Under the pieces are notes generated by a model. That model did not search any database. It was not told the origin of the DNA and saw nothing but the letters and a program-made list of their open reading frames with translations. Source: Phycisphaeraceae bacterium (lineage in GTDB: Bacteria; Planctomycetota; Phycisphaerae; Phycisphaerales; UBA1924). From it: 64,000 nucleotides of DNA. The stretch is from positions 1,116,001 to 1,180,000 of the forward strand of contig JAHBWV010000001.1 in NCBI GenBank assembly GCA_019636845.1, given 5' to 3'. Positions 1-64,000 of this stretch are shown here, piece after piece. How positions within the stretch are numbered: position 1 is the stretch's first letter; every line of letters starts with the position of its first letter. Made by a program: the position numbers and the translations under genes.

Positions 1-2028
1 CAACTTCCTGCGCTTTTCGGGGACTTCGATGCGGCGCTTGCCGGAGAGGTACTCGCCGGTGATGGAGCCGGGGGTGGCGGCGACTTCGGCGACGGTGCCG
101 CTGGCGACAACGCGTCCGCCGTGCACGCCGGGGCCGGGGCCGATGTCGAGCACGTGGTCCGCCGCGCGGATCATGTCCTCGTCGTGCTCGACCACGATGA
201 CCGTGTTCCCGATGTCGGCGAGGCGGCGCAGCGTGGCGATGAGCCTGTCGTTGTCGCGCTGATGGAGGCCAATGGTCGGCTCGTCAAGGACGTAGCACGC
301 GCCGACGAGCCCGCTGCCGACCTGGGTGGCGAGGCGGATGCGCTGCGCCTCGCCGCCGGAAAGCGTCGCAGTACGCCGATCCAGAGAGAGATACTCAAGC
401 CCGACGCTGGTGAGAAAGCGGAGGCGGTTGTTGACCTCCTTGATGATCGGTTCGGCGATGGTGCGCTGTTCGACGGTGAGCTTGAGCCCGTTGATGTAGT
501 CGAGGGCATCGAGGATGTTGAGGCGGGAGAGCTCGGCGATGTTCAGCATCGTGCCGTCGTGGCGCGGGCGGCCGATGACGGACTGGCTGAAGGCGCGGGC
601 GACCTCGGCCTTGTGGTCGGATTCGAGCAGGACGTGCAGGGCCTCGATACGGAGGCGGTCGCCCCAGCAGGTGGGGCAGGGCTTCTGCGACATGAAGGTG
701 CCGAGGAACTCCTTGACGCCCGGATTCTCCGTGGTTGTCCACCACTCGGCGATGTTGGGGATGACGCCGTCCCACTTGATGGGCGTCTTGCAGCCGTGCA
801 GCAGCGCGTGCATGACCTTCGGATCGAGCGTCGAAACCGGCTGAGAGAACGAGACGCCGAAGGCCTTACAGAACTTCTTCAGGCGGCGGTTGAACCACGC
901 ACGGACGGGGCCGTTCTTGTTCCACGCCGCGACCGCGGCCTGCGCCATCGAGAGTTCGTGATTGGGGATGACCAGATCGGGGTCGAACTCGAGCAGGTTC
1001 CCGAGGCCGTGGCACTGCGGGCACGCCCCCTGCGGGGAGTTGAATGAGAAAAGGCGCGGGGTGAGTTCTTCGAGGGCGATCTCCGGGTGGTCGGGATCGG
1101 CGAACTGGTTGCTGAAGGCCTGATCGATCCACTTTGGCTTGCGGTCGGCATCGACATCCTCGCGTGAGACGACGACGCTGCCCTTGCTGAGCTTGAGTGC
1201 TGACTCGACACTCTCTGCGAGGCGTTGACGTCCACCTTCGGCATCGCCGAGCACGAGGCGATCGATGACGGCTTCGATGGTGTGCTTCTCGTATCGTCCG
1301 AGGTTGAGCGGGTTCTCGCCGCCTTCTTTGAGCGCATCGCGCAGATCGACAACGGTTCCGTTCACGCGGGCACGCGTCCACCCCTGGCGGACGAGTGACT
1401 CGAAGACCTCCTTGTGGAAACCCTTCAGACCGCGCACCACCGGTGCCATCACCAGCAAACGCGAGCCCGACTTCCACGCCATGATCGCGTCAACAATCTG
1501 CGTGCTGCTGGTCGCGGAGATCCGCACCCCTGAACGTTCCGCAACCGTGCCATCCTTCTTCGTCTTCGTCGGTGCCCAACTCCGAGGCGTCCCGCACCGC
1601 GCAAACAACAGCCGCAGGTAATCGAAGATCTCTGTCGTGGTGGCGACGGTGGAGCGGGGGTTGCCGCTGGCGGACCGCTGCTCGATGGCGATGGTGGGGG
1701 GGATCCCCTCGACCTCGTCGACGTCGGGCTTCTTCAACTGTTCGAGGAACTGGCGGGCATACGCGGAGAGCGACTCCATGTACTTGCGCTGACCTTCGGC
1801 GAAGATAGTGTCGAAGGCGAGCGAGCTCTTGCCGGAGCCGGAGAGCCCGGTGATGACTACGAGATTGTCCCGCGGGATCTCGACGGTGATGTCCTTGAGG
1901 TTGTGCTCGCGGGCACCTCGCACGCGGATCACGCGGCTGAGCTCCCCACGCTCCACGGTCGGCCGTGCTGGAACCGGCTTGGCCTCGACGACCGCGGCCT
2001 TCGACTTCCCACCCGCTCGCTTCGCCAT
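1..2028 (-). CDS. uvrA: UvrA, excinuclease ABC subunit A (N-terminal 676 codons; 3' end beyond window)
   Basis: This is the damage-recognition ATPase of nucleotide excision repair, which loads UvrB onto lesions. The open frame reads leftward from ATG at 2028 without a stop to base 1. Visible parts are the first Walker A (GLSGSGKSS, about residue 61), the YARQFLEQ segment, the zinc pair CPQC after FSFNSPQGA, a second pair CPTC, the ABC signature [12 protein letters not shown], Walker [12 protein letters not shown] and the IVVEHDED switch. This corresponds to the whole first ATPase half; the second nucleotide-binding domain lies outside the window. The start gives a short Lys/Ala-rich tail before the first strand. 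uvrB lies 7 kb downstream, not in the same operon. Identification is certain. Confidence 0.97.
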
Positions 2029-2136
2029 CGCTTCCGTGCCTCTCTCGCTTGCCACAACCGCTCTCCCTCGTTTCGACCTCGCCAGACACCCGATCGTACT
2101 CCGCACAACGGCGGATTCGTGGCTATCGTCTTGCCC

Positions 2137-2736
2137 ATGCCGATTCGACCACGCAAAGTCTCCTCACCCCACCAGATCCAGTGCATGCTCGATGAACTTG
2201 CGTACTCAGACGACAACTTCTATCGCTGTCCAAGGCGGACACTCGCCGACGCCAAGGGGCACTGCGTGGACGGAGCGCTGCTCGCGTGCGCGTGCCTGAG
2301 GCGGCTCGGACACGTGCCGCGGGTGGTGTGGATCTCGGCGGAGAACGATGACGGCCACCTGCTCGCGGTCTATCAGCAGCGCGGGCTCTGGGGCGCAGTC
2401 GCCAAGAGCAACTTCGTGGGGCTGCGTGGACGCGAGCCGGTCTATCGCACGCTCCGAGAGTTGGTGATGTCCTACTTCAACGATTACTTCAACACCAAAC
2501 GGTTCCGTTCGATGCGGCGTTATAGCACACCGATCGACCTCCGCCGGTTTGATCATCTCGACTGGGAGACCTCGGACGAGCACCTCGACGAGATCATCGA
2601 CAACCGGTTGGACCGCATCCGGACATACCCCGTCGCACCCGCTTCGGTTCTTCGCGGGCTGCATCTCGCCGACGAGCGGCTCTACAAGGCGAACATGATG
2701 TACGCAAACCCCAAAGGCCTCTTTCGCCCGAAGTGA
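2137..2736 (+). CDS. Conserved hypothetical, possible transglutaminase-like protein
   Basis: The product is a 199-aa soluble protein of unknown function, divergent from uvrA with about 108 bp between the starts. The frame stays open upstream, but ATG 2137 avoids overlapping uvrA. The sequence [19 protein letters not shown] followed about 25 residues later by DDGHLLAV puts a Cys on a helix and a His on a strand, the layout of the Cys-His pair of transglutaminase-like folds; a third catalytic Asp cannot be assigned by eye. No signal peptide or membrane segment is seen. The fold assignment is inference; that it is a real gene is supported by codon usage and length. Confidence 0.6.
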
Positions 2737-2763
2737 GCGTGCGCCTTCGCGCTGCGTTGTGCT

Positions 2764-3411
2764 TCACCCGCGGATCAGGCGTCCATGCAGCCGCCGAACC
2801 TCGTTCTCAAGCCGGACAAGTCCTGCGTCTGCCCCCTCCGCAAGCAGGTCACTTGCCGCGATCGGCTCTCCAATGAGCACGCGCAGCGGCCCGCGGAACA
2901 GACGGGGAAGGGCTCGAGAGCGAGGCCAGATGTCGAATCCTCCGTCGATCGCAACCGGGAGCACGGTGCAGCCGGAGCGTTTGGCGATGAGCGTCGCGCC
3001 GCGCTTGAAAGCGTGTATAGCTCCATCGTGTGTGCGCGAGCCCTCGGGATAGATAATCACGGCATCGCCGAGTTTCAGGCGTTCGATCACCAGTCGCATC
3101 GCGCCGAGATCGCCCTCCTCCTCTCGGAGCGGCACGGCATGAAACTTCGTGATCAGGTGCGCGAATCCTCGCCTCTTGAAGAGCCCTGCGCGTGCGAGAT
3201 GCGTCGCGACGCGAGGGTAGAGCGCGGTTCCGACCGCGACCGAGTCCAGGTAAGACTGATGGTTGGAAACCACAAGGAGCGGACCCGTCCGTGGCACGCG
3301 TGAGATCCCGTATCGCCGATACCCGAACAACGCCGCGAGCACCACTTGGAGCAGGACGACCGCAAGGCGGTAGTGAATCGATCGCGTATCGTCGTGCGGC
3401 GAGTGACCCAC
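2764..3411 (-). CDS. plsC: 1-acyl-sn-glycerol-3-phosphate acyltransferase (PlsC family)
   Basis: This membrane acyltransferase of phospholipid synthesis converts lysophosphatidate to phosphatidate. The catalytic motif is NHQSYLD (His51 and Asp56), a standard NHX4D box. The acceptor-binding motif is YPEGSRT, and a later block is VLPVAIDG. An N-terminal hydrophobic helix (about residues 15-30) anchors the 215-aa protein. The start is GTG at 3411, three bases past the cmk stop, so the two are translationally coupled. It is the last gene of a leftward operon: sugar isomerase, cmk, plsC. Confidence 0.9.
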   Translation of the reverse strand: MGHSPHDDTRSIHYRLAVVLLQVVLAALFGYRRYGISRVPRTGPLLVVSNHQSYLDSVAVGTALYPRVATHLARAGLFKRRGFAHLITKFHAVPLREEEGDLGAMRLVIERLKLGDAVIIYPEGSRTHDGAIHAFKRGATLIAKRSGCTVLPVAIDGGFDIWPRSRALPRLFRGPLRVLIGEPIAASDLLAEGADAGLVRLENEVRRLHGRLIRG

Positions 3412-3414
3412 GCA

Positions 3415-4110
3415 TCAAGTTCCCAGGACGCGAGAGCGAACCTCTTGTTCGAGTCGCAGGACGACCTCTTCGAAACCAAGCCCCGTCGTGTCCACTCGTG
3501 TCGCATCCTCCGGGCACACCAGCGGACCGACAGCACGAGTGGAGTCGCTCCTGTCGCGCGCCTCGATCTCTTCACGCAGCCGTGCCACGTCAACCTCCGC
3601 GACGCCCGCAGCACGCAACTGCTCGGCGCGTCGCACCGCACGGACCTCAGGCGTCGCCCAGAGGAAGAACTTCACTTCGGCGTTGGGGAAGACGACGCTC
3701 CCCTGATCACGCCCCTCCGTCACCAGTCGCGGGTGCTGGTGCCCGATGATCCTCTGCTTGATCACCATGTGCTCGCGGAGCTCACGTATCGCCGAGACCG
3801 GAGAGACATGCTCCGTCACATCGGCATCACGGATCCTGTGATCGATGGGCTTGTCCCACGCCAGAATCATCGGCGGGTCCTCGTTCCAGTCAAAGTGCAG
3901 ATCCGCCGTCATCACCAACGCCACGAGCTGCTCGGCCTGCCCGATCGTGAGCCCGCGGTCGAGCATGATCGCGGTCGCCGCCCTGTACATCGCGCCGGTA
4001 TCGAGAAAGTCCAGACCAAGCCGACGCGCCAGTTCGCGGGAGACCGAGGACTTCCCCGTACCAGCAGGTCCATCCACCGTCACGATGATGGGTCGTTCCT
4101 GTGGAATCAC
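3415..4110 (-). CDS. cmk: Cytidylate kinase
   Basis: Cmk phosphorylates CMP and dCMP to the diphosphates. The P-loop GPAGTGKSSVS follows within about 15 residues of the chosen start, then FLDTGAMYRA and TEGRDQGSVVFPNAEVKFFL, all typical of Cmk. GTG 4110 gives 231 aa, close to the usual 220-230 aa. An in-frame start at 4203 would add 31 unusual residues and overlap the upstream gene by 34 bp, so the shorter form is preferred, although its ribosome-binding site is weak. It lies between a TIM-barrel isomerase and plsC, in the same direction. Confidence 0.93.
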   Translation of the reverse strand: MIPQERPIIVTVDGPAGTGKSSVSRELARRLGLDFLDTGAMYRAATAIMLDRGLTIGQAEQLVALVMTADLHFDWNEDPPMILAWDKPIDHRIRDADVTEHVSPVSAIRELREHMVIKQRIIGHQHPRLVTEGRDQGSVVFPNAEVKFFLWATPEVRAVRRAEQLRAAGVAEVDVARLREEIEARDRSDSTRAVGPLVCPEDATRVDTTGLGFEEVVLRLEQEVRSRVLGT

Positions 4111-4169
4111 GCAGACTCGCCTGGGTCTCAGGAGCCCAACGCCGATCGTGCTCGACGATGCCCCGTTTG

Positions 4170-5027
4170 TCACTCTTCCTCCCGATGGACGGAAGCCGCA
4201 CAACGCTCGATCAGCACACGGCTGCGGAGCACTCCCAGTGTAGCGTCTCCTTCGCCTCTGTAGTCAATCGCGAGGGAACCGTCATACCCGACAGCCATCA
4301 TCGATTTCAGCAGCGGCTCAATCTGGTAGGGCGAGTGCTCGACTCCAGCATCCGGGTCGATCTCGTGACCCGCGGGTTCGGTGGACTTCTCTTGGTTGGT
4401 CACAAAGCTCTGCGTGACCGCGATCGCGGCAGAGGCATAAGGCGTCAATCGTTTCATGAATAAGCCAGGGTCCGCAGCAGCCGCAGCACTTGCAAAGTCC
4501 GGGCAAGCACCGACCCGGAATCCACCAACCCTCTTGATGAGTGCCGTGAGGCCCTCCGGCGCCTGAGTCAGCCCTGTGTGGCTGTGCAGCATGATCGACA
4601 CCTCCAGACGTTCCGCAAGGTCAGAGGCGGATTTGAGCCGGTCCACCGCCCGGTTCATGCTGTCATCGCCGGCTTTCGATGCCACCTTGATGACAACCGA
4701 AGAGCAGCCGAGGGCGGCACCCGCCTTGAGCACCCTCGCAAGGCGTTCGAGGCCGGCCAGTGCCTCCGCCTCAGAGACCGCCCCAAGCGGAAGCGCAGCA
4801 TCCTCGACAATTGAGAGCAGCGCGCACCCCGCCCGATCAGACTGCTCCCGAAGACGACTGAGTTCCTCTCGGCTTAGCCCCCGAAGCATGGTTGTGGGGA
4901 TCATCAGCCCGTTCAGCCCCAGTGTCTGGCGCGTGAAACTGGGTAACTCCGTGAGTGCGAGATGCTGCGGACCTTTCGGGCCCGCGAGCATCGATCGCAA
5001 CGAATTCGCGTGAAGCGTGAGGAGCAT
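4170..5027 (-). CDS. Sugar phosphate isomerase/epimerase-like TIM-barrel protein
   Basis: The 285-aa protein is of the xylose-isomerase-like (AP endonuclease 2) barrel type. Features are an early GLNGLMIP strand, a central VVIKVASKAG strand, IMLHSHTGL (metal-ligand His type), GACPDFAS and a C-terminal DGSLAIDYRGEGD strand, as in sugar isomerases and hydroxypyruvate isomerase relatives. Substrate is unknown. ATG 5027 (MLLTLHAN) is chosen over 5102, because the 25 extra residues are Cys/Gly-rich and unlike a barrel start. It heads the leftward operon with cmk and plsC; its end overlaps the longer possible cmk frame. Confidence 0.75.
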   Translation of the reverse strand: MLLTLHANSLRSMLAGPKGPQHLALTELPSFTRQTLGLNGLMIPTTMLRGLSREELSRLREQSDRAGCALLSIVEDAALPLGAVSEAEALAGLERLARVLKAGAALGCSSVVIKVASKAGDDSMNRAVDRLKSASDLAERLEVSIMLHSHTGLTQAPEGLTALIKRVGGFRVGACPDFASAAAAADPGLFMKRLTPYASAAIAVTQSFVTNQEKSTEPAGHEIDPDAGVEHSPYQIEPLLKSMMAVGYDGSLAIDYRGEGDATLGVLRSRVLIERCAASVHREEE

Positions 5028-5391
5028 GCACGGGCAATGTATCGCCCCAAACGGATCCCCGCTACCTCTCGCGATCGAAGATTCGACACAGTCTGCCGAC
5101 AAAGACGGCCGGGCCCGAGGGCACCGGCCGTCCGGAGGGGAGAAAGCTGGGTGAGAAATAGTCCGCTTCGAACGAAACGAACCTGAGTCTAACGAAGATA
5201 TCCCTCGAGCGTCAAGCGAAGCCCCCGGGATCGAGCAGATTGCGCACCAGCTCAGAGATGTCCTGAACCGTTCGATCGCGATTGCTGCCAGGTCGGACCC
5301 TTGCCACCATCGAGCCGCTGCTTAGCATCTGCCAGCCCAAGAAGCGGGCCGCGACGACGCGGCCGCCAACTTGGCCCACGGAGCGCCATCC
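5028..5391. other. Divergent intergenic region
   Basis: This 364-bp gap separates the leftward isomerase operon from rightward gcvH and should hold both promoters. No convincing sigma-70 boxes stand out. It contains one strong hairpin (5104-5132), and gcvH has a GGAG ribosome-binding site at about 5380-5384. Confidence 0.5.
5104..5132 (-). terminator. Hairpin in the leader of the isomerase-cmk-plsC operon
   Basis: Perfect 9-bp inverted repeat GACGGCCGG / CCGGCCGTC with an 11-nt loop. Read leftward it is followed by TTTG, a weak U-run. It lies about 77 nt upstream of the isomerase start, so it may be an attenuator or a 5'-UTR structure. The short T run makes termination uncertain. Confidence 0.35.
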
Positions 5392-5772
5392 ATGTCCACC
5401 CCGTCAGATCGCGTGTATTCCGAGAGCCACGAGTGGTTCAAGACAGAGGGTGATGTGGTGACAGTCGGGATCACCCGTTTCGCTGTCGACGCCTTGACCG
5501 ATGTCACCTACGCACAGATGAAAGCCGCGGGCACTCACGTAAAGACCGGGGACTCGCTCGGCGAGATCGAATCGGTCAAGACAACCAGCGATGTCTATTC
5601 GCTGGTAGGGGGCACCATCGAAGCGGTGAATGGAGCCGTGGCGGAAGACCCCTCCATACTCAACAGCGATCCCTATGAAAGAGGGTGGCTCGTGAAGATC
5701 CGTGCCACAGACACGTCCGCGCTCACGAAAGCCATGGACGCCGCGACGTACGACGCCAAGCACGGCCACTGA
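5392..5772 (+). CDS. gcvH: Glycine cleavage system H protein
   Basis: GcvH is the lipoyl carrier shuttling the aminomethyl group between the P and T proteins of the glycine cleavage system. The 126-aa protein shows SESHEWF near the N-terminus and the lipoylation site ESVKTTSDVY (Lys63), followed by NGAV, LNSDPY and GWLVKI, all in the canonical order. ATG 5392 follows GGAG; an in-frame TTG at 5371 is rejected. No gcvP or gcvT lies in the window; the next gene is an ABC transporter. Confidence 0.95.
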   Translation: MSTPSDRVYSESHEWFKTEGDVVTVGITRFAVDALTDVTYAQMKAAGTHVKTGDSLGEIESVKTTSDVYSLVGGTIEAVNGAVAEDPSILNSDPYERGWLVKIRATDTSALTKAMDAATYDAKHGH

Positions 5773-5866
5773 ATTCGGTGCTGTCGCCGAAACCGTCGCG
5801 ATCGACATTCCGAAGGAGTTACCGCCGTCGGGTGGGCCTTCCCTGCCGAGGCAGGACGGACCCAGC

Positions 5867-6598
5867 ATGATCGAATGTGTCGATGTTCACAAGAGTTATC
5901 GGCTTGGTCATGGCGAGGTCGTAGCCCTGCGGGGCATCGATCTGAGCATCACTGAGCCCGGCTTCTACGCGATCATGGGGCACTCAGGGTCCGGCAAGTC
6001 CACCCTCCTGCACCTCCTCGCCGCGCTCGACAGACCCGATCGGGGCACCATCTCGATCGGTGGCAAGCACACCCACGAGCTAGGCGACCGGGAGGCGACA
6101 GAGTTCCGGCGCCGAGGAGTCGGGATCATCTTCCAGCAGTTCAACCTGATACCGACGTTGACTGCGACCGAGAACGTCGAACTCCCCGGCATGCTCGCCG
6201 GTGAGAACCAGTCATGGCTGCGAGCCCGAGCGTCGGATCTCTTGGGCGAGCTGGGGCTTGCCGAGCGTGCCGATCACAGGCCCGAGGCACTCTCAGGCGG
6301 CGAGCAGCAGCGCGTCGCGATCGCGAGGTCGCTGCTCTACTCGCCTCCGGTGGTCCTCGCAGACGAGCCGACCGGAGCGCTCGACAGCGTCAATGCAGAA
6401 AAACTGTGGCGGCTCCTCGGCCGGGTCGCCTCCGAGAAGCGCGTCGTCGTTGTGATGGTGACTCACGAGCCATCGGCGGCGGCTCACTGCCGGGAGACGT
6501 GGGTGCTCCGCGATGGACGAGTCGTGGGGAGGATCGAATCGGAGGGGCTTGATGCGTCCGGCGTTGCGGCTCGCTATCAACAACTTGTGGGGACGTAA
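5867..6598 (+). CDS. ABC transporter ATP-binding protein, LolD/MacB type
   Basis: This 243-aa ATPase drives the adjacent FtsX-type permease. Walker A is GHSGSGKST, the Q-loop is IIFQQFNLIPTLTATENV, the signature is LSGGEQQRVAIARSL, Walker B is VVLADEPTGALDS and the switch His is in VMVTHEP. FNLIPTLTATENV is typical of the LolD/MacB/FtsE class that exports lipoproteins, peptides or drugs. ATG 5867 is chosen because the upstream frame runs through the gcvH tail and is not conserved-looking. Its 3' end overlaps the permease by 47 bp, indicating coupling. Confidence 0.92.
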   Translation: MIECVDVHKSYRLGHGEVVALRGIDLSITEPGFYAIMGHSGSGKSTLLHLLAALDRPDRGTISIGGKHTHELGDREATEFRRRGVGIIFQQFNLIPTLTATENVELPGMLAGENQSWLRARASDLLGELGLAERADHRPEALSGGEQQRVAIARSLLYSPPVVLADEPTGALDSVNAEKLWRLLGRVASEKRVVVVMVTHEPSAAAHCRETWVLRDGRVVGRIESEGLDASGVAARYQQLVGT

Positions 6599-9293
6599 AG
6601 CCCACGCGGGGCTGCTGATCGCGGCGGTGTCGCTCTCGTGCGCGCTTGTGGTGACGGTCGCGTCGCTCATCCGATCAGTGAACGAGTCCGTCCGGCTGCG
6701 GATGTCGCAGACGATGGGGTCCTCCGATCTGCGCCTCGAGTCGTCGACTTCGAACGGCCTCATCGACGCCACCAGACTCGACGAGGCCTCGTCGTGGAGC
6801 GAGACACTAAGGGCCTCACCCGCGCTCGAGCGCACGCTCGTGCTCCGAGCCGTGCTCCAAGAGCTTGTGCCCGACAACAGCGGCATACATCGCACGCGAG
6901 ATCGACTCATCCTTGTCACGGCGAGCGCGACCGGACTCACGCCGGAACGGGCCGCTGCAATGAAACTGCTCGCAGGTCGGATGCCCCAGGCGGACGATGA
7001 GGTGGTGCTCGATGCGCTGCTCGCTGAGCGGTTCTCCATCCGCGGCGAGTCGCTCCGTACAAGCACCGCCAATCGCGGGGTCGCTCGGCTTGGGCCGCCA
7101 AAGCCCGGTGATACTCGACCGCTGCTTCCCGAGTTCACGCCCGATGCAGACCTCGCGGCACGGCTCAACGCGGGCCAGCGCGTCCTCCTTGGCGACACCG
7201 TTCTTGTGACGCGCCTGCTCAAGCCGTCGGTGCCACTCAAGGTCGTCGGGATCGCGCCTCAGCCGCCACTCGGGGGCAGGCCTCAGGCCTACCTGTCGAT
7301 GCGAGCGCTCGCGTCACTGACGGACGTCCAGGGGAAACTCTCCCGCGTGGACATCGAGCTTCGCCCGGGGATAGACCCGGAGGTCGCAGCCGAGGCAAGG
7401 CGCGCGTCGCTACCGGATTCCTTGATCCTCCAGACGACCGCGAAGGTCACATCGGGCCTTGACAAGAATCTCCGCTCGAGCGAACTGGGGCTTGTGCTCG
7501 CGATCGTGCTTTCCACGCTCGCGGCGTCGTTCATCATCCTGACAGGACTGACAACGGACGTGGCCCGACGCCAGCGCGAGCTGGCGATCCTTCGGTGTGT
7601 CGGGGCGTCGCGCGGGCAGCTGGCCCGCGCGCAGATCTGGACCGGCGCGATCGTCGGAGCGATCGGGGCATCGATCGGACTGGGACTGGGGCTTCTCATC
7701 GCGTCCATCGTGGCGCGGATCCGCGCCGATGCGCTGGGCGCCGGTCTCCACGTGCCGCCGCTCGGCATCGCGTTCGGCGTCGCTGGAGCGTTCTCCTCTG
7801 GGTTGCTCGGTGCCGCATGGCCGGCGTGGCGGACATCGCGCGTGACACCCCTCGAAGGAATGACTCTGCGTGCCCGTCCGGTCGGCGTCGGCGCGGGACG
7901 CGGGGTAGCACTCGTCGCGCTGGTGATGATCGTGTTCGGATTCCTGGTGGTGAGCGTGCCCCGCGATGGGCAGGTGATCTTCTGGGCGTACGCGACGAGC
8001 GGGCTGCCACTCGTGTTCATCGGGTACTTCCTTCTCGGTACACCAGTCGTGCTCATGGTCTCCCGGACGTTGTCCGGGATGCTCTCGCGTGCGATAGGGC
8101 TCCCTAGAGGCCTGCTCGTCAGATCGATCGCCGCGACACCGTTCCGAAACGGTTTCACAGCAGGCGCGCTGATGACAGGTGTAAGCATCATGACGGTGAT
8201 CTGGACAAACGGTGGCGCGGTGATGCGCGACTGGCTGGACAAGCTCGAGTTTCCCGACGCCTTCGTGTCGGGAGTAGCCCTGCCCGAAGAGGCGGAGGAA
8301 CGCCTACGCCAGTTGCCCTGCGTCGCCGAGACGTGCGCGATCGGGCTTCAGTTCGTCGACACCGATGCGTTCGGCGTGCGGGCGCTCCAATCCTACAAGA
8401 CATCATTCATCGCGTTCGAGCCCGAGCCGTTCTTCAGGATGGCACGGCTCACCTGGGTCGAAGGGGCCCTGGAGACCGCGCTGCCGAAACTGGAGCGGGG
8501 CGGTGCCGTGATTGTCGCGCGAGAGTTCATGATCGCACAGGGCATGGGTGTCGGCGACACGTTCACCTGCTCCGTCGGCGAAGAGACGCACACCTTCGAG
8601 ATCGTCGGGGTTGTGACCTCGCCGGGGCTCGAGGTCGTCAGCAAGTTCTTCAACATCTCCGAGGACTACACGAACCAGGCACTGCACGCCGTGTTCGGCA
8701 CGAGAGCCGACATGAAGCGGCTCTTCAACAACGACAGCGTCCAGTTGATCCAGATCGACCTGCGGCCTGAATGGGACGACGAGGCGGCCATGGACATGAT
8801 CCGCGAGTCCCTCGCCGACATCCCGATCCTCGATGCCGGCTCGGGACGTCGCATCCGTGAGGAGATCCGAACATATGTACTCAGCGGTATCACGATCATG
8901 ACCGCCGTTGCTCTCTTTGCCATGGCCATCTGCTCCCTCGGCGTCGCGAACCTGGTGATCGCCTCGATCGAGATCAGGACGTTCGAGTTCGGGATCCTGA
9001 GGGCCGTCGGCGCGCACCGCGGGCTGCTGGTGCGCCTCGTGCTGGCCGAGGTGCTCATCATCGCGATCTCCGGTGCGATCATCGGTACCGCGCTCGGCAT
9101 CCAGGCCGCATGGTCCGAGCAGAAACTGATGCGACTCCTGCTCGGGCTTGGTGTTGAGTTCCGGCCATCGATCCCGGCGATTGCCGGGGCGTGGGCGATG
9201 CTCATCGCCACGTGTGTGTGCGCCTCGGGACCCGCGGTCAGACGCCTCGGGAAGCGTGAGCCGCGCGAACTGCTCGCTGCGGCGCGTGCGTAG
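6552..9293 (+). CDS. FtsX-like ABC transporter permease (two-domain, 913 aa)
   Basis: This is the membrane partner of the preceding ATPase. It has an N-terminal helix (LLIAAVSLSCALVVTVASLI), a periplasmic region, a first FtsX domain with three helices around residues 320-430 ending in PAWRTSRVTPLEGM, a second region, and a final FtsX domain with helices near residues 780-900 (ALFAMAICSLGVANLVIAS, EIRTFEFGILRAVGA). The duplicated FtsX layout is that of LolC/E-like or large predicted lipoprotein/peptide exporters. ATG 6552 is preceded directly by GGAGGGG, which settles the start. Substrate is unknown. Confidence 0.88.
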   Translation: MRPALRLAINNLWGRKAHAGLLIAAVSLSCALVVTVASLIRSVNESVRLRMSQTMGSSDLRLESSTSNGLIDATRLDEASSWSETLRASPALERTLVLRAVLQELVPDNSGIHRTRDRLILVTASATGLTPERAAAMKLLAGRMPQADDEVVLDALLAERFSIRGESLRTSTANRGVARLGPPKPGDTRPLLPEFTPDADLAARLNAGQRVLLGDTVLVTRLLKPSVPLKVVGIAPQPPLGGRPQAYLSMRALASLTDVQGKLSRVDIELRPGIDPEVAAEARRASLPDSLILQTTAKVTSGLDKNLRSSELGLVLAIVLSTLAASFIILTGLTTDVARRQRELAILRCVGASRGQLARAQIWTGAIVGAIGASIGLGLGLLIASIVARIRADALGAGLHVPPLGIAFGVAGAFSSGLLGAAWPAWRTSRVTPLEGMTLRARPVGVGAGRGVALVALVMIVFGFLVVSVPRDGQVIFWAYATSGLPLVFIGYFLLGTPVVLMVSRTLSGMLSRAIGLPRGLLVRSIAATPFRNGFTAGALMTGVSIMTVIWTNGGAVMRDWLDKLEFPDAFVSGVALPEEAEERLRQLPCVAETCAIGLQFVDTDAFGVRALQSYKTSFIAFEPEPFFRMARLTWVEGALETALPKLERGGAVIVAREFMIAQGMGVGDTFTCSVGEETHTFEIVGVVTSPGLEVVSKFFNISEDYTNQALHAVFGTRADMKRLFNNDSVQLIQIDLRPEWDDEAAMDMIRESLADIPILDAGSGRRIREEIRTYVLSGITIMTAVALFAMAICSLGVANLVIASIEIRTFEFGILRAVGAHRGLLVRLVLAEVLIIAISGAIIGTALGIQAAWSEQKLMRLLLGLGVEFRPSIPAIAGAWAMLIATCVCASGPAVRRLGKREPRELLAAARA

Positions 9294-9323
9294 GTCTCCT
9301 TTCGACCACACATACGATTCGCC

Positions 9324-11525
9324 ATGCCCCAGACGCCCGGCCGCTTCATTCTGAAGGCTCCCTTCATGCCGACGGGCGATCAGCCGACGGCCATCGCGTC
9401 CTTGGTGTCTCAGCTGCGCGAGGGCAAGCCCGCTGTCACGCTGCTCGGTGCGACCGGCACTGGCAAGACGTTCACGATGGCGAACGTCATCAAGGAACTT
9501 GGGCGACCGACGCTCATCATCAGCCACAACAAGACCCTTGCGGCCCAGCTCTACGAGGAGCTGCGCGACTTCTTCCCCGAGAACTCGGTCAACTACTTCG
9601 TCTCGTACTACGACTACTACCAGCCCGAGGCGTACATCCCCCAACGCGACATCTACATCGAGAAGGACGCCAGCCGCAACGACGATCTCGATCAGCTCCG
9701 CCTCGCGGCGACCAGCAACATCCTCTCGCGGCGCGACACCGTCGTCGTCGCCTCGGTCTCATGCATTTTCGGTCTCGGATCGCCACAGGCGTATGCGCAG
9801 CGCGTCCTGACCCTCTCGAAGGGATCCGAGATGCCGCGGCGCGAGCTCTTCCTCGCCCTCAACGCGATGCAATACCAGCGTGTGGAGGTCGAGTTCAAGC
9901 GGGGCACATATCGCGCGCGGGGCGACAGCATGGAGGTCTGGCCCGCGTACGAGAAGTTTGCCGTCCGCGTGGACTTCTTCGGATCGGAGATCGACCGTAT
10001 GGAGCTGATCAATCCGACGAGCGGCGAGATCATCGCCGAGGAACGCCAGTTCTTCCTGTTTCCCGCAGTGCACTACGTGATGCCGCAGGAGGAGTTGTCG
10101 GAGATCACGGCGGTGATCCGCAAGGACCTTGACGCCCGGGTGATGGAGCTTCGCTCCGAAGGGAAACTCCTCGAGGCCCAGCGGCTGATCGCGCGGACCA
10201 AGTACGACCTTGAGATGATCGACGAGGTCGGGTACTGCAACGGGATTGAAAACTACTCGAGGTACTTCGATGGCCGGACGCCCGGCGAAAGACCGTACAC
10301 GCTGATGGACTACTTCGACTTCGCGCCACCTGCTGACCAGCCCTCGGGTCCGTTCATCTCCGGCTCAGGACCTTCCGATGTCCCGACGCCTACGGCAGCT
10401 TCTGCAAGGCCGAACTACCGCGACTGGCTCCTCATCATCGATGAGAGCCACGTCACGATCCCGCAGGTCCGCGCCATGTACAACGGTGATCGCAACCGCA
10501 AGACGATCCTCGTCGAGCACGGGTTCCGGCTCCCGGCCGCACTCGACAATCGCCCACTGCGGTTCGAGGAGTTCGAGGCGATCGTCCCGCAGGTCATGTT
10601 CGTGAGTGCGACGCCTGCGCCCTACGAGCTGCAGCGCAGCGGCGGGGAGGTCGCCGAACAGGTCATCCGCCCGACGGGTCTTCTGGACCCGGAGATCACG
10701 GTGCTGCCCGCCGATGGTCAGGTGCCGGACCTCGTGCAAAGGTGCAAGGAGATCGCATCTCGTGGAGAGCGCGTGCTGGTCACTGCGCTCACGAAGCGTC
10801 TCTGCGAAGACCTGACGGTCTACCTCGACCAGCAGGGCCTGCGTGTGCGATACCTGCATAGCGAGATCGATACCTTGGAGCGCGTGACGATCCTGACGGA
10901 CCTACGCACAGGCGAGTTCGACGTGCTGGTTGGTGTCAATCTCCTGCGCGAGGGGCTGGACTTGCCCGAGGTCGCGTTCGTCGCGGTCCTCGACGCCGAC
11001 AAGGAAGGGTTCCTCCGGAGCGGAACATCTCTGATCCAGCAGATGGGCCGCGCGGCACGAAACGCCAACTCCCGCGTCGTCCTCTACGCTGACAAAATGA
11101 CCCCCGCCATGCAAGCCGCGATCGAAGAGACCGAGCGGAGGCGACGCAAGCAGATCGCCTATAACGTGGCGAACGGAATCGTTCCCACGACGGTTCGCAA
11201 GGCAATCAAGTCAGGGCTTCAGCAGGAACTCGCGGCACGTCGAGCCGCACGCGAAGCCGTCGTGACTTCAGAACCTGACTACGCCATCGAAGAACTCCTC
11301 AATACGGTCGAAGAGGAGATGCTCGAGGCCGCCGGCGAGATGGCCTTCGAGCGGGCAGCGGTACTCCGCGACCAGTCGCGAGCACTCAAGAGACTTCTCG
11401 AATCCGGGGGGGTGAGCCGGGTAAAGCGGTCCGAACTGGAACAGGCCATGTCGGGCAAACTCAAGCCGAAGAAGGCGGGCATGCCCGGTGCCCGTTCCGG
11501 CAAAAGGCCAACCAAGCGACGCTGA
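9324..11525 (+). CDS. uvrB: UvrB, excinuclease ABC subunit B
   Basis: UvrB is the helicase-like subunit that receives damaged DNA from UvrA and recruits UvrC. The 733-aa protein has Walker A GATGTGKTF (about residues 42-50), the damage-probing beta-hairpin YYDYYQPEAYIP, the DESHVTIPQ motif II, FVSATPAPYE, the GVNLLREGLDLPEV motif V and QQMGRAARN motif VI. The C-terminal UVR coiled coil is EEEMLEAAGEMAFERAA, followed by a Lys/Arg-rich tail. It includes a Pro/Ala-rich insertion near residue 345. It lies 30 bp after the permease gene. Confidence 0.97.
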   Translation: MPQTPGRFILKAPFMPTGDQPTAIASLVSQLREGKPAVTLLGATGTGKTFTMANVIKELGRPTLIISHNKTLAAQLYEELRDFFPENSVNYFVSYYDYYQPEAYIPQRDIYIEKDASRNDDLDQLRLAATSNILSRRDTVVVASVSCIFGLGSPQAYAQRVLTLSKGSEMPRRELFLALNAMQYQRVEVEFKRGTYRARGDSMEVWPAYEKFAVRVDFFGSEIDRMELINPTSGEIIAEERQFFLFPAVHYVMPQEELSEITAVIRKDLDARVMELRSEGKLLEAQRLIARTKYDLEMIDEVGYCNGIENYSRYFDGRTPGERPYTLMDYFDFAPPADQPSGPFISGSGPSDVPTPTAASARPNYRDWLLIIDESHVTIPQVRAMYNGDRNRKTILVEHGFRLPAALDNRPLRFEEFEAIVPQVMFVSATPAPYELQRSGGEVAEQVIRPTGLLDPEITVLPADGQVPDLVQRCKEIASRGERVLVTALTKRLCEDLTVYLDQQGLRVRYLHSEIDTLERVTILTDLRTGEFDVLVGVNLLREGLDLPEVAFVAVLDADKEGFLRSGTSLIQQMGRAARNANSRVVLYADKMTPAMQAAIEETERRRRKQIAYNVANGIVPTTVRKAIKSGLQQELAARRAAREAVVTSEPDYAIEELLNTVEEEMLEAAGEMAFERAAVLRDQSRALKRLLESGGVSRVKRSELEQAMSGKLKPKKAGMPGARSGKRPTKRR

Positions 11526-11642
11526 CAGGGGAACTCACGGGCGGGCGATAGGGGTAGATGCGATTCTCAATAGACCCAACCACGACCTCGGAAGTTGCTA
11601 AGATCAAGGATGGATGGGCAGCCAACATCTCGAGCGGGGTTT

Positions 11643-11897
11643 ATGAGGCGGCTGGCGCATTACTGCATCGGCCTTGCGATCGGTTTGGTTCTCCTCGGCT
11701 TCTTTCAGCAGCGACGCGCTGCCGAATGGAGCGCAAGGCAACAGGCACGCGAGGGCGTGGGAAATCAGAGTTCCGAGAGCGTCACACGCGCCGGGACACC
11801 GCAGATCCGAACCGAGGGTATTGGCCAGCCGTACGAGGATGCTGATTCCGGCGCAGCGACGAGTCCCGCAACTGCCGATCTCGCGGACTCAGAATGA
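11643..11897 (+). CDS. Small membrane-anchored protein, unknown
   Basis: The 84-aa predicted product begins MRRLAHYCIGLAIGLVLLGF, one positively charged residue cluster followed by a transmembrane helix, then a hydrophilic Ser/Thr/Ala-rich tail. ATG 11643 follows a purine-rich GAGCGGGG. It lies downstream of uvrB in the same direction, separated by 117 bp. No family is recognised; small single-helix proteins of this form often interact with envelope complexes, but nothing here shows that. It could be a chance frame. Confidence 0.45.
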   Translation: MRRLAHYCIGLAIGLVLLGFFQQRRAAEWSARQQAREGVGNQSSESVTRAGTPQIRTEGIGQPYEDADSGAATSPATADLADSE

Positions 11898-12081
11898 CGT
11901 CGAACTCATCCCTGCTTCGTCAGGTGATTCATTGGTTCGTTGCGACGGCTCGTGCAACAAAGGTGTCCGATCCTCGTTTGAGAAACAAGCAGGGAGGATC
12001 TCGCGGTTGCCAAGCTGGTCTGAGTGAGAGGCAAAGGCAACCCATTGCCGCCCACAGCAAGGATGCGGAGCACATACACAC

Positions 12082-13329
12082 ATGAATCGCAGCATCTCCA
12101 CAAACGCAGAAGGCCTGCGGCCCTCTCTCCTGCCACCCGAGGAAGCCGATGGACCCGTGCGCATCCTCTTCTTGAGCAGTCAGACGCTCGGCTTTGCCAC
12201 TCATTCACGCTCTTTCGAGGTCTACGCCGAGGCGAATCCCAGCGTTGATGCGGTTCATGTCCGACTCCGCCCGCCCGCCGTCATTCGTTCGCTCGGCAGG
12301 CAGGTGCCGGGAGCGGGCCGCTCCGGACTGGACTTCCACCGCTACCGATACACGCGACTCTGGGCACGCGAGATGAGGCGTTGGTTCAGAACTCGGCTTC
12401 CCCTCAATCGCTTCGATCTCGTGCACGTCATGACCCAGCACCAGGCACTGGCTCTCGCGTCGATCCCATATCCGACGCGTCCAGCCCTCGTGACGCAGAT
12501 CGACGCCACGACCGACCAGGAGTGCCGCGAGTTCGGAGCGACCCGACTCTGGAGGCGACCGGTCATCGCGTCTGAACGCCGCGTGTTCGCCGCATCATCG
12601 CTGATCTCGTGCTGGAGCACCTGGGCCGCAGACTCAGTTATCGAACATTACGGCGTCCCCGCTGGGCGGGTGATGGTCTCCAGGCCCGCACCCATCATCG
12701 CCCCGAACAGCTGCCGCCAGCCCGTCTCAAGAGGTGGCATGGTCCGCATCTGCTTTGTTGGCAACGCGTGGGAACGAAAGGGCGGTGATCGCCTCCTCCG
12801 TTGGCATCAGGCACGATGGAAGGATCGTGCCGAGTTGCACATGTTCGGCGAGGTGCCGGACGCGCCGCCAAATGCCCGCAACGTGATCCGTTACGGCCCC
12901 GTCCCACACGCCGAGCTCATGGACCTGCACCTGCCTCAGATGGACCTGCTCGTGATCCCCACCGTGCAGGACACGCTCTTGCTCGCAGGGATCGAGGCCG
13001 CATCGCGAGGCGTCCCCGTCGTGACCTCGCGACTCGCCGGCGTCTCCGAGACCGTACAGCACGGCGTCACCGGCCTCCTGTGCAAGCCGGGCGATGAGCG
13101 AGAGTTCGCTGATGCCGTGGAGTCCCTGCTCTCAAGTCCGGATCGACGCGCGGAAATGGGCCGCAACGCCGTTGAGTTCGTGCGGACCAACTGGAATGCC
13201 GACGTCTGGCATCCCATGTACATCGACACGCTCGTTGAAATCGCAAAGAGGCACCGGGCGATGGCGCGCCCAGCAGCATCGGGTAGAAAGCCGGGGTCGC
13301 ATCTGCCCGCTCCCGCAAGCGGGAGATAG
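12082..13329 (+). CDS. Glycosyltransferase family 4 (GT-B fold)
   Basis: The 415-aa protein transfers a sugar from a nucleotide donor to an unknown acceptor. The C-terminal half carries the GT4 hallmarks: [18 protein letters not shown] (start of the second Rossmann domain), [36 protein letters not shown] with the E-x7-E-like donor-binding site, [22 protein letters not shown] and an SPDRRAEMG helix. The N-terminal half has [14 protein letters not shown]. It stands alone, not within a polysaccharide cluster, and is convergent with the next gene. Confidence 0.85.
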
Positions 13330-13346
13330 GGACCCTCGGGCTGCAT

Positions 13347-13520
13347 TCAAACCAGCTTCGATCTGCTCAATCCGCGCGTGATCAAGCCCAGAAGAAGCAG
13401 AACCAGAAAGATCACGAAGAGGATCTTCGCGATCGATGCCGCAGCTCCCGCGAGCGTGCCGAATCCGAGGACCGCACACACAATCGCGATGACAAAGAAG
13501 ACCGCACACCAGTAGAGCAT
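13347..13520 (-). CDS. DUF1328 (YtjA-like) small membrane protein
   Basis: A 57-aa protein made of two hydrophobic helices ([20 protein letters not shown] and [17 protein letters not shown]) separated by GTLAGAAAS and ending in basic residues. This is the DUF1328/YtjA signature. Start ATG 13520 is chosen over upstream codons, which would add Arg-rich sequence unlike the family. Family function is unknown; it is often found near stress-related genes, and here it neighbours an entericidin-like lipoprotein in the same orientation. Confidence 0.85.
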
Positions 13521-13593
13521 GATGGGCTCCTGTGCTGTGTTGCTGTTGATGGATCGAGCCGCAACCACTCTCGCGATCCCCGCGGTCCCGAAC

Positions 13594-13734
13594 TCAATCA
13601 GCCGCGTCCTGGATCGCCTCGCCTGCTGACTCCATGTCCTTGCCGACACCCTTCATGGTGTTGCAGCCGGTCAGTCCGAGCGCAAACGCCGCTGCAAACG
13701 CCAATAGAACGCCTTTTACGTTGGGACGACGCAT
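13594..13734 (-). CDS. Entericidin EcnA/B-like small lipoprotein
   Basis: The 46-aa product has a signal peptide with lipobox LTGC (Cys24), then a short mature peptide [20 protein letters not shown], the entericidin pattern of glycine-punctuated amphipathic helix. ATG 13734 has GGAGG seven bases upstream. Entericidins are membrane lipoproteins linked to envelope stress; whether this one is toxic or an antidote cannot be told. It lies upstream of the DUF1328 gene in the same direction, a pairing seen in stress-inducible envelope loci. Confidence 0.8.
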
Positions 13735-13997
13735 ACTCCTGCCTCCATTCATGTGGCTTCGGTGCGATCTGCGCAAGTGCCACCTCTCTCCAAGAGGCAT
13801 TCGCTGCCCCCTCCGGCGCGCCCCGTCGCCTGGTTGGCGGCAGTTTGGGGGATTTTCCCAGCCACAGGACCTGCCTAGCATTTCTCGATTCTCGAGACTC
13901 GCTCCACCCGAGGTCGGGTGGCGTCCAAGATCACCGACGCTTTCTCTTGCCCGAGTTCAAGCAGCCGGTTTCAACGTCAGGGGCAGGTAGATGGCAT

Positions 13998-14375
13998 ATG
14001 AAGCTTTATGTCGGCAATCTCTCGTTCAACACGTCTGAGCAGCGCCTCCGCGAGATCTTCGAAGCGCACGGCGAAGTCCTCTCTGCGTCGCTCGTGATGG
14101 ATCGTGAGACCGGTCGTCCCCGTGGCTTCGGATTCGTCGAGATGAAGGACGATGGCGAGGCACGCAACGCGATCGAAGCCCTCAACGGTCAGAACATCGA
14201 TGGTCGCGATCTCACCGTCAACGAAGCCCGTCCCCGTGAGGACCGCGGCGGCGGCGGCGGCGGTCGCGGATTCGGCGGCGGCGGCGGCGGTCGTGGCTTC
14301 GGCGGCGGTGGTGGCGGCGGCCGTGGCGGCTACGGCGGCGGCGGAGGTGGTGGTGGCGGTCGTGGCGGCTGGTAA
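13998..14375 (+). CDS. RRM-domain, glycine-rich RNA-binding protein
   Basis: A 125-aa protein with one RNA recognition motif. RNP2 is LYVGNLSF (residues 3-10) and RNP1 is RGFGFVEM (about 43-50). A C-terminal tail of about 45 residues is almost purely Gly with Arg, Phe and Tyr. This is the bacterial/cyanobacterial Rbp type, generally cold- or stress-regulated RNA chaperones. ATG 13998 is the natural start; the upstream frame is not RRM-like. A strong intrinsic terminator follows. Confidence 0.93.
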
Positions 14376-14424
14376 TCCCAACGCACACACTCGACCACTC
14401 TGACCGTACAAAGAATTGCACCAG

Positions 14425-14455
14425 CGGGCCGGGTTCTACCCGGCCCGTTGTATTT
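14425..14455 (+). terminator. Intrinsic terminator of the RRM gene
   Basis: Perfect 9-bp stem CGGGCCGGG (14425-14433) / CCCGGCCCG (14439-14447), loop TTCTA, followed by TTGTATTTC. It lies 50 nt past the RRM stop. Its core matches the hairpin at 30001-30026. Confidence 0.85.
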
Positions 14456-14583
14456 CAGCGGCGACAGTGCCGCGTAACAAACCCATCAGCTCAGTGCTCG
14501 TTCATTCCTGCCGCGCCTTGTCGCCGCACCTTCATTATTCCGAATGGACGGGATAACAGAGAGCGGAAATCCCCCAGGACCGC

Positions 14584-15261
14584 TCACCACGGAAGCGTCG
14601 TCCCGTCGTAGTTGAAGAACCTCCCGCTGTCAGCGGCAGTCAACCGGTCGATGAGTCGGATCAGGTGTCCCACGCTCTCATCCGGCTTCAACGGCGCGTT
14701 CGGTCCGCCCATGTCGGTCTGCACCCATCCCGGATGCACAACAACGCATGTGAATCCCTCACCCTTCAACTCATGGTGCATCGACACCGTCAGCATATTG
14801 ACGGCCGCCTTGCTCGCACGATACCCGTACGAACTGCCACCGGAGTTGTTGGTGATGCTGCCGAGCTGGCTCGACACCGTCACCACAAGTTTCCGCGAGC
14901 CCTTCCGAAGGTTCGGCAGCAGAGCCCTCGTCACCAGCACAGGCGCGATCGAGTTGATCGAGAACACTCGATGCAGTTCGGCAGCGTCGCACCGGGCCAG
15001 CGTCGAGCTGTCGCTCGAAACGCCCGCGTTGTTGATGAGCACATCGATCGATCGGTCGCCCACACGCTCCGGCAATGAGTCGATACTCTTCTGATCCGTA
15101 AGCTCAAGCGGCACCAACGAAGCCGCATGCTCGGCCCCGGCATCCACTTGTGCCACATCGCGCACCGAGCCCATCACGACATCGCCACGCCTCGACAACT
15201 GGCGAACGAATTCGAGCCCGAGCCCTCGGTTACTCCCCGTGACAAAGTAGGTGTGGGACAT
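14584..15261 (-). CDS. Short-chain dehydrogenase/reductase
   Basis: The 225-aa NAD(P)-dependent oxidoreductase has a cofactor motif TGSNRGLG (residues 8-15), LINNAG, a catalytic Ser in VTVSSQLGS and the YGYRASK active-site Tyr/Lys. TGSNRGLG with PGWVQTDMGG resembles the C-factor/carbonyl-reductase subgroup. ATG 15261 follows GAGGAG. Substrate is unknown. It stands alone and is divergent from a response regulator gene. Confidence 0.9.
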   Translation of the reverse strand: MSHTYFVTGSNRGLGLEFVRQLSRRGDVVMGSVRDVAQVDAGAEHAASLVPLELTDQKSIDSLPERVGDRSIDVLINNAGVSSDSSTLARCDAAELHRVFSINSIAPVLVTRALLPNLRKGSRKLVVTVSSQLGSITNNSGGSSYGYRASKAAVNMLTVSMHHELKGEGFTCVVVHPGWVQTDMGGPNAPLKPDESVGHLIRLIDRLTAADSGRFFNYDGTTLPW

Positions 15262-15577
15262 GCTCTCTCTCCTCAACGGATCGAACAGGACACCCCGTCC
15301 TGCGATCCGAACATGATCCTATCCGAATCCACCTCTCCTGGTCCGGCCGGACAATCCGCAAACTCTCACAAATACATGCCCACAACGGGGTCTTTCACAT
15401 GCGGATCTGTCATCCCAGCGACGCGAATTGATCAGCACGCCTGCCTGCTCGTTCTGTCTTGGCGGCTCTCTGGCGTAGCGACAGGTTGCTCGATTGAACA
15501 GGAACCGCGATGCATGAGCCGCCCGCACGGGCGCGTGCTGTCGCCTCGCACCCGCAGTGAAGGGAGTTCGACCGCTC
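15262..15577. other. Divergent intergenic region
   Basis: 316 bp between the SDR and the response regulator. It contains a perfect 12-bp palindrome GTCCGGCCGGAC at 15341-15352 that could be an operator. No clear promoter boxes are seen. Confidence 0.35.
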
Positions 15578-16258
15578 ATGGAACGAAACGGCACCCCACG
15601 GAAGCTCATCTCCGTCATGATCGTTGACGACCAGTTACTCATCAGGGACGCCATCGCGGCCATGCTCGAGAGCTCCGGACGATTCAAGGTCACCGATCTC
15701 CTCGAACGAGGCGATGATGCCCACGATGCCGCACGCCGCAGCACGCCTCAGATCGCCATCATCGATATCGAGATGCCGGGCCGATCTGCCTTTGACACCG
15801 CGCGAGCGATCCGGGCCTCGTCTCCTCAGACCAGAGTCGTCTTCCTCACGGGTCACGGACATCGTCGCTTCATGCAGGAAGCGGCAGATATCGGTGCCGC
15901 CGCATTCCTTGAGAAGAGCACGTCACCAGCCGATGTTCTCTACACCCTGGAGCGAGTCGGCAATGGCGAGCAGATCGGGATCCAACAGGAGCCAGATCCA
16001 GATGCTGGCCGTTTCGATCGGCTCTCACCCCGGGAGCTTGAAGTGCTCAAGTACATCGCGCAAGGACTGTCAACGCGAGAGATGGCGGAGGTGATGTTCC
16101 TCAGCCCGCGCACCGTCGAGCGCCATGTCGAGCGTCTGATGTCCCGCCTCGGAATCCGTGACAGACTCCGCCTCGCTCTGTACGCCTTCGCGGAGGGCAT
16201 CGCGACCGCTCCCAGAGTCGTCCACGTTCCTGTCGGCCATGAGTCGGCTCAGTGTTGA
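15578..16258 (+). CDS. NarL/LuxR-family response regulator
   Basis: The 226-aa protein is a two-component transcription regulator. The receiver shows VMIVDDQLLIRDA with the acidic pair, the phospho-acceptor Asp in AIIDIEMPG, FLTGH and EKSTSP (switch Lys). The output domain is a GerE/LuxR helix-turn-helix: LSPRELEVLKYIAQGLSTREMAE and SPRTVERHVERLMSRLGI. ATG 15578 follows GGGAG; an upstream in-frame GTG is less likely. No kinase is adjacent. A terminator lies 49 bp downstream. Confidence 0.93.
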   Translation: MERNGTPRKLISVMIVDDQLLIRDAIAAMLESSGRFKVTDLLERGDDAHDAARRSTPQIAIIDIEMPGRSAFDTARAIRASSPQTRVVFLTGHGHRRFMQEAADIGAAAFLEKSTSPADVLYTLERVGNGEQIGIQQEPDPDAGRFDRLSPRELEVLKYIAQGLSTREMAEVMFLSPRTVERHVERLMSRLGIRDRLRLALYAFAEGIATAPRVVHVPVGHESAQC

Positions 16259-16306
16259 TCCCGCAGAGCCCGATGCTCCTCTATGCAAGGATGGAGACTC
16301 GATCAG

Positions 16307-16341
16307 CAGCCCGACACATAGTCGGGCTGTGTTGTTTGTGG
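16307..16341 (+). terminator. Intrinsic terminator of the response regulator
   Basis: Perfect 9-bp stem CAGCCCGAC (16307-16315) / GTCGGGCTG (16321-16329), loop ACATA, then TGTTGTTTG. Confidence 0.75.
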
Positions 16342-16761
16342 CCATGCGAGTGCCGAAGCGACACTCAATCGGCCGCCCCCTTCGATGCAGGTTTCCCGTG
16401 GAGTACACGAACCTGCTGCTGCAAACCGCGATCGCATCGTGCATGCTTCGGTCGTCACGATTCAATCGTGTTGGCCGATGCCCATCTGCGGCAGGCAAGC
16501 GCGGATGTTCATAAAGCCCGTTCTCGCATGGTTTTATGCATCAATCCGAGCAAGTGCGCGTGAATTGCGCGAGGAGAGATCGCTCGGCGAGACCATGCGA
16601 CCAGAGATCCGACGCCCTGGTACTTCCGTCGCCAAAGCGCATGCTGAATGCATTACTTTGGCACTCAGGCGTGATATCATGGATTGCACAATCTTCAGCG
16701 CGAGCGGCTCATCCGAGAGCATCGCCGGCACTTCGAGGGGATTGACATGAAAGGAACTGTT
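16342..16761. other. Intergenic region upstream of the DUF11 gene
   Basis: About 420 bp with no supported gene. Several short frames exist but lack ribosome-binding sites. The AT content rises at 16640-16700, and this stretch probably contains the promoter of the DUF11 lipoprotein gene, but no boxes can be assigned with confidence. Confidence 0.4.
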
Positions 16762-18348
16762 ATGCGATTGAGCGGAGGTCTCAAGATTCTCGCCCTCTCA
16801 CTGGGCATGTGCGGCATGCTGATGGGCTGTCAGTCCAGCGGCTCGTCGTCCGGTTCGACCGGCAGTCTCTGGTACGAGCGCGACGATTCCGGACGCGCCC
16901 CGGCTCCGAAGCCCGTCTCCGAGCCCGTCAAGACTTCCGCTCCGGCCAAGCCCTCGTCGGCGAACGCCGTCTATTACCCGACAGGGCATGAGCACAACGC
17001 GGCTTTGCTCGTCGAGCGTATGTACCCGAGCGAAGTCGTCGCGGGCCAGCCCTTCGAGTACTCGATCAAGGTCACCAACGTCAGCCCGACCACGCTCGAC
17101 AACGTCGTAGTCGACGAGGTCCTCCCCACGGGCTTCACCTTCACCAGCTCCACACCCGACGGCGCACGCCGCGACGGTGGCGTGATGTCCTACAACCTCG
17201 GCTCGTTCTCTCCTGGCCAGAGCAAGACGATCACCATCAAGGGCAACGCGGGCGGTGCGGGCACGATCGAGTCCTGCGCCCGTGTGTACTACACCCTGCC
17301 CGTCTGCCAGACGATCAACGTGGTTGCGCCGGCACTCCAAGTCACGAAGACCGCGCCGAGCGAGGTCCTTTACTGTGACACCATCCCCGTCAAGATCGTC
17401 GTCACCAACACCGGCACCGGCGTTGCCCGCTCGGTCGTTGTGAAGGACGAACTCCCCGCTGGCCTGAAGACCACCGATGGCAAGTCGGTCGTCGAGCTCG
17501 CCGCCGGCGACCTCGGCGCGGGCCAGAGCAAGGAGTTCGCCATGACCCTCAAGGCGGACAAGACCGGCTCTTACCGCAACTCCGCCTCAGCCGCGTCCTC
17601 CAACGGACTCAGCGCCAAGTCGAACGAGACCACCACCGTGGTCCGTCAGCCCGTGCTCGAGATCGCCAAGAAGGGACCCGCACGCCTCTTCGCAGGCCGT
17701 CCGGTCACCTTCGAGATCACCGTCTCCAACAAGGGCGACGCCGCCGCTGCCAGCACCGTCATCGAGGATCCCATCCCCGCCGGCGCAACCTTCGTGAGCG
17801 CGACCGACGGCGGCACGCTCGTCGGCAACACCGTTCAGTGGAACGTTGGTTCTCTGGCCGCGGGCGCGTCCAAGACCGTCAGCGTCACCATGAATGTCCC
17901 GAGCATCGGCACCATCCGAAACGTCGCAACAGCCAAGGCGACCTGTGCCAACCCCGTCTCCGCTGAGGCGGGCACCGAGTTCGCCGGTATCCCGGCCATC
18001 CTCCTCGAAGTTGTCGATAACCCCGACCCCGTCGAGGTTGGCGGCCAGACCACCTACACCATCATCGCGACCAACCAGGGCTCGCTGGCTGGTACCAACA
18101 TCCGGATCGTCTCCACACTCGAGGACGAGATGGCATTCGTCTCTGCCGGTGGAGCGACAAACGCGACAGTCAGCGGCAAGACCGTGACCTTCGCGCCGCT
18201 CGCCTCGCTCGCCCCCGGAGCCAGCGCAACGTGGACCGTTGTCGTTCGCGCCGTCGCCGATGGAGACGTCCGCTTCACGACTCAGATGACCAGCGATCAG
18301 CTGACCCGCCCCGTGCAGGAGAACGAGGCCACGAACTTCTACCGCTGA
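16762..18348 (+). CDS. DUF11-repeat lipoprotein (OmcB-like)
   Basis: A cell-surface lipoprotein of 528 aa. The signal peptide ends in the lipobox LMGC, followed by a Ser/Gly linker and a Pro/Lys-rich segment. Four DUF11 beta-sandwich repeats then follow, each with a strand like YSIKVTNVSPTTLDNVVV, a D-x-LP-x-G motif (DEVLPTGFTF, DELPAGLKT, DPIPAGATFV) and a GSLAAGASKT-type turn. Such repeats occur in planctomycete and chlamydial envelope proteins. ATG 16762 has AAAGGA upstream; ATG 16747 is also possible. A terminator follows. Confidence 0.88.
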   Translation: MRLSGGLKILALSLGMCGMLMGCQSSGSSSGSTGSLWYERDDSGRAPAPKPVSEPVKTSAPAKPSSANAVYYPTGHEHNAALLVERMYPSEVVAGQPFEYSIKVTNVSPTTLDNVVVDEVLPTGFTFTSSTPDGARRDGGVMSYNLGSFSPGQSKTITIKGNAGGAGTIESCARVYYTLPVCQTINVVAPALQVTKTAPSEVLYCDTIPVKIVVTNTGTGVARSVVVKDELPAGLKTTDGKSVVELAAGDLGAGQSKEFAMTLKADKTGSYRNSASAASSNGLSAKSNETTTVVRQPVLEIAKKGPARLFAGRPVTFEITVSNKGDAAAASTVIEDPIPAGATFVSATDGGTLVGNTVQWNVGSLAAGASKTVSVTMNVPSIGTIRNVATAKATCANPVSAEAGTEFAGIPAILLEVVDNPDPVEVGGQTTYTIIATNQGSLAGTNIRIVSTLEDEMAFVSAGGATNATVSGKTVTFAPLASLAPGASATWTVVVRAVADGDVRFTTQMTSDQLTRPVQENEATNFYR

Positions 18349-18393
18349 TCTCGCAAGAGAGCACGGTCGTTCTTCAGCAGTTGAAGCTTCTAC

Positions 18394-18425
18394 AGCCGCC
18401 CCGCTCACCCGGGGCGGCTGTCTTT
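18394..18425 (+). terminator. Intrinsic terminator after the DUF11 gene
   Basis: 9-bp stem AGCCGCCCC (18394-18402) / GGGGCGGCT (18411-18419), then GTCTTTAT. No T run follows on the minus strand, so it acts rightward. Confidence 0.75.
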
Positions 18426-18452
18426 ATACCGAGCCGCTGCCAAGAACCCTGG

Positions 18453-19958
18453 TTACGCAGCCCGGTCTTCAGCATGGAGACCCTGACCTCCGTCGATGCC
18501 GTGCATCTTCATCTTCTTGTAGAGCGTCGTGCGGTTGATCCCGAGTTGCTCTGATGTCTTCTGCCTGTTCCACCCGTTGGCATGCAGCGCACGCACGAGA
18601 ATCTCCCGCTCCGGCTCACGCATCGCATCATCCAGCGTCATCGGGACCCAGGCCTCTGAATGATCACCCTGGCCGGTCGCAGCCGTCGATGCCTTGTTGT
18701 GTGCCACCTCCGGCTCAACGACATGGCTGGGCAGGTCCTCGATTCCCACTGTCTGGTTCCGCGTGAGAACCGAAGCCCGTTCGACGATGTTCTGAAGCTC
18801 CCGCACGTTTCCCGGGTACGAGTACCGAAGCAAGGCCTCGACAGCCGCAGGCGTGAACCCCGTCAACTGCTTGCCGAGCTCCGTCCCGAACCTCGCCAGA
18901 AAGTGCTCCGCAAGCATCGGGATATCGCCCGGACGCTCGCGCAGGGGAGGCAACTCGATCTTGACCACGTTGATCCTGTAGTACAGATCCTGCCGGAATC
19001 TGCCGTCGGCAACCATAGCCTCCAGCGGCTGGTTTGTCGCCAGGATCACCCTCGCGTCCACCTCGATGGTCTTCTCACTCCCCACCGGCTCGAACTTCCG
19101 CTCTTGTAACACCCTCAGGAGTTTCAACTGCATCCCGGGCGATGCCGAGTTGATCTCGTCCAGGAAGATTGTCCCGCCGTTTGCAGCAAGGAAGCGCCCC
19201 GGCTTGTCCGCGTGCGCGCCAGTGAACGCACCCTTCACATGACCAAAGAGCTCCGACTCCAGCAGCGTCTCAGGGATAGAGCCGCACGACAGCTCCACGA
19301 ACGGCTTGTCCTTGCGTGGGCTGAGCCGGTGGATCGCGTGCGCGACCATGCTCTTGCCCGTGCCGCTCTCCCCCGACATAAGCACGGTTGTCTTTGTGGG
19401 GGCGACCGCGCCCACAAGGTCAAAGATCTTCTGCATCCTGTGATCGGTGCCGAGAATGCTCGCCAGAGCGGTTCTTCCGTGCAGACGCCGCTTCAGCGAC
19501 TTATTCTCCGCCATGATTGCGCGATGCCGCAATGCCCGCTCAAGCGCGAGCCGCAGTTCCTGCTCAAGCGCTGGCTTTGTCAGAAAGTCGATCGCACCCA
19601 GCCGCAAAGACTCCACGGCCGACTCGATCGTGCCGTAACCGGTGAGCATGATGACCGAGATGCCCAGATGCTCCCTCAGGATAGTCCTCGCGAGCTCATG
19701 GCCGGACCCGCCTGCGATCGCCCCACCAGGCCCGATCCCGCCGGGTAGAGAGAGATCGCAGATCACGATATCGAAGGGAAGCCGCTCCCCCTCAGGGTCT
19801 GTCGCCTGCGCAATACGCTCCATGGCCTCGCGGCCGCTGAGCGCAGTCGTCGGCTCGTAACCCTCGCGTCTCAGAAACTCGGAGAGCGATTCGGCGATGA
19901 TCGGGTCATCGTCGATCACGAGAACCCGGGCACGCTCCTTCCTCGCTTGATCACTCAT
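18453..19958 (-). CDS. Sigma-54-dependent response regulator (NtrC family)
   Basis: This 501-aa activator opens sigma-54 promoters when phosphorylated. The receiver contains VLVIDDDPI and the phospho-Asp in IVICDLSLPGG, with KPALEQEL at its end. The AAA+ domain has Walker A GESGTGKS, the sigma-54-contacting loop GAFTGA, Walker B GGTIFLDEI and the R-finger region. A Fis-type helix-turn-helix closes the protein (NGWNRQKTSEQLGINRTTLY). ATG 19958 overlaps the histidine kinase stop as ATGA, so the two are coupled. Confidence 0.95.
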   Translation of the reverse strand: MSDQARKERARVLVIDDDPIIAESLSEFLRREGYEPTTALSGREAMERIAQATDPEGERLPFDIVICDLSLPGGIGPGGAIAGGSGHELARTILREHLGISVIMLTGYGTIESAVESLRLGAIDFLTKPALEQELRLALERALRHRAIMAENKSLKRRLHGRTALASILGTDHRMQKIFDLVGAVAPTKTTVLMSGESGTGKSMVAHAIHRLSPRKDKPFVELSCGSIPETLLESELFGHVKGAFTGAHADKPGRFLAANGGTIFLDEINSASPGMQLKLLRVLQERKFEPVGSEKTIEVDARVILATNQPLEAMVADGRFRQDLYYRINVVKIELPPLRERPGDIPMLAEHFLARFGTELGKQLTGFTPAAVEALLRYSYPGNVRELQNIVERASVLTRNQTVGIEDLPSHVVEPEVAHNKASTAATGQGDHSEAWVPMTLDDAMREPEREILVRALHANGWNRQKTSEQLGINRTTLYKKMKMHGIDGGQGLHAEDRAA

Positions 19959-20791
19959 GACGAAGCCCCCTCGCGATCTCTGACGAGCGATGCGAGTGGG
20001 CATGTCAGCTCGAAGACCGCGCCGCCATCGGCTCCATTGAACAGCCGGACATCCCCGCCGAGCGAACGCACGATCGTGGTGGACAGCGCGAGCCCGATCC
20101 CCGTTCCGCCCGGCGATGGCTGAGCCGACAAGGCGCAGAAACCCGGCGACAATCCAGGTCCGGTGTCGCTGACCCTGATCCGGATCACGGGCACACGATC
20201 CGAAGCATCAACCGTACCGCTCACCAGGACACGCCCCGGACCGCCGCTCCGCTCGATCGCTTCGATGCCGTTCCGGATCGCGTTCAGAATCGGCGTGTAG
20301 AGCGGCCCTGTCGGCGTCGACCCGATCGATGGGTCGATCTCAGCATCAATCGAGATCCGAGCCGGCGCGCCGATCGGTTTCGACACCTCTATCGCATGCC
20401 TGATGCTATCGGCAAGGGCAATCCGCGAGATCGGACCACCAAACTGAGTCACGCCGCGATTCGCATCACGCATCGCGCCATCCACAAGCGACGCCATCCG
20501 CTCCAGCGCGCCAGCAACAGTCTCCAGGCGCCGTCCGACGGCTTCGAGCGATCCTGCTTCAAGGATCCCGCCTCGCAGGTCCTGGCGAGCAATACACAGG
20601 CATCTCGAAGAGCCGTCGAGCAGGTTCGCAAGCTCATGCGACAGCGTCGCCAGTCTCACCACCTCATCCGATGGCTCGCGTGCGTCAGCAGGGTGATTCG
20701 AATGGTCCGGTCTCTGGAATGGCGCGGTCATAAGCAGAGCATCGGCCAAGCCCATCCTCAGGGCGACCCCTCTGTTGTCTGCACGCAACAT
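19955..20791 (-). CDS. Histidine kinase without an obvious sensor domain
   Basis: The 278-aa cytoplasmic kinase is the likely partner of the NtrC-type regulator that overlaps it by 4 bp. A phospho-acceptor His52 sits in LATLSHELANLL. The ATP-binding domain shows NAIRNGIEAIE (N box), VSDTGPGLSP (G1) and GGTGIGLALSTTIV (G2). No transmembrane segment, PAS or GAF domain precedes the H box, only about 45 residues, so the signal must be intracellular or supplied by another protein. Confidence 0.88.
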   Translation of the reverse strand: MLRADNRGVALRMGLADALLMTAPFQRPDHSNHPADAREPSDEVVRLATLSHELANLLDGSSRCLCIARQDLRGGILEAGSLEAVGRRLETVAGALERMASLVDGAMRDANRGVTQFGGPISRIALADSIRHAIEVSKPIGAPARISIDAEIDPSIGSTPTGPLYTPILNAIRNGIEAIERSGGPGRVLVSGTVDASDRVPVIRIRVSDTGPGLSPGFCALSAQPSPGGTGIGLALSTTIVRSLGGDVRLFNGADGGAVFELTCPLASLVRDREGASS

Positions 20792-20866
20792 TCGACTCCG
20801 CCTGGGAGATCAATGAGGCGTGCCCGCGACATGAGCGTCCGAGAACCACCCGATGCAAGGCGGATA

Positions 20867-23800
20867 TCAGGACACGCCGATCGCGATGGCGTCCCTGTCG
20901 CTCAGAAGCCCATCGTCAGAACGCCTCCTCACAGTGCCATCACGTTTCCACGACCGCTCACACCGCTCATGCGTACCGCGAAGATCTGTCACGCGGGGAG
21001 CCGTTGCTTCGCCATTGAGCGTCACGATGCTGACGCCGAGCAGATCCGCGAGATCCGCGGCATCAAACGCCCGGAGGTCACCCTGCTTGTCCGGCAACGC
21101 AACTCCCATATCGAGAGGATTCTCAACACCCTGCTCCGCTCGCACACGCTCCATCGCGCCGAGCGCAACCGCCCGCATCTCCATCACATCGCCCCATCGC
21201 GGATCCGCCTCGACGCCGAAGCCCCACGCACCGGCCTTGCCGAACATCTCCTCGACATGCACGCAGACCGATGCATCGTTCCCCGTCACGCCCCTGAGCG
21301 ACCGGAAGGCCTCGTCCGCCGTGTGACAGAGGATCGGCGCGAGCAGGCGGCACAGACCCTCCGCGATCGCGTGCATCGCCATCTGGGACCGCTGGCGTCG
21401 CTCAGAGTCCGGTCGGTCGCAGTACATCCGGTCCTTGACCGCAGCAAGGTAGACCGCGCTCAGCGTCTCATTGCAGAAATCGAAGAGCCGCTGGTGCGCA
21501 ACTCTGAACTGGTAGGTCTCGTACGCGTGCATCACGTCCTTCGCAAGACGATCAAACTCTGCCAGCACCCAGGCATCGATCGAGGAGGGCGGCATTTGTC
21601 GAAGCGCGTTCAGATCCGGCGACCGCTTGGCCGGCTCGTAGTCCGAGAGGTTGCTCAGCAGGAATCGAAGCGTGTTCCGGACCTTGCGGTACGACTCGCC
21701 CGCGAGCCCGAACAGCTCGAGATCCGCTTTCACGTCGTTGTCGTACGCAAGCGACGCAACCCACCAGCGCATCACATCCACGCCGAACTCGCTGAAGAGG
21801 TTGTCCACTTCGTACCTGTTCGCGTCGGGTCTGCTCTTTGAGAGTTTCTTCCCGTCGCGATCAACAATGAACCCGTGAGTGAGTAGCCCCTTGAACGGCG
21901 CGGCACCGGTCGCGCCGAGCGAGACCAGGAGCGACGCCTGGAACCAGCCGCGATGCTGGTCCGACCCCTCAAGATACAACTCAGCGGGGAAGCCGCCCTC
22001 GCGCTCACGCAGCACTTCATTCCAGGATGATCCCGACTCGAACCACACGTCCAGGATGTCCTGACCCTTCGTGTACCTGGCGACTGCCTCACGGGTCAGT
22101 CCCTGCGGCGCATCCGGATCATTCGCGGGGTCGTACCCCGCGAGCAGGTCCGAGGCGTTGCCGCTGAACCATGCGTCCGATCCCTTCTCACGCACCACCC
22201 GCGCGACCGCCCTCACCGATGCGGCTGTGAACAGCACGTCTCCGGTAGGCGAGAAGAACGCCGGGATCGGCAGGCCCCACGCACGCTGACGCGAGATGCA
22301 CCAGTCGGGGCGAGAGTCAAGCATGCCCCGGAGCCGGTTGCGGCCCCACTCGGGCACGAACGAGATCGATTCTTCCGATGCCCGAATCGCCATCTCACGC
22401 AGTGTCCTGCCGTCTCGCTTTGTCGGTCGGTCCACGCCGATGAACCACTGCTCGGTGCACCGGAAGACCACCGGGGTCTTGCTCCGCCAATCGTGCGGGT
22501 AGCTGTGCGTGAACGTGTGGCTGAAGAACATGTGGCCGGATTGATCGAGATACGACGCGATCTTCGCGTTCGCATCCCATATCGACATCCCTTGGAGCCA
22601 CTCGGGAACAGACGTGTCGTACGTGCCGTCCTTCTGCACAGGGCAGTAGATCGGCAACACCTCGCGGAGTCCCGTCTGGTAGTCCTCCTGTCCATGCCCC
22701 GGCGCGGTGTGCACAAGGCCTGTGCCGTCTTCCAGCGTGACATACTCCGCGCCGACCACCGACCACACCTTGTTCGGGTCGCACGGGTGACCGAGCCCGC
22801 ACGGAGGGACGTTCGTCACAAACGGGTGTCTGTACCGAAGGCCCAGCAGGTGCCTGCCGTCCGTCGTCGCGAGCACTCTCACGCGGTCCGCACCCGCAGC
22901 TTTCGTCACCTTTTCCACCAGCGCCTCGGCCATCACCGTGATGTTCCCGTCCACATACACAAGCGCATAGACGAACTTCGGGTTCACCGCAACTGCCACG
23001 TTCGCCGGAAGCGTCCACGGCGTCGTCGTCCAGATCATGAAGCATGGACGCTGCGACGGCCTCACGCCCTCAGTCGGATAGCGAGGCGCATCGTCTCCAC
23101 TCTCTTCGTCCCCATCCCCGTTCTCGTCATCCTCTGCATCCCGGTGAGGCGGCAGCCCGAACGCGTCGTACACCGCCTCAGCATCAAACGCCTCAAAGTC
23201 CACGTAAACAGACAGGTCTTCACGGTCCTCGTACTCAAGTTCCGCTTCTGCAAGCGCGGTCTCGTTCGCGATCGACCAGTGCACCGGCTTCGTCGCGCGA
23301 TACACAAGCCCCTGGGCAGCCAGCTCTGCCAGCAGCTCCAGCGTCGCTCCCTCGAACGACGGCTGCATCGTCAGGTACGGATGCTCATAGTCGGCCAGCG
23401 TCAGCAGACGCGACATCTGCGTCGTGTGCAGCTTATGGAACTTCTCGGCATACGCCTGGCACTCGCGACGCACAGCCATCCGACGCTGATCCTCGCTCAG
23501 CGTCTTCAGCTTCTCGTACTTGCCCTTCTCGAGCATCTCCTGCACGACCTTGTGCTCGATCGGAAGCCCGTGGCAGTCCCACCCCGGCACATAAGCGCAG
23601 TCGTACCCCATCAGCGTGCGCGTCCGCACCACCAGGTCCTTCAGCGTCTTGTTCATCAGGTGCCCGAGGTGGATCGAGCCGTTCGCATACGGAGGGCCAT
23701 CGTGAAAGTTGTACCGCTCGCGCCCCTTCCTCGCCTCCCGCACCTTCCCGTACAACCCCATCGCCTGCCACCTCTTGAGTGAGGCCGGCTCGTTCTGCAC

Positions 23801-23908
23801 CAGATTCGCCTTCATCGGGAATGGCGTCTTCGGCAGGTTCAGAGTACCCCTGTACCGGTTCTTCTGCTCCGCACCACCCGAGCCCGACTCCGCCTGTGCC
23901 TGCGTCAT
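20867..23908 (-). CDS. ileS: Isoleucyl-tRNA synthetase
   Basis: This class I aminoacyl-tRNA synthetase charges tRNA-Ile and is 1013 aa. The HIGH motif is HLGH (residues 80-83) within DGPPYANGSIHLGH, the KMSKS motif is KLSKS (near 687), and the editing domain contains WTTTPWTLPAN and DGTGLVHTAPGHGQEDY. LDVWFESGSSW is also typical. An acidic insertion (EDDENGDGDEESGDD) lies near residue 260. At the C-terminus, where most bacterial IleS have a Cys4 zinc knuckle, only HERCERSWKRD remains and the second Cys pair is missing. Confidence 0.96.
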   Translation of the reverse strand: MTQAQAESGSGGAEQKNRYRGTLNLPKTPFPMKANLVQNEPASLKRWQAMGLYGKVREARKGRERYNFHDGPPYANGSIHLGHLMNKTLKDLVVRTRTLMGYDCAYVPGWDCHGLPIEHKVVQEMLEKGKYEKLKTLSEDQRRMAVRRECQAYAEKFHKLHTTQMSRLLTLADYEHPYLTMQPSFEGATLELLAELAAQGLVYRATKPVHWSIANETALAEAELEYEDREDLSVYVDFEAFDAEAVYDAFGLPPHRDAEDDENGDGDEESGDDAPRYPTEGVRPSQRPCFMIWTTTPWTLPANVAVAVNPKFVYALVYVDGNITVMAEALVEKVTKAAGADRVRVLATTDGRHLLGLRYRHPFVTNVPPCGLGHPCDPNKVWSVVGAEYVTLEDGTGLVHTAPGHGQEDYQTGLREVLPIYCPVQKDGTYDTSVPEWLQGMSIWDANAKIASYLDQSGHMFFSHTFTHSYPHDWRSKTPVVFRCTEQWFIGVDRPTKRDGRTLREMAIRASEESISFVPEWGRNRLRGMLDSRPDWCISRQRAWGLPIPAFFSPTGDVLFTAASVRAVARVVREKGSDAWFSGNASDLLAGYDPANDPDAPQGLTREAVARYTKGQDILDVWFESGSSWNEVLREREGGFPAELYLEGSDQHRGWFQASLLVSLGATGAAPFKGLLTHGFIVDRDGKKLSKSRPDANRYEVDNLFSEFGVDVMRWWVASLAYDNDVKADLELFGLAGESYRKVRNTLRFLLSNLSDYEPAKRSPDLNALRQMPPSSIDAWVLAEFDRLAKDVMHAYETYQFRVAHQRLFDFCNETLSAVYLAAVKDRMYCDRPDSERRQRSQMAMHAIAEGLCRLLAPILCHTADEAFRSLRGVTGNDASVCVHVEEMFGKAGAWGFGVEADPRWGDVMEMRAVALGAMERVRAEQGVENPLDMGVALPDKQGDLRAFDAADLADLLGVSIVTLNGEATAPRVTDLRGTHERCERSWKRDGTVRRRSDDGLLSDRDAIAIGVS

Positions 23909-24185
23909 TTCTCGGTCACCTCGCGGCCTGATCGTCGCGTCCGCCGCGTCGTATCAGCCGTTGCTCACAGCCATGAATTTCAAGACCTGATGGTAGTTCC
24001 TCAACCGCCGACACAAGGCAGACCCTGAGCCCAAGTCTTCTCAGACCAGGACTAAGCACTCCCCGCTACCGTCCGCTATGGCGATGCTGGCTGAACCGGA
24101 GCTTACCAAGCCGATGCTGGCAAAGCGCGAACGCCTCCACCCCCAGGCGGAGTTATGGCAGGAGCAGCCACGCCACACCTCGAAA

Positions 24186-24728
24186 TCAGGCGTGCTCGAA
24201 GATCGTCTGAGTACGAACAACCACCCCGCCGTTTGCCTGCAGGTGGTACGCCTGAGCGTGCAGCTCGTTTGGGTATCTCTGGATGTCGATCAGCGAGAGG
24301 CAGCGCCCAACGCCATCCTCCCAGACGGTGCACATCCCAGTGACCTCGACAGCGAACGACAGCATCTCCTCAAACGTCGCGGCGTAGAGATTCTCCGAGA
24401 GCGTCTCGGTCTGCACTGTTGTCAGATAGACCACGCCGTCTCGCGGGAATTTGTGCTCGTAGTCCCGCTCACCGGCGCACAACGCCGCTGCCAGCACGCC
24501 CGAGTCAGGCAGCGACCCCTCCTGATCCGTGACCAACTCGCTCGCGCACATCGTCCGGTGCTCAAATCTGAGCATGTGCCCGCCATTCATGATCCAGGCC
24601 TCAAACTCGTAGTCCTTGGTCTTGAGAACCTTGCGATCCTTGAGCGTGAACAACTCCGGATGAAGCGCCCGGCCGTAAAGCACGGATTGGTAGGTATGCA
24701 GACTCGTCGCCTTCGTGTGCTGGCTCAT
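24186..24728 (-). CDS. DUF2617-like conserved protein
   Basis: A 180-aa protein of unknown function. LYGRALHPELF near the N-terminus, GGHMLRFEHRT, a central LPDSG, and a C-terminal pattern HAQAYHLQANGGVVVRTQTIF resemble the DUF2617 family I recall from planctomycetes; no database comparison could be made. ATG 24728 follows AAGGGG. No signal or membrane segment. It lies alone between ileS and a divergent HEAT-like gene. Confidence 0.6.
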   Translation of the reverse strand: MSQHTKATSLHTYQSVLYGRALHPELFTLKDRKVLKTKDYEFEAWIMNGGHMLRFEHRTMCASELVTDQEGSLPDSGVLAAALCAGERDYEHKFPRDGVVYLTTVQTETLSENLYAATFEEMLSFAVEVTGMCTVWEDGVGRCLSLIDIQRYPNELHAQAYHLQANGGVVVRTQTIFEHA

Positions 24729-24972
24729 CGCGTCCCCTTGCGTCTTCAGTTCGGTCGGGTTCCCTCCCGATCCGATCTTGCGATTCCCACCAAGTAAGTG
24801 TCCACTCTAGTCGGTAAGTGGATAACGACCGAGAGAAAAACGATTCAAACACAGCCATTTACTCGAATTGCAGGCCGAACCCCCACAAGATAATCTACCT
24901 GACACGCGCACGTCTACTAGGGAAAGCACCCTGCCCCGCTGTCAATTGTCGCAGATCCCCTGCACCGCGAAT

Positions 24973-25005
24973 AGGGTGAGGCAAGGAACAGGGTGAGGCA
25001 AGGAA
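24973..25005 (+). repeat. 17-bp tandem duplication carrying the ribosome-binding site
   Basis: AGGGTGAGGCAAGGAAC occurs at 24973-24989 and again, lacking its last base, at 24990-25005. Each copy carries an AAGGA Shine-Dalgarno-like core; the second lies just before the TTG start at 25013. Confidence 0.7.
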
Positions 25006-25012
25006 AGCCCGA

Positions 25013-26938
25013 TTGCGAGCCCCGAGAGTCCCACGCTCTGCCCAACTGAGAAAGCTGCCCGAGCACCAGCGGGCTCTGGTGCTCTCGGCAATCGCTGCGA
25101 ACCAGAACGCTAGCGAGCCATGGGTGTGGGCTGAACTGCTCGAACTGGCATGTTTCGTCCCGCCCCCCACCCCCACTCGAATCCCGGGCTTTTTGGAGCG
25201 GGTTCTCAGCGCCTCCCCTGATGCCCCGCAGATCCGTTCAATTGCACTCCGCGGCATAGCACGCGGCTGGTCATCCTTGAACGACCTCGAGCGAGCGACA
25301 GCCTTGGCGATAGGTGCGAAACAGTGGGGGGGCATCGCTCGTGACATACTCGAATCCGGCGACCTGCCCCCTACGTCGTCCTTCGTCGCGCTCCTCACAG
25401 ATGCGGCCGATCCCGGGTGCACCGCCGCCCTCATCAGGTACGCAACCCTTGATGTTCCGGGCTCTGAAGACGCCGATCGTGCCGCTCTCAAGCTTGTCCA
25501 GGCAGCCATCGCGAGGTGTGATACCGGCGAACTCACCTCGCTGCTTCGCACAGTCTCAGAAGCAATCCAGCAGCCCGATGCAAAGGTCCGCCGCGGCATT
25601 GCCTGGAGCACGTGGGCACTCGTCGAGGCCGAGCGTGAGGGTACTCCCGAATCCGACCAGGCCCGAAGCGGGGTGCTCTCGGTCGCATCCGCCTCGAACG
25701 ACGGGCCCGGACGGGCTCTCTCCGCCGTACTCCGGTGGGACCGCGATCCACTCATTCGGCTCGCCGCACTCCGATGGTGTGTCATCCCCGGGCTTGAGCG
25801 GTCCTGCACGGATCGGCTTGCTCGCGCGACGTCCCTTCGTGAACACGAGGTCGTCCTCTCATCCGCTCATCTCGTGGTCCGGCCGTGCCGCCGCCGTTTG
25901 CTCCAGTTGATCCGCGAGCACCCCAGAGGGCGATCCGGTGTGCTGCCCGATCAAGTCATGGTCTCCGACCTCTCCATCCGAGCCCGGCGGAACCTCGCCC
26001 GCTTCGTGTACGCGACCGGTATCGAGAGCACCCAGCGTTCCGACGCGATTGAGCCCCTCTTGACCGATCAGGACGAACTGACTCGTCTCACGGTTGCGGG
26101 CCGGGCCGACCCAAGCGACGTGCGAGATCTCTGCTTCGATCCCTCGCCCGTCATCTCAAGGACCGCGGCAATCCGCTGGTCACGCGCCGGCATCACGCCA
26201 GCCCGCCGAAGAACGCCCTCCTCCGATGTGAAGCGGATCCTTGAGGCATTAGCCGTTTCCCCTCACCCCTCTGTCCGACGAATTGCACGCCGGGACCTTG
26301 AGCAAGCCGATCCATTCCGTCCCGAAAGGCCCGGGGCGCGGCTTGAGGCCCGTCGGATGCTCGCTGCCGATCCCGAGAGCTTTCGTGACGAGCTCCGTCG
26401 CAGACTCCTCTCCGCTGATCCCAGGACACAGCTCAACGCCCTCAGGGTCGCCGAGTGGCTTCGCATCGTCGCAGAGTTCGAGACCGAACTCCTGTCGCTG
26501 CTTGAAGGGTGCCGTGGTTCCGATGAGCGGGACCGTTGGTTGCGTGCCGGCATCGCAAGATCGCTCGGAGCAGCAACACGAACGACCACTCTCGACACGA
26601 TCGACACCCTCGTGGAAGACGCGGATCCACGCGTCGCAGCGAACGCGATCGACGCCCTTGTGCTCGGATCAGCCGCCGCCTCGCGCCCCACCAAGGTCGA
26701 GACCCGACTGATCGAATACAAGCGATCTGATGCCCACAGGCCGCGCGGCGCAGCCGTCAGAGGGCTCGCCTTTCTCGCCGCCAGACGCCAAACCGATCCC
26801 GCCGCCGCAGCAGCAGAGATCGAACTCCTCCGCCAGGACCCAAGACCGGCACACGTCGCGGCTGGGATCTGGGTGGTATCTCGAGTCGAGGCGTACCGAG
26901 GCCTCTCGGAGTTGATCGCCCAGGAGCCCGCAACATGA
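25013..26938 (+). CDS. HEAT/ARM-like alpha-helical repeat protein, unknown
   Basis: The 641-aa protein is almost entirely helical, with repeated units of the form IRSIALRGIARG, KVRRGIAWSTWALVEAE, RLAALRWCVI, SVRRIARRDLEQA, TQLNALRVAEWLR and RVAANAIDALVLG, the HEAT-like pattern. No catalytic motif, signal peptide or membrane segment is visible, suggesting a protein-binding scaffold. TTG 25013 is preceded by AAGGAAA in a tandem duplication; a later start cannot be excluded. It overlaps the next gene by ATGA, so the two probably act together. Confidence 0.7.
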   Translation: MRAPRVPRSAQLRKLPEHQRALVLSAIAANQNASEPWVWAELLELACFVPPPTPTRIPGFLERVLSASPDAPQIRSIALRGIARGWSSLNDLERATALAIGAKQWGGIARDILESGDLPPTSSFVALLTDAADPGCTAALIRYATLDVPGSEDADRAALKLVQAAIARCDTGELTSLLRTVSEAIQQPDAKVRRGIAWSTWALVEAEREGTPESDQARSGVLSVASASNDGPGRALSAVLRWDRDPLIRLAALRWCVIPGLERSCTDRLARATSLREHEVVLSSAHLVVRPCRRRLLQLIREHPRGRSGVLPDQVMVSDLSIRARRNLARFVYATGIESTQRSDAIEPLLTDQDELTRLTVAGRADPSDVRDLCFDPSPVISRTAAIRWSRAGITPARRRTPSSDVKRILEALAVSPHPSVRRIARRDLEQADPFRPERPGARLEARRMLAADPESFRDELRRRLLSADPRTQLNALRVAEWLRIVAEFETELLSLLEGCRGSDERDRWLRAGIARSLGAATRTTTLDTIDTLVEDADPRVAANAIDALVLGSAAASRPTKVETRLIEYKRSDAHRPRGAAVRGLAFLAARRQTDPAAAAAEIELLRQDPRPAHVAAGIWVVSRVEAYRGLSELIAQEPAT

Positions 26939-27342
26939 CGCTCCAGCCACCCAGACTTCTGACAGGTGAACTCGGCCCACCAGGACCGGAAGCCGCCGCA
27001 ACTCAAGCACACCCGTGGCTCCTCGTGGTCGCATCGCTGGTGGCATTCGCCACAGTGGCCTGGTGGGTGTGGTGGTTCTTTCGGTTCAGGAAGGCAAAAA
27101 TCGACGTCAACGAAGCCGCATTTCGCAGACTCTCACGCATCATTGGACTCGGCCATGCTGACCGTGAACGCCTCCGGCGGCTCTGCATGAGGGCGGGGGT
27201 CGATCCACTCGCGACCCTCGGCAGCCCGACCCTTGCCGCAACAGTCCTACAGACTTCACCCGAAACGTCCGCGCGGCAAAGGCGGCTCTGGAAGTCTCTC
27301 TGCGGCACCTTTCCCGGCGATGGCGGTATCCCCTCAGTCTGA
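26935..27342 (+). CDS. Small single-pass membrane protein, unknown
   Basis: The 135-aa protein has a Pro-rich N-terminus, one transmembrane helix (WLLVVASLVAFATVAWWVWWFF), a basic RFRKAK stop-transfer, and a helical cytoplasmic domain (FRRLSRIIGLGHADRERLRRLCMRAGVDPLATL). It overlaps the HEAT-like gene by 4 bp, so it may be its membrane anchor or partner; this is inference from coupling. No family is recognised. Confidence 0.7.
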   Translation: MTLQPPRLLTGELGPPGPEAAATQAHPWLLVVASLVAFATVAWWVWWFFRFRKAKIDVNEAAFRRLSRIIGLGHADRERLRRLCMRAGVDPLATLGSPTLAATVLQTSPETSARQRRLWKSLCGTFPGDGGIPSV

Positions 27343-27442
27343 TTTCACTTAAGCACGAGATCGCTCCGAAAGCACCGCCGCCAAACCGCCAATACTTGCT
27401 CGTCTGTTTCTCCCAGAAGCCGCACACCGAGAGAGCCGCACT

Positions 27443-28750
27443 ATGGACACGCGACCCGTTCCCGCAAAGCTGCAGTCGTACGCCAGAATCGCCGCGTTCA
27501 CGATGATCGTCTCCGCTTCGGTGGTGCCAGCGGCACACTCGATCGAGCCCGAGAGGGCACCTTCAGCGCCGTACATCAGAGTCGTCGACGACGAAACGGC
27601 GAGGACTGTTCGTCTCGAAGTGGCTGCCCGCCGCTTCGAGCACCCGGCCGACGAGAGACCAGTGATCCGCATGGCCGGAGCCGTGCACATCGGTGACGCC
27701 GTTTTCTATGAGTCGCTCCAGTCGCTGATGGACGCCCAGGATGTTGTCCTGTTCGAGAGCGTAAAGCCGAGCGGCTCTGGCGAGCTCCCGCCGAACGCGA
27801 CCGACGAGGACAAGGCAAGGTACACCAAACGCCGCCTCAAGCTCCTCTCCATGCTTATCGAGCGCGAAGCCCAGCGATCCGGCGTACTCCCCGCTTCGAT
27901 AGAAGTCGCGGAGAGATCGGCAGACGACCGCTTCGCTCGCATCATCTCCGCTGCCAGGCAGGACGCATGGGGCGGTGCGATCCGGTACGACGTATCGGAT
28001 GACGGCGAGCGGTTCACACTCACGAGCGATGGTGCAGACGGCGTGCCCGGCGGGGAGGGGCTCGACGCAGACCTCATTCACGAGGCCCGACGCCCGAGCC
28101 CAGGCGAACGCGCCGAATCGTCCGGTGGCATACAGAAACAACTCGCTTCATCCCTCGGACTGGTTTTCCAGCCCGAGGCCATGAACGAGGGTGGCCCCAA
28201 CTGGCGGAACAGCGACATGTCCGTCGACCAGGTGCAGGAACGTATGGAAGCACATGGAACGGACGCCTCACCGCTATTCAACATGCTCAGCGGTGAATCC
28301 TTCACCGCCCGGTTCGCCGGCGTCATGCTCAGACTGATCACAGCTTCCGAACAGTCACGCTCAATGACCAAACTCGCGATGGTCGAGATGCTCGGCTCTG
28401 CCGATCAGTTGCTCGCCGCAGGCGGCGGCATTGGCATGCCCGGCGGCGAGGGATTCCTCAAGGTCATCATCGAAGAGCGGAACGAGGTCGTCATCGCAGA
28501 CCTGGTTCGCATCATCGAGAACGAGCCGGACGTCCGAACCATCGGAATCCTGTACGGGGCCGGACACCTTGCCCACCTCGAATCACGCCTGGCGGACCTG
28601 GGCTACCTCCCGGTTGAAGACCAGTGGTTTCCTGCCATCACGATCGATCTCGCCGCTTCCGGCATGTCCGCGCAGCAGGCCGCCGCGATGCGTCAGATGA
28701 TGCGCACATCGATCGAACGCCAACTCAAGGCCGCGCAGCGCCGCCGCTGA
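27443..28750 (+). CDS. TraB/GumN-family secreted protein
   Basis: The 435-aa protein starts with a signal peptide (AAFTMIVSASVVPAAHS). It carries the TraB/TIKI-like metal-site motifs: GAVHIGDAVFYE in the first half and GILYGAGHLAHLESRLADLGY near the end. Related TIKI proteins are metalloproteases; for bacterial members function is not established. An acidic, Gly-rich insertion occupies the middle. It follows the HEAT/membrane pair by 100 bp and may be transcribed with it. Confidence 0.75.
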   Translation: MDTRPVPAKLQSYARIAAFTMIVSASVVPAAHSIEPERAPSAPYIRVVDDETARTVRLEVAARRFEHPADERPVIRMAGAVHIGDAVFYESLQSLMDAQDVVLFESVKPSGSGELPPNATDEDKARYTKRRLKLLSMLIEREAQRSGVLPASIEVAERSADDRFARIISAARQDAWGGAIRYDVSDDGERFTLTSDGADGVPGGEGLDADLIHEARRPSPGERAESSGGIQKQLASSLGLVFQPEAMNEGGPNWRNSDMSVDQVQERMEAHGTDASPLFNMLSGESFTARFAGVMLRLITASEQSRSMTKLAMVEMLGSADQLLAAGGGIGMPGGEGFLKVIIEERNEVVIADLVRIIENEPDVRTIGILYGAGHLAHLESRLADLGYLPVEDQWFPAITIDLAASGMSAQQAAAMRQMMRTSIERQLKAAQRRR

Positions 28751-28835
28751 ACCCGTCACGAATCACGCGCAGCACGTCCCGCCCTCACCCTATTCATTGC
28801 CTCGGAGTCAAAGTCCTTCAACACGACGCACACGC

Positions 28836-29867
28836 TCATCCGCTGCCCGGGGTTGCCGGTGATGGTGTGGCTTCCAATGGGGCATCATCGTCAGGCCCCG
28901 GCTTGTCGGTGCGAGCGTCTGCTTTGCTGCTCAATTCCTGCGATGGCAGGAACTCATCGAAGTACCAGCGTTTCCATGCCTCGTAGTCGTACCCGAGCCC
29001 GTCAGTCGGCTTTCCCCATGCTCTCGAACTGAGCCCGACGAGCGAGTGGTGTACCTCGGTCCTGTAGATGGTGACGCTCGCGTCACGAATCGCCATCACC
29101 GTCCCCTCGTTCACAACGCTGATGGTCGGGTCGAACCCAACCGCGCTGTCGCTCACAACCGGAGTCAGATCCGACACGAAGGCGACCTGGCGACCGATCG
29201 CGATGAAAGCCAGATCCCCCCTCCGATCAGACTCTCGACCGCCCCCGCTCGGGTTCCCAGAGAACTGAGCGACGATCAGACGCGGGATGAGACCGACGAT
29301 CTCGAACTGATCGGCGATCTCTGCTGCTGCGGTCGCACGAGCTTCACTCTCGCTCTGCAAAGCGATGTCGAGCACGTTCAGCATCGGCTGCGTGACACCA
29401 GCCAGCCGGATCCTCTCTCGGAGGCCATCGCGGGCATGCAGCCGGAACGAATCGTTGTTGAGCATGACCGCCGCCCACGCCAGCGTCGCATCCGCGTCGG
29501 GTGTCCCCTGCTCGATCAGCATCTCCACGATCGTCCGCTGGACATCCTCACCCTCACGCTCGAACACCTTCAACAGCGAGGGGTACGCCTCGGAAGACGT
29601 GTACGCCCGCAGCTTGTTGATTCCGACTTGGCGCACCTCGACGTTCCGCACCGACCTGAAATGCGTCGCTCGCAGCTTCGAGAGCTCTCTCTCGATCTCA
29701 ACCCTGCGCTTATTCTGCAACGCCTTCGCACGAGATGCGTCTGATTCCGGGTCTTCAACCCGCACTGGCTGTGGGCTCGCAGCCGTCGCACCCGGCAACG
29801 AAGCCAAAGCGCCGGCACATGCAACCACTGAAGCGACGAAGCGGGTGTGGATGGGCTGTTGGCGCAT
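28836..29867 (-). CDS. Secreted HEAT-repeat-like protein
   Basis: A 343-aa predicted exported protein: signal peptide with cleavage near ATAAS, then helical repeats (VGINKLRAYTSSEAYPSLLKVF, EDVQRTIVEMLIEQG, LAWAAVMLNNDSFRLHARDGL) and a beta-rich C-terminal domain with WGKPTDGLGYDYEAWKRWYFDEF, a pattern frequent in planctomycete proteins. It ends in a Pro/Asp-rich tail. No catalytic residues are recognisable. It is convergent with the TraB-family gene. Confidence 0.65.
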   Translation of the reverse strand: MRQQPIHTRFVASVVACAGALASLPGATAASPQPVRVEDPESDASRAKALQNKRRVEIERELSKLRATHFRSVRNVEVRQVGINKLRAYTSSEAYPSLLKVFEREGEDVQRTIVEMLIEQGTPDADATLAWAAVMLNNDSFRLHARDGLRERIRLAGVTQPMLNVLDIALQSESEARATAAAEIADQFEIVGLIPRLIVAQFSGNPSGGGRESDRRGDLAFIAIGRQVAFVSDLTPVVSDSAVGFDPTISVVNEGTVMAIRDASVTIYRTEVHHSLVGLSSRAWGKPTDGLGYDYEAWKRWYFDEFLPSQELSSKADARTDKPGPDDDAPLEATPSPATPGSG

Positions 29868-29987
29868 AAGGCATCTCCACGAGAGCCGATCCCTCCACCG
29901 AAGACTCTACGGCCCGACGTTCGGCCCTGTTTCCGGATCCATCCACACACACCCCGAAACGGGTAAATGCCCCACGTCCGATCCATC

Positions 29988-30026
29988 CAGCAAAAACAAG
30001 CCGGGCCGGGGTCTACCCCGGCCCGG
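29988..30026 (-). terminator. Intrinsic terminator of the SPOR lipoprotein gene
   Basis: Perfect 11-bp stem: CCGGGCCGGGG (30001-30011) and CCCCGGCCCGG (30016-30026), TCTA loop. Read leftward it is followed by CTTGTTTTTG, so it terminates the gene ending at 30049. Confidence 0.88.
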
Positions 30027-30048
30027 TGAACACGCATTGTCTGACTGC

Positions 30049-30882
30049 TCAGTCCGCGTTCGCGGCTACAAAGCCGCCCTTTCCAAACCGATCGCGAGCC
30101 GCTGCCGCCTCGTTCCTGGTCCCAAATCCGCCCACGCGAACCGCAAACAGCGTCTGCCCGTTCTTGTTCGTCGGAACGATCCGGGGCTGCCCCATCCCCA
30201 TGGTCGCAGCAGAGCCAGCAACCTGCGACGCCAGCCGCTCCGCGTTCGCACGCGACGAGAAGGCCCCCAACTGGATCGAGAACGGCCCGGATGATGACCC
30301 GCCGAAGTTGCCGGCCGTCTCGCCTCCAGCCGCTGGCGCGTTCATCCGCTCGCGGATCGTCGACGAGAGACCGATATCGCCCGTTGCCATCGAGAGCCCA
30401 CGCTTGTACATCGAATCCGCGAGCGTCTTGTTCCCGGCCGCGGCATACGCATCCCCGGCATGCAGATACGCCCGCGCCGCCTCATCACCGGTCAGTTTCG
30501 ATCCTGCCAGTTCGAACGCCCGCGCTGCCGCCGCGTTATCACCCTGGGCCTCCGCCATCAGGCCGAGCGTTGCATTCGCCTTCCCGGCAACCTCGGGATT
30601 CGAGGAATACGCGAGGGGTTGAAGGTGACGCTTCGCATCCGAATCACGCCCGAGCGAGTGCGCCGACAGACCCGCGACCAGCGCCGCCTGCTCACGCTGG
30701 GCCTGTGGGCCGGAAACCGAGGCCTCCGAAGCCCTCTTGTACGCTTCCGCGTGGTTCCCGCTGTTGTACGCGTCCATGTAGCTCGTGCTCTTGGCTGACT
30801 TGCAGCCCCCCAGGACCAGTCCCGCACCCATGACGGCCAGTGCCATGACCTGAACGAATCGAGAGAAACGGTTGCTCTTCAT
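30049..30882 (-). CDS. SPOR-domain lipoprotein with TPR-like repeats
   Basis: The 277-aa protein begins with a signal peptide and lipobox LGGC, then TPR-like helices (YNSGNHAEAYKRASEA, AGLSAHSLGRDSDAKRHL, LGLMAEAQGDNAAAARAFELAG), a Gly/Ser linker, and a C-terminal SPOR domain (FSIQLGAFSSRANAERLASQ ... LFAVRVGGFGTRNEA). SPOR domains bind denuded peptidoglycan at division septa, so this is a cell-wall-associated envelope protein. ATG 30882 is chosen over 30894. It is monocistronic, with its own terminator. Confidence 0.88.
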   Translation of the reverse strand: MKSNRFSRFVQVMALAVMGAGLVLGGCKSAKSTSYMDAYNSGNHAEAYKRASEASVSGPQAQREQAALVAGLSAHSLGRDSDAKRHLQPLAYSSNPEVAGKANATLGLMAEAQGDNAAAARAFELAGSKLTGDEAARAYLHAGDAYAAAGNKTLADSMYKRGLSMATGDIGLSSTIRERMNAPAAGGETAGNFGGSSSGPFSIQLGAFSSRANAERLASQVAGSAATMGMGQPRIVPTNKNGQTLFAVRVGGFGTRNEAAAARDRFGKGGFVAANAD

Positions 30883-31055
30883 GCTCGGTTCCATCCTCTG
30901 TTGCCCGACTCGGTCAGAGATCGGGGCGGTGTCGCCGGGCTCCAGGTCCCGACTGCTTCGCTATCGTATCGGCTCATCTGCCCGATCCGGCTTCACACTC
31001 TTGTATCTCCCTTCCCCCCGGAGCCGCGATCACCCGACTGAGGACACCCCGAACC

Positions 31056-32519
31056 GTGCCACTCGCCCAAGAGATCCTCCGAACGCTGCTCCGTCACCCG
31101 TTCCGGGTCGCCACGATCGACGACAGGGGCCCGAGGAAGGGCATCGAACTCATCGTCGGAGCCCTGCACCTCGCGGAACTGATCGAACGACGCAGCCGCT
31201 CCCAGACCGTCGGCATCATGCTCCCGACCGGTGCGGGCATGCCCGTCGCCTCGCTCGCGGCGTGGATGCTCGGCAGGACCGTCGTTCCGCTCAACTACGT
31301 TCTCAAGCCGGAGGAACTCCAATACGTCATCGACGACTGCGGCACCGACATCGTCATCACCGCACAGGCCTTCCTCGATGCCGTCAACCAGTCACCATCC
31401 GTCCCCAATCTCGTCAAGCTCGACAGAATCCCCTTCTCCGGCGCGCCCGAGCCGCGTTGGCCGGTCAGAGTCTCCGAGGACGATCTGGCAGTCCTGCTCT
31501 ACACATCCGGCACAAGCGGCAAGCCCAAGGGGGTCATGCTCACACACCGCAACATCCTCTCGAACATCAAACAGTGTCTGGACTGGGTCCATTTCACCGA
31601 TCGCGATGTCCTCCTGGGGGTCATCCCGCAATTCCATTCATTCGGTCTCACGGTCCTGACACTCCTCCCGCTCGTGACGGGATGCCGCGCCATTTACACG
31701 GCCAAGTTCGTGCCCAACAAGATCATCAAGCTCATGCGCGAGCACCGTCCGACGGCCTTCGTCGGCATCCCCTCCATGTACAACGCGCTCCTTCATCTCA
31801 AGGACGCGACCCCCGACGACTTCCGCTCCCTCCGGCTTCCGATCTCCGGGGGCGAGCCGCTTCCCGCTGCCGTTCTTGAGGCCTTCGAGGCACGATTCGG
31901 CATCCGCCTCTGCGAGGGATACGGGCTGACGGAGACCTCCCCCGTCACAAATGTCTGCCGACCCGAAGAGTGGCGTCAGGGCTCCGTCGGCCGTCCGGTA
32001 CCGGGCGTCCACGAGCGAATCATCGATCTCGATACGGGCCGCGATCTCCCCCCCGGGCACGACGGCGAGATACGCATCGCAGGACCGAATGTCATGAGGG
32101 GATACTTCAACCTCCCCAAGGAAACCGCCGCGGCTTTCGACAGCGATGGGTACTTCCGGACCGGCGACATCGGCCAGCTCGACACCGACGGCTTTCTCAA
32201 GATCACCGGCCGCCTGAAAGAGATGCTCATTGTCGCGGGCGAGAACGTCTTCCCGCGCGAAATCGAGGACGTGCTGAACCGCCATCCGGCCGTGCGCGAC
32301 TCAGGCGTCGTGGGCGCGTCCGACCCCATGCGTGGCGAGATCCCGATCGCATTCGTTGAAATGAACGAGGGCGCGCCCTTCGATGAACGAGAAATCCTCG
32401 GCTGGTGCCGGGAACGGCTCGCCGGCTACAAAGTGCCACGCGAAGTGCGATCGCTCCACGCCCTCCCCCGCAACCCAACGGGGAAGATCATGCGCCGCGA
32501 ACTCAAGAAGATGATCTGA
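31056..32519 (+). CDS. AMP-forming acyl-CoA synthetase (fatty-acid/AMP ligase)
   Basis: The 487-aa enzyme adenylates a carboxylate and transfers it to CoA. The phosphate-binding motif is YTSGTSGKPKGV, followed by the A5-like motif GYGLTETSPV, the YFRTGDIGQLDTDGFLKITGR motif with the adenosine-binding Asp, and the catalytic Lys in NPTGKIMRREL. PQFHSFGLT and the long hydrophobic LLPLVTGC resemble long-chain fatty acyl ligases; the exact substrate is unknown. The start is GTG at 31056. Confidence 0.9.
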   Translation: MPLAQEILRTLLRHPFRVATIDDRGPRKGIELIVGALHLAELIERRSRSQTVGIMLPTGAGMPVASLAAWMLGRTVVPLNYVLKPEELQYVIDDCGTDIVITAQAFLDAVNQSPSVPNLVKLDRIPFSGAPEPRWPVRVSEDDLAVLLYTSGTSGKPKGVMLTHRNILSNIKQCLDWVHFTDRDVLLGVIPQFHSFGLTVLTLLPLVTGCRAIYTAKFVPNKIIKLMREHRPTAFVGIPSMYNALLHLKDATPDDFRSLRLPISGGEPLPAAVLEAFEARFGIRLCEGYGLTETSPVTNVCRPEEWRQGSVGRPVPGVHERIIDLDTGRDLPPGHDGEIRIAGPNVMRGYFNLPKETAAAFDSDGYFRTGDIGQLDTDGFLKITGRLKEMLIVAGENVFPREIEDVLNRHPAVRDSGVVGASDPMRGEIPIAFVEMNEGAPFDEREILGWCRERLAGYKVPREVRSLHALPRNPTGKIMRRELKKMI

Positions 32520-32533
32520 GCACCACCGCCGGC

Positions 32534-33178
32534 TCAGCCGAACGCCTTCTTGTAGTCCTCAATGAACTTCTTGAGTCCCGAGTCCGTCAGCGGGTGCTTC
32601 ATGAACTGCTGGATCACGTTGTACGGCACGGTCGCCACATCCGCGCCGACCATCGCACAGTCCACCATGTGCTTGTTGTGGCGGATCGACGCCGCAAGAA
32701 TCTTCGTCTTGAACCCATAGTTGTCGTAGATCTGGCGGATCTGCTGGATCAGCACCATGCCATCCTCGGCAACGTCGTCGAGCCGCCCGATGAACGGGCT
32801 GACAAGATACGCGCCCGCCTTCGCGACCATCCACGCCTGCAGCGGCTGGAAGCACAGCGTCATGTTGGTCTTGATCCCCTCATCGCTGAACGCCTTGCAG
32901 GCCTTCAGCCCATCCACCGTGCTCGGCAGCTTCACGACGATATTCGGAGCGATCTTCGCGCGCTCCCGCCCCTCTTTCATCATCCCGTCGTAGTCTGTAG
33001 CGATCACCTCAGCGGAAACCGGCCCGCTCACGACCGCGCAGATCTCCGCCAGCCGCTTCCCGTAGTCGATCCCCTCTTTCGCGATCAAAGATGGATTCGT
33101 CGTTACGCCGTCGAGAACGCCGAGCGCGTTGGCTTCCTTGATCTCAGCAAGGTTCGCCGTATCGATGTAAAGCTCCAT
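32534..33178 (-). CDS. Transaldolase, small TalC/fructose-6-phosphate aldolase type
   Basis: A 214-aa TIM-barrel aldolase of the short transaldolase subfamily. The start MELYIDTANLAEIKEA, the DGVTTNPSLIAKEG motif, Schiff-base Lys83 in NIVVKLPST, and AGAYLVSPFIGRLDD are diagnostic. It interconverts pentose-phosphate and glycolytic intermediates; discrimination between true transaldolase and F6P aldolase needs activity data. It is convergent with the acyl-CoA synthetase gene, 14 bp apart. Confidence 0.93.
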   Translation of the reverse strand: MELYIDTANLAEIKEANALGVLDGVTTNPSLIAKEGIDYGKRLAEICAVVSGPVSAEVIATDYDGMMKEGRERAKIAPNIVVKLPSTVDGLKACKAFSDEGIKTNMTLCFQPLQAWMVAKAGAYLVSPFIGRLDDVAEDGMVLIQQIRQIYDNYGFKTKILAASIRHNKHMVDCAMVGADVATVPYNVIQQFMKHPLTDSGLKKFIEDYKKAFG

Positions 33179-33256
33179 GTGTGTCTCCCTGTCGGTGCTG
33201 GTTCGAGACGCGACATCGTAGACGGAGCATCAGGACGTGTGTCAACGTTCGGCTGG

Positions 33257-34198
33257 CTACCTGCCGTGGAGTCCACCGACATGGCCCGAAGCCAGCATCG
33301 ATGAATCCTGCACCCCCAGCGTCGTGTAGATCTCCCGAGTCGCCGTCGAACGGTTCAGCGTATAGAAATGGATTCCAGCCACATGATGATCGAGCAGGTC
33401 GCGGCACTGCTCCGTCGCCCAATGGATGCCCACGCGTCTGGCCCCCTCGGCCGCACCACCCGTTCGGTTCAGCGCACGGATGAGTGGCGCAGGGAATCGA
33501 GCACCAAGCGCGAGCTCCGACATCCGCTTCATTCCCTCCATCGACGTGATCGGCATGATCCCCGCCAGCACAGGCACGCGGATCCCCGCCAACTCGCAAC
33601 GATCCCGGAAGTCATAGAAATCCCGGTTGTCGAAGAACAACTGAGTCACGATGAAGTCCGCCCCCGCGTCCACCTTCGCCTTCAGACGCTCCATCTCGAG
33701 CAACCGGTTCGGTGTCTCAGGATGCCCCTCCGGATAGCCCGCGACGCCGACACCGAAGCCACGCGGATCACCCGTGCCCGCGTTCGCGCCCGAGGAATTC
33801 AGACGACGGATCAGCGACACCAACGCGCCCGCGTGCTCGAAGTCCCCCCCGGTCGGCCCATCCTTCGGTCGGTCTCCCCGCAACGCCATGATGTTCCCGA
33901 CGCCCGACTCGGCGTACCGGCTCAGAATCTCACGGATCTCTCCTTCGGTATGCCCGACGCACGTCAGGTGCGGGATCGGATCCAGCGTCGTCTCACGCTT
34001 GATCCGGATCACAAGATCACGCGTCAACTCCCGTGTCGAGCCGCCCGCTCCATACGTCACAGAAACAAACGACGGCTTCAGGGGAGTCAACTCACGGATC
34101 GCATCAAACAGCGACGCCGCCGCTTCCGGAGTCCTCGGAGGAAAGAACTCGAACGAGAACGTCGTGCCCCGTGCCTTGATGTGCTCCAGAATGTGCAT
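33257..34198 (-). CDS. metF: 5,10-methylenetetrahydrofolate reductase
   Basis: MetF reduces methylene-THF to methyl-THF for methionine synthesis. The 313-aa flavoprotein shows FSFEFFPPRTPE at the N-terminus, SVTYGAGGST, HLTCVGHT, NIMALRGDRP, ADFIVTQLFFDN and PVLAGIMPITS, all family hallmarks. A 30-residue insertion (GANAGTGDPRGFGVGVAG region) precedes the AGYPEGHPE motif. ATG 34198 is chosen over 34243. An inverted repeat 59 nt upstream may be an operator. Confidence 0.95.
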   Translation of the reverse strand: MHILEHIKARGTTFSFEFFPPRTPEAAASLFDAIRELTPLKPSFVSVTYGAGGSTRELTRDLVIRIKRETTLDPIPHLTCVGHTEGEIREILSRYAESGVGNIMALRGDRPKDGPTGGDFEHAGALVSLIRRLNSSGANAGTGDPRGFGVGVAGYPEGHPETPNRLLEMERLKAKVDAGADFIVTQLFFDNRDFYDFRDRCELAGIRVPVLAGIMPITSMEGMKRMSELALGARFPAPLIRALNRTGGAAEGARRVGIHWATEQCRDLLDHHVAGIHFYTLNRSTATREIYTTLGVQDSSMLASGHVGGLHGR

Positions 34199-34256
34199 GA
34201 ACGCCCCGGGTGATCCCGTACGCAACCAGTCAAACCGCCTCAAGACTTACTATATC

Positions 34257-34282
34257 CATTCATCCGGATCAAAGGATGAATG
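34257..34282 (-). promoter_or_regulatory. Inverted repeat upstream of metF, possible operator
   Basis: Perfect 9-bp arms CATTCATCC (34257-34265) and GGATGAATG (34274-34282) with an 8-nt centre lie between the helicase stop and metF. Read leftward, no T run follows, so it is not a typical terminator. Its position suggests an operator or 5'-UTR element for metF. The regulator is unknown. Confidence 0.4.
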
Positions 34283-34298
34283 ACCCGCGCCCCCCCGC

Positions 34299-36710
34299 TC
34301 AGTCGATCCGCGACAGCCGCGCATACTGAAGAACGAGGGTCTTCGTGCCGACGCTGCTGAATCGCACCGTCGCTCTCGCCCCCATCCCGCCTGTGACGGT
34401 CACAACAACGCCCTCGCCGAATTGCGGGTGTCTCACGCGACAGCCGATCGGTAGCCCGCTCCCGCCTGCCGCCGGACCCGAAGCACCGCTCTGTGACAGA
34501 CCCATGCCGTAGGTGCCGCCGCCAGCGTTTCGTCTGACCGGAGGGGCATCAAAGTCGTCTCCGAACGGATCCGCGTCAGCAAACGGATCTGCCTGCTCAG
34601 AGAACGAGACATGCTCCCGCGGAAGTTCCTCGAGAAACCTGCTCATGATCGTTCGCTCGGGTACGCCCCGGATGGTTCTATACCGCGAACTCGACACCTG
34701 AAGGTGCCTCATCGCACGCGTGATCCCGACGAAGAACAGACGCCGCTCCTCCTCAAGCTCCGAATCGGATGTCTGAGCGCGGGAGTGGGGGAGCAGGCCC
34801 TCCTCCAGCCCGATGATCGCCACGGCCTTGAACTCCAGACCCTTCGCCGCGTGCAGTGTCATGAGCGTGACCGACCCCTGCTCAGGATCCACCGCGTCCG
34901 CGTCAGCAACAAGGGCAACCGACTCCAGATATGCCCGCAGAAGCGCGAGCAGCGGAGGCACCTGCGCCAGACGACCCTCACGCGCAGCGTCGGCACCGGG
35001 GAAACTCGCCGGGTCGGCATCGGGGTCAAACTCGATCTCGAACTGCCTCGCCGAGGAGACAAGCTCCGCAAGGTTCTCCGGGCGCTCAAGATCCGCCTCG
35101 GATTTGCCCGCCTTCGAGAGCGCAAGGTAGTGTGCCTCAAGTCCCGACTCGCGGATCACACGCTCGACCAGATCCGCGAGCGACGATGAGATCCTCGCCC
35201 CCATGAATGTGCCTGACCCCGTCCAGTGATCGATCATCTCAAGGAATGTCCCGATCGACGACCTCGCCCGCGACGACAAGCCCGCGATGTCCGGTGCGCT
35301 CCGCATCGCCTCCAAGAGAGGAAGCCCGCGTTCACTCGCCCACTGCTGAACGTGGTCGATCGAGGTATCGCCGATCCCGCGGCTCGGCGTGTTCACGACC
35401 CTCCTCAGCGAGACATCGTCCGCTGGATTCGCCACCACGCGCAGATAACTCAGGGCGTTCCGCACCTCTTCACGCTCAAAGAACGACGTGCCGCGTGCGA
35501 TCGTGTACGGGATACCCGCGCCGCGAAACGCGTCCTCGATGACGCGTGAGAGCGAGTTCGTGCGATAGAAGACCGCCATGTCACGCCAACCCAGCGGCTC
35601 CTCAGACTCATGCCTGACACGTCTCAGATAATCCGCGACGATCGCCGCCTCATGCTGCTCGTCGCGCGTCATCACGACCACCGGCTTCTCTCCACCCGCC
35701 CGCGTGGTGAACAGGTCCTTGTGGCGACGCCTCTTGTTGTTCCGGATCAGGGCATCAGCCGCGCCCAGAATCGGAGCTGTCGAACGAAAGTTCTCGCCGA
35801 GCGTCACGACTCGCGAGCTCGGGTAGTTCTCCTCAAAGTCCAGGATGTTCGAGATGTCCGCGCCGCGCCACCCGTAGATCGCCTGATCCGGATCTCCGAC
35901 AACGCACACGTTCGGCCCGTACCCCTCGACCCCCTCACCCGGGATCGTCGCATCGGAGCCGATCAAGAGCGACGCGATCTTGAACTGCGCCTTGTTCGTG
36001 TCCTGATACTCATCGATAAGCATGTACTGCCAGCGCCGGTGGCAGTCCTCGCGTACCTCAGCCGAACGCTCCAGCATCATCGCCGTCAGCACGAGCAGGT
36101 CGTCGAAATCGACAGCCCCCGCCGTGCGCAGCGCTCGCTCGTAAGCGGTGTAGATCCGGGCGATCGACCGCGAGTAGAAGTCCCCCGCACGAGCCGCGAA
36201 CGCCTCTGCGGTCAGTAGCTCGTTCTTCGCGTTGCTGATCGCCGAGAGCACGGACCGAGGCGGCCAGTTGCTCGTCGAGAGCGACAGGTCCGCGATCACT
36301 CGCTTGAGAAGAGCCGTCTGATCCGAAGTGTCGTAGATCGCAAAGTCCGGCTTCAGACCCGGCAACGCCGCCACCTCGGCGTACTTCCTCAACAACCGCG
36401 CGCACAACGCATGGAACGTCGAGACCGTCAGCCCCCGCGAGTGCCGACCCTCGCCGAGCAACGCCGACACGCGCTCCCGCATCTCGCCCGCCGCCTTGTT
36501 CGTGAACGTCAACGCAAGGATTGACCACGCCGGAACACCCAGCCGGATGAGGTGCGCGATCCGTCGCGTGATGACCCGCGTCTTCCCCGAACCCGCGGCA
36601 GCGAGCACAAGCAGAGGGCCTTCGGTATGCAGAACCGCCTCACGCTGAGGAGGGGTCAGGTCCGCCAGCAGCGGATCACGATCGGGCGGCACTTCGGCAG
36701 AATGACCCAT
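34299..36710 (-). CDS. UvrD/PcrA/Rep superfamily 1 DNA helicase
   Basis: This 803-aa ATP-dependent 3'-5' helicase acts in repair and replication restart. Motifs are the Q-motif LTPPQREAV, Walker A AAGSGKT, motif II YMLIDEYQDTN, motif III VVGDPDQAIYGWRGA, motif IV LGENFRST, motif V SVTLMTLHAAKGLEF and motif VI EERRLFFVGITRAM. The C-terminal Tudor-like tail (IGCRVRHPQFGEGVVV) is typical of PcrA. ATG 36710 has GGAGG upstream; 36746 is an alternative. Confidence 0.93.
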   Translation of the reverse strand: MGHSAEVPPDRDPLLADLTPPQREAVLHTEGPLLVLAAAGSGKTRVITRRIAHLIRLGVPAWSILALTFTNKAAGEMRERVSALLGEGRHSRGLTVSTFHALCARLLRKYAEVAALPGLKPDFAIYDTSDQTALLKRVIADLSLSTSNWPPRSVLSAISNAKNELLTAEAFAARAGDFYSRSIARIYTAYERALRTAGAVDFDDLLVLTAMMLERSAEVREDCHRRWQYMLIDEYQDTNKAQFKIASLLIGSDATIPGEGVEGYGPNVCVVGDPDQAIYGWRGADISNILDFEENYPSSRVVTLGENFRSTAPILGAADALIRNNKRRRHKDLFTTRAGGEKPVVVMTRDEQHEAAIVADYLRRVRHESEEPLGWRDMAVFYRTNSLSRVIEDAFRGAGIPYTIARGTSFFEREEVRNALSYLRVVANPADDVSLRRVVNTPSRGIGDTSIDHVQQWASERGLPLLEAMRSAPDIAGLSSRARSSIGTFLEMIDHWTGSGTFMGARISSSLADLVERVIRESGLEAHYLALSKAGKSEADLERPENLAELVSSARQFEIEFDPDADPASFPGADAAREGRLAQVPPLLALLRAYLESVALVADADAVDPEQGSVTLMTLHAAKGLEFKAVAIIGLEEGLLPHSRAQTSDSELEEERRLFFVGITRAMRHLQVSSSRYRTIRGVPERTIMSRFLEELPREHVSFSEQADPFADADPFGDDFDAPPVRRNAGGGTYGMGLSQSGASGPAAGGSGLPIGCRVRHPQFGEGVVVTVTGGMGARATVRFSSVGTKTLVLQYARLSRID

Positions 36711-36809
36711 CAACACCGGCCTCCATGCGAGCACATCGACATCCATGTACCGAGCCGCGATCGTACCCGAAGCCGAACTCCAGGCGCCAGCGGCTCGTCT
36801 AGAGACACT

Positions 36810-38762
36810 CTAGGTTGGGCCGGGAGCATCGCGATCGTCCGACGAATCGTCTTCGCTCTCGGATGAGCGTGAGACCCCTCGTGCGGCTTCGGCCGGATCG
36901 CCCGAGCGGAGGATCAGATCGATCTCCTTCGGCAAGGACGCCGCAATCCTGCCAACCACATCGCCCTCGATCGTCCTTGCGAAGAGCGAACGACGCGACT
37001 TGCCCATGATCAGCGTGTCGCACCCGAACGTCGCCGTGTAGTCCAGAATCTCCTCCACGATCTCCGTCGATGTCACGTAGATCGGAACGAAAGGAACACC
37101 CGCCTGGCTCGCCAGCACCGCAGCCGAACCGAGTGCCTCCTGCGCCTCGCGATCATCCTCGATACGCGGCACCTGACCCGGTTGCAGGTCCAGCACTCGC
37201 ACGGCCCTCACGAAGATCGCAAACAGAACCGCGCCCCGCTTGCGGGCCAGTTCCACCGCGTAGGCCTGCTGGGAGTGGCCCCTCGCCGCGAGCATGATCC
37301 TCGGACGCCCGGAATCCAGACGCGCCGGCTGACGCTTGACCTGCGCGAGCCAACCATCGGTCGGCTCGGCCGGGGGCTCCATCGCGCGAGCCCTTCGCCT
37401 GAGTGTCGCGCGCGTCACGAGAACCCCGGCGATTACAACACCCGCGAAGGCGGTCGCGTTCAACTTTGTTCCCACAATCGTCAGCGTCACCGCGAGCAGG
37501 AACAGCCCGAGCGTCCACATCCCCCCGCGTTCCCACGGCTTGATCGAGATCTTGCGCCCGATCGCACAACTCAGGATCGTCACGGTGATCGCGCCGCACA
37601 CGCCGATGATGTACAGCTCGGCCAGCCGCTCCGGTCTTCGCTCGATCAGCACGACCCCGACGCACGCGAGCAACGACACGACCAGACCCACCGAGGGCAC
37701 GCCCGAATAGTTCAGTCTCCTGAGCGATCGTGGCAGCTCACCGTCCTGCGCCATCGAGAAGATCACGGAGACCATCGCCATGATCGCCGTGTTCGTGGCC
37801 GACAGCAGCAGCAGCGCGAACACCACCGCAGCGACCTTGCCGAAGACCAGACCTCCCGCCGGACCGATCGCGTTCGTCGCGACTGTCTCCGCGATCAGCT
37901 TCATGCTCGTGTTCTTGATCTCCTCGATCTTCTGAACCGAGGCCGGCGTGGTCTGCTCAAGATGATGAAGCGTCTGGCTGTCGATCGAGGCGATCGGCGA
38001 GGGAAGCCCCTGCAACTCGGGCAGCCGCGTGAAGATCGAGGTTGCCACGATGGCAAACAGGACATTCAGCAGCACGACCTCCAAAAGCACAGGGATGATC
38101 GTCCGCTTGGCAGTCCTCTCAACCGGGCGTCGCATCAGGCCCGTCATGTTCGCGACCGCCTCAACACCCGCGAGGGCGAGCACGATCTGCGTGAACGCCG
38201 TCCAGTGGGACCACGTGCTCCGGGAGAGGTCGATGCTCACTCTCGAGAGCCCGTCCGGCAGATAGGGCAGAGACATGATCGCCATGAGCCCCGACACGCC
38301 GAGCGCCGCAAAGGCGATCACCAGGGCGAAGGTCCCCGCGCTCCGCGCGCCAAGCCAGTTGACGAGCCCCACAAAGACCAGCGTCACAACGGCGATCGTG
38401 GCGAGCCACGGGCCGTCGGGGATCCCGAAGTAGTGCAGGGCCTCAACTACCGAGATCACGGCCGTGATGATGTAGCCGCACAGCAGGAGCGTCGCCCCGA
38501 CAACCGAGGCGATCGGGCTGATCTGACGGGCAGCGGTGTAGACGCCGCCCCCATCCGGGAATGAGCGGCAGACGATGGCATAGGCCCAGGCGACCGCCGC
38601 CATGAGGACACCGATGGCCACCATGTAGACCACCGATTCAGGGCCGGTGAAGGCGAACGCCAGCCCAAGCACGTAGAGCCGACTGGTACCCCAGTCGCCA
38701 TAGAGCAGTGGCCCCGCGTGGAACCACTTCAAATTGCGGGGCCGGGATTCGGTGACGAGCAT
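36810..38762 (-). CDS. APC-superfamily amino acid permease fused to a universal-stress (UspA) domain
   Basis: The 650-aa protein has about twelve transmembrane segments in the N-terminal 460 residues (for example ESVVYMVAIGVLMAAVAWAY, IASVVGATLLLCGYIITAVI, AAVVFALLLLSATNTAIMAM), with an APC-like FPDGGGVYTAARQ segment. The C-terminal 150 residues are a cytoplasmic Usp-like alpha/beta domain (IMLAARGHSQQAYAVELARKRG ... TFGCDTLIMGKSRRS), an arrangement known in APC-Usp transporters. Substrate is unknown. ATG 38762 is chosen over GTG 38792, because the latter would run through the parS site. Confidence 0.85.
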   Translation of the reverse strand: MLVTESRPRNLKWFHAGPLLYGDWGTSRLYVLGLAFAFTGPESVVYMVAIGVLMAAVAWAYAIVCRSFPDGGGVYTAARQISPIASVVGATLLLCGYIITAVISVVEALHYFGIPDGPWLATIAVVTLVFVGLVNWLGARSAGTFALVIAFAALGVSGLMAIMSLPYLPDGLSRVSIDLSRSTWSHWTAFTQIVLALAGVEAVANMTGLMRRPVERTAKRTIIPVLLEVVLLNVLFAIVATSIFTRLPELQGLPSPIASIDSQTLHHLEQTTPASVQKIEEIKNTSMKLIAETVATNAIGPAGGLVFGKVAAVVFALLLLSATNTAIMAMVSVIFSMAQDGELPRSLRRLNYSGVPSVGLVVSLLACVGVVLIERRPERLAELYIIGVCGAITVTILSCAIGRKISIKPWERGGMWTLGLFLLAVTLTIVGTKLNATAFAGVVIAGVLVTRATLRRRARAMEPPAEPTDGWLAQVKRQPARLDSGRPRIMLAARGHSQQAYAVELARKRGAVLFAIFVRAVRVLDLQPGQVPRIEDDREAQEALGSAAVLASQAGVPFVPIYVTSTEIVEEILDYTATFGCDTLIMGKSRRSLFARTIEGDVVGRIAASLPKEIDLILRSGDPAEAARGVSRSSESEDDSSDDRDAPGPT

Positions 38763-38784
38763 GTGCTGGTCCGACTGGCATGGC

Positions 38785-38800
38785 TGTTCCACGTGAAACA
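38785..38800. promoter_or_regulatory. parS: parS centromere site (ParB-binding)
   Basis: TGTTCCACGTGAAACA fits the 16-bp bacterial parS consensus (TGTTNCACGTGAAACA) at every fixed position. The palindrome extends by three bases on each side (GGC ... GCC, 38782-38803). It lies in the short gap between the permease start and the elbB stop. Chromosomal ParB nucleates here for segregation; such sites cluster near the replication origin. Confidence 0.88.
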
Positions 38801-38841
38801 GCCAGCGGAATATAGGGATATCGCCCTATGAAAGTGGTGTA

Positions 38842-39516
38842 TCAAACGCGGCGTGCGAGCGCGACAACCGCGTCGATCATCTTGCCGATGCCGGTGTAGA
38901 CCTCGTGAATGGAGGCGTCGCACATGTAGGCGGGTGTGGACACGATTTGGTTTGCTTCGTCGACCACGGCATCGGTTGCTGGAGTCGGGACGTTTGTGGC
39001 GCCCATTGCCTTTATGGCGGTGCTCGTCTGTTCATCTGTTCCGATGGTGAGGCGGCATCCAGAGCCCCCAGCGGTGGTGCCGAGCACCTTGGCGGCAAGG
39101 ACTGGGGCGATGCAGCAGAGCCCGATGGGCTTCTTCAGTGATCTGAAGCCCTTGATGGTGCGTTGGACATCGGGGTCGACCGAGCAGTTCTGGCCATCCC
39201 GTGCGAAGCTGGAGAGGTTCTTTGCTGCGCCGAATCCTCCGGGGAAGATCACGGCGGAGAACGTTGTGGGATCGAGCGACTTGAGCGGCGAGATCTCACC
39301 CCGGCTGATTCGGGCCGATTCGACCATGACATTCCGCGATTCGGGCTGGGGCTGACCCGTTGCGTGGTTGATGACATCGGACTGGGGCTTGTCCGGCGCG
39401 AAGCAGCGGTAGGGAACGCTGAGGCGGGAGAGATGGACGAGGCAACTGACGGATTCGTGGATCTCGCTTCCATCGCCTCGACCACATCCGGACAGGACCA
39501 CCGCGATTGGCAGCAT
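38842..39516 (-). CDS. elbB: ElbB-like DJ-1/PfpI family protein
   Basis: The 224-aa cytoplasmic protein has the ElbB layout: MLPIAVVLSGCGRGDGSEIHE at the N-terminus, VIFPGGFGAAKNLS, and the nucleophile elbow KPIGLCCIAPVLAAKVLG. Relatives (Escherichia coli ElbB) have glyoxalase III-like activity and were once linked to isoprenoid synthesis. ATG 39516 gives the family length; the longer frame to 39609 adds a basic segment that does not fit. It is divergent from the kinase gene. Confidence 0.9.
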   Translation of the reverse strand: MLPIAVVLSGCGRGDGSEIHESVSCLVHLSRLSVPYRCFAPDKPQSDVINHATGQPQPESRNVMVESARISRGEISPLKSLDPTTFSAVIFPGGFGAAKNLSSFARDGQNCSVDPDVQRTIKGFRSLKKPIGLCCIAPVLAAKVLGTTAGGSGCRLTIGTDEQTSTAIKAMGATNVPTPATDAVVDEANQIVSTPAYMCDASIHEVYTGIGKMIDAVVALARRV

Positions 39517-39684
39517 TGGGTATCTCCGAAGCATGTGCGCTTGCTGAAGGGCGCGATAACACTGTAGGGACCGGCGGCGGAGTACGAAACGGACCTGTTC
39601 GGGTGGCAACCGGATCCATCGAAGGGGCGTATTGGTCTGGGTTCAGGCGCCATCGTATTGACAGGGCGCGCAGGGGGACTTAGC

Positions 39685-41133
39685 GTGGAGAACCCGAATG
39701 CCGAGAAGAGTGGTGGCGTCACGGTGGCGTCCGGCGTTTCGGGTTCGTCGATAGGCATGAGCGGTTCTTCACAAGACGATCCCGGCAAGACACCGATTCT
39801 CGCGGGCGATTCACCCTCGCCCGCTCCACGTCGTGCTGCGCCCGCACCGGCGGCCTCGCTCTCGGAGACGCACGCCGCCATCAAGGCGGAGGCCGACAAG
39901 GCGGGGACCAACCTTGACACACTGGTCGGGCGGTTGGTGGTCGAGCAGGGGTTCGCAACGAACGACGAGGTCTCGCACTGTCTGGAGCAGGCGCGGGAGG
40001 ATCGCAACGAGCGGTCGCTCGCTCAGATGCTCATCGACAACAACTATGTGACCGAGCGTCAGATTGCTCGGCTGAAGCAGATCGTCGAGGCCCAGCGGTC
40101 CGGGCAGAAGATCCCCGGGTACAAGGTCTTGAGCAAGCTTGGCGAGGGCGCCATGGCGACGGTGTTCAAGGCCAAGCAGTTATCGCTCGACCGCACGGTC
40201 GCGATCAAGATCCTTCCGCGGAAGTTCAGCAGCAACCCGCAGTTCATCGAGCGTTTCTACGCCGAGGGCCGGGCCGCGGCTGCGCTGAATCATCCGAACA
40301 TCGTGCAGGCGTTCGATGTCGGCAAGGCGGGGGAGTATCACTACTTTGTGATGGAGTTCGTCGACGGTCGGACGGTGTACGACGACATCGTGAAGCACAA
40401 GCGATTCAGCGAGCAGGAAGCGATCGACATCGTGATCCAGGTTGCCGAGGCACTCCAGCACGCGCACGAGAAGGGGCTCGTGCACCGCGACGTGAAGCCG
40501 AAGAACATCATGATCTCTTCGGACGGTGTCGTGAAGCTGGCCGACATGGGCCTCGCCCGGGCGATCTCTGATAAGGAAGCGGCGGAGGCGGAGGCGGGCA
40601 AGGCGTTCGGCACGCCGTACTACATCTCGCCTGAGCAGATCCGCGGCGAGATCAACATCGGGCCACCCGCGGATATCTACTCGCTCGGCGCAACGATGTA
40701 CCACATGCTGACCGGGAGCGTTCCCTTCGACGGGAAGAATCCGTCGGCGGTGATGCACAAGCATCTCAAGGCCGAGCTGGTGCCTCCTGACCATGTGAAT
40801 GCCAAGTTGAGCGCGGGCTCGGCCGAGATCATCGAGATGATGATGGCCAAGAGCCCGAAGGCGCGGTACCAGAACTGCCGCGATCTTCTGATTGATCTCC
40901 GGGCGGTGCGCAAGGGGGACAAGCCGGTGTTGGCGCACCGCGACTTTGGGGCGGTGGATCTGCAGTCGATCGTGGCGGCGGAGGCGGTCTCGCAGGGAGA
41001 GATCGCTGTCGATCAGAGCAAAAAGAGCGGCGGTGGCTCGTCGATCCTGACGCAACCCCTGTTTGTTGCGCTGCTTGCGGTTGCCGCGATCAGCATTCTG
41101 TTCAATATCGTGCTTCTGGCGACCCGGATGTGA
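39685..41133 (+). CDS. Membrane-anchored Ser/Thr protein kinase (PknB-like)
   Basis: A 482-aa kinase. An N-terminal Ser/Pro-rich segment precedes a helical domain with two similar units (LVGRLVVEQGFATNDEVSHC and LAQMLIDNNYVTERQIARL). The kinase domain follows with GEGAMATVFKAK (P-loop), the ATP Lys in VAIKILP, the catalytic HRDVKPKN, and DMGLA in place of DFG. GTPYYISPEQ marks the activation segment. A C-terminal transmembrane helix (LFVALLAVAAISILFNIVLL) anchors it. GTG 39685 has AGGGGG upstream; the TTG at 39658 is rejected. Confidence 0.9.
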   Translation: MENPNAEKSGGVTVASGVSGSSIGMSGSSQDDPGKTPILAGDSPSPAPRRAAPAPAASLSETHAAIKAEADKAGTNLDTLVGRLVVEQGFATNDEVSHCLEQAREDRNERSLAQMLIDNNYVTERQIARLKQIVEAQRSGQKIPGYKVLSKLGEGAMATVFKAKQLSLDRTVAIKILPRKFSSNPQFIERFYAEGRAAAALNHPNIVQAFDVGKAGEYHYFVMEFVDGRTVYDDIVKHKRFSEQEAIDIVIQVAEALQHAHEKGLVHRDVKPKNIMISSDGVVKLADMGLARAISDKEAAEAEAGKAFGTPYYISPEQIRGEINIGPPADIYSLGATMYHMLTGSVPFDGKNPSAVMHKHLKAELVPPDHVNAKLSAGSAEIIEMMMAKSPKARYQNCRDLLIDLRAVRKGDKPVLAHRDFGAVDLQSIVAAEAVSQGEIAVDQSKKSGGGSSILTQPLFVALLAVAAISILFNIVLLATRM

Positions 41134-41377
41134 CCCGCGCAAAGACGGCGGATCGCGCTTGCCCAGCGGGTTGGGTTCGGTTAACCTTTGGGTGTGAGGA
41201 CGTGGTTCGGGAGTGGTTCCCGGTGTCCTTGATCGGAGCGCGACGATGGCACACGCTGAATCTGCCGATATGTGTCGTGTGGACGCATGAGCCGGCGCTC
41301 GCTCCGCCAATGCCTGTCTGTTTGCATCATTGGGACGTGACGCGCCCGCGTGGGGCTTCGTTCCGTCCGCTGTTTAC

Positions 41378-41393
41378 AAGGAGTTGACTCATC
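41378..41393 (+). promoter_or_regulatory. infC ribosome-binding site and AUC start codon
   Basis: AAGGAG (41378-41383) is followed after 7 nt by ATC (41391-41393). An in-frame TGA at 41385-41387 closes the frame just upstream, and the first conventional codon (GTG 41445) has no ribosome-binding site. Non-AUG starts read by IF-3 itself are the known autoregulatory device of infC. Confidence 0.85.
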
Positions 41394-42236
41394 GCTCTTC
41401 GTCGCTTTTCCCGAGACTCTGGGCCGCCGATCCAGCGGACCCGCGTGAATCACATGATCCGTATATCGCCGATCCGTCTGATCGGCGCCGAGAACGAGCA
41501 GATCGGCGTCGTCGAGACGTATGAGGCCATGCGCATGGCGCAGGAGCAGGGGCTCGATCTCGTCGAGATTGTGCCGGACTCCCGCCCTCCTGTGTGCAAG
41601 ATCATGGACTACGGGAAGCACAAGTATGAGCTCTCCCAGAAGGAACGGAAGAGTCGTGCGGCTTCCAAGTCGACCGAGATGAAGGAGATCCGTCTCGGGC
41701 GTTCGGTCAAGATCGATCCGCACGATGTGAAGATCCGCGTCGATCAGTCGAGGCGGTTCCTGATGGCGGGACACAAGGTGACGATCACGCAGCGTTTCCG
41801 CGGGCGTGAGATGATGCACCGCGGGCTCGGGTTGGATCGTCTCGAACAGATCTGCCGGGACCTCTCGGACATCGCGAAGATCGAGATGGATCCTCGTTGG
41901 CTTGGCAAACAGGCGAGCATCATCCTCGCGCCGGACCGCGTGAAGATCGAGGCGTTGAAGCGCCAGCTGGCGAAGCAGAAGCAGGATGCGGGCATCGCGG
42001 ACGCCGAGGAAGCGGTCGAGGCCGAACTCCACGCGCAGGCGCAGGCGGCACAGGACGCGATCGATCAGGATGCGCCCGACGATGACGATGATGATGCCGA
42101 TGGGATCGAGACGGGGGCGGAGGCATCCGGCTCAGACGCTCAGAAGCAGCACAAGAGCGCGAAAAAGGACAAGTACGAGAAGCAGGAGAAGAAGAAGGAC
42201 TTCATGCAGGACTTCGATCCGAACCGGATCGGGTGA
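41391..42236 (+). CDS. infC: Translation initiation factor IF-3 (AUC start, extended acidic/basic tail)
   Basis: IF-3 prevents premature subunit joining and proofreads the start codon. The frame from ATC 41391 gives 281 aa. It includes the basic N-terminal tract RRFSRDSGPP, then RVNHMIRISPIRLIGAENEQIG (N-domain), the linker KYELSQKERKSRAA and the C-domain EIRLGRSVKIDPHD, RGREMMHRGLG. Starting at GTG 41445 would delete the tract. About 90 extra residues follow: a helix, an acidic run (DDDDDDAD) and Lys/Gln-rich tail, longer than the usual 180-aa IF-3. No rpmI or rplT is adjacent. Confidence 0.95.
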   Translation: MALRRFSRDSGPPIQRTRVNHMIRISPIRLIGAENEQIGVVETYEAMRMAQEQGLDLVEIVPDSRPPVCKIMDYGKHKYELSQKERKSRAASKSTEMKEIRLGRSVKIDPHDVKIRVDQSRRFLMAGHKVTITQRFRGREMMHRGLGLDRLEQICRDLSDIAKIEMDPRWLGKQASIILAPDRVKIEALKRQLAKQKQDAGIADAEEAVEAELHAQAQAAQDAIDQDAPDDDDDDADGIETGAEASGSDAQKQHKSAKKDKYEKQEKKKDFMQDFDPNRIG

Positions 42237-42263
42237 GTGAGCCGTATCACGCACACCGTCTCG

Positions 42264-42294
42264 AGAGGGCCGTCCGGGTTGGCGGCCCTCTTTC
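42264..42294 (+). terminator. Intrinsic terminator of infC
   Basis: Perfect 9-bp stem AGAGGGCCG (42264-42272) / CGGCCCTCT (42283-42291) with a 10-nt loop, followed by TTC. It lies 28 nt past the infC stop; the short T run makes it moderate. Confidence 0.65.
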
Positions 42295-42424
42295 ATTGAT
42301 GCAAGGGCTGCATTGGCGTGTTCGTCATCTGCATCCTGCGAGGACATGCCTGCCTCGGTCTGCTTGCCACGCATGGCTCGGTGATGCTCCCCCTGCGCAA
42401 ACGTACGCATGGACTTCAACCGCT

Positions 42425-43771
42425 CTAATCGTGGCGAAGGGCCACGATCGGGTCTTGTGCCGCGGCTTTCTGGGCGGGGTAGAGCCCGAAGACGAGTCCG
42501 GTCAGCATGGCGACGATGAAGGAGAGGAGAACGGACCATGTCGTCACGTGTGTGGGCATGGCTGCATCCATGGCGACGAAGCGTCCCAGGAGCGGGAGTT
42601 TGTGGAGGACCGGGACCGTGACGGCAAGCCCGATGCTGAGGGAGAGGCCGACGGCGACGCCGACCGCGCCGCCCAGCGTCGAGAGCACGCTGGTCTCGAC
42701 CAGGAACTGCCAGATGATGTGTTTGCGGGTTGCGCCGAGGGCGCGGCGGATGCCGATCTCGCGGGTTCTCTCCGTGACAGTTGCGAGCATGATGTTCATG
42801 ATGCCGATGCCGCCGACAAGGAGAGAGATCCCGGCGATCATGCCGGCGATCCACTTGCCGGCCTGAGCGCGTTTGCGGGCTTCGGCGAGGAGTTCGAAGG
42901 GGACGATCATGCCGATGTCGGTGAGTCGTGGGTGTCGGACGTCAACGATGCGGCGGATTCGTGCGGCGTCGATGATCACGTCCTCACGCGAGGGTGACAT
43001 GATGTAGACCTCGGCGATCTGGACTTCGCTGGCCTGGAAACTGCCGCTGGAGCGGCGCATCACAATGTCGCCGAAGACTGTGCGCGCGGTTGAGATGGGG
43101 ATATGGACGTCGAGGTTGAGGTCTCGGCCGACGAGTGCCGCGCCAGCACCGCCGGAAAGGCCTACTGGTTCGAGAACGCCGACGACGGTCACGGTCTTTG
43201 TGTCGATGCGGAGGGTGTTTCCGAGCGGATCATCGAAGGGGAAGAGTTCCTTTGCGACTTCCTGGCCGATGACGGCGACGAGTGACTGGTTCTCGATGTC
43301 CTCGGGGGTGAGGTATCGGCCACGTTGCACGACGACGTTCGAGACGATGGGGAACTCCGGCGTGGTTCCGAAGACCTGGCTGGCCTTGCGCCGGGATTCG
43401 CGGGAGATCTCGCCGCCGACTTGCTTGAGCGGGACGATGACGCTGGCATCCGGCATGGAGCGTTTGATCACGTCGAGGTCTTGGTAGGTGAGGCCGTATC
43501 GGCTGACCCATGACCGTTGCGAGGACTGGTTCCCCTGGCCGCTCTCTGGGGGCTGTTGCGAGCGGACGATGATGTTTCTGGCGCCGAGACGTTCGATCTG
43601 CTTGAGTGCTTCCCTGGTAGACCCTTCGCCGATGGCGACCATGGTGATGACGGCTCCTACACCGAAAATGATGCCGAGCGTGGTGAGCACCGACCGGAGC
43701 AGGTGGAGCCGGAGGTTCGTGAGGCCGAGTCGGATGATCTCAAGAATGAAGGACAAGAGGCGGATCTCCAT
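42425..43771 (-). CDS. MacB-type ABC transporter permease
   Basis: The 448-aa membrane protein has an N-terminal helix (LRSVLTTLGIIFGVGAVITMVAIGEG), a large MacB periplasmic domain (residues about 55-300) and three C-terminal FtsX helices (WIAGMIAGISLLVGGIGIMNIMLATVTER, TLGGAVGVAVGLSLSIGLAV, SVLLSFIVAMLTGLVFGLYPA). REIGIRRALGA is the coupling helix. It would work with an ATPase and a membrane-fusion protein not present here. ATG 43771 preferred over GTG 43774. Confidence 0.92.
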   Translation of the reverse strand: MEIRLLSFILEIIRLGLTNLRLHLLRSVLTTLGIIFGVGAVITMVAIGEGSTREALKQIERLGARNIIVRSQQPPESGQGNQSSQRSWVSRYGLTYQDLDVIKRSMPDASVIVPLKQVGGEISRESRRKASQVFGTTPEFPIVSNVVVQRGRYLTPEDIENQSLVAVIGQEVAKELFPFDDPLGNTLRIDTKTVTVVGVLEPVGLSGGAGAALVGRDLNLDVHIPISTARTVFGDIVMRRSSGSFQASEVQIAEVYIMSPSREDVIIDAARIRRIVDVRHPRLTDIGMIVPFELLAEARKRAQAGKWIAGMIAGISLLVGGIGIMNIMLATVTERTREIGIRRALGATRKHIIWQFLVETSVLSTLGGAVGVAVGLSLSIGLAVTVPVLHKLPLLGRFVAMDAAMPTHVTTWSVLLSFIVAMLTGLVFGLYPAQKAAAQDPIVALRHD

Positions 43772-43823
43772 CACCCAACTGGCCGGATCGGACGATACAG
43801 AGCCGGATCATCGAGGGTGACGC

Positions 43824-44132
43824 ATGGTACCTGTCGGGACGAACAAAGTGGCGGTGGATGTGGTATCCGAGGAAGAGGTTGTCGGTGGGTGGCAGCATAC
43901 CGCCCGGATTGTCAGGGCGGGCGGAGCTGAATCGACGCACACTGTTCGGCTGGCATGGGTTGACCATGACTACTGGTGCGATGGGGCGAAGCCGCCTTCG
44001 GTCGTCACGCGGGTACTGCTTGAGTACCTCGCGCAGTGGGAGCCGATTCTGGAGCTTCCGGCACGATTCGACGCTTCGACGGCGAGGCGGTGGGTGCCGG
44101 GGATTGACGATGAGCTTGCCCGGTTGATTTGA
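43824..44132 (+). CDS. Small conserved-looking hypothetical protein
   Basis: A 102-aa soluble protein, divergent from the MacB-type permease by 52 bp. It begins MVPVGTNKVAVDVVSEEEVVGG and contains VRLAWVDHDYWCDGAKPPSVVTRVLLEYLAQW; no family is recognised. ATG 43824 has GAGGGTGA upstream. The absence of a transmembrane segment and the codon usage argue for a real cytoplasmic protein. It lies 61 bp before the tRNA-Ser gene. Confidence 0.55.
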   Translation: MVPVGTNKVAVDVVSEEEVVGGWQHTARIVRAGGAESTHTVRLAWVDHDYWCDGAKPPSVVTRVLLEYLAQWEPILELPARFDASTARRWVPGIDDELARLI

Positions 44133-44193
44133 GTCAGGCCGTGGGTGAGAGTGGCGACGCTTCGGGGGCCGCCTAGACTCTGACCCGCCGCGC

Positions 44194-44281
44194 GGAGAGG
44201 TGCCTGAGCGGTTGATAGGGCTGGTCTCGAAAACCAGTAACGGGCTTGTCCCGTTCGGGGGTTCGAATCCCCCCCTCTCCG
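44194..44281 (+). tRNA. tRNA-Ser (anticodon CGA)
   Basis: An 88-nt class II tRNA. Acceptor stem GGAGAGG (44194-44200) pairs CCTCTCC (44274-44280) with discriminator G. The anticodon stem CTGGT/ACCAG encloses loop CTCGAAA with anticodon CGA (44228-44230), decoding UCG. The long variable arm has ACGGG/CCCGT and the T-arm GGGGGTTCGAATCCCCC. No CCA is encoded. The CRISPR-cas locus begins about 180-225 bp downstream. Confidence 0.97.
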
Positions 44282-44286
44282 CTTCA

Positions 44287-44328
44287 AAGGGAGACTCGGT
44301 TTCGGCCTAGTCTCCCTTGTTCGTTTTT
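44287..44328 (+). terminator. Intrinsic terminator of tRNA-Ser
   Basis: 10-bp stem AAGGGAGACT (44287-44296) / AGTCTCCCTT (44309-44318) followed by GTTCGTTTTTG; it lies 6 nt past the tRNA. Confidence 0.85.
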
Positions 44329-44456
44329 GCCCGTTATTCCGCAGAATTACGAGCGTATTCGACAACGTTCAGCTTCGGCCGGCGGACAGAGACCAACCGG
44401 TGCGGCCATTTCGGCGTCCGAGTCTCTGGGGGCCAGTTTGCGACTGTCGTTTTGAG

Positions 44457-44489
44457 CATCGCTGATGCTGGAGGCCAGCATCGGTGATG
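44457..44489. promoter_or_regulatory. Inverted repeat at the 5' end of cas3, possible operator
   Basis: Arms CATCGCTGATGCTGG (44457-44471) and CCAGCATCGGTGATG (44475-44489) are complementary at 13 of 15 positions with a 3-nt centre. It spans the in-frame ATG at 44465 and ends 18 bp before the preferred cas3 start at 44507. It could be a repressor operator or a 5'-UTR hairpin. Confidence 0.5.
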
Positions 44490-44506
44490 TCGTTCGTCAA
44501 CTTTGT

Positions 44507-46801
44507 ATGATCGAAGCAGTGTACGCCCACACCTACGGCTCGGACAAGCGGGATTGGGAGCCGCTGGAGAAGCACCTGCGGGACGTGGCCGAGCGTGCGT
44601 GCGAGTTCGCTGCCGCGTTCGGAGCCAGCGAACTGGGGCGGCTCGCGGGGTTGTGGCATGATCTTGGGAAGTGCTCCGACGAGTTCCAGGCCTATCTGCG
44701 ACGCTCCAATGGGTTAGAGAGCGAGAACGCTCACGTTGAAGAACGCAGCCGTGTCGATCACTCCACGCTGGGTGCTCAGTTTGCTGAGTCCAAAGGAGCG
44801 CTTGGGCGGCTGCTTGCGTACTGCATCGCGGGCCACCACGCGGGATTGCCCGATACCGTCGGGGACACTGGCCTTGAAAGCCGCCTGAAGAAGGACGTGG
44901 ATGCGGAAGCTGTGCTGGCGAAAGCTCGCTCGTACAACAAGTCCTGGCTCGAGCACACCCTCCCGGGACCGCCCGCGATCACGCCCGCTGGGCGAGCGTC
45001 CCACCGCGCCTTTCAGGTCGCCTTCTTTACTCGGATGTTGTTCTCTTGCCTGGTGGACGCGGATTTCCTAGCGACAGAAGCGTTCATGGACCCATCTCGA
45101 CAGCAGGAGCGGAAACGAGAATCTATCAGAATTGCAGACCTGCGCATCGTGCTGGATCGCTCGCTTGAGGCGATGGTTGCCGATGCTCGGCCCACACCCG
45201 TGAACCAGCACCGCGCGGACGTGCTCAGGGCATGTCAAGACAAGGCAGCACTGACCCCAGGGTTCTTTACGCTCAGCGTTCCCACCGGCGGCGGAAAGAC
45301 CCTCTCGTCGCTTGATTTTGCGCTCAGACATGCGGAAATCCATGGTCTGCGCCGAGTGGTGATCGCTATTCCGTTCACGAGCATCATCGAGCAGAACGCG
45401 GCGGTGTATCGGAAGGCGCTGGGTTCACACGCGGACGCGGTGCTTGAGCACCATTCGAACTTCGAGCCCCGGAAAGAGGATCGATGGTCGCGCCTCGCGA
45501 GCGAAAACTGGGACGCCCCGATCGTCGTCACGACGACTGTTCAACTCTATGAGTCGCTCTTCGCCAGCAGCACATCCCGCTCCCGCAAGCTGCACCGCCT
45601 CGCGCGCAACGTCATCATCCTGGATGAAGCCCAGTCGATCCCGGTGCAATTGCTCCGTCCCACGCTCGCGGCGTTGCACGAACTGGTTCGCAACTACGGT
45701 TGCTCCATCGTTCTCTGCACCGCCACTCAACCGGCGGTCGGAGCAAGAGATGGTTTCTCCATTGGTCTGCCGCTGGACAAGGAACGGGAGATCGTGCCTG
45801 ATGTCGGTCGTGTCTTCGCCGCGTTGAAACGGGTTTCGGTCGAGCCGACACGCGACATTCCCGACGAACAGCTGGCGGAAGAGCTGGCGGACCAACGACA
45901 GGTGCTGTGCATTGTCCACACACGGCGGCAGTGCCGCGAGCTATTCCTACGGGTCTCGGAACTGGCAGGTGATGACTCCAACAGGCCCTTGTGCGATCGT
46001 TCCTGCCTGCACCTGAGTACCGATATGTGCCCGGAGCACCGTTCCTTCGTGACCCGCCTGATCCGGCGGCGGCTGCGTCTCCAGCTCCCGTGCCGCGTTG
46101 TGAGCACGAGTCTGATCGAGGCGGGGGTGGACGTGGACTTTCCGGTTGTGTACCGCGCTTTGGCGGGGCTGGACTCGATCGCACAGGCGGCGGGCCGGTG
46201 CAATCGCGAAGGCCGCATGGATAAGCCGGGCCGCGTCGTGGTCTTTCGTCCCGAGCGGCCGATCCCCGCTCCGATGCATGAGCTCAAGCTCGCCGCACAT
46301 GACGCTTCCGCCATCATGAAGCGGCACACAGACCTCCTCCATCCGGATGCGATCGCGGCGTATTTCGCCGAGCACTATTGGAAGCGGTCGAGTGAATGGG
46401 ACACGCCGTGCGTCATGGATTGCTTCAAAGGAGGAGGGGAGGTGCTCAACTTCCGCACCGCCGCCGAGCGCTACCGCCTCATCGACAACGGCCAGACGCC
46501 GGTCGTTGTTCCATGGTCTCGACGCGGGCGAGCCCTAATTGAAGCGATCATGAAGCGCGATCGACCCGCCGATCGCGCCCTTTACCGCGCGGCTCAGCGT
46601 CTCAGCGTCGGGCTGTGGCCTCAAGCTCTTGCACGACTCGCGGGACATACCGTGATCGAACCCAAGTGCATCGTCCGCGGCGAGTGGGTCGGAGTCGGCA
46701 TCAACGTGCTTCTCAACCGGCAGGCCTACGCGCCGGTGATTGGGTTGAATCCGGAGGCGTCCGGTATCGGTCCTGAATGGCTTATCGAAGGGAGTTCGTG
46801 A
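44507..46801 (+). CDS. cas3: CRISPR-associated nuclease/helicase Cas3 (type I-C)
   Basis: Cas3 degrades target DNA after Cascade binding. The 764-aa protein starts MIEAVYAHT and carries the HD nuclease first (His23, HD pair 51-52 in WHDLGK, GHHAGLPD near 110), then the SF2 helicase: Walker A PTGGGKT (about 260), DEAQ box LDEAQS (about 372), motif III CTATQ, motif V STSLIEAGVDVDFP and motif VI QAAGRCNREGR. ATG 44507 is preferred because the earlier ATG 44465 lies inside an inverted repeat and the family begins near YAHT; neither has a good ribosome-binding site. Confidence 0.94.
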   Translation: MIEAVYAHTYGSDKRDWEPLEKHLRDVAERACEFAAAFGASELGRLAGLWHDLGKCSDEFQAYLRRSNGLESENAHVEERSRVDHSTLGAQFAESKGALGRLLAYCIAGHHAGLPDTVGDTGLESRLKKDVDAEAVLAKARSYNKSWLEHTLPGPPAITPAGRASHRAFQVAFFTRMLFSCLVDADFLATEAFMDPSRQQERKRESIRIADLRIVLDRSLEAMVADARPTPVNQHRADVLRACQDKAALTPGFFTLSVPTGGGKTLSSLDFALRHAEIHGLRRVVIAIPFTSIIEQNAAVYRKALGSHADAVLEHHSNFEPRKEDRWSRLASENWDAPIVVTTTVQLYESLFASSTSRSRKLHRLARNVIILDEAQSIPVQLLRPTLAALHELVRNYGCSIVLCTATQPAVGARDGFSIGLPLDKEREIVPDVGRVFAALKRVSVEPTRDIPDEQLAEELADQRQVLCIVHTRRQCRELFLRVSELAGDDSNRPLCDRSCLHLSTDMCPEHRSFVTRLIRRRLRLQLPCRVVSTSLIEAGVDVDFPVVYRALAGLDSIAQAAGRCNREGRMDKPGRVVVFRPERPIPAPMHELKLAAHDASAIMKRHTDLLHPDAIAAYFAEHYWKRSSEWDTPCVMDCFKGGGEVLNFRTAAERYRLIDNGQTPVVVPWSRRGRALIEAIMKRDRPADRALYRAAQRLSVGLWPQALARLAGHTVIEPKCIVRGEWVGVGINVLLNRQAYAPVIGLNPEASGIGPEWLIEGSS

Positions 46802-46831
46802 AAAAATGAGGCGGACCCGTCTGGGTCCGCC
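46801..46831 (-). terminator. Leftward intrinsic terminator of the crRNA-like gene
   Basis: Perfect 9-bp stem GGCGGACCC / GGGTCCGCC (46810-46818 with 46823-46831), tetraloop, followed leftward by TCATTTTTT, the T run overlapping the cas3 stop. On the plus strand the hairpin is followed by CTCCCGG, so it is directional and serves a leftward transcript; the only candidate is the crRNA-like gene. Confidence 0.88.
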
Positions 46832-46892
46832 CTCCCGGCCTGTCAGCCTCGCATGACATGTTTCAATCCGCGCCCGCGTGTGAGCGTGCGAC
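46801..46892 (-). ncRNA. Solitary crRNA-like RNA gene (degenerate repeat, 28-nt spacer, terminator)
   Basis: Read leftward: a degenerate CRISPR repeat (46892-46860, 33 nt), a 28-nt spacer-like segment (46859-46832), then an intrinsic terminator (46831-46801). The last 16 bases of the repeat (GGGCGCGGATTGAAAC) are identical to the array repeat, so the 11-nt 5' handle left by Cas5c would be unchanged. The stem has diverged but still pairs: CGCACGC with GCGGGCG, one mismatch. No second repeat is needed, because the terminator sets the 3' end. The spacer matches the DNA in front of the small ORF at 47031 (see 47000-47030). This is the architecture of CreA/CreR-type regulators. No clear promoter is visible on this strand. 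Confidence 0.85.
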
Positions 46893-46960
46893 AAGCATGA
46901 CCAACTCGGAGTTCGCCCCTTGATTGACGCAAGGACTTTGCGCTATCTGGCAACCCGCGC

Positions 46961-46988
46961 TTGCTCGATGCATGGTTATGAGTATAGC
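46961..46988 (+). promoter_or_regulatory. Candidate sigma-70 promoter of the small ORF-cas5-cas2 genes
   Basis: TTGCTC (46961-46966) and TATAGC (46983-46988) with 16-bp spacing, in an unusually AT-rich patch. Transcription would begin near 46995, a few bases before the predicted Cascade target. Each hexamer matches consensus at four of six positions. Confidence 0.4.
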
Positions 46989-46999
46989 ATCAGATATCG

Positions 47000-47030
47000 T
47001 TCATGTCATGTGATGCTGAAGGAGCTCTTG
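47000..47030 (+). promoter_or_regulatory. Predicted Cascade target (PAM plus partial protospacer) over the small-ORF ribosome-binding site
   Basis: PAM TTC (47000-47002) is followed by a protospacer starting at 47003 that matches the crRNA-like spacer: ATGTCATG identical at 1-8, then 10-11 and 13-17 identical; 15 of the first 17 and 18 of 28 overall. The protospacer covers the AAGGAG ribosome-binding site (47019-47024) and ends at the ATG of the small ORF. Full seed with a mismatched distal half should allow binding without Cas3 cleavage, hence repression. Confidence 0.8.
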
Positions 47031-49830
<2,800 letters not shown>

Positions 49831-49833
49831 CCC

Positions 49834-50778
49834 ATGCCCACTGCCACCCAGCCCGCGTCCTCCACGACCGCCAGCCCTGTCATCGCCAACCGCTACGACT
49901 TCGTCTATTTCTTTGAGGTCCGCGACGGCAACCCCAATGGCGATCCCGATGCGGGCAATATGCCCCGCATTGATCCTGAGACCGGCCAGGGCCTCGTCAC
50001 CGATGTCTGCCTCAAGCGCAAGATCCGCAACTTCGTGGGCCTCGAGCACGGTGAGCAGCCGCCCTACGAGATCTATGTCAAGGAGCGAGCCGTGCTGAAC
50101 AAGCAGCACGAGCGTGCCTACCAGGCCCTTGAACTCAAGCCCGAGAAACGCAGAATGCCCAAAGACGAGGCCAAGGCCCGCGAGGTCACCGCGTGGATGT
50201 GCCGGAACTTCTTCGACATCCGCACCTTTGGCGCGGTCATGAGCACCGATGTCAACTGCGGCCAGGTCCGTGGACCCGTGCAGTTTGGCTTCGCTCGCTC
50301 CATCGACCCGCTCATCACCCTCGAGCACAGCGTCACCCGCTGCGCCGTTACAACAGAGGGCGAGGCGGAGAAGCAGCAGGGCGACAACCGCACCATGGGC
50401 CGCAAGTTCACCATTCCTTATGGCCTCTACCGTGTCCACGGTTTCATCAGCCCCCACCTCGCCGATCCGGATCGCAACGGCACCGGGTTTTCCGAGGCCG
50501 ACCTTGAGCTTCTCAAGCGGGCGCTCAACCAGATGTTCGAGATCGACCGCTCAGCCGCCCGCGGCGAGATGCGGCCCGCAGACATCATCGCCTTCAAGCA
50601 CGAATCAGGCCTCGGCAACGCACGAGCCGATCAGCTCTTCAAACGCGCGGGCTATAAGCTCAAGGACGAAGTTCGCGCGGAGAATCGTCCCGCTCGCTCG
50701 TTTGACGACTACGAGCCCTTGATGAACTTTGATAACTTGCCCGCTGGCATCACTGTGGAGCAGTGGCTTACGGCCTGA
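49834..50778 (+). CDS. cas7c: Cas7c (Csd2), Cascade backbone subunit
   Basis: Several copies of this 314-aa RAMP protein line the crRNA spacer. After a short Thr/Ser-rich tail it reads [27 protein letters not shown], the Csd2 signature, then [24 protein letters not shown] and RCAVTT ... [19 protein letters not shown] 49834 has GGAGAG eight bases upstream. It is followed by cas4 after 10 bp. Confidence 0.96.
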
Positions 50779-50788
50779 GGACCGCATC

Positions 50789-51526
50789 GTGCTAGAGGGC
50801 ACCTCGCTCGTGGAAAAGCACCCCATCCCCAACTCCGCCCTCCAGCACTACATCTTCTGCCCGCGCCAGTGCGCGCTCATCCACATCGAGGGGCTCTGGG
50901 CCGAGAACCGGCTCACCGTCGAGGGCAACATCCTGCACCGGAAGGCCCACGGCGAGAAGGCCGGCCCGCGCGGCGGCGGACGGGCCGAGTCGCGCCCCGG
51001 CATCCGCACTGTCCGTGGTCTTGCCCTCTGCTCCGACTCGCTTGGGCTGACCGGAAAGGCCGATGTCGTTGAGTTCCATGGCGCGCCGGACGCGGATCAG
51101 GCGGCGACAGAGGCGGGAGCGTTCGGGCAGCGAGCCGCACGCCCGCTCGGAAGGCCGTTCCCGGTCGAGTACAAGCGCGGCCGCCCCAAGCGTCACGACG
51201 CGGACCTCGTCCAGCTCTGCGCCCAGGCCCTCTGCCTTGAGGAGATGCTGGGGCTCGGCGAGGGCGGCGTCCCGGCGGGCGCGATCTTTTACGGGCAGCC
51301 GCGCAAGCGGCTGGATGTCGTCTTCGACGCGACGCTGCGCCGACGGACGCTCGACGTGATCGCGGGCTGCCGCGCCATGATCCAGTCCGGCGTCACACCC
51401 CGAGCCGCGCGCGAGAAGAAATGCGATCGCTGCTCGCTCTTGAACCACTGCCTCCCTGGCGCGACGGGGCCTGCCAAGTCGGCGTCTCGCTACATCGTTG
51501 CCGCCGTGCGCGGGAGCGCGGCATGA
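50789..51526 (+). CDS. cas4: Cas4 adaptation exonuclease (RecB-like, Fe-S)
   Basis: Cas4 trims prespacers and selects PAM-oriented spacers with Cas1-Cas2. The 245-aa protein has cluster ligands FCPRQC near residue 24-28 and the C-terminal KKCDRCSLLNHC, and the RecB motif FPVEYKRGRPKRHDADLVQLCAQALCLEEM. GTG 50789 is 11 bp past the cas7c stop, which lies in a GAGG context. Its end overlaps cas1 as ATGA. Confidence 0.94.
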   Translation: MLEGTSLVEKHPIPNSALQHYIFCPRQCALIHIEGLWAENRLTVEGNILHRKAHGEKAGPRGGGRAESRPGIRTVRGLALCSDSLGLTGKADVVEFHGAPDADQAATEAGAFGQRAARPLGRPFPVEYKRGRPKRHDADLVQLCAQALCLEEMLGLGEGGVPAGAIFYGQPRKRLDVVFDATLRRRTLDVIAGCRAMIQSGVTPRAAREKKCDRCSLLNHCLPGATGPAKSASRYIVAAVRGSAA

Positions 51527-52554
51527 AGCATCACCTCAACACGCTCTTCGTCTTCACCCAGGACGCTTATCTCTCCAAGGATGGGGAAGCGGTCGCCGTC
51601 AAGGTCGAGAAAGAGGTCAAGCTCCGCCTCCCGATCCACAACCTCGGGGGCATCGTCTGCTTCGGCCGCGTCAACGCCAGCCCGTACCTCATGGCCATGT
51701 GCGCGGAGCAGGGCGTCGCGATCTCGTTCTGCACGGAGCACGGCCGCTTCCTCGCCCGGTACAGCGGATTCACGCCCGGCAACGTGCTCCTCCGCCGCCA
51801 GCAGTACCGCTGGGCCGACGACCCGGCCCGTGCCACCGAAGTCGTCCGCTCGATGCTGCTCGGCAAGCTCGCCAACAGCCGCACGGTGCTCCTCAGGGCC
51901 GCCCGCGAGCACACGGACCCCGACGCGGCCGATCGGCTCTCCCACGCCGCGGCAGGCCTCAGCACCTCGGTCGAGACGACCCGCTGTGCCGCGACCGTCG
52001 ACGAGCTCCGCGGCATCGAGGGCGATGCCGCCCACACATACTTTGCCGTCTTCCAGCGGCTCATCCGCTCGAGCGATCCCGCCTTCACGTTCAGCAACCG
52101 AACGCGCCGCCCCCCGCTCGATCGCGTAAACGCCCTGCTGTCGTTTCTCTACGCCATGCTCGCCCACGACGCCCGCACGGCCTGCGAGGCGTGCGGGCTC
52201 GATCCAGCCGTGGGCTACCTGCACCTCGACCGTCCCGGCCGACCGGGGCTTGCCCTTGACCTGATGGAGGAATTCCGCGCCTTTCTCGCCGACCGGCTGG
52301 CCATCTCGCTGATCAATCTCGGGCAGGTGAAGGCGTCCGGTTTCACGGTCACGGAATCCGGCGCGGTCGAGATGAGTGAAACGACCCGCAAGGAAGTCGT
52401 CGCGGCTTACCAGCGCCGGAAGCAGGAGAGCATCGTTCATCCCTTTCTCAACGAGCGAACGACTGTGGGCCTGCTCGTGCATCTCCAGGCGCGGCTGCTC
52501 GCCCGCTTCATCCGCGGCGATCTCGACGCCTATCCCCCGTTCATCTGGAAGTAA
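51523..52554 (+). CDS. cas1: Cas1 integrase
   Basis: Cas1 integrates spacers at the leader-proximal repeat. The 343-aa protein starts MKHHLNTLFVFTQDAYLSKDGEAV, contains LPIHNLGGIVCFG, the catalytic Glu in RGIEGDAAHTYF, and the His/Asp pair in YLHLDRPGRPGLALDLMEEFR. Start ATG 51523 overlaps the cas4 stop. cas2 follows after 19 bp. Confidence 0.97.
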   Translation: MKHHLNTLFVFTQDAYLSKDGEAVAVKVEKEVKLRLPIHNLGGIVCFGRVNASPYLMAMCAEQGVAISFCTEHGRFLARYSGFTPGNVLLRRQQYRWADDPARATEVVRSMLLGKLANSRTVLLRAAREHTDPDAADRLSHAAAGLSTSVETTRCAATVDELRGIEGDAAHTYFAVFQRLIRSSDPAFTFSNRTRRPPLDRVNALLSFLYAMLAHDARTACEACGLDPAVGYLHLDRPGRPGLALDLMEEFRAFLADRLAISLINLGQVKASGFTVTESGAVEMSETTRKEVVAAYQRRKQESIVHPFLNERTTVGLLVHLQARLLARFIRGDLDAYPPFIWK

Positions 52555-52573
52555 ACCGCCGGAGCGTCTCCCG

Positions 52574-52864
52574 ATGTTCGTCCTTGTCACGTACGACGTC
52601 TCAACCACGACGCCCGAAGGCCGCAGGCGACTCGCGAGAGTCGCCAAGACCTGCCTCGATCGCGGGCAGCGCGTTCAGAACTCCGTCTTCGAGTGCAAGG
52701 TGGATCCCGGTCAGTTCGCCGCGCTCAAGGGCATCCTGCTCGGCCTGATCGACCCCAAGACGGATAGCATTCGGTTCTACATGCTGGGCGCCAAGTGGGA
52801 GCGTCGCATTGAGCACCACGGCGTGAAGCCATCTCTGGATATTGACGGACCTCTGATCGCTTGA
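52574..52864 (+). CDS. cas2: Cas2 adaptation protein
   Basis: Structural partner of Cas1 in spacer integration. The 96-aa ferredoxin-fold protein begins MFVLVTYDVST (conserved Asp8) and contains RVQNSVFECKVDPGQ and RFYMLG, the family pattern. ATG 52574 has only GGAGCG upstream. Last cas gene before the leader. Confidence 0.96.
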   Translation: MFVLVTYDVSTTTPEGRRRLARVAKTCLDRGQRVQNSVFECKVDPGQFAALKGILLGLIDPKTDSIRFYMLGAKWERRIEHHGVKPSLDIDGPLIA

Positions 52865-53056
52865 CCTGGAGGGTCGTGCCGCGTATCCGGTGCGCACATG
52901 ATATGCTCAGAAGGTTCGCGGCCGATCCAAGTGCATCATTGACAAGTGCATATGAATGCGGCAAACGGAATGGCGCTACGGCGAAACGATGTCGTGATAG
53001 GGTTCGCGAATGCGCTGACGTAAGCAACCGCGCCTGCTACGCTTGAAACATTGACG
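52865..53056 (+). promoter_or_regulatory. CRISPR leader
   Basis: 192 bp between cas2 and the first repeat, more AT-rich than the surroundings. It contains TTGACA (52939-52944), a candidate -35 box without an evident -10 at ideal spacing. It ends CTTGAAACATTGACG; the TTGAAAC resembles the repeat 3' end and may help anchor Cas1-Cas2. Confidence 0.8.
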
Positions 53057-55756
53057 GTCGCCCCTCACGCAGGGGCGCGGATTGAAACAGCTCCATGTAA
53101 CCGGCGGGACCAGCCGCCGCGCGTCGCCCCTCACGCAGGGGCGCGGATTGAAACACGTCGTCACCCTCGACACCGAGCAGAGCGACGGTCGCCCCTCACG
53201 CAGGGGCGCGGATTGAAACACGCCGCGGACGCACGCGCGGGCGCTCGATCACGTCGCCCCTCACGCAGGGGCGCGGATTGAAACTGGATGGAGATTTTCG
53301 GCGGCACGACCCCGGCCCGTCGCCCCTCACGCAGGGGCGCGGATTGAAACCTGAGTTTCTGGCTCTTGGTTACGCGAGCGAGGTCGCCCCTCACGCAGGG
53401 GCGCGGATTGAAACCCGTGCAACGTGAACTGCCGTGGTACGGCGGTTGGTCGCCCCTCACGCAGGGGCGCGGATTGAAACGGTGTGTCAGGCATCGGGGG
53501 TCTCCTTCAATGCGTCGCCCCTCACGCAGGGGCGCGGATTGAAACAGATCCCGCGCCGTTTGAGCGGCCAGACGGTCGTCGCCCCTCACGCAGGGGCGCG
53601 GATTGAAACCGTGAGGAGGTCATCGCACGCGAGCAGCGCAAGGGTCGCCCCTCACGCAGGGGCGCGGATTGAAACAAGTTTGTCGTGATGAACTTCGAGG
53701 AGATCAAGGTCGCCCCTCACGCAGGGGCGCGGATTGAAACGTGGTCTGGGGCTCGTGACAAAGCCTCGTACGCGTCGCCCCTCACGCAGGGGCGCGGATT
53801 GAAACTCGATGGCGCGGTAGTGCCGATCCGCCGCCGAGGTCGCCCCTCACGCAGGGGCGCGGATTGAAACATCTACGGGAAGCGGATCAACCGGCTGTCC
53901 CTTGTCGCCCCTCACGCAGGGGCGCGGATTGAAACCTCACCGTCTCGTCGTCGTAGGCCGTGGCCTGAAGTCGCCCCTCACGCAGGGGCGCGGATTGAAA
54001 CCGTCTCCGACCGTCACCACCTCGTACCGCTTCGTCGCCCCTCACGCAGGGGCGCGGATTGAAACTGGTCTACGGGGATGTGTATACGGATACTCTGTGT
54101 CGCCCCTCACGCAGGGGCGCGGATTGAAACTGATCGAAGACCGGCATCGGCGGGAGGATCACGGTCGCCCCTCACGCAGGGGCGCGGATTGAAACTCGAC
54201 CTCGATCTCAGGCGCGCCGAAGAGCGCGGTCGCCCCTCACGCAGGGGCGCGGATTGAAACACAAGGAGACGACCACATGAGCGAAACGGACCAGGTCGCC
54301 CCTCACGCAGGGGCGCGGATTGAAACCCGAGTGGACGCGACACCTGCCCGCCAACTACAAGTCGCCCCTCACGCAGGGGCGCGGATTGAAACGCTGGCTG
54401 TGGGCGCGATTCCCATTTGCTCGCTGGTCGCCCCTCACGCAGGGGCGCGGATTGAAACTGATTGAGGCCGACGTCGAGCCGCTCGGCAACGTCGCCCCTC
54501 ACGCAGGGGCGCGGATTGAAACATGACCGGACTGTCGATGGAGACAACATCCACAGCGTCGCCCCTCACGCAGGGGCGCGGATTGAAACTTACCTGTCCT
54601 CATCCTGCACGACCTCGAGGCGGGTCGCCCCTCACGCAGGGGCGCGGATTGAAACTAAAGAAAACGACGGCACCACATTGAACACTTGTCGCCCCTCACG
54701 CAGGGGCGCGGATTGAAACCTCGCCACCATCGGAGCCACAGCATGAAGGCGAAGTCGCCCCTCACGCAGGGGCGCGGATTGAAACTGTCGATCATCGAGC
54801 CGCACCGCGAGTTCCTGAGTCGCCCCTCACGCAGGGGCGCGGATTGAAACCTGTTCAACCAGTCGTACACGGCGCACCGTGCCGTCGCCCCTCACGCAGG
54901 GGCGCGGATTGAAACATGGACGAGGACGGCACCGACTCACACAAGGAAGTCGCCCCTCACGCAGGGGCGCGGATTGAAACTCGATGAGCATGACCATCCT
55001 TGACGATGGCGGCGTCGCCCCTCACGCAGGGGCGCGGATTGAAACATCGACGCCGCTGCCGCACGCGGATTCGACGTTGTCGCCCCTCACGCAGGGGCGC
55101 GGATTGAAACCATCCGGTCATGTACAGCACGTCGCGGCGGTAGGTCGCCCCTCACGCAGGGGCGCGGATTGAAACTGGGTCGAGTTCGGCACCGACGTTG
55201 ACTACGCCAGTCGCCCCTCACGCAGGGGCGCGGATTGAAACATGCTGTACGGCGTGCTGATCGAGCCCGCCAACTGTCGCCCCTCACGCAGGGGCGCGGA
55301 TTGAAACCAGGAGCTGCAGCCGGCTCTACGTGTGAACCTGGTCGCCCCTCACGCAGGGGCGCGGATTGAAACCGCCACCCGAGCCGCAGTACCGGCGTGA
55401 TCCGAGTCGCCCCTCACGCAGGGGCGCGGATTGAAACGCCTTGAAGGACTCCGCCTGCTGCTGCAGACGCTGTCGCCCCTCACGCAGGGGCGCGGATTGA
55501 AACCGGCTCTACACGATCGAGAGCGGCATCGCGGGGGTCGCCCCTCACGCAGGGGCGCGGATTGAAACCTCTGGGAGAAGGCGTATGTCGCCGCCGCGCC
55601 GCGGTCGCCCCTCACGCAGGGGCGCGGATTGAAACTCGGCTTCCTCGCGGATTCGCTCCTTCTCCGCCTGTCGCCCCTCACGCAGGGGCGCGGATTGAAA
55701 CATGTCGGATGACCATACACAACGGCTTGAGTCCGTCGCCCCTCACGCAGGGGCGC
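53057..55756 (+). CRISPR. Type I-C CRISPR array, 41 intact repeats plus one degenerate terminal repeat, 41 spacers
   Basis: The 32-nt repeat begins GTCGCCCCTCACGCAG and ends GGGCGCGGATTGAAAC, with stem CGCCCC/GGGGCG and the typical I-C ATTGAAAC end. Repeat starts run 53057, 53123, 53188 ... 55604, 55670; periodicity is 64-66 bp, so spacers are 32-34 nt. All 41 are identical by eye. The last copy (55735-55756) keeps the first 22 bases but the final ten, which form most of the 5' handle, are replaced. Orientation agrees with the cas2-proximal leader. Confidence 0.98.
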
Positions 55757-55802
55757 ACCGTCACGAGGCGCGTATCGGACCATAGCGACACTCCATCTGA
55801 CG

Positions 55803-57638
55803 CTAGCTTCTTGCGAGCCCCAACAGTATCTCCTGCTGGGGCCATTCGAGTCGTTGGGCCGCCTTGATCAGATCGCTCACAGTCAACCGCGGCGGCAGTC
55901 CTGCCGTGAGTGCAGCGCGAAGGATCCGAGGCGACAACTGCGTCAGCATGAGAAGTTGCTTGACGCGAGCAGCCGAGCAGCCGCTCCGTCCGGCGATCGA
56001 CTCGACGGAATCACTGGTGCGGAGCAGGTCAGCACGGAAGGCGAAGGCCTGACCGATGGCCAGAACCAACTGCGGATGAGCATGGGCTCGACTCCCACCT
56101 TGGCTCGACAGAAGGAGATCGTGGCCATCCGGCGAGAGCAGCATCCGGCGACCGTCGAGGCGTTTGATCAGGATGGCGAGCGTGAGCGTGGTATGGCCGT
56201 CTTGTGTAGTGACTGACGGCTTGAACGGGGACGTTGGCACCGTGCAGGCTGCTGGGTCCTTGCTGGCTGGCTTCGGGACGGGGATGGCCTTGATGGCCTC
56301 AGTGCAGGCCTTAACGCGCTCGTCGATGAGGTCGATGGAGATCCGATCGAGCGCAACAACGACACGGCCGATGACCTCACGGAGCCAGTGGTCGCGAAGC
56401 GAGTGTTCGTGCGGGCGGAGATTGGTTTGGTGGGCTCGAGCGAGATGATCGACCACGAGCGCTCTGACGAGATCGTCGATGACGTTGGCGTTGAGCGATT
56501 TGATCGGGCAGGCAGCGTACCCGTGCTTGACGGCCTTCTGGCTGACGTAGTAGCGCACGATCCGGCGGTTGGGGTCCCGGGTCTTGTCGTCCCTCTTGAG
56601 CTGCGTCGAGCTCGGCGACATTGTGTGACCCTCAAAGGTCCGCAGCTTGCCCTTGAGGAGGTGCGTGTGGGTCCAGCGGGTCGTGGTTCCGCGGTTGGCG
56701 ACCTTCATCGCGTCGTGGACCTTGTCCCACAACTCGTGCGGGATGATGGGGTCGTGCAGGCCGTCGTGGACCTCGGTCACCGACTCGGGTCGGCGAGCGC
56801 CCGGCGCGGTGGAGACGACCCGACGCGTATGGGCGATCTTGCCGATGTAGATGGGATTGGTGAGGATGCGATGCACGAGCGAGGCGGTGAAGGGCTTGCC
56901 TCCACGAGAGGTACCACGGCTGCTGGTCCAGAACTTGGTGCGATGGCCCGCGGCGTTGAGTCGGGCGGCCAGCGCGACCAGCGAGCGCAGCTCCAGGTAG
57001 CCGGTGTAGACCGACCGCACGAGTTCGGCTTCCTCGGGCACGATCAACAACTTGCGCTCGATGAAGCCGGGCTCGCCCTCGCGAGGCCGCCGGTAGCCGA
57101 GGGGCGGCTGACCGGTGACGAAGACGCCCCTGCGGAAGGTGGCGGCGATCTTGTCGCGGATGCGCTCGCCCGCCACCTCCCGCTCGAACTGGGCGAAGGA
57201 GAGGAGCATGTTCAGCGTCAGCCGCCCCATCGAGCTCGTGGTGTTGAACTGCTGCGTGACCGAGACGAAGCTCACACGCTGCTCGTCGAAGAGCTGCATG
57301 AGCCGCGCGAAGTCGGCGAGGGAGCGGCTGAGACGATCCACCTTGTAGACGACGACCACGTCCACTCGCCCGGCTTGGATGGCCATGAGGAGCCGTTGCA
57401 GTCCCGGACGATCGGTTGAGCCACCGGAGTAGCCACCGTCGTCATATGCGTCGGCAATGGCACACCAACCCTGATGGCGCTGGCTCTTGATGTAGTCCAG
57501 ACATGCCTCTCGCTGAGCGTCGAGCGAGTTGAAGGCCATGTCGAGCCCCTCCTCGCTCGACTTGCGGGTGTAGATGGCGCAGCGGAGGGTGCTGGGGGTT
57601 GGAGAAGTCGTTGAGTTGGCTGAGGCTCGCGGCGTCAT
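55803..57638 (-). CDS. Large serine recombinase
   Basis: A 611-aa site-specific recombinase of the resolvase/invertase class, probably the integrase of the mobile module. The catalytic domain has CAIYTRKSSEEG (nucleophile Ser27), LDAQREAC, YDDGGYSGGSTDRPGLQRLL, VVYKVDRLSRSLADF and FAQFEREVAGERIRDKI. The recombinase domain follows (GYRRPREGEPGFIERKLLIVPEEAELV) with SLVHRILTNPIYIGKI, but the usual zinc Cys cluster is not evident. Start ATG 57638 overlaps the DUF2924 stop. It ends 47 bp from the last CRISPR repeat, convergent to the array. Confidence 0.92.
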   Translation of the reverse strand: MTPRASANSTTSPTPSTLRCAIYTRKSSEEGLDMAFNSLDAQREACLDYIKSQRHQGWCAIADAYDDGGYSGGSTDRPGLQRLLMAIQAGRVDVVVVYKVDRLSRSLADFARLMQLFDEQRVSFVSVTQQFNTTSSMGRLTLNMLLSFAQFEREVAGERIRDKIAATFRRGVFVTGQPPLGYRRPREGEPGFIERKLLIVPEEAELVRSVYTGYLELRSLVALAARLNAAGHRTKFWTSSRGTSRGGKPFTASLVHRILTNPIYIGKIAHTRRVVSTAPGARRPESVTEVHDGLHDPIIPHELWDKVHDAMKVANRGTTTRWTHTHLLKGKLRTFEGHTMSPSSTQLKRDDKTRDPNRRIVRYYVSQKAVKHGYAACPIKSLNANVIDDLVRALVVDHLARAHQTNLRPHEHSLRDHWLREVIGRVVVALDRISIDLIDERVKACTEAIKAIPVPKPASKDPAACTVPTSPFKPSVTTQDGHTTLTLAILIKRLDGRRMLLSPDGHDLLLSSQGGSRAHAHPQLVLAIGQAFAFRADLLRTSDSVESIAGRSGCSAARVKQLLMLTQLSPRILRAALTAGLPPRLTVSDLIKAAQRLEWPQQEILLGLARS

Positions 57639-58159
57639 GGTGATTCCGGTTTCCGACTGGTGATGAGCCCGAAGAATCGCGGCCCCGACCAGTGGATGCC
57701 CGTGATGGCCCGGGCCACCTCCGTCAGGGTCTTGAAGGTCTGATCGCGATACCGGAACGAGCGGCCCGTCTTGCCGCCTGTCCGGGCTTCGATCACGGTG
57801 ACCTCGTGGGTCCGTCCGCGCCACTCGCGAACAAGGCGAGTCCCGGGTGGGAGTTCGTTGGCGACGCGTGGCCCGCGAGCGGTGGATGAGGCCTGACGTC
57901 GGCGAGAAGGGCCCGTGGGCTGGCTCGACTCCGGGCTGGGTGTGCTCTGGCGAGCGTTGCGGATCGCGGACTTGAGCAGGCGAGCGGTTTCTGCATCCAG
58001 TCCGCCGTGGGCCCGCTCTTGGACCCGCCAGGCCAGTTCGCGGATCAGGAGTCGCTTCTGGACCGGCGGCGGCGATCGACCGATGTGCTCCTTCCAGAGG
58101 TCACGCAGGTCATCGATGGACATCCGCGGCAGGGCGGAGAGGTCAACGGGTGCGCTCAT
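57635..58159 (-). CDS. DUF2924 protein
   Basis: The 174-aa protein has an N-terminal helical part (SIDDLRDLWKEHIGRSPPP, LIRELAWRVQE), a Ser/Pro/Arg linker and the conserved C-terminal ELPPGTRLVREWRGRTHEVTV ... FKTLTEVARAITGIHWSGPRFFGL, which is the DUF2924 signature. The family is typically found next to serine recombinases in phage-like elements and may be an accessory DNA-binding factor. It overlaps the recombinase by 4 bp. Confidence 0.88.
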   Translation of the reverse strand: MSAPVDLSALPRMSIDDLRDLWKEHIGRSPPPVQKRLLIRELAWRVQERAHGGLDAETARLLKSAIRNARQSTPSPESSQPTGPSRRRQASSTARGPRVANELPPGTRLVREWRGRTHEVTVIEARTGGKTGRSFRYRDQTFKTLTEVARAITGIHWSGPRFFGLITSRKPESP

Positions 58160-58662
58160 CGACCACTCTCCGGCTTCGCCGCGGCGCTCCGCTTCGCGGG
58201 ATCACGGGGCTTGGCGGTTCGTGCCGCGGGCGCTGTGTTGATTGCGAAGCGGCCCGGCCCCACCTTCCGGAACCTGGACGCCGTGCCCTTGGTCGCGATC
58301 TCCCGCGCCATTGCGGCGGAGAGCGTCGCGGAGGGTGTCTTACCCCCCGGGCTGGTCCAGAGCTTGGCGGTCGCCATGCGCTCGATGAGGTCGGCCGCCG
58401 AGAGTCCATCAGCAGCCACCTTCCCGGAGAGTCCGGCGAGGACTTGGGCGGCCGCGTCGAGAGCGCTCAGCCGCTTATCGGGGGTGGCGCGGACACGCAC
58501 GCCGGGCTTCGGCTCGCGCGGTGCGTCCGAAGCGGGGGCAGGCGTCGTTCGCTTGGGCTGCCGCTCCTTCTTCGTCGGCACCTCGATGCGCGCCTTCCGC
58601 CGAGGGCGTGGTGTCGGGGTCGCGGGCTGGTCGGCAACGGGTGCGGGTTTGGCCTTGGACAT
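58156..58662 (-). CDS. HARE-HTH domain protein
   Basis: The 168-aa protein is basic and Pro-rich at both ends and carries a central HARE-HTH winged-helix domain: LSALDAAAQVLAGLSGKV, LSAADLIERMATAKLWTSPGGKTPSATLSAAM and RFRKVGPGRFAIN. Such domains occur in restriction-associated and phage proteins and are thought to bind DNA. The gene overlaps DUF2924 by 4 bp and is in the same operon. Confidence 0.8.
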   Translation of the reverse strand: MSKAKPAPVADQPATPTPRPRRKARIEVPTKKERQPKRTTPAPASDAPREPKPGVRVRATPDKRLSALDAAAQVLAGLSGKVAADGLSAADLIERMATAKLWTSPGGKTPSATLSAAMAREIATKGTASRFRKVGPGRFAINTAPAARTAKPRDPAKRSAAAKPESGR

Positions 58663-59047
58663 GATCGTGCTCCTGGGTGCTCGTCAGCCCGTGAGCCGCC
58701 CTACGCGGGCGGTGGCAAGGGAGAGCGAGGCCGCGACCATGAGGGCCGGAGCATGGGCGACAGGCAAGGCGGGTTCGCGGCGATCTCGGCAGATTCCGAG
58801 CAGAAAGAAGCATGCACGCGGCGTGATCGGCCACGTGCAGGCCACCGGGGCGCTTTCTCGTGCATCTGCCCACTGGTTGCCCACATCGCGAGGTCTGAGA
58901 TGTGGGCGTGGCATCCCGCCGGAGTCATCGCCCGTGAAGGCCACTGTGTGTGGCGCAGCACAAACTCAGGCCCTGAGGCCCACACCGACCGCCCGGGCTG
59001 AGCGGGAAGGTGCGATCGCGTCGCGGGAGTTCGAGTCCCTGAACCGT
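58663..59047. other. Intergenic region of the mobile module
   Basis: 385 bp between terL and the HARE-HTH gene. A leftward frame at 58684-58944 (86 aa, RPRDVGNQWADARESAPVA) may be a small gene but has no clear ribosome-binding site or family. A T-arm-like GGAGTTCGAGTCCC lies near 59027 without a cloverleaf. No promoter can be assigned. Confidence 0.35.
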
Positions 59048-60664
59048 CTATATGTAGATGATCCCACATCCGCTCGGCTTGTTGGCCATCGCGACCGCCA
59101 TCTCCAAGGCATCGGGGCCGTCGTCGTGTTTACCGCCCGGGAACGAGCGCAGCTGCTCCAAGAGCAGCGAGTGCCGCTTGCTGAAGGCGATCAGTCCCTG
59201 GCTCACCTCGGCTTCCATGGCCATGATGCGCTGCTGCTTGTTGGATCGGTTCTTGATGTTCTCGATGTAGATCGACGTATTCGACTGGTACGCGCGACGC
59301 TCAAGGTCGTTCACCATGAGTTCCTGGAACTGATTGCCCTCCACACCGAAGCGACGGAAGTCGTAGATGCGGGCGTACTGCACGATGCGGGCGATGGTCT
59401 CATCGGGCGTGCGACGCGCAATGTCGGCCGCGATCACGTACTTGGTCCTGCGTTCGTCATCCTCGCTTTCAGGTGAGTACAGAATGATGATGGCGCTGTA
59501 GTCGCCGCGGTGGGGATCGCGACCGAGGCTGGGGTCGCACGCACCAAAGAACTGGCCACACGTCTCGCCGTTGCTATGCCCGAGCTTCATGAGCAGTTCC
59601 TCGGGCGTTGAGGCGATGTCGTCCCAGTAGCGCAGCTTGGCGTGCGCGAAGATGCAGGCCTGCGGGTCCAGGGGCTGGTTCTGGAACTCGGCCTGGAACG
59701 CGCCCTCGCCCTCCCGGAGGCGCACGTGCATCAGGTGGTGGTAGTCGTACTGCTCTGGCCAGAGCACGACCGATCCCTCGGCCATGCGCTCGCGATGGTC
59801 GTCGAGGAATACACGGGCACCCTTCTCACCCCACTCGCCATCCACAGCGGGCGGGGCCGGATACGGCTCCTGACCCGACGCAATCGCGCCGTACCGGTCC
59901 CACAACTCGGGATGATCGCAGAAGCGCTCGACCGCCTGGTACCGAAATGTCCGCCACCCCGGGCGTTTGGTGCCGTCGAGCAGGTTGGCGAGCAGCGAGT
60001 CGTGGTGCAACACGGTGCCGACGACGATGACGTTGGTGTCGGGTGAGCCGGCCTTGAGCAGCGTGCTGTGGAACCAGTCGCTGAGCTTGACGCGCTGCTC
60101 CTCGTAGACCACGCTCTGCTTGTCCTCGATGTCGTCGACCACGATCAGTGTGGGGCGGTGCTTGCCGAAGCGGATGCCGCGGAGGTTCTGGCCCGAGGAG
60201 AAGGCCATGAGCAGGCTGCCCGTGGGGAGCTTGAGCGTGTCCTTCCGCCAGGGCGCGATGCGGGTGATCTCGGCCAGTTCGGGGAAGTCCTGGCGCAGGA
60301 GCTGGTTCGACTCCAGTTGAACCCGGACGTGCTCAACCAGTCGCGCGGCCTGCTGCTCGGTGCCGGATGCCACGACCACGAAGGGCTCGACGCCGTAGAG
60401 CAGGCACCAGAGCACGTAGGCGAGCGTCACCACGGTGCTCTTGGCGTGCCCACGCGGCGCGGCGATGGCAACATGGGTCCCGCGACGCTGGTGGAGGGAC
60501 TGCAGGCACGTGAAGGTCTCGGTGTGCATGCGTGACGGCGCGCTGCTGAAGGCGCTGCCGAGATAGATACGGGCAAAGAGCTGCGGTGACGTCGAAGCGA
60601 TCCGCCGGCGTTGGCCGGACATCTCTCGCAGGAGAGCTGGGATGTACTCGGGGGCGATGTGCAT
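59048..60664 (-). CDS. terL: Phage terminase large subunit
   Basis: The 538-aa DNA-packaging motor has an ATPase domain with Walker A-like APRGHAKST (residues 69-77), Walker B TLIVVDDIED, the C-motif GTVLHHDS and a C-terminal RNase H-like nuclease domain beginning FFGACDPSLG with a later metal-ligand Asp in HDDGPDALEMA. ATG 60664 follows GAGGAGGA; the open frame continues upstream but overlaps the next gene. It implies a prophage or phage-derived element, though no portal or capsid gene is visible. Confidence 0.9.
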   Translation of the reverse strand: MHIAPEYIPALLREMSGQRRRIASTSPQLFARIYLGSAFSSAPSRMHTETFTCLQSLHQRRGTHVAIAAPRGHAKSTVVTLAYVLWCLLYGVEPFVVVASGTEQQAARLVEHVRVQLESNQLLRQDFPELAEITRIAPWRKDTLKLPTGSLLMAFSSGQNLRGIRFGKHRPTLIVVDDIEDKQSVVYEEQRVKLSDWFHSTLLKAGSPDTNVIVVGTVLHHDSLLANLLDGTKRPGWRTFRYQAVERFCDHPELWDRYGAIASGQEPYPAPPAVDGEWGEKGARVFLDDHRERMAEGSVVLWPEQYDYHHLMHVRLREGEGAFQAEFQNQPLDPQACIFAHAKLRYWDDIASTPEELLMKLGHSNGETCGQFFGACDPSLGRDPHRGDYSAIIILYSPESEDDERRTKYVIAADIARRTPDETIARIVQYARIYDFRRFGVEGNQFQELMVNDLERRAYQSNTSIYIENIKNRSNKQQRIMAMEAEVSQGLIAFSKRHSLLLEQLRSFPGGKHDDGPDALEMAVAMANKPSGCGIIYI

Positions 60665-60695
60665 GGGATCCTCCTCAATCTCGGAGTATGGGGGG

Positions 60696-61403
60696 TCATT
60701 CCGATTTGGCGGTGTTCTCGACGCGTTTGATCTCGGTCGCCACGCGTGCTCGCTCGAGCACGCTCGACATGCTGCCGATCGCTTCAAAGAGCGCCGGATC
60801 GGCTTGGCCCTGCGACGACACCAGTTCGCGGAGCCCGGCGACCTGCTTCTCCAGGTCCTCGCTGCTGGGCACTTCTGCCGCGTGATGCGTGAGGTCAGCC
60901 TGCAGACGCGTGGCGGCCGTGGGGAGATACCCCAGCTTCTGCAACCGTTCGAGGGCCGAGTCCACGATCTGGAAGCAGCGGTGTTCGGCGTCGATCTTGA
61001 CATTGGGCTCGATCTCGCGCTCGCGCGAAGTCCGCCGGATGCGCTGGATCGAGAGCTCTGCCTCCGCGAGGAGCCGTCCGGCCATCTGCCCAACAAGCTT
61101 GGGGTCACGCGGCAGGGCATGGCGATCACGGATGTCGCGTCGGTCTCGCTCGACAGTGCGGTCGGACACTTGCAGGATCTGGGCGATCTCCGGTCCCGAG
61201 AGCCCGTCGGCGGCCAGGAGCGCGACCAGCGACTGGCGCTCGGCCGCGCCGAGCATCTTGCCCGAGAGCGTGCCAGCGCGGACCTTGGCGAGCAGTTCGA
61301 GAGAGCGCTCCATGCCGCCACCCTCGGCCAGATCGGCATGGGGGTTCTGGGCTGCTGGGGATGATGGATCGGTGGGTGGGGTGGGGGTTCGCGGGCGTCT
61401 CAT
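60696..61403 (-). CDS. HTH protein, probable terminase small subunit
   Basis: The 235-aa protein has a Pro-rich N-terminus, a helix-turn-helix (GLSGPEIAQILQVSDRTVERDRRDIRDRHAL) and long coiled-coil-forming helices. Position directly before terL and an HTH with oligomerising helices fit a small terminase that recognises packaging sites; direct homology is not demonstrable by eye. ATG 61403 overlaps the methyltransferase stop by 4 bp. Confidence 0.65.
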   Translation of the reverse strand: MRRPRTPTPPTDPSSPAAQNPHADLAEGGGMERSLELLAKVRAGTLSGKMLGAAERQSLVALLAADGLSGPEIAQILQVSDRTVERDRRDIRDRHALPRDPKLVGQMAGRLLAEAELSIQRIRRTSREREIEPNVKIDAEHRCFQIVDSALERLQKLGYLPTAATRLQADLTHHAAEVPSSEDLEKQVAGLRELVSSQGQADPALFEAIGSMSSVLERARVATEIKRVENTAKSE

Positions 61404-62986
61404 GCGGGCACCGCCTTCCCCGCGGGCTTCCTTCCGTCGGTCTGGGATGGCTTGATCGCGTAGCGCTTCACGAGGTCGGGCGGCGCCTTGGCGGGTCCGA
61501 CCGTGTGGATCCAGCGCCGGACGATGACATCGCAGTAGTGCGGGCTGATCTCGATCGCGAAGCAGCGCCGTCCCAGCTTCTCCGCGGCGATGATCTGTGT
61601 GCCGCTGCCCGCGAAGGGCTCGTAGCAGATGTCACCACGGCCGCCCCCCCGTCCACCCCCATCCCGACCCCCACGCCCACCCACATCCCCAGCCCGCGTG
61701 TGCTGGCGCATGGGGATCTCGAAGACCTCGAGCGGCTTGGGCGTGGGATGGTCGGGCCGTTCTGCGCCGTTGGGGATCGTGTCGATGTGCCAGACGGTAC
61801 TGAGCACATTGCGCTCGGCGCGGAGTGGTTTGTTGCCCTGGATCCAGCCCATCAAGCAGGGCTCGTGCTGCCACGCGTACCAGGTGCGGGTCAGGACCGG
61901 ACGGTTCTTGGCCCAGATGATCTGGCAGTGCACGAACGCCCCGTGCTTCTGCCAGGTTGCCTCCACCATCGCCTGCCGCTTGCTGGCGTGCCAGCAGTAC
62001 CACGCGGCGTTGGGCGCGATGGCGTGCGCGACGGCGACCTCGATGAACTTGTCGTAGAGATCGCTGTTGCCATCGGCATCATCCCATGTCACGCCATAGG
62101 TGCCGGACCAGTCCTTGTTCTTCGTCGGGCGGCTGCGGGGCTTGGTCGTGCTCGCAGCACGCATCGACGGTAACGCGGCACCCGAAGGCATGACGGCGCT
62201 TCGCGCTGCCAGCTCGACACCATTGGCGGCCTTCGTGACTCGTTGATGCGGACCGGGTTGTTTGGTGCCGGGTTGCTTGGTCCCCGGGTGATTCGTGCCG
62301 TCGTAGTCAACCAGATATGGCGGGTCGGTCGCGAACAACACCGCTCGCTGCCCATCCATGAGACGTTGGACATCAGCAACGATCGTGCAGTCGCCGCAGA
62401 GCAGCCGGTGCCCGCCCAACTGGATCAGCTCACCCGGCTTGGTCACGGCGGGCTTGGCCGCCTGCAAGTTGGCGGCGACATCGAACGCTGAGTCGTCGTT
62501 GGCCAGACCCTCGGTTGTCGTGACGCTCGCGAGCACGTGGTCGATCTCGGCGCTGTCGAAGCCCGTGAGGCCGATGTCGAGCGCTGGATCGGTGGTCAGG
62601 TCCTGGAGCAGTTCCGCCAGCTTGCCCTCATCCCAATCACCAACGATGCGATTGAGCGCCAGGTTGAGTGTCTTCTCCTGTGGGACATCGAGATCAACGA
62701 CCACAACGTCGACGTGCGTGTGGCCGAGGTGCTTGAGCACACTGAGCCGCTGGTGGCCACCGACGACATGGCCTGTGCGGCGGTTCCACACGATCGGCTC
62801 GACGGTGCCGAAGGTCTCAATGCTGCGACGGAGCTTCTCGAAGGTGGGATGGCTTGGCGTCAGCTCGACACGTGGGTTGTACGGCGCGGGTGTGAGTGCC
62901 GGGATGGCGACACGGCGAAGCTGCATCGGGCTGGCCTCTTGCTTGACCTCGGTGCGAGTGATGTTCTTGGAGCGAACCTTTGCCAT
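61400..62986 (-). CDS. ParB-like domain fused to a site-specific DNA methyltransferase
   Basis: The 528-aa protein starts with a ParB/sulfiredoxin-like domain (YNPRVELTPSHPTFEKLRRSIETFG ... RTGHVVGGHQRLSVLKHLG) and continues into an N4/N6-type methyltransferase: LLCGDCT, the catalytic DPPY, and the SAM-binding FAGSGT near the C-terminus, in the beta-class order. Two low-complexity inserts occur: a GTKQPGTKQPG repeat after DPPY, and a Gly/Arg-rich run before FAGSGT. Phage-borne versions protect DNA from restriction. ATG 62986 follows GGAGACA. Confidence 0.92.
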   Translation of the reverse strand: MAKVRSKNITRTEVKQEASPMQLRRVAIPALTPAPYNPRVELTPSHPTFEKLRRSIETFGTVEPIVWNRRTGHVVGGHQRLSVLKHLGHTHVDVVVVDLDVPQEKTLNLALNRIVGDWDEGKLAELLQDLTTDPALDIGLTGFDSAEIDHVLASVTTTEGLANDDSAFDVAANLQAAKPAVTKPGELIQLGGHRLLCGDCTIVADVQRLMDGQRAVLFATDPPYLVDYDGTNHPGTKQPGTKQPGPHQRVTKAANGVELAARSAVMPSGAALPSMRAASTTKPRSRPTKNKDWSGTYGVTWDDADGNSDLYDKFIEVAVAHAIAPNAAWYCWHASKRQAMVEATWQKHGAFVHCQIIWAKNRPVLTRTWYAWQHEPCLMGWIQGNKPLRAERNVLSTVWHIDTIPNGAERPDHPTPKPLEVFEIPMRQHTRAGDVGGRGGRDGGGRGGGRGDICYEPFAGSGTQIIAAEKLGRRCFAIEISPHYCDVIVRRWIHTVGPAKAPPDLVKRYAIKPSQTDGRKPAGKAVPA

Positions 62987-63573
62987 GACATGTCTCCTGG
63001 CTGCGTGAGCAGCCATGTGTCGGACCTTGTCACTGATCGCACGGGCGCGACGCCTACGTGACGGCGCACCGTGTGCGCTAAGCACTCCGCAGGAGAACAC
63101 CTCCCGCGAGCACACTCACGCGCACTTCGTCATGCGGGCGGGGCGCATCGTGCATGCCTTAGGGCGCCGCACCAAGCGCACGGGATGCCCTCGGTGACCG
63201 TGGATCAGGCCCACGCCCCCCACGTCACACCACGCGACAACTCGCACGACGAATCGATCAGTAATGGATGAACTTGGGATCGAGAGACACGCTCGTTGGC
63301 AACAGCGTCGGCGTTCCGCCTCAGCTTTGCCGACAGAAGCTTTCCGCTTCCGCCCTACCGCGTCGCCGGCATTTCACCGGGCTTCTGGCCTCGGGCATTC
63401 CACCGGGCTTCTGGCCTCGGGCATTCCACCCTCGTCCAGACCATCGAGCCGCACGTGAGGTGCGGTCAAGTGCAGGAACACTAACCGCGAACAGCCGCAG
63501 CGTCAAGCAATCTGTTGATTTGTCACGGTTCTTTGGAAAGTCTCGCCTCGACACACTATGCGATCAATCGTGT
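62987..63573. other. Intergenic region upstream of the ParB-methyltransferase gene
   Basis: 587 bp with no supported gene. It should contain the promoter of the leftward operon. It holds a 26-bp tandem duplication (63376-63427) and GGCGCACCGT at 63063-63072, also found at the end of the CRISPR array (55752-55761). Confidence 0.5.
63376..63427. repeat. 26-bp tandem duplication
   Basis: Two perfect adjacent copies (63376-63401 and 63402-63427) starting ACCGGGCTTCTGG and ending GGGCATTCC. Non-coding by present evidence. Confidence 0.8.
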
Positions 63574-64000
63574 TCAGTTGGGACTCTGCGGTCGTTCGGT
63601 GAGACACCGTACAAGGCGACGCCTGCCCGCCGTCGTGAGCCGCCAGCTTCCGACCTTGGGCGCGACCACATCGCCCGCGACGCGAAGCAGATTCAGGGCT
63701 GTGGGCACGCTGGCCGGTGAGAACCCGACCTCCATCGCCATCGCTCGAATATCCGAGACCCGCATCGGCTGGTCAACTTCAAACAATGTTCGCAGGATAA
63801 GTCCGTTGAGCGTCTGGCCCGGCACGATGGGATTGCCGCCGCCTCGGCCATCAGGTGTTCGGAATAGGCCTTCTAATGGCGTGGACGCGACAGCGCGGGC
63901 GATTGCGGACCGCCGCTTCCTGATCTCCTGCCGAGCCTCGCTGATCGCGGCTTCGAGGTCGGCGATCTCGGCGGTGAGCGTGCGGACCAGTTCCGCTCGC
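63574..64000 (-). CDS. Partial coiled-coil/winged-helix protein (5' end beyond window)
   Basis: The frame reads in from the right window edge and stops at 63574, at least 142 codons. An N-terminal coiled coil (LTAEIADLEAAISEARQEIRKRR) is followed by a Gly-rich linker and a helix-turn-helix/winged-helix domain (LNGLILRTLFEVDQPMRVSDIRAM ... VPTALNLLRVAGDVVAPKVGSWRLT). It may be a transcription regulator of the mobile module; family is not recognised. Confidence 0.6.
   Translation of the reverse strand, partial: RAELVRTLTAEIADLEAAISEARQEIRKRRSAIARAVASTPLEGLFRTPDGRGGGNPIVPGQTLNGLILRTLFEVDQPMRVSDIRAMAMEVGFSPASVPTALNLLRVAGDVVAPKVGSWRLTTAGRRRLVRCLTERPQSPN

Follow-up and report, generated by a model that had tools for sequence, protein, structure and literature searches.

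How CRISPR-Cas systems control their own dosage is a live question. In the autorepression of SpyCas9 that Workman et al. described in 2024, the guide is reportedly a long tracrRNA. The crRNA-like regulator CreR, as far as the work of Liu et al. 2023 (Cell Host Microbe, doi 10.1016/j.chom.2023.08.005) is relayed in PMC13131331, PMC12737573 and PMC12948488, is named for types I-B, I-E and V-A in the first of these and for 'Type I and Type V-A' generally in the second. We found no report of CreR for type I-C in the open literature, an entry in the tables of the original CreR paper being possible. In I-C, cutting by Cas5d/Cas5c yields the 11-nt crRNA handle (PMC3890593), and TTC is reported as the PAM of one such system (PMC8406640). 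Here we describe an element in the cas3–cas5c gap of a planctomycete I-C locus that, judging by its sequence, is very probably the gene of a CreR, through which Cascade would repress its own operon.

The window, by which we mean the whole 64,000-nt stretch of DNA analysed, contains a complete I-C locus in the order cas3, small ORF, cas5c, cas8c, cas7, cas4, cas1c, cas2 and array, with cas genes identified by NCBIfam models whose matches are essentially full length, except for a partial one to the Cas3 helicase. The true start of cas8c lies further in than 47731, since the family match begins only at residue 88 of the open frame. The closest named Cas5c match is from a Phycisphaerales MAG, in keeping with a planctomycete source. 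At the end of the array (window 55669-55766), a truncated repeat (GTCGCCCCTCACGCAGGGGCGC) without the handle is followed by unrelated sequence.

The original prediction had placed a single degenerate repeat, a 28-nt spacer and an intrinsic terminator on the minus strand at 46801-46892, and we find all three there. That span holds the core elements; the target (47000-47019 with its PAM) and the predicted promoter (47009-46981) lie outside it. The psi-repeat (minus strand 46892-46860, GTCGCACGCTCACACGCGGGCGCGGATTGAAAC, 33 nt) aligns with the array repeat (GTCGCCCCTCACGCAGGGGCGCGGATTGAAAC, 32 nt) such that the final 16 nt, GGGCGCGGATTGAAAC, which include the 11-nt Cas5c handle, are common to both, as predicted. 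It is not a chance resemblance, because the exact 14-nt handle, present in 42 copies in the 3.67-Mb genome, occurs 41 times in the array and only once outside it, at the psi-repeat. Although the psi-repeat hairpin is the weaker of the two (folding energy −8.8 versus −13.5 kcal/mol for the array repeat), both centroid stems stop at the same base, directly before the 11-nt handle. The terminator was seen on the minus strand only, which bears out its proposed directionality, and its T-run shares 46801, the final base of the cas3 stop codon. Since the terminator scan by itself was not significant (one found versus 0.6 expected in shuffles), the weight of this feature comes from its position and its recurrence in relatives. 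With a putative promoter that matches the consensus at 10/12 bases, a prediction from consensus match only, promoter and terminator would make the guide gene a stand-alone transcription unit.

Table 1. Coordinates of the guide gene, its putative target and the surrounding I-C locus in the window.
Feature	Position	Strand	Remarks
cas3	44465..46801	+	HD domain TIGR01596; helicase match partial
Intrinsic terminator of guide RNA gene	46801..46832	-	10-pair stem 46832-46809, T6 46806-46801
Pseudo-spacer (guide), 28 nt	46832..46859	-	ATGTCATGCGAGGCTGACAGGCCGGGAG; first 17 nt match 47003-47019 (+) at 15 positions
Psi-repeat, degenerate I-C repeat, 33 nt	46860..46892	-	11-nt handle CGGATTGAAAC intact; alignment, genome handle count
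Predicted promoter of guide RNA gene	46981..47009	-	ATGACA, 17 nt, TATACT; TG before −10
PAM TTC of target	47000..47002	+	TTC reported for I-C (PMC8406640)
Target (protospacer), cas5c operon start region	47003..47019	+	guide mismatches at positions 9, 12
75-aa ORF, first gene past target	47031..47258	+	Shine-Dalgarno GAAGGAG 47018-47024; stop overlaps cas5c start
cas5c, predicted processing nuclease and handle-binding subunit	47255..47983	+	TIGR01876, 1-203/203
cas8c open frame	47731..49830	+	TIGR01863, 3-585/588
cas7 (csd2)	49834..50778	+	TIGR02589
cas4	50729..51526	+	TIGR00372
cas1c	51421..52554	+	TIGR03640
cas2	52376..52864	+	TIGR01573
CRISPR array	53057..55766	+	41 intact-handle repeats, spacing about 65-66 nt, plus truncated last repeat

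The guide matches a TTC-flanked site at the start of the cas5c operon, 143 nt from the pseudo-spacer, across its first 17 nt only (15/17, with 8/8 in the seed and TTC immediately 5'); past base 17 no similarity above background is left, and the 3' end of the target runs into the Shine-Dalgarno sequence of the operon's first gene. Sites beside TTC were scored on the first 17 positions with 6 and 12 omitted, which leaves 15 informative ones. Of the 1,843 such sites that the 64-kb window contains, the target ranks first with 14 and the next best has 11; in 20,000 dinucleotide-preserving shuffles of the gap, a score of 14 never arose. Moreover, the combined pattern of PAM, seed and bases shared by guide and target has its sole zero-mismatch match in the genome at this target. 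A target is what separates a regulator from a relic, and it is the decisive feature that the original prediction lacked. On the cas side, the window has a weakly predicted promoter (7/12). Base 9, one of the two mismatched positions, falls within a stretch essential for a haloarchaeal CreA (PMC8501985), and repression may be weaker here than in the relatives as a consequence of this mismatch.

We then compared I-C loci more widely, starting from genomes with a Cas5c match, of which the class set (298 genomes) gave 40 and the overlapping phylum set (392 genomes) 51; the scan covered about 90 oriented cas5c loci, including three named loci and 17 plasmid loci. An isolated I-C repeat was present in the cas3–cas5 gap of 11 loci, namely L063 (the window), L032 (a Rhizobiales contig), L042, L043, L054, L058, L061, L096, L114, L117 and L121, and every one of the 11 has a target in the same gap, clear in ten and weak in L117. 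Both guide and target sequences vary between loci, which indicates that each target was kept or re-evolved together with its guide. The gap measures 211–533 nt in the measurable loci with the element and less than 100 nt in most others. In the stand-alone copies a strong hairpin lies about 22–39 nt past the guide, usually followed by T-rich sequence, and hairpins comparable to the window terminator follow the guide in most related loci. Where a cas promoter could be recognised (TTGACA-16-TAAAAT in L042, TTGACT-17-TATCAT in L058), the target lies at its −10 box or at the start site. L117 retains repeat and terminator, with guide–target mismatches at positions 1, 3, 6, 12 and 18; it was counted as weak because the best match by plain count is a palindrome and not that target, and it looks as if its guide were decaying or drifting, given the poor fit to its own gap. 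The genome that carries L117 has two cas5c loci, L117 (G528:C1) and L096 (G528:C2), each with an isolated repeat. One further hit, in L090, lies about 1.1 kb upstream of cas5 and was dropped as a chance occurrence of the handle.

Most of the I-C loci scanned are without the element, and the search of relatives suggested in the original prediction came out both ways: no psi-repeat-like element was found in the nearest Cas5c relatives identified, L031 (71%) and L034/G193 (66%), but ten other I-C loci have one. The scan of the 17 plasmid loci (L125-L141) yielded no such element, and the sole same-genus genome of the class set, G264, gave no Cas5c match. This patchiness does not refute a function, because every isolated gap repeat has its target in that gap; it points to a repeatedly gained or lost accessory rather than a fixed part of the locus.

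Three controls bear on whether these pairs are genuine. Each of the ten clear guides was compared with the other loci beside a YTY PAM (720 trials), which gave at most 11/15 matches versus the 13–15 observed at the own locus. A plain count over 15 bases, in which neither PAM nor position was weighted so as to remove scoring bias, ranked the same ten targets first, with TTC as PAM in eight and TTT in two. In the third, guide–target pairs were sought at any GAAA[CTA] site in the roughly 90 loci, with no true repeat required; the only two non-repeat hits scoring at least 13 were in L111 (a palindrome) and L130 (inside cas3), which indicates that guide–target pairing is specific to real repeats.

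The mismatches are themselves informative. Over the ten clear pairs, 11 of 14 fall at position 6 or 12 (binomial P = 6e-8), the two of the window pair lying at 12 and 9. Type I effectors flip out every sixth guide base. In a haloarchaeal CreA, mutation of base 6 or 12 is without effect, while the other bases of 1–11 are each essential (PMC8501985). Taken together, the clustering at 6 and 12, the flipped-base rule and the CreA mutations mark the pairs with a Cascade-type recognition footprint. Two similar 17-bp sequences 143 nt apart could also be copies of a duplicated protein operator that would account for the spacer–target similarity with no part for Cascade. This is so improbable that we give it almost no weight: in all clear matches the similarity starts at the guide base that follows the handle and at the target base that follows TTC or TTT, the mismatches concentrate as described and the sequence varies by locus, none of which a protein-site model predicts. 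Barely more credible is a decaying relic, that is, a stray repeat and a leftover spacer whose function has been lost. The repeat is indeed degenerate, solitary and missing from near relatives, and one of the window mismatches falls outside positions 6 and 12, but a relic would not be expected to preserve the handle exactly along with a terminator and a 17-nt target beside a PAM, ten other loci have unrelated guides with matched targets, and working CreA genes typically have degenerate repeats (PMC9458426).

The original prediction had pointed to crRNA-like regulators of the CreA/CreR kind, a proposal that these data support, with CreR as the better-fitting branch given the PAM-flanked target at the cas5c operon and the pairs in ten other loci. 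As a CreR, the guide RNA would arise by leftward transcription from its predicted promoter (47009-46981), and Cas5c would cut it at the hairpin base of the psi-repeat, which would leave the standard 11-nt handle and an RNA with the 5' end CGGAUUGAAAC; the terminator would supply its 3' end, and the RNA would be loaded into I-C Cascade. With pairing this short, Cascade bound at the target would probably obstruct RNA polymerase, with no cutting by Cas3. Plentiful Cascade would shut off its own operon, and repression would lift once array crRNAs titrate Cascade away or an anti-CRISPR disables it. We infer repression, absence of cutting and relief from how CreR and CreA are reported to behave (PMC12737573, PMC13131331, PMC8501985). 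The −35 box of the predicted guide promoter overlaps the target seed, so a bound complex may limit its own guide too, as is also suggested by the well-matched opposite-strand guide promoters predicted in L042 and L058, which, like that of the window, overlap or adjoin the target.

Past the target, the first gene is the 75-aa ORF, for which we found no confident family and no toxin family, the best match being a sub-threshold one to PadR (E = 0.14). Similar small ORFs precede cas5 in L058, L098, L099 and L101, with the common motifs ..LDRL.. and ..RKRG/RKSG.., and the ORF is possibly an undescribed small I-C-associated protein. Its position would also suit an addiction module of the CreA/CreP type, in which the guide represses a toxic product of this ORF and the cell suffers when Cascade is lost or an anti-CRISPR acts, and CrePA modules of such logic have been described (PMC12737573). 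We nevertheless regard addiction as highly unlikely here: besides the lack of a match to any toxin family, the ORF overlaps the start of cas5c, so that repression of one is repression of both; among the other clear guide–target loci only L058 has a like ORF at the target; and L098, L099 and L101, which have homologues, are without the guide gene. Autorepression of the cas5c operon remains the reading that we prefer.

Two of the 11 loci are arranged differently. In L032 (element region about 3175-3430) and L096 (about 2770-3000) the repeat is sense-oriented, 46 and 95 nt before cas5c respectively, and no convincing terminator was found past it in either. In this leader-embedded form Cas5c might cut its own mRNA, thereby freeing a guide that would silence cas5c. 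In L032, a 12-nt inverted repeat (GGTCCACTCTCC / GGAGAGTGGACC) flanks repeat and guide, and its right arm contains the likely cas5c Shine-Dalgarno sequence, an arrangement that hints at translational control in addition. Tentatively, type I-C may have evolved CreR-type autorepression repeatedly and in at least two forms: a stand-alone divergent one, in which the target overlaps the guide's own promoter so that operon and guide would be controlled together, and the leader-embedded one.

The evidence from sequence thus extends CreR-type self-repression to I-C, a subtype that is very common, has a minimal Cascade and lacks Cas6. The eleven natural guide–target pairs (ten clear, one weak) allow the bases that Cascade uses to be read out from their mismatches, and the mechanism can be tested directly in a tractable I-C host. 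In these bacteria, anti-CRISPRs that act against I-C Cascade are predicted to release the cas genes from repression. The pairs also furnish a rule for genome scans, namely an isolated repeat in a wide cas3–cas5 gap, with the first 15–17 guide bases matching a nearby TTC or TTT site.

Among known systems, SpyCas9 autorepression (PMC13131331) is alike in turning a CRISPR effector onto its own promoter with relief by anti-CRISPRs, but involves a class 2 effector and a different RNA, and is of independent origin. Racr RNA anti-CRISPRs, which are solitary repeat units and include RacrIC1 (PMC10651486), resemble the element as a lone I-C repeat outside the array; however, Racrs are encoded by viruses or plasmids and jam Cascade, whereas the element sits in the host's own complete cas locus, on a 3.49-Mb contig, and its guide has a matching target. 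With CrePA, a CreA guide plus the protein toxin CreP (PMC12737573), it has in common effector-guided repression by a crRNA-like RNA adjoining cas genes, but the first ORF past the target is missing from most element loci and matches no toxin family. CreA of the I-B and I-F CreTA modules (PMC8501985, PMC9458426, PMC10097628) likewise has a psi-repeat, a psi-spacer and a terminator, and a TTC-flanked target with seed pairing that leaves bases 6 and 12 unused; here the putative target is the cas operon and not a toxin RNA, and no creT was identified in the locus. The closest likeness is to CreR, with a single degenerate repeat unit in the cas locus, a crRNA-like RNA and a guide partly complementary to a PAM-flanked cas promoter or start region, from which autorepression by the effector is predicted. 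The element departs from the CreR of the reviews in belonging to type I-C, with a crRNA made by Cas5c and not Cas6, and in being an antisense gene in the cas3–cas5c gap with its own predicted promoter overlapping the target, while in two related I-C loci the copy is sense-oriented and sits in the cas5c leader, possibly as a new sub-form.
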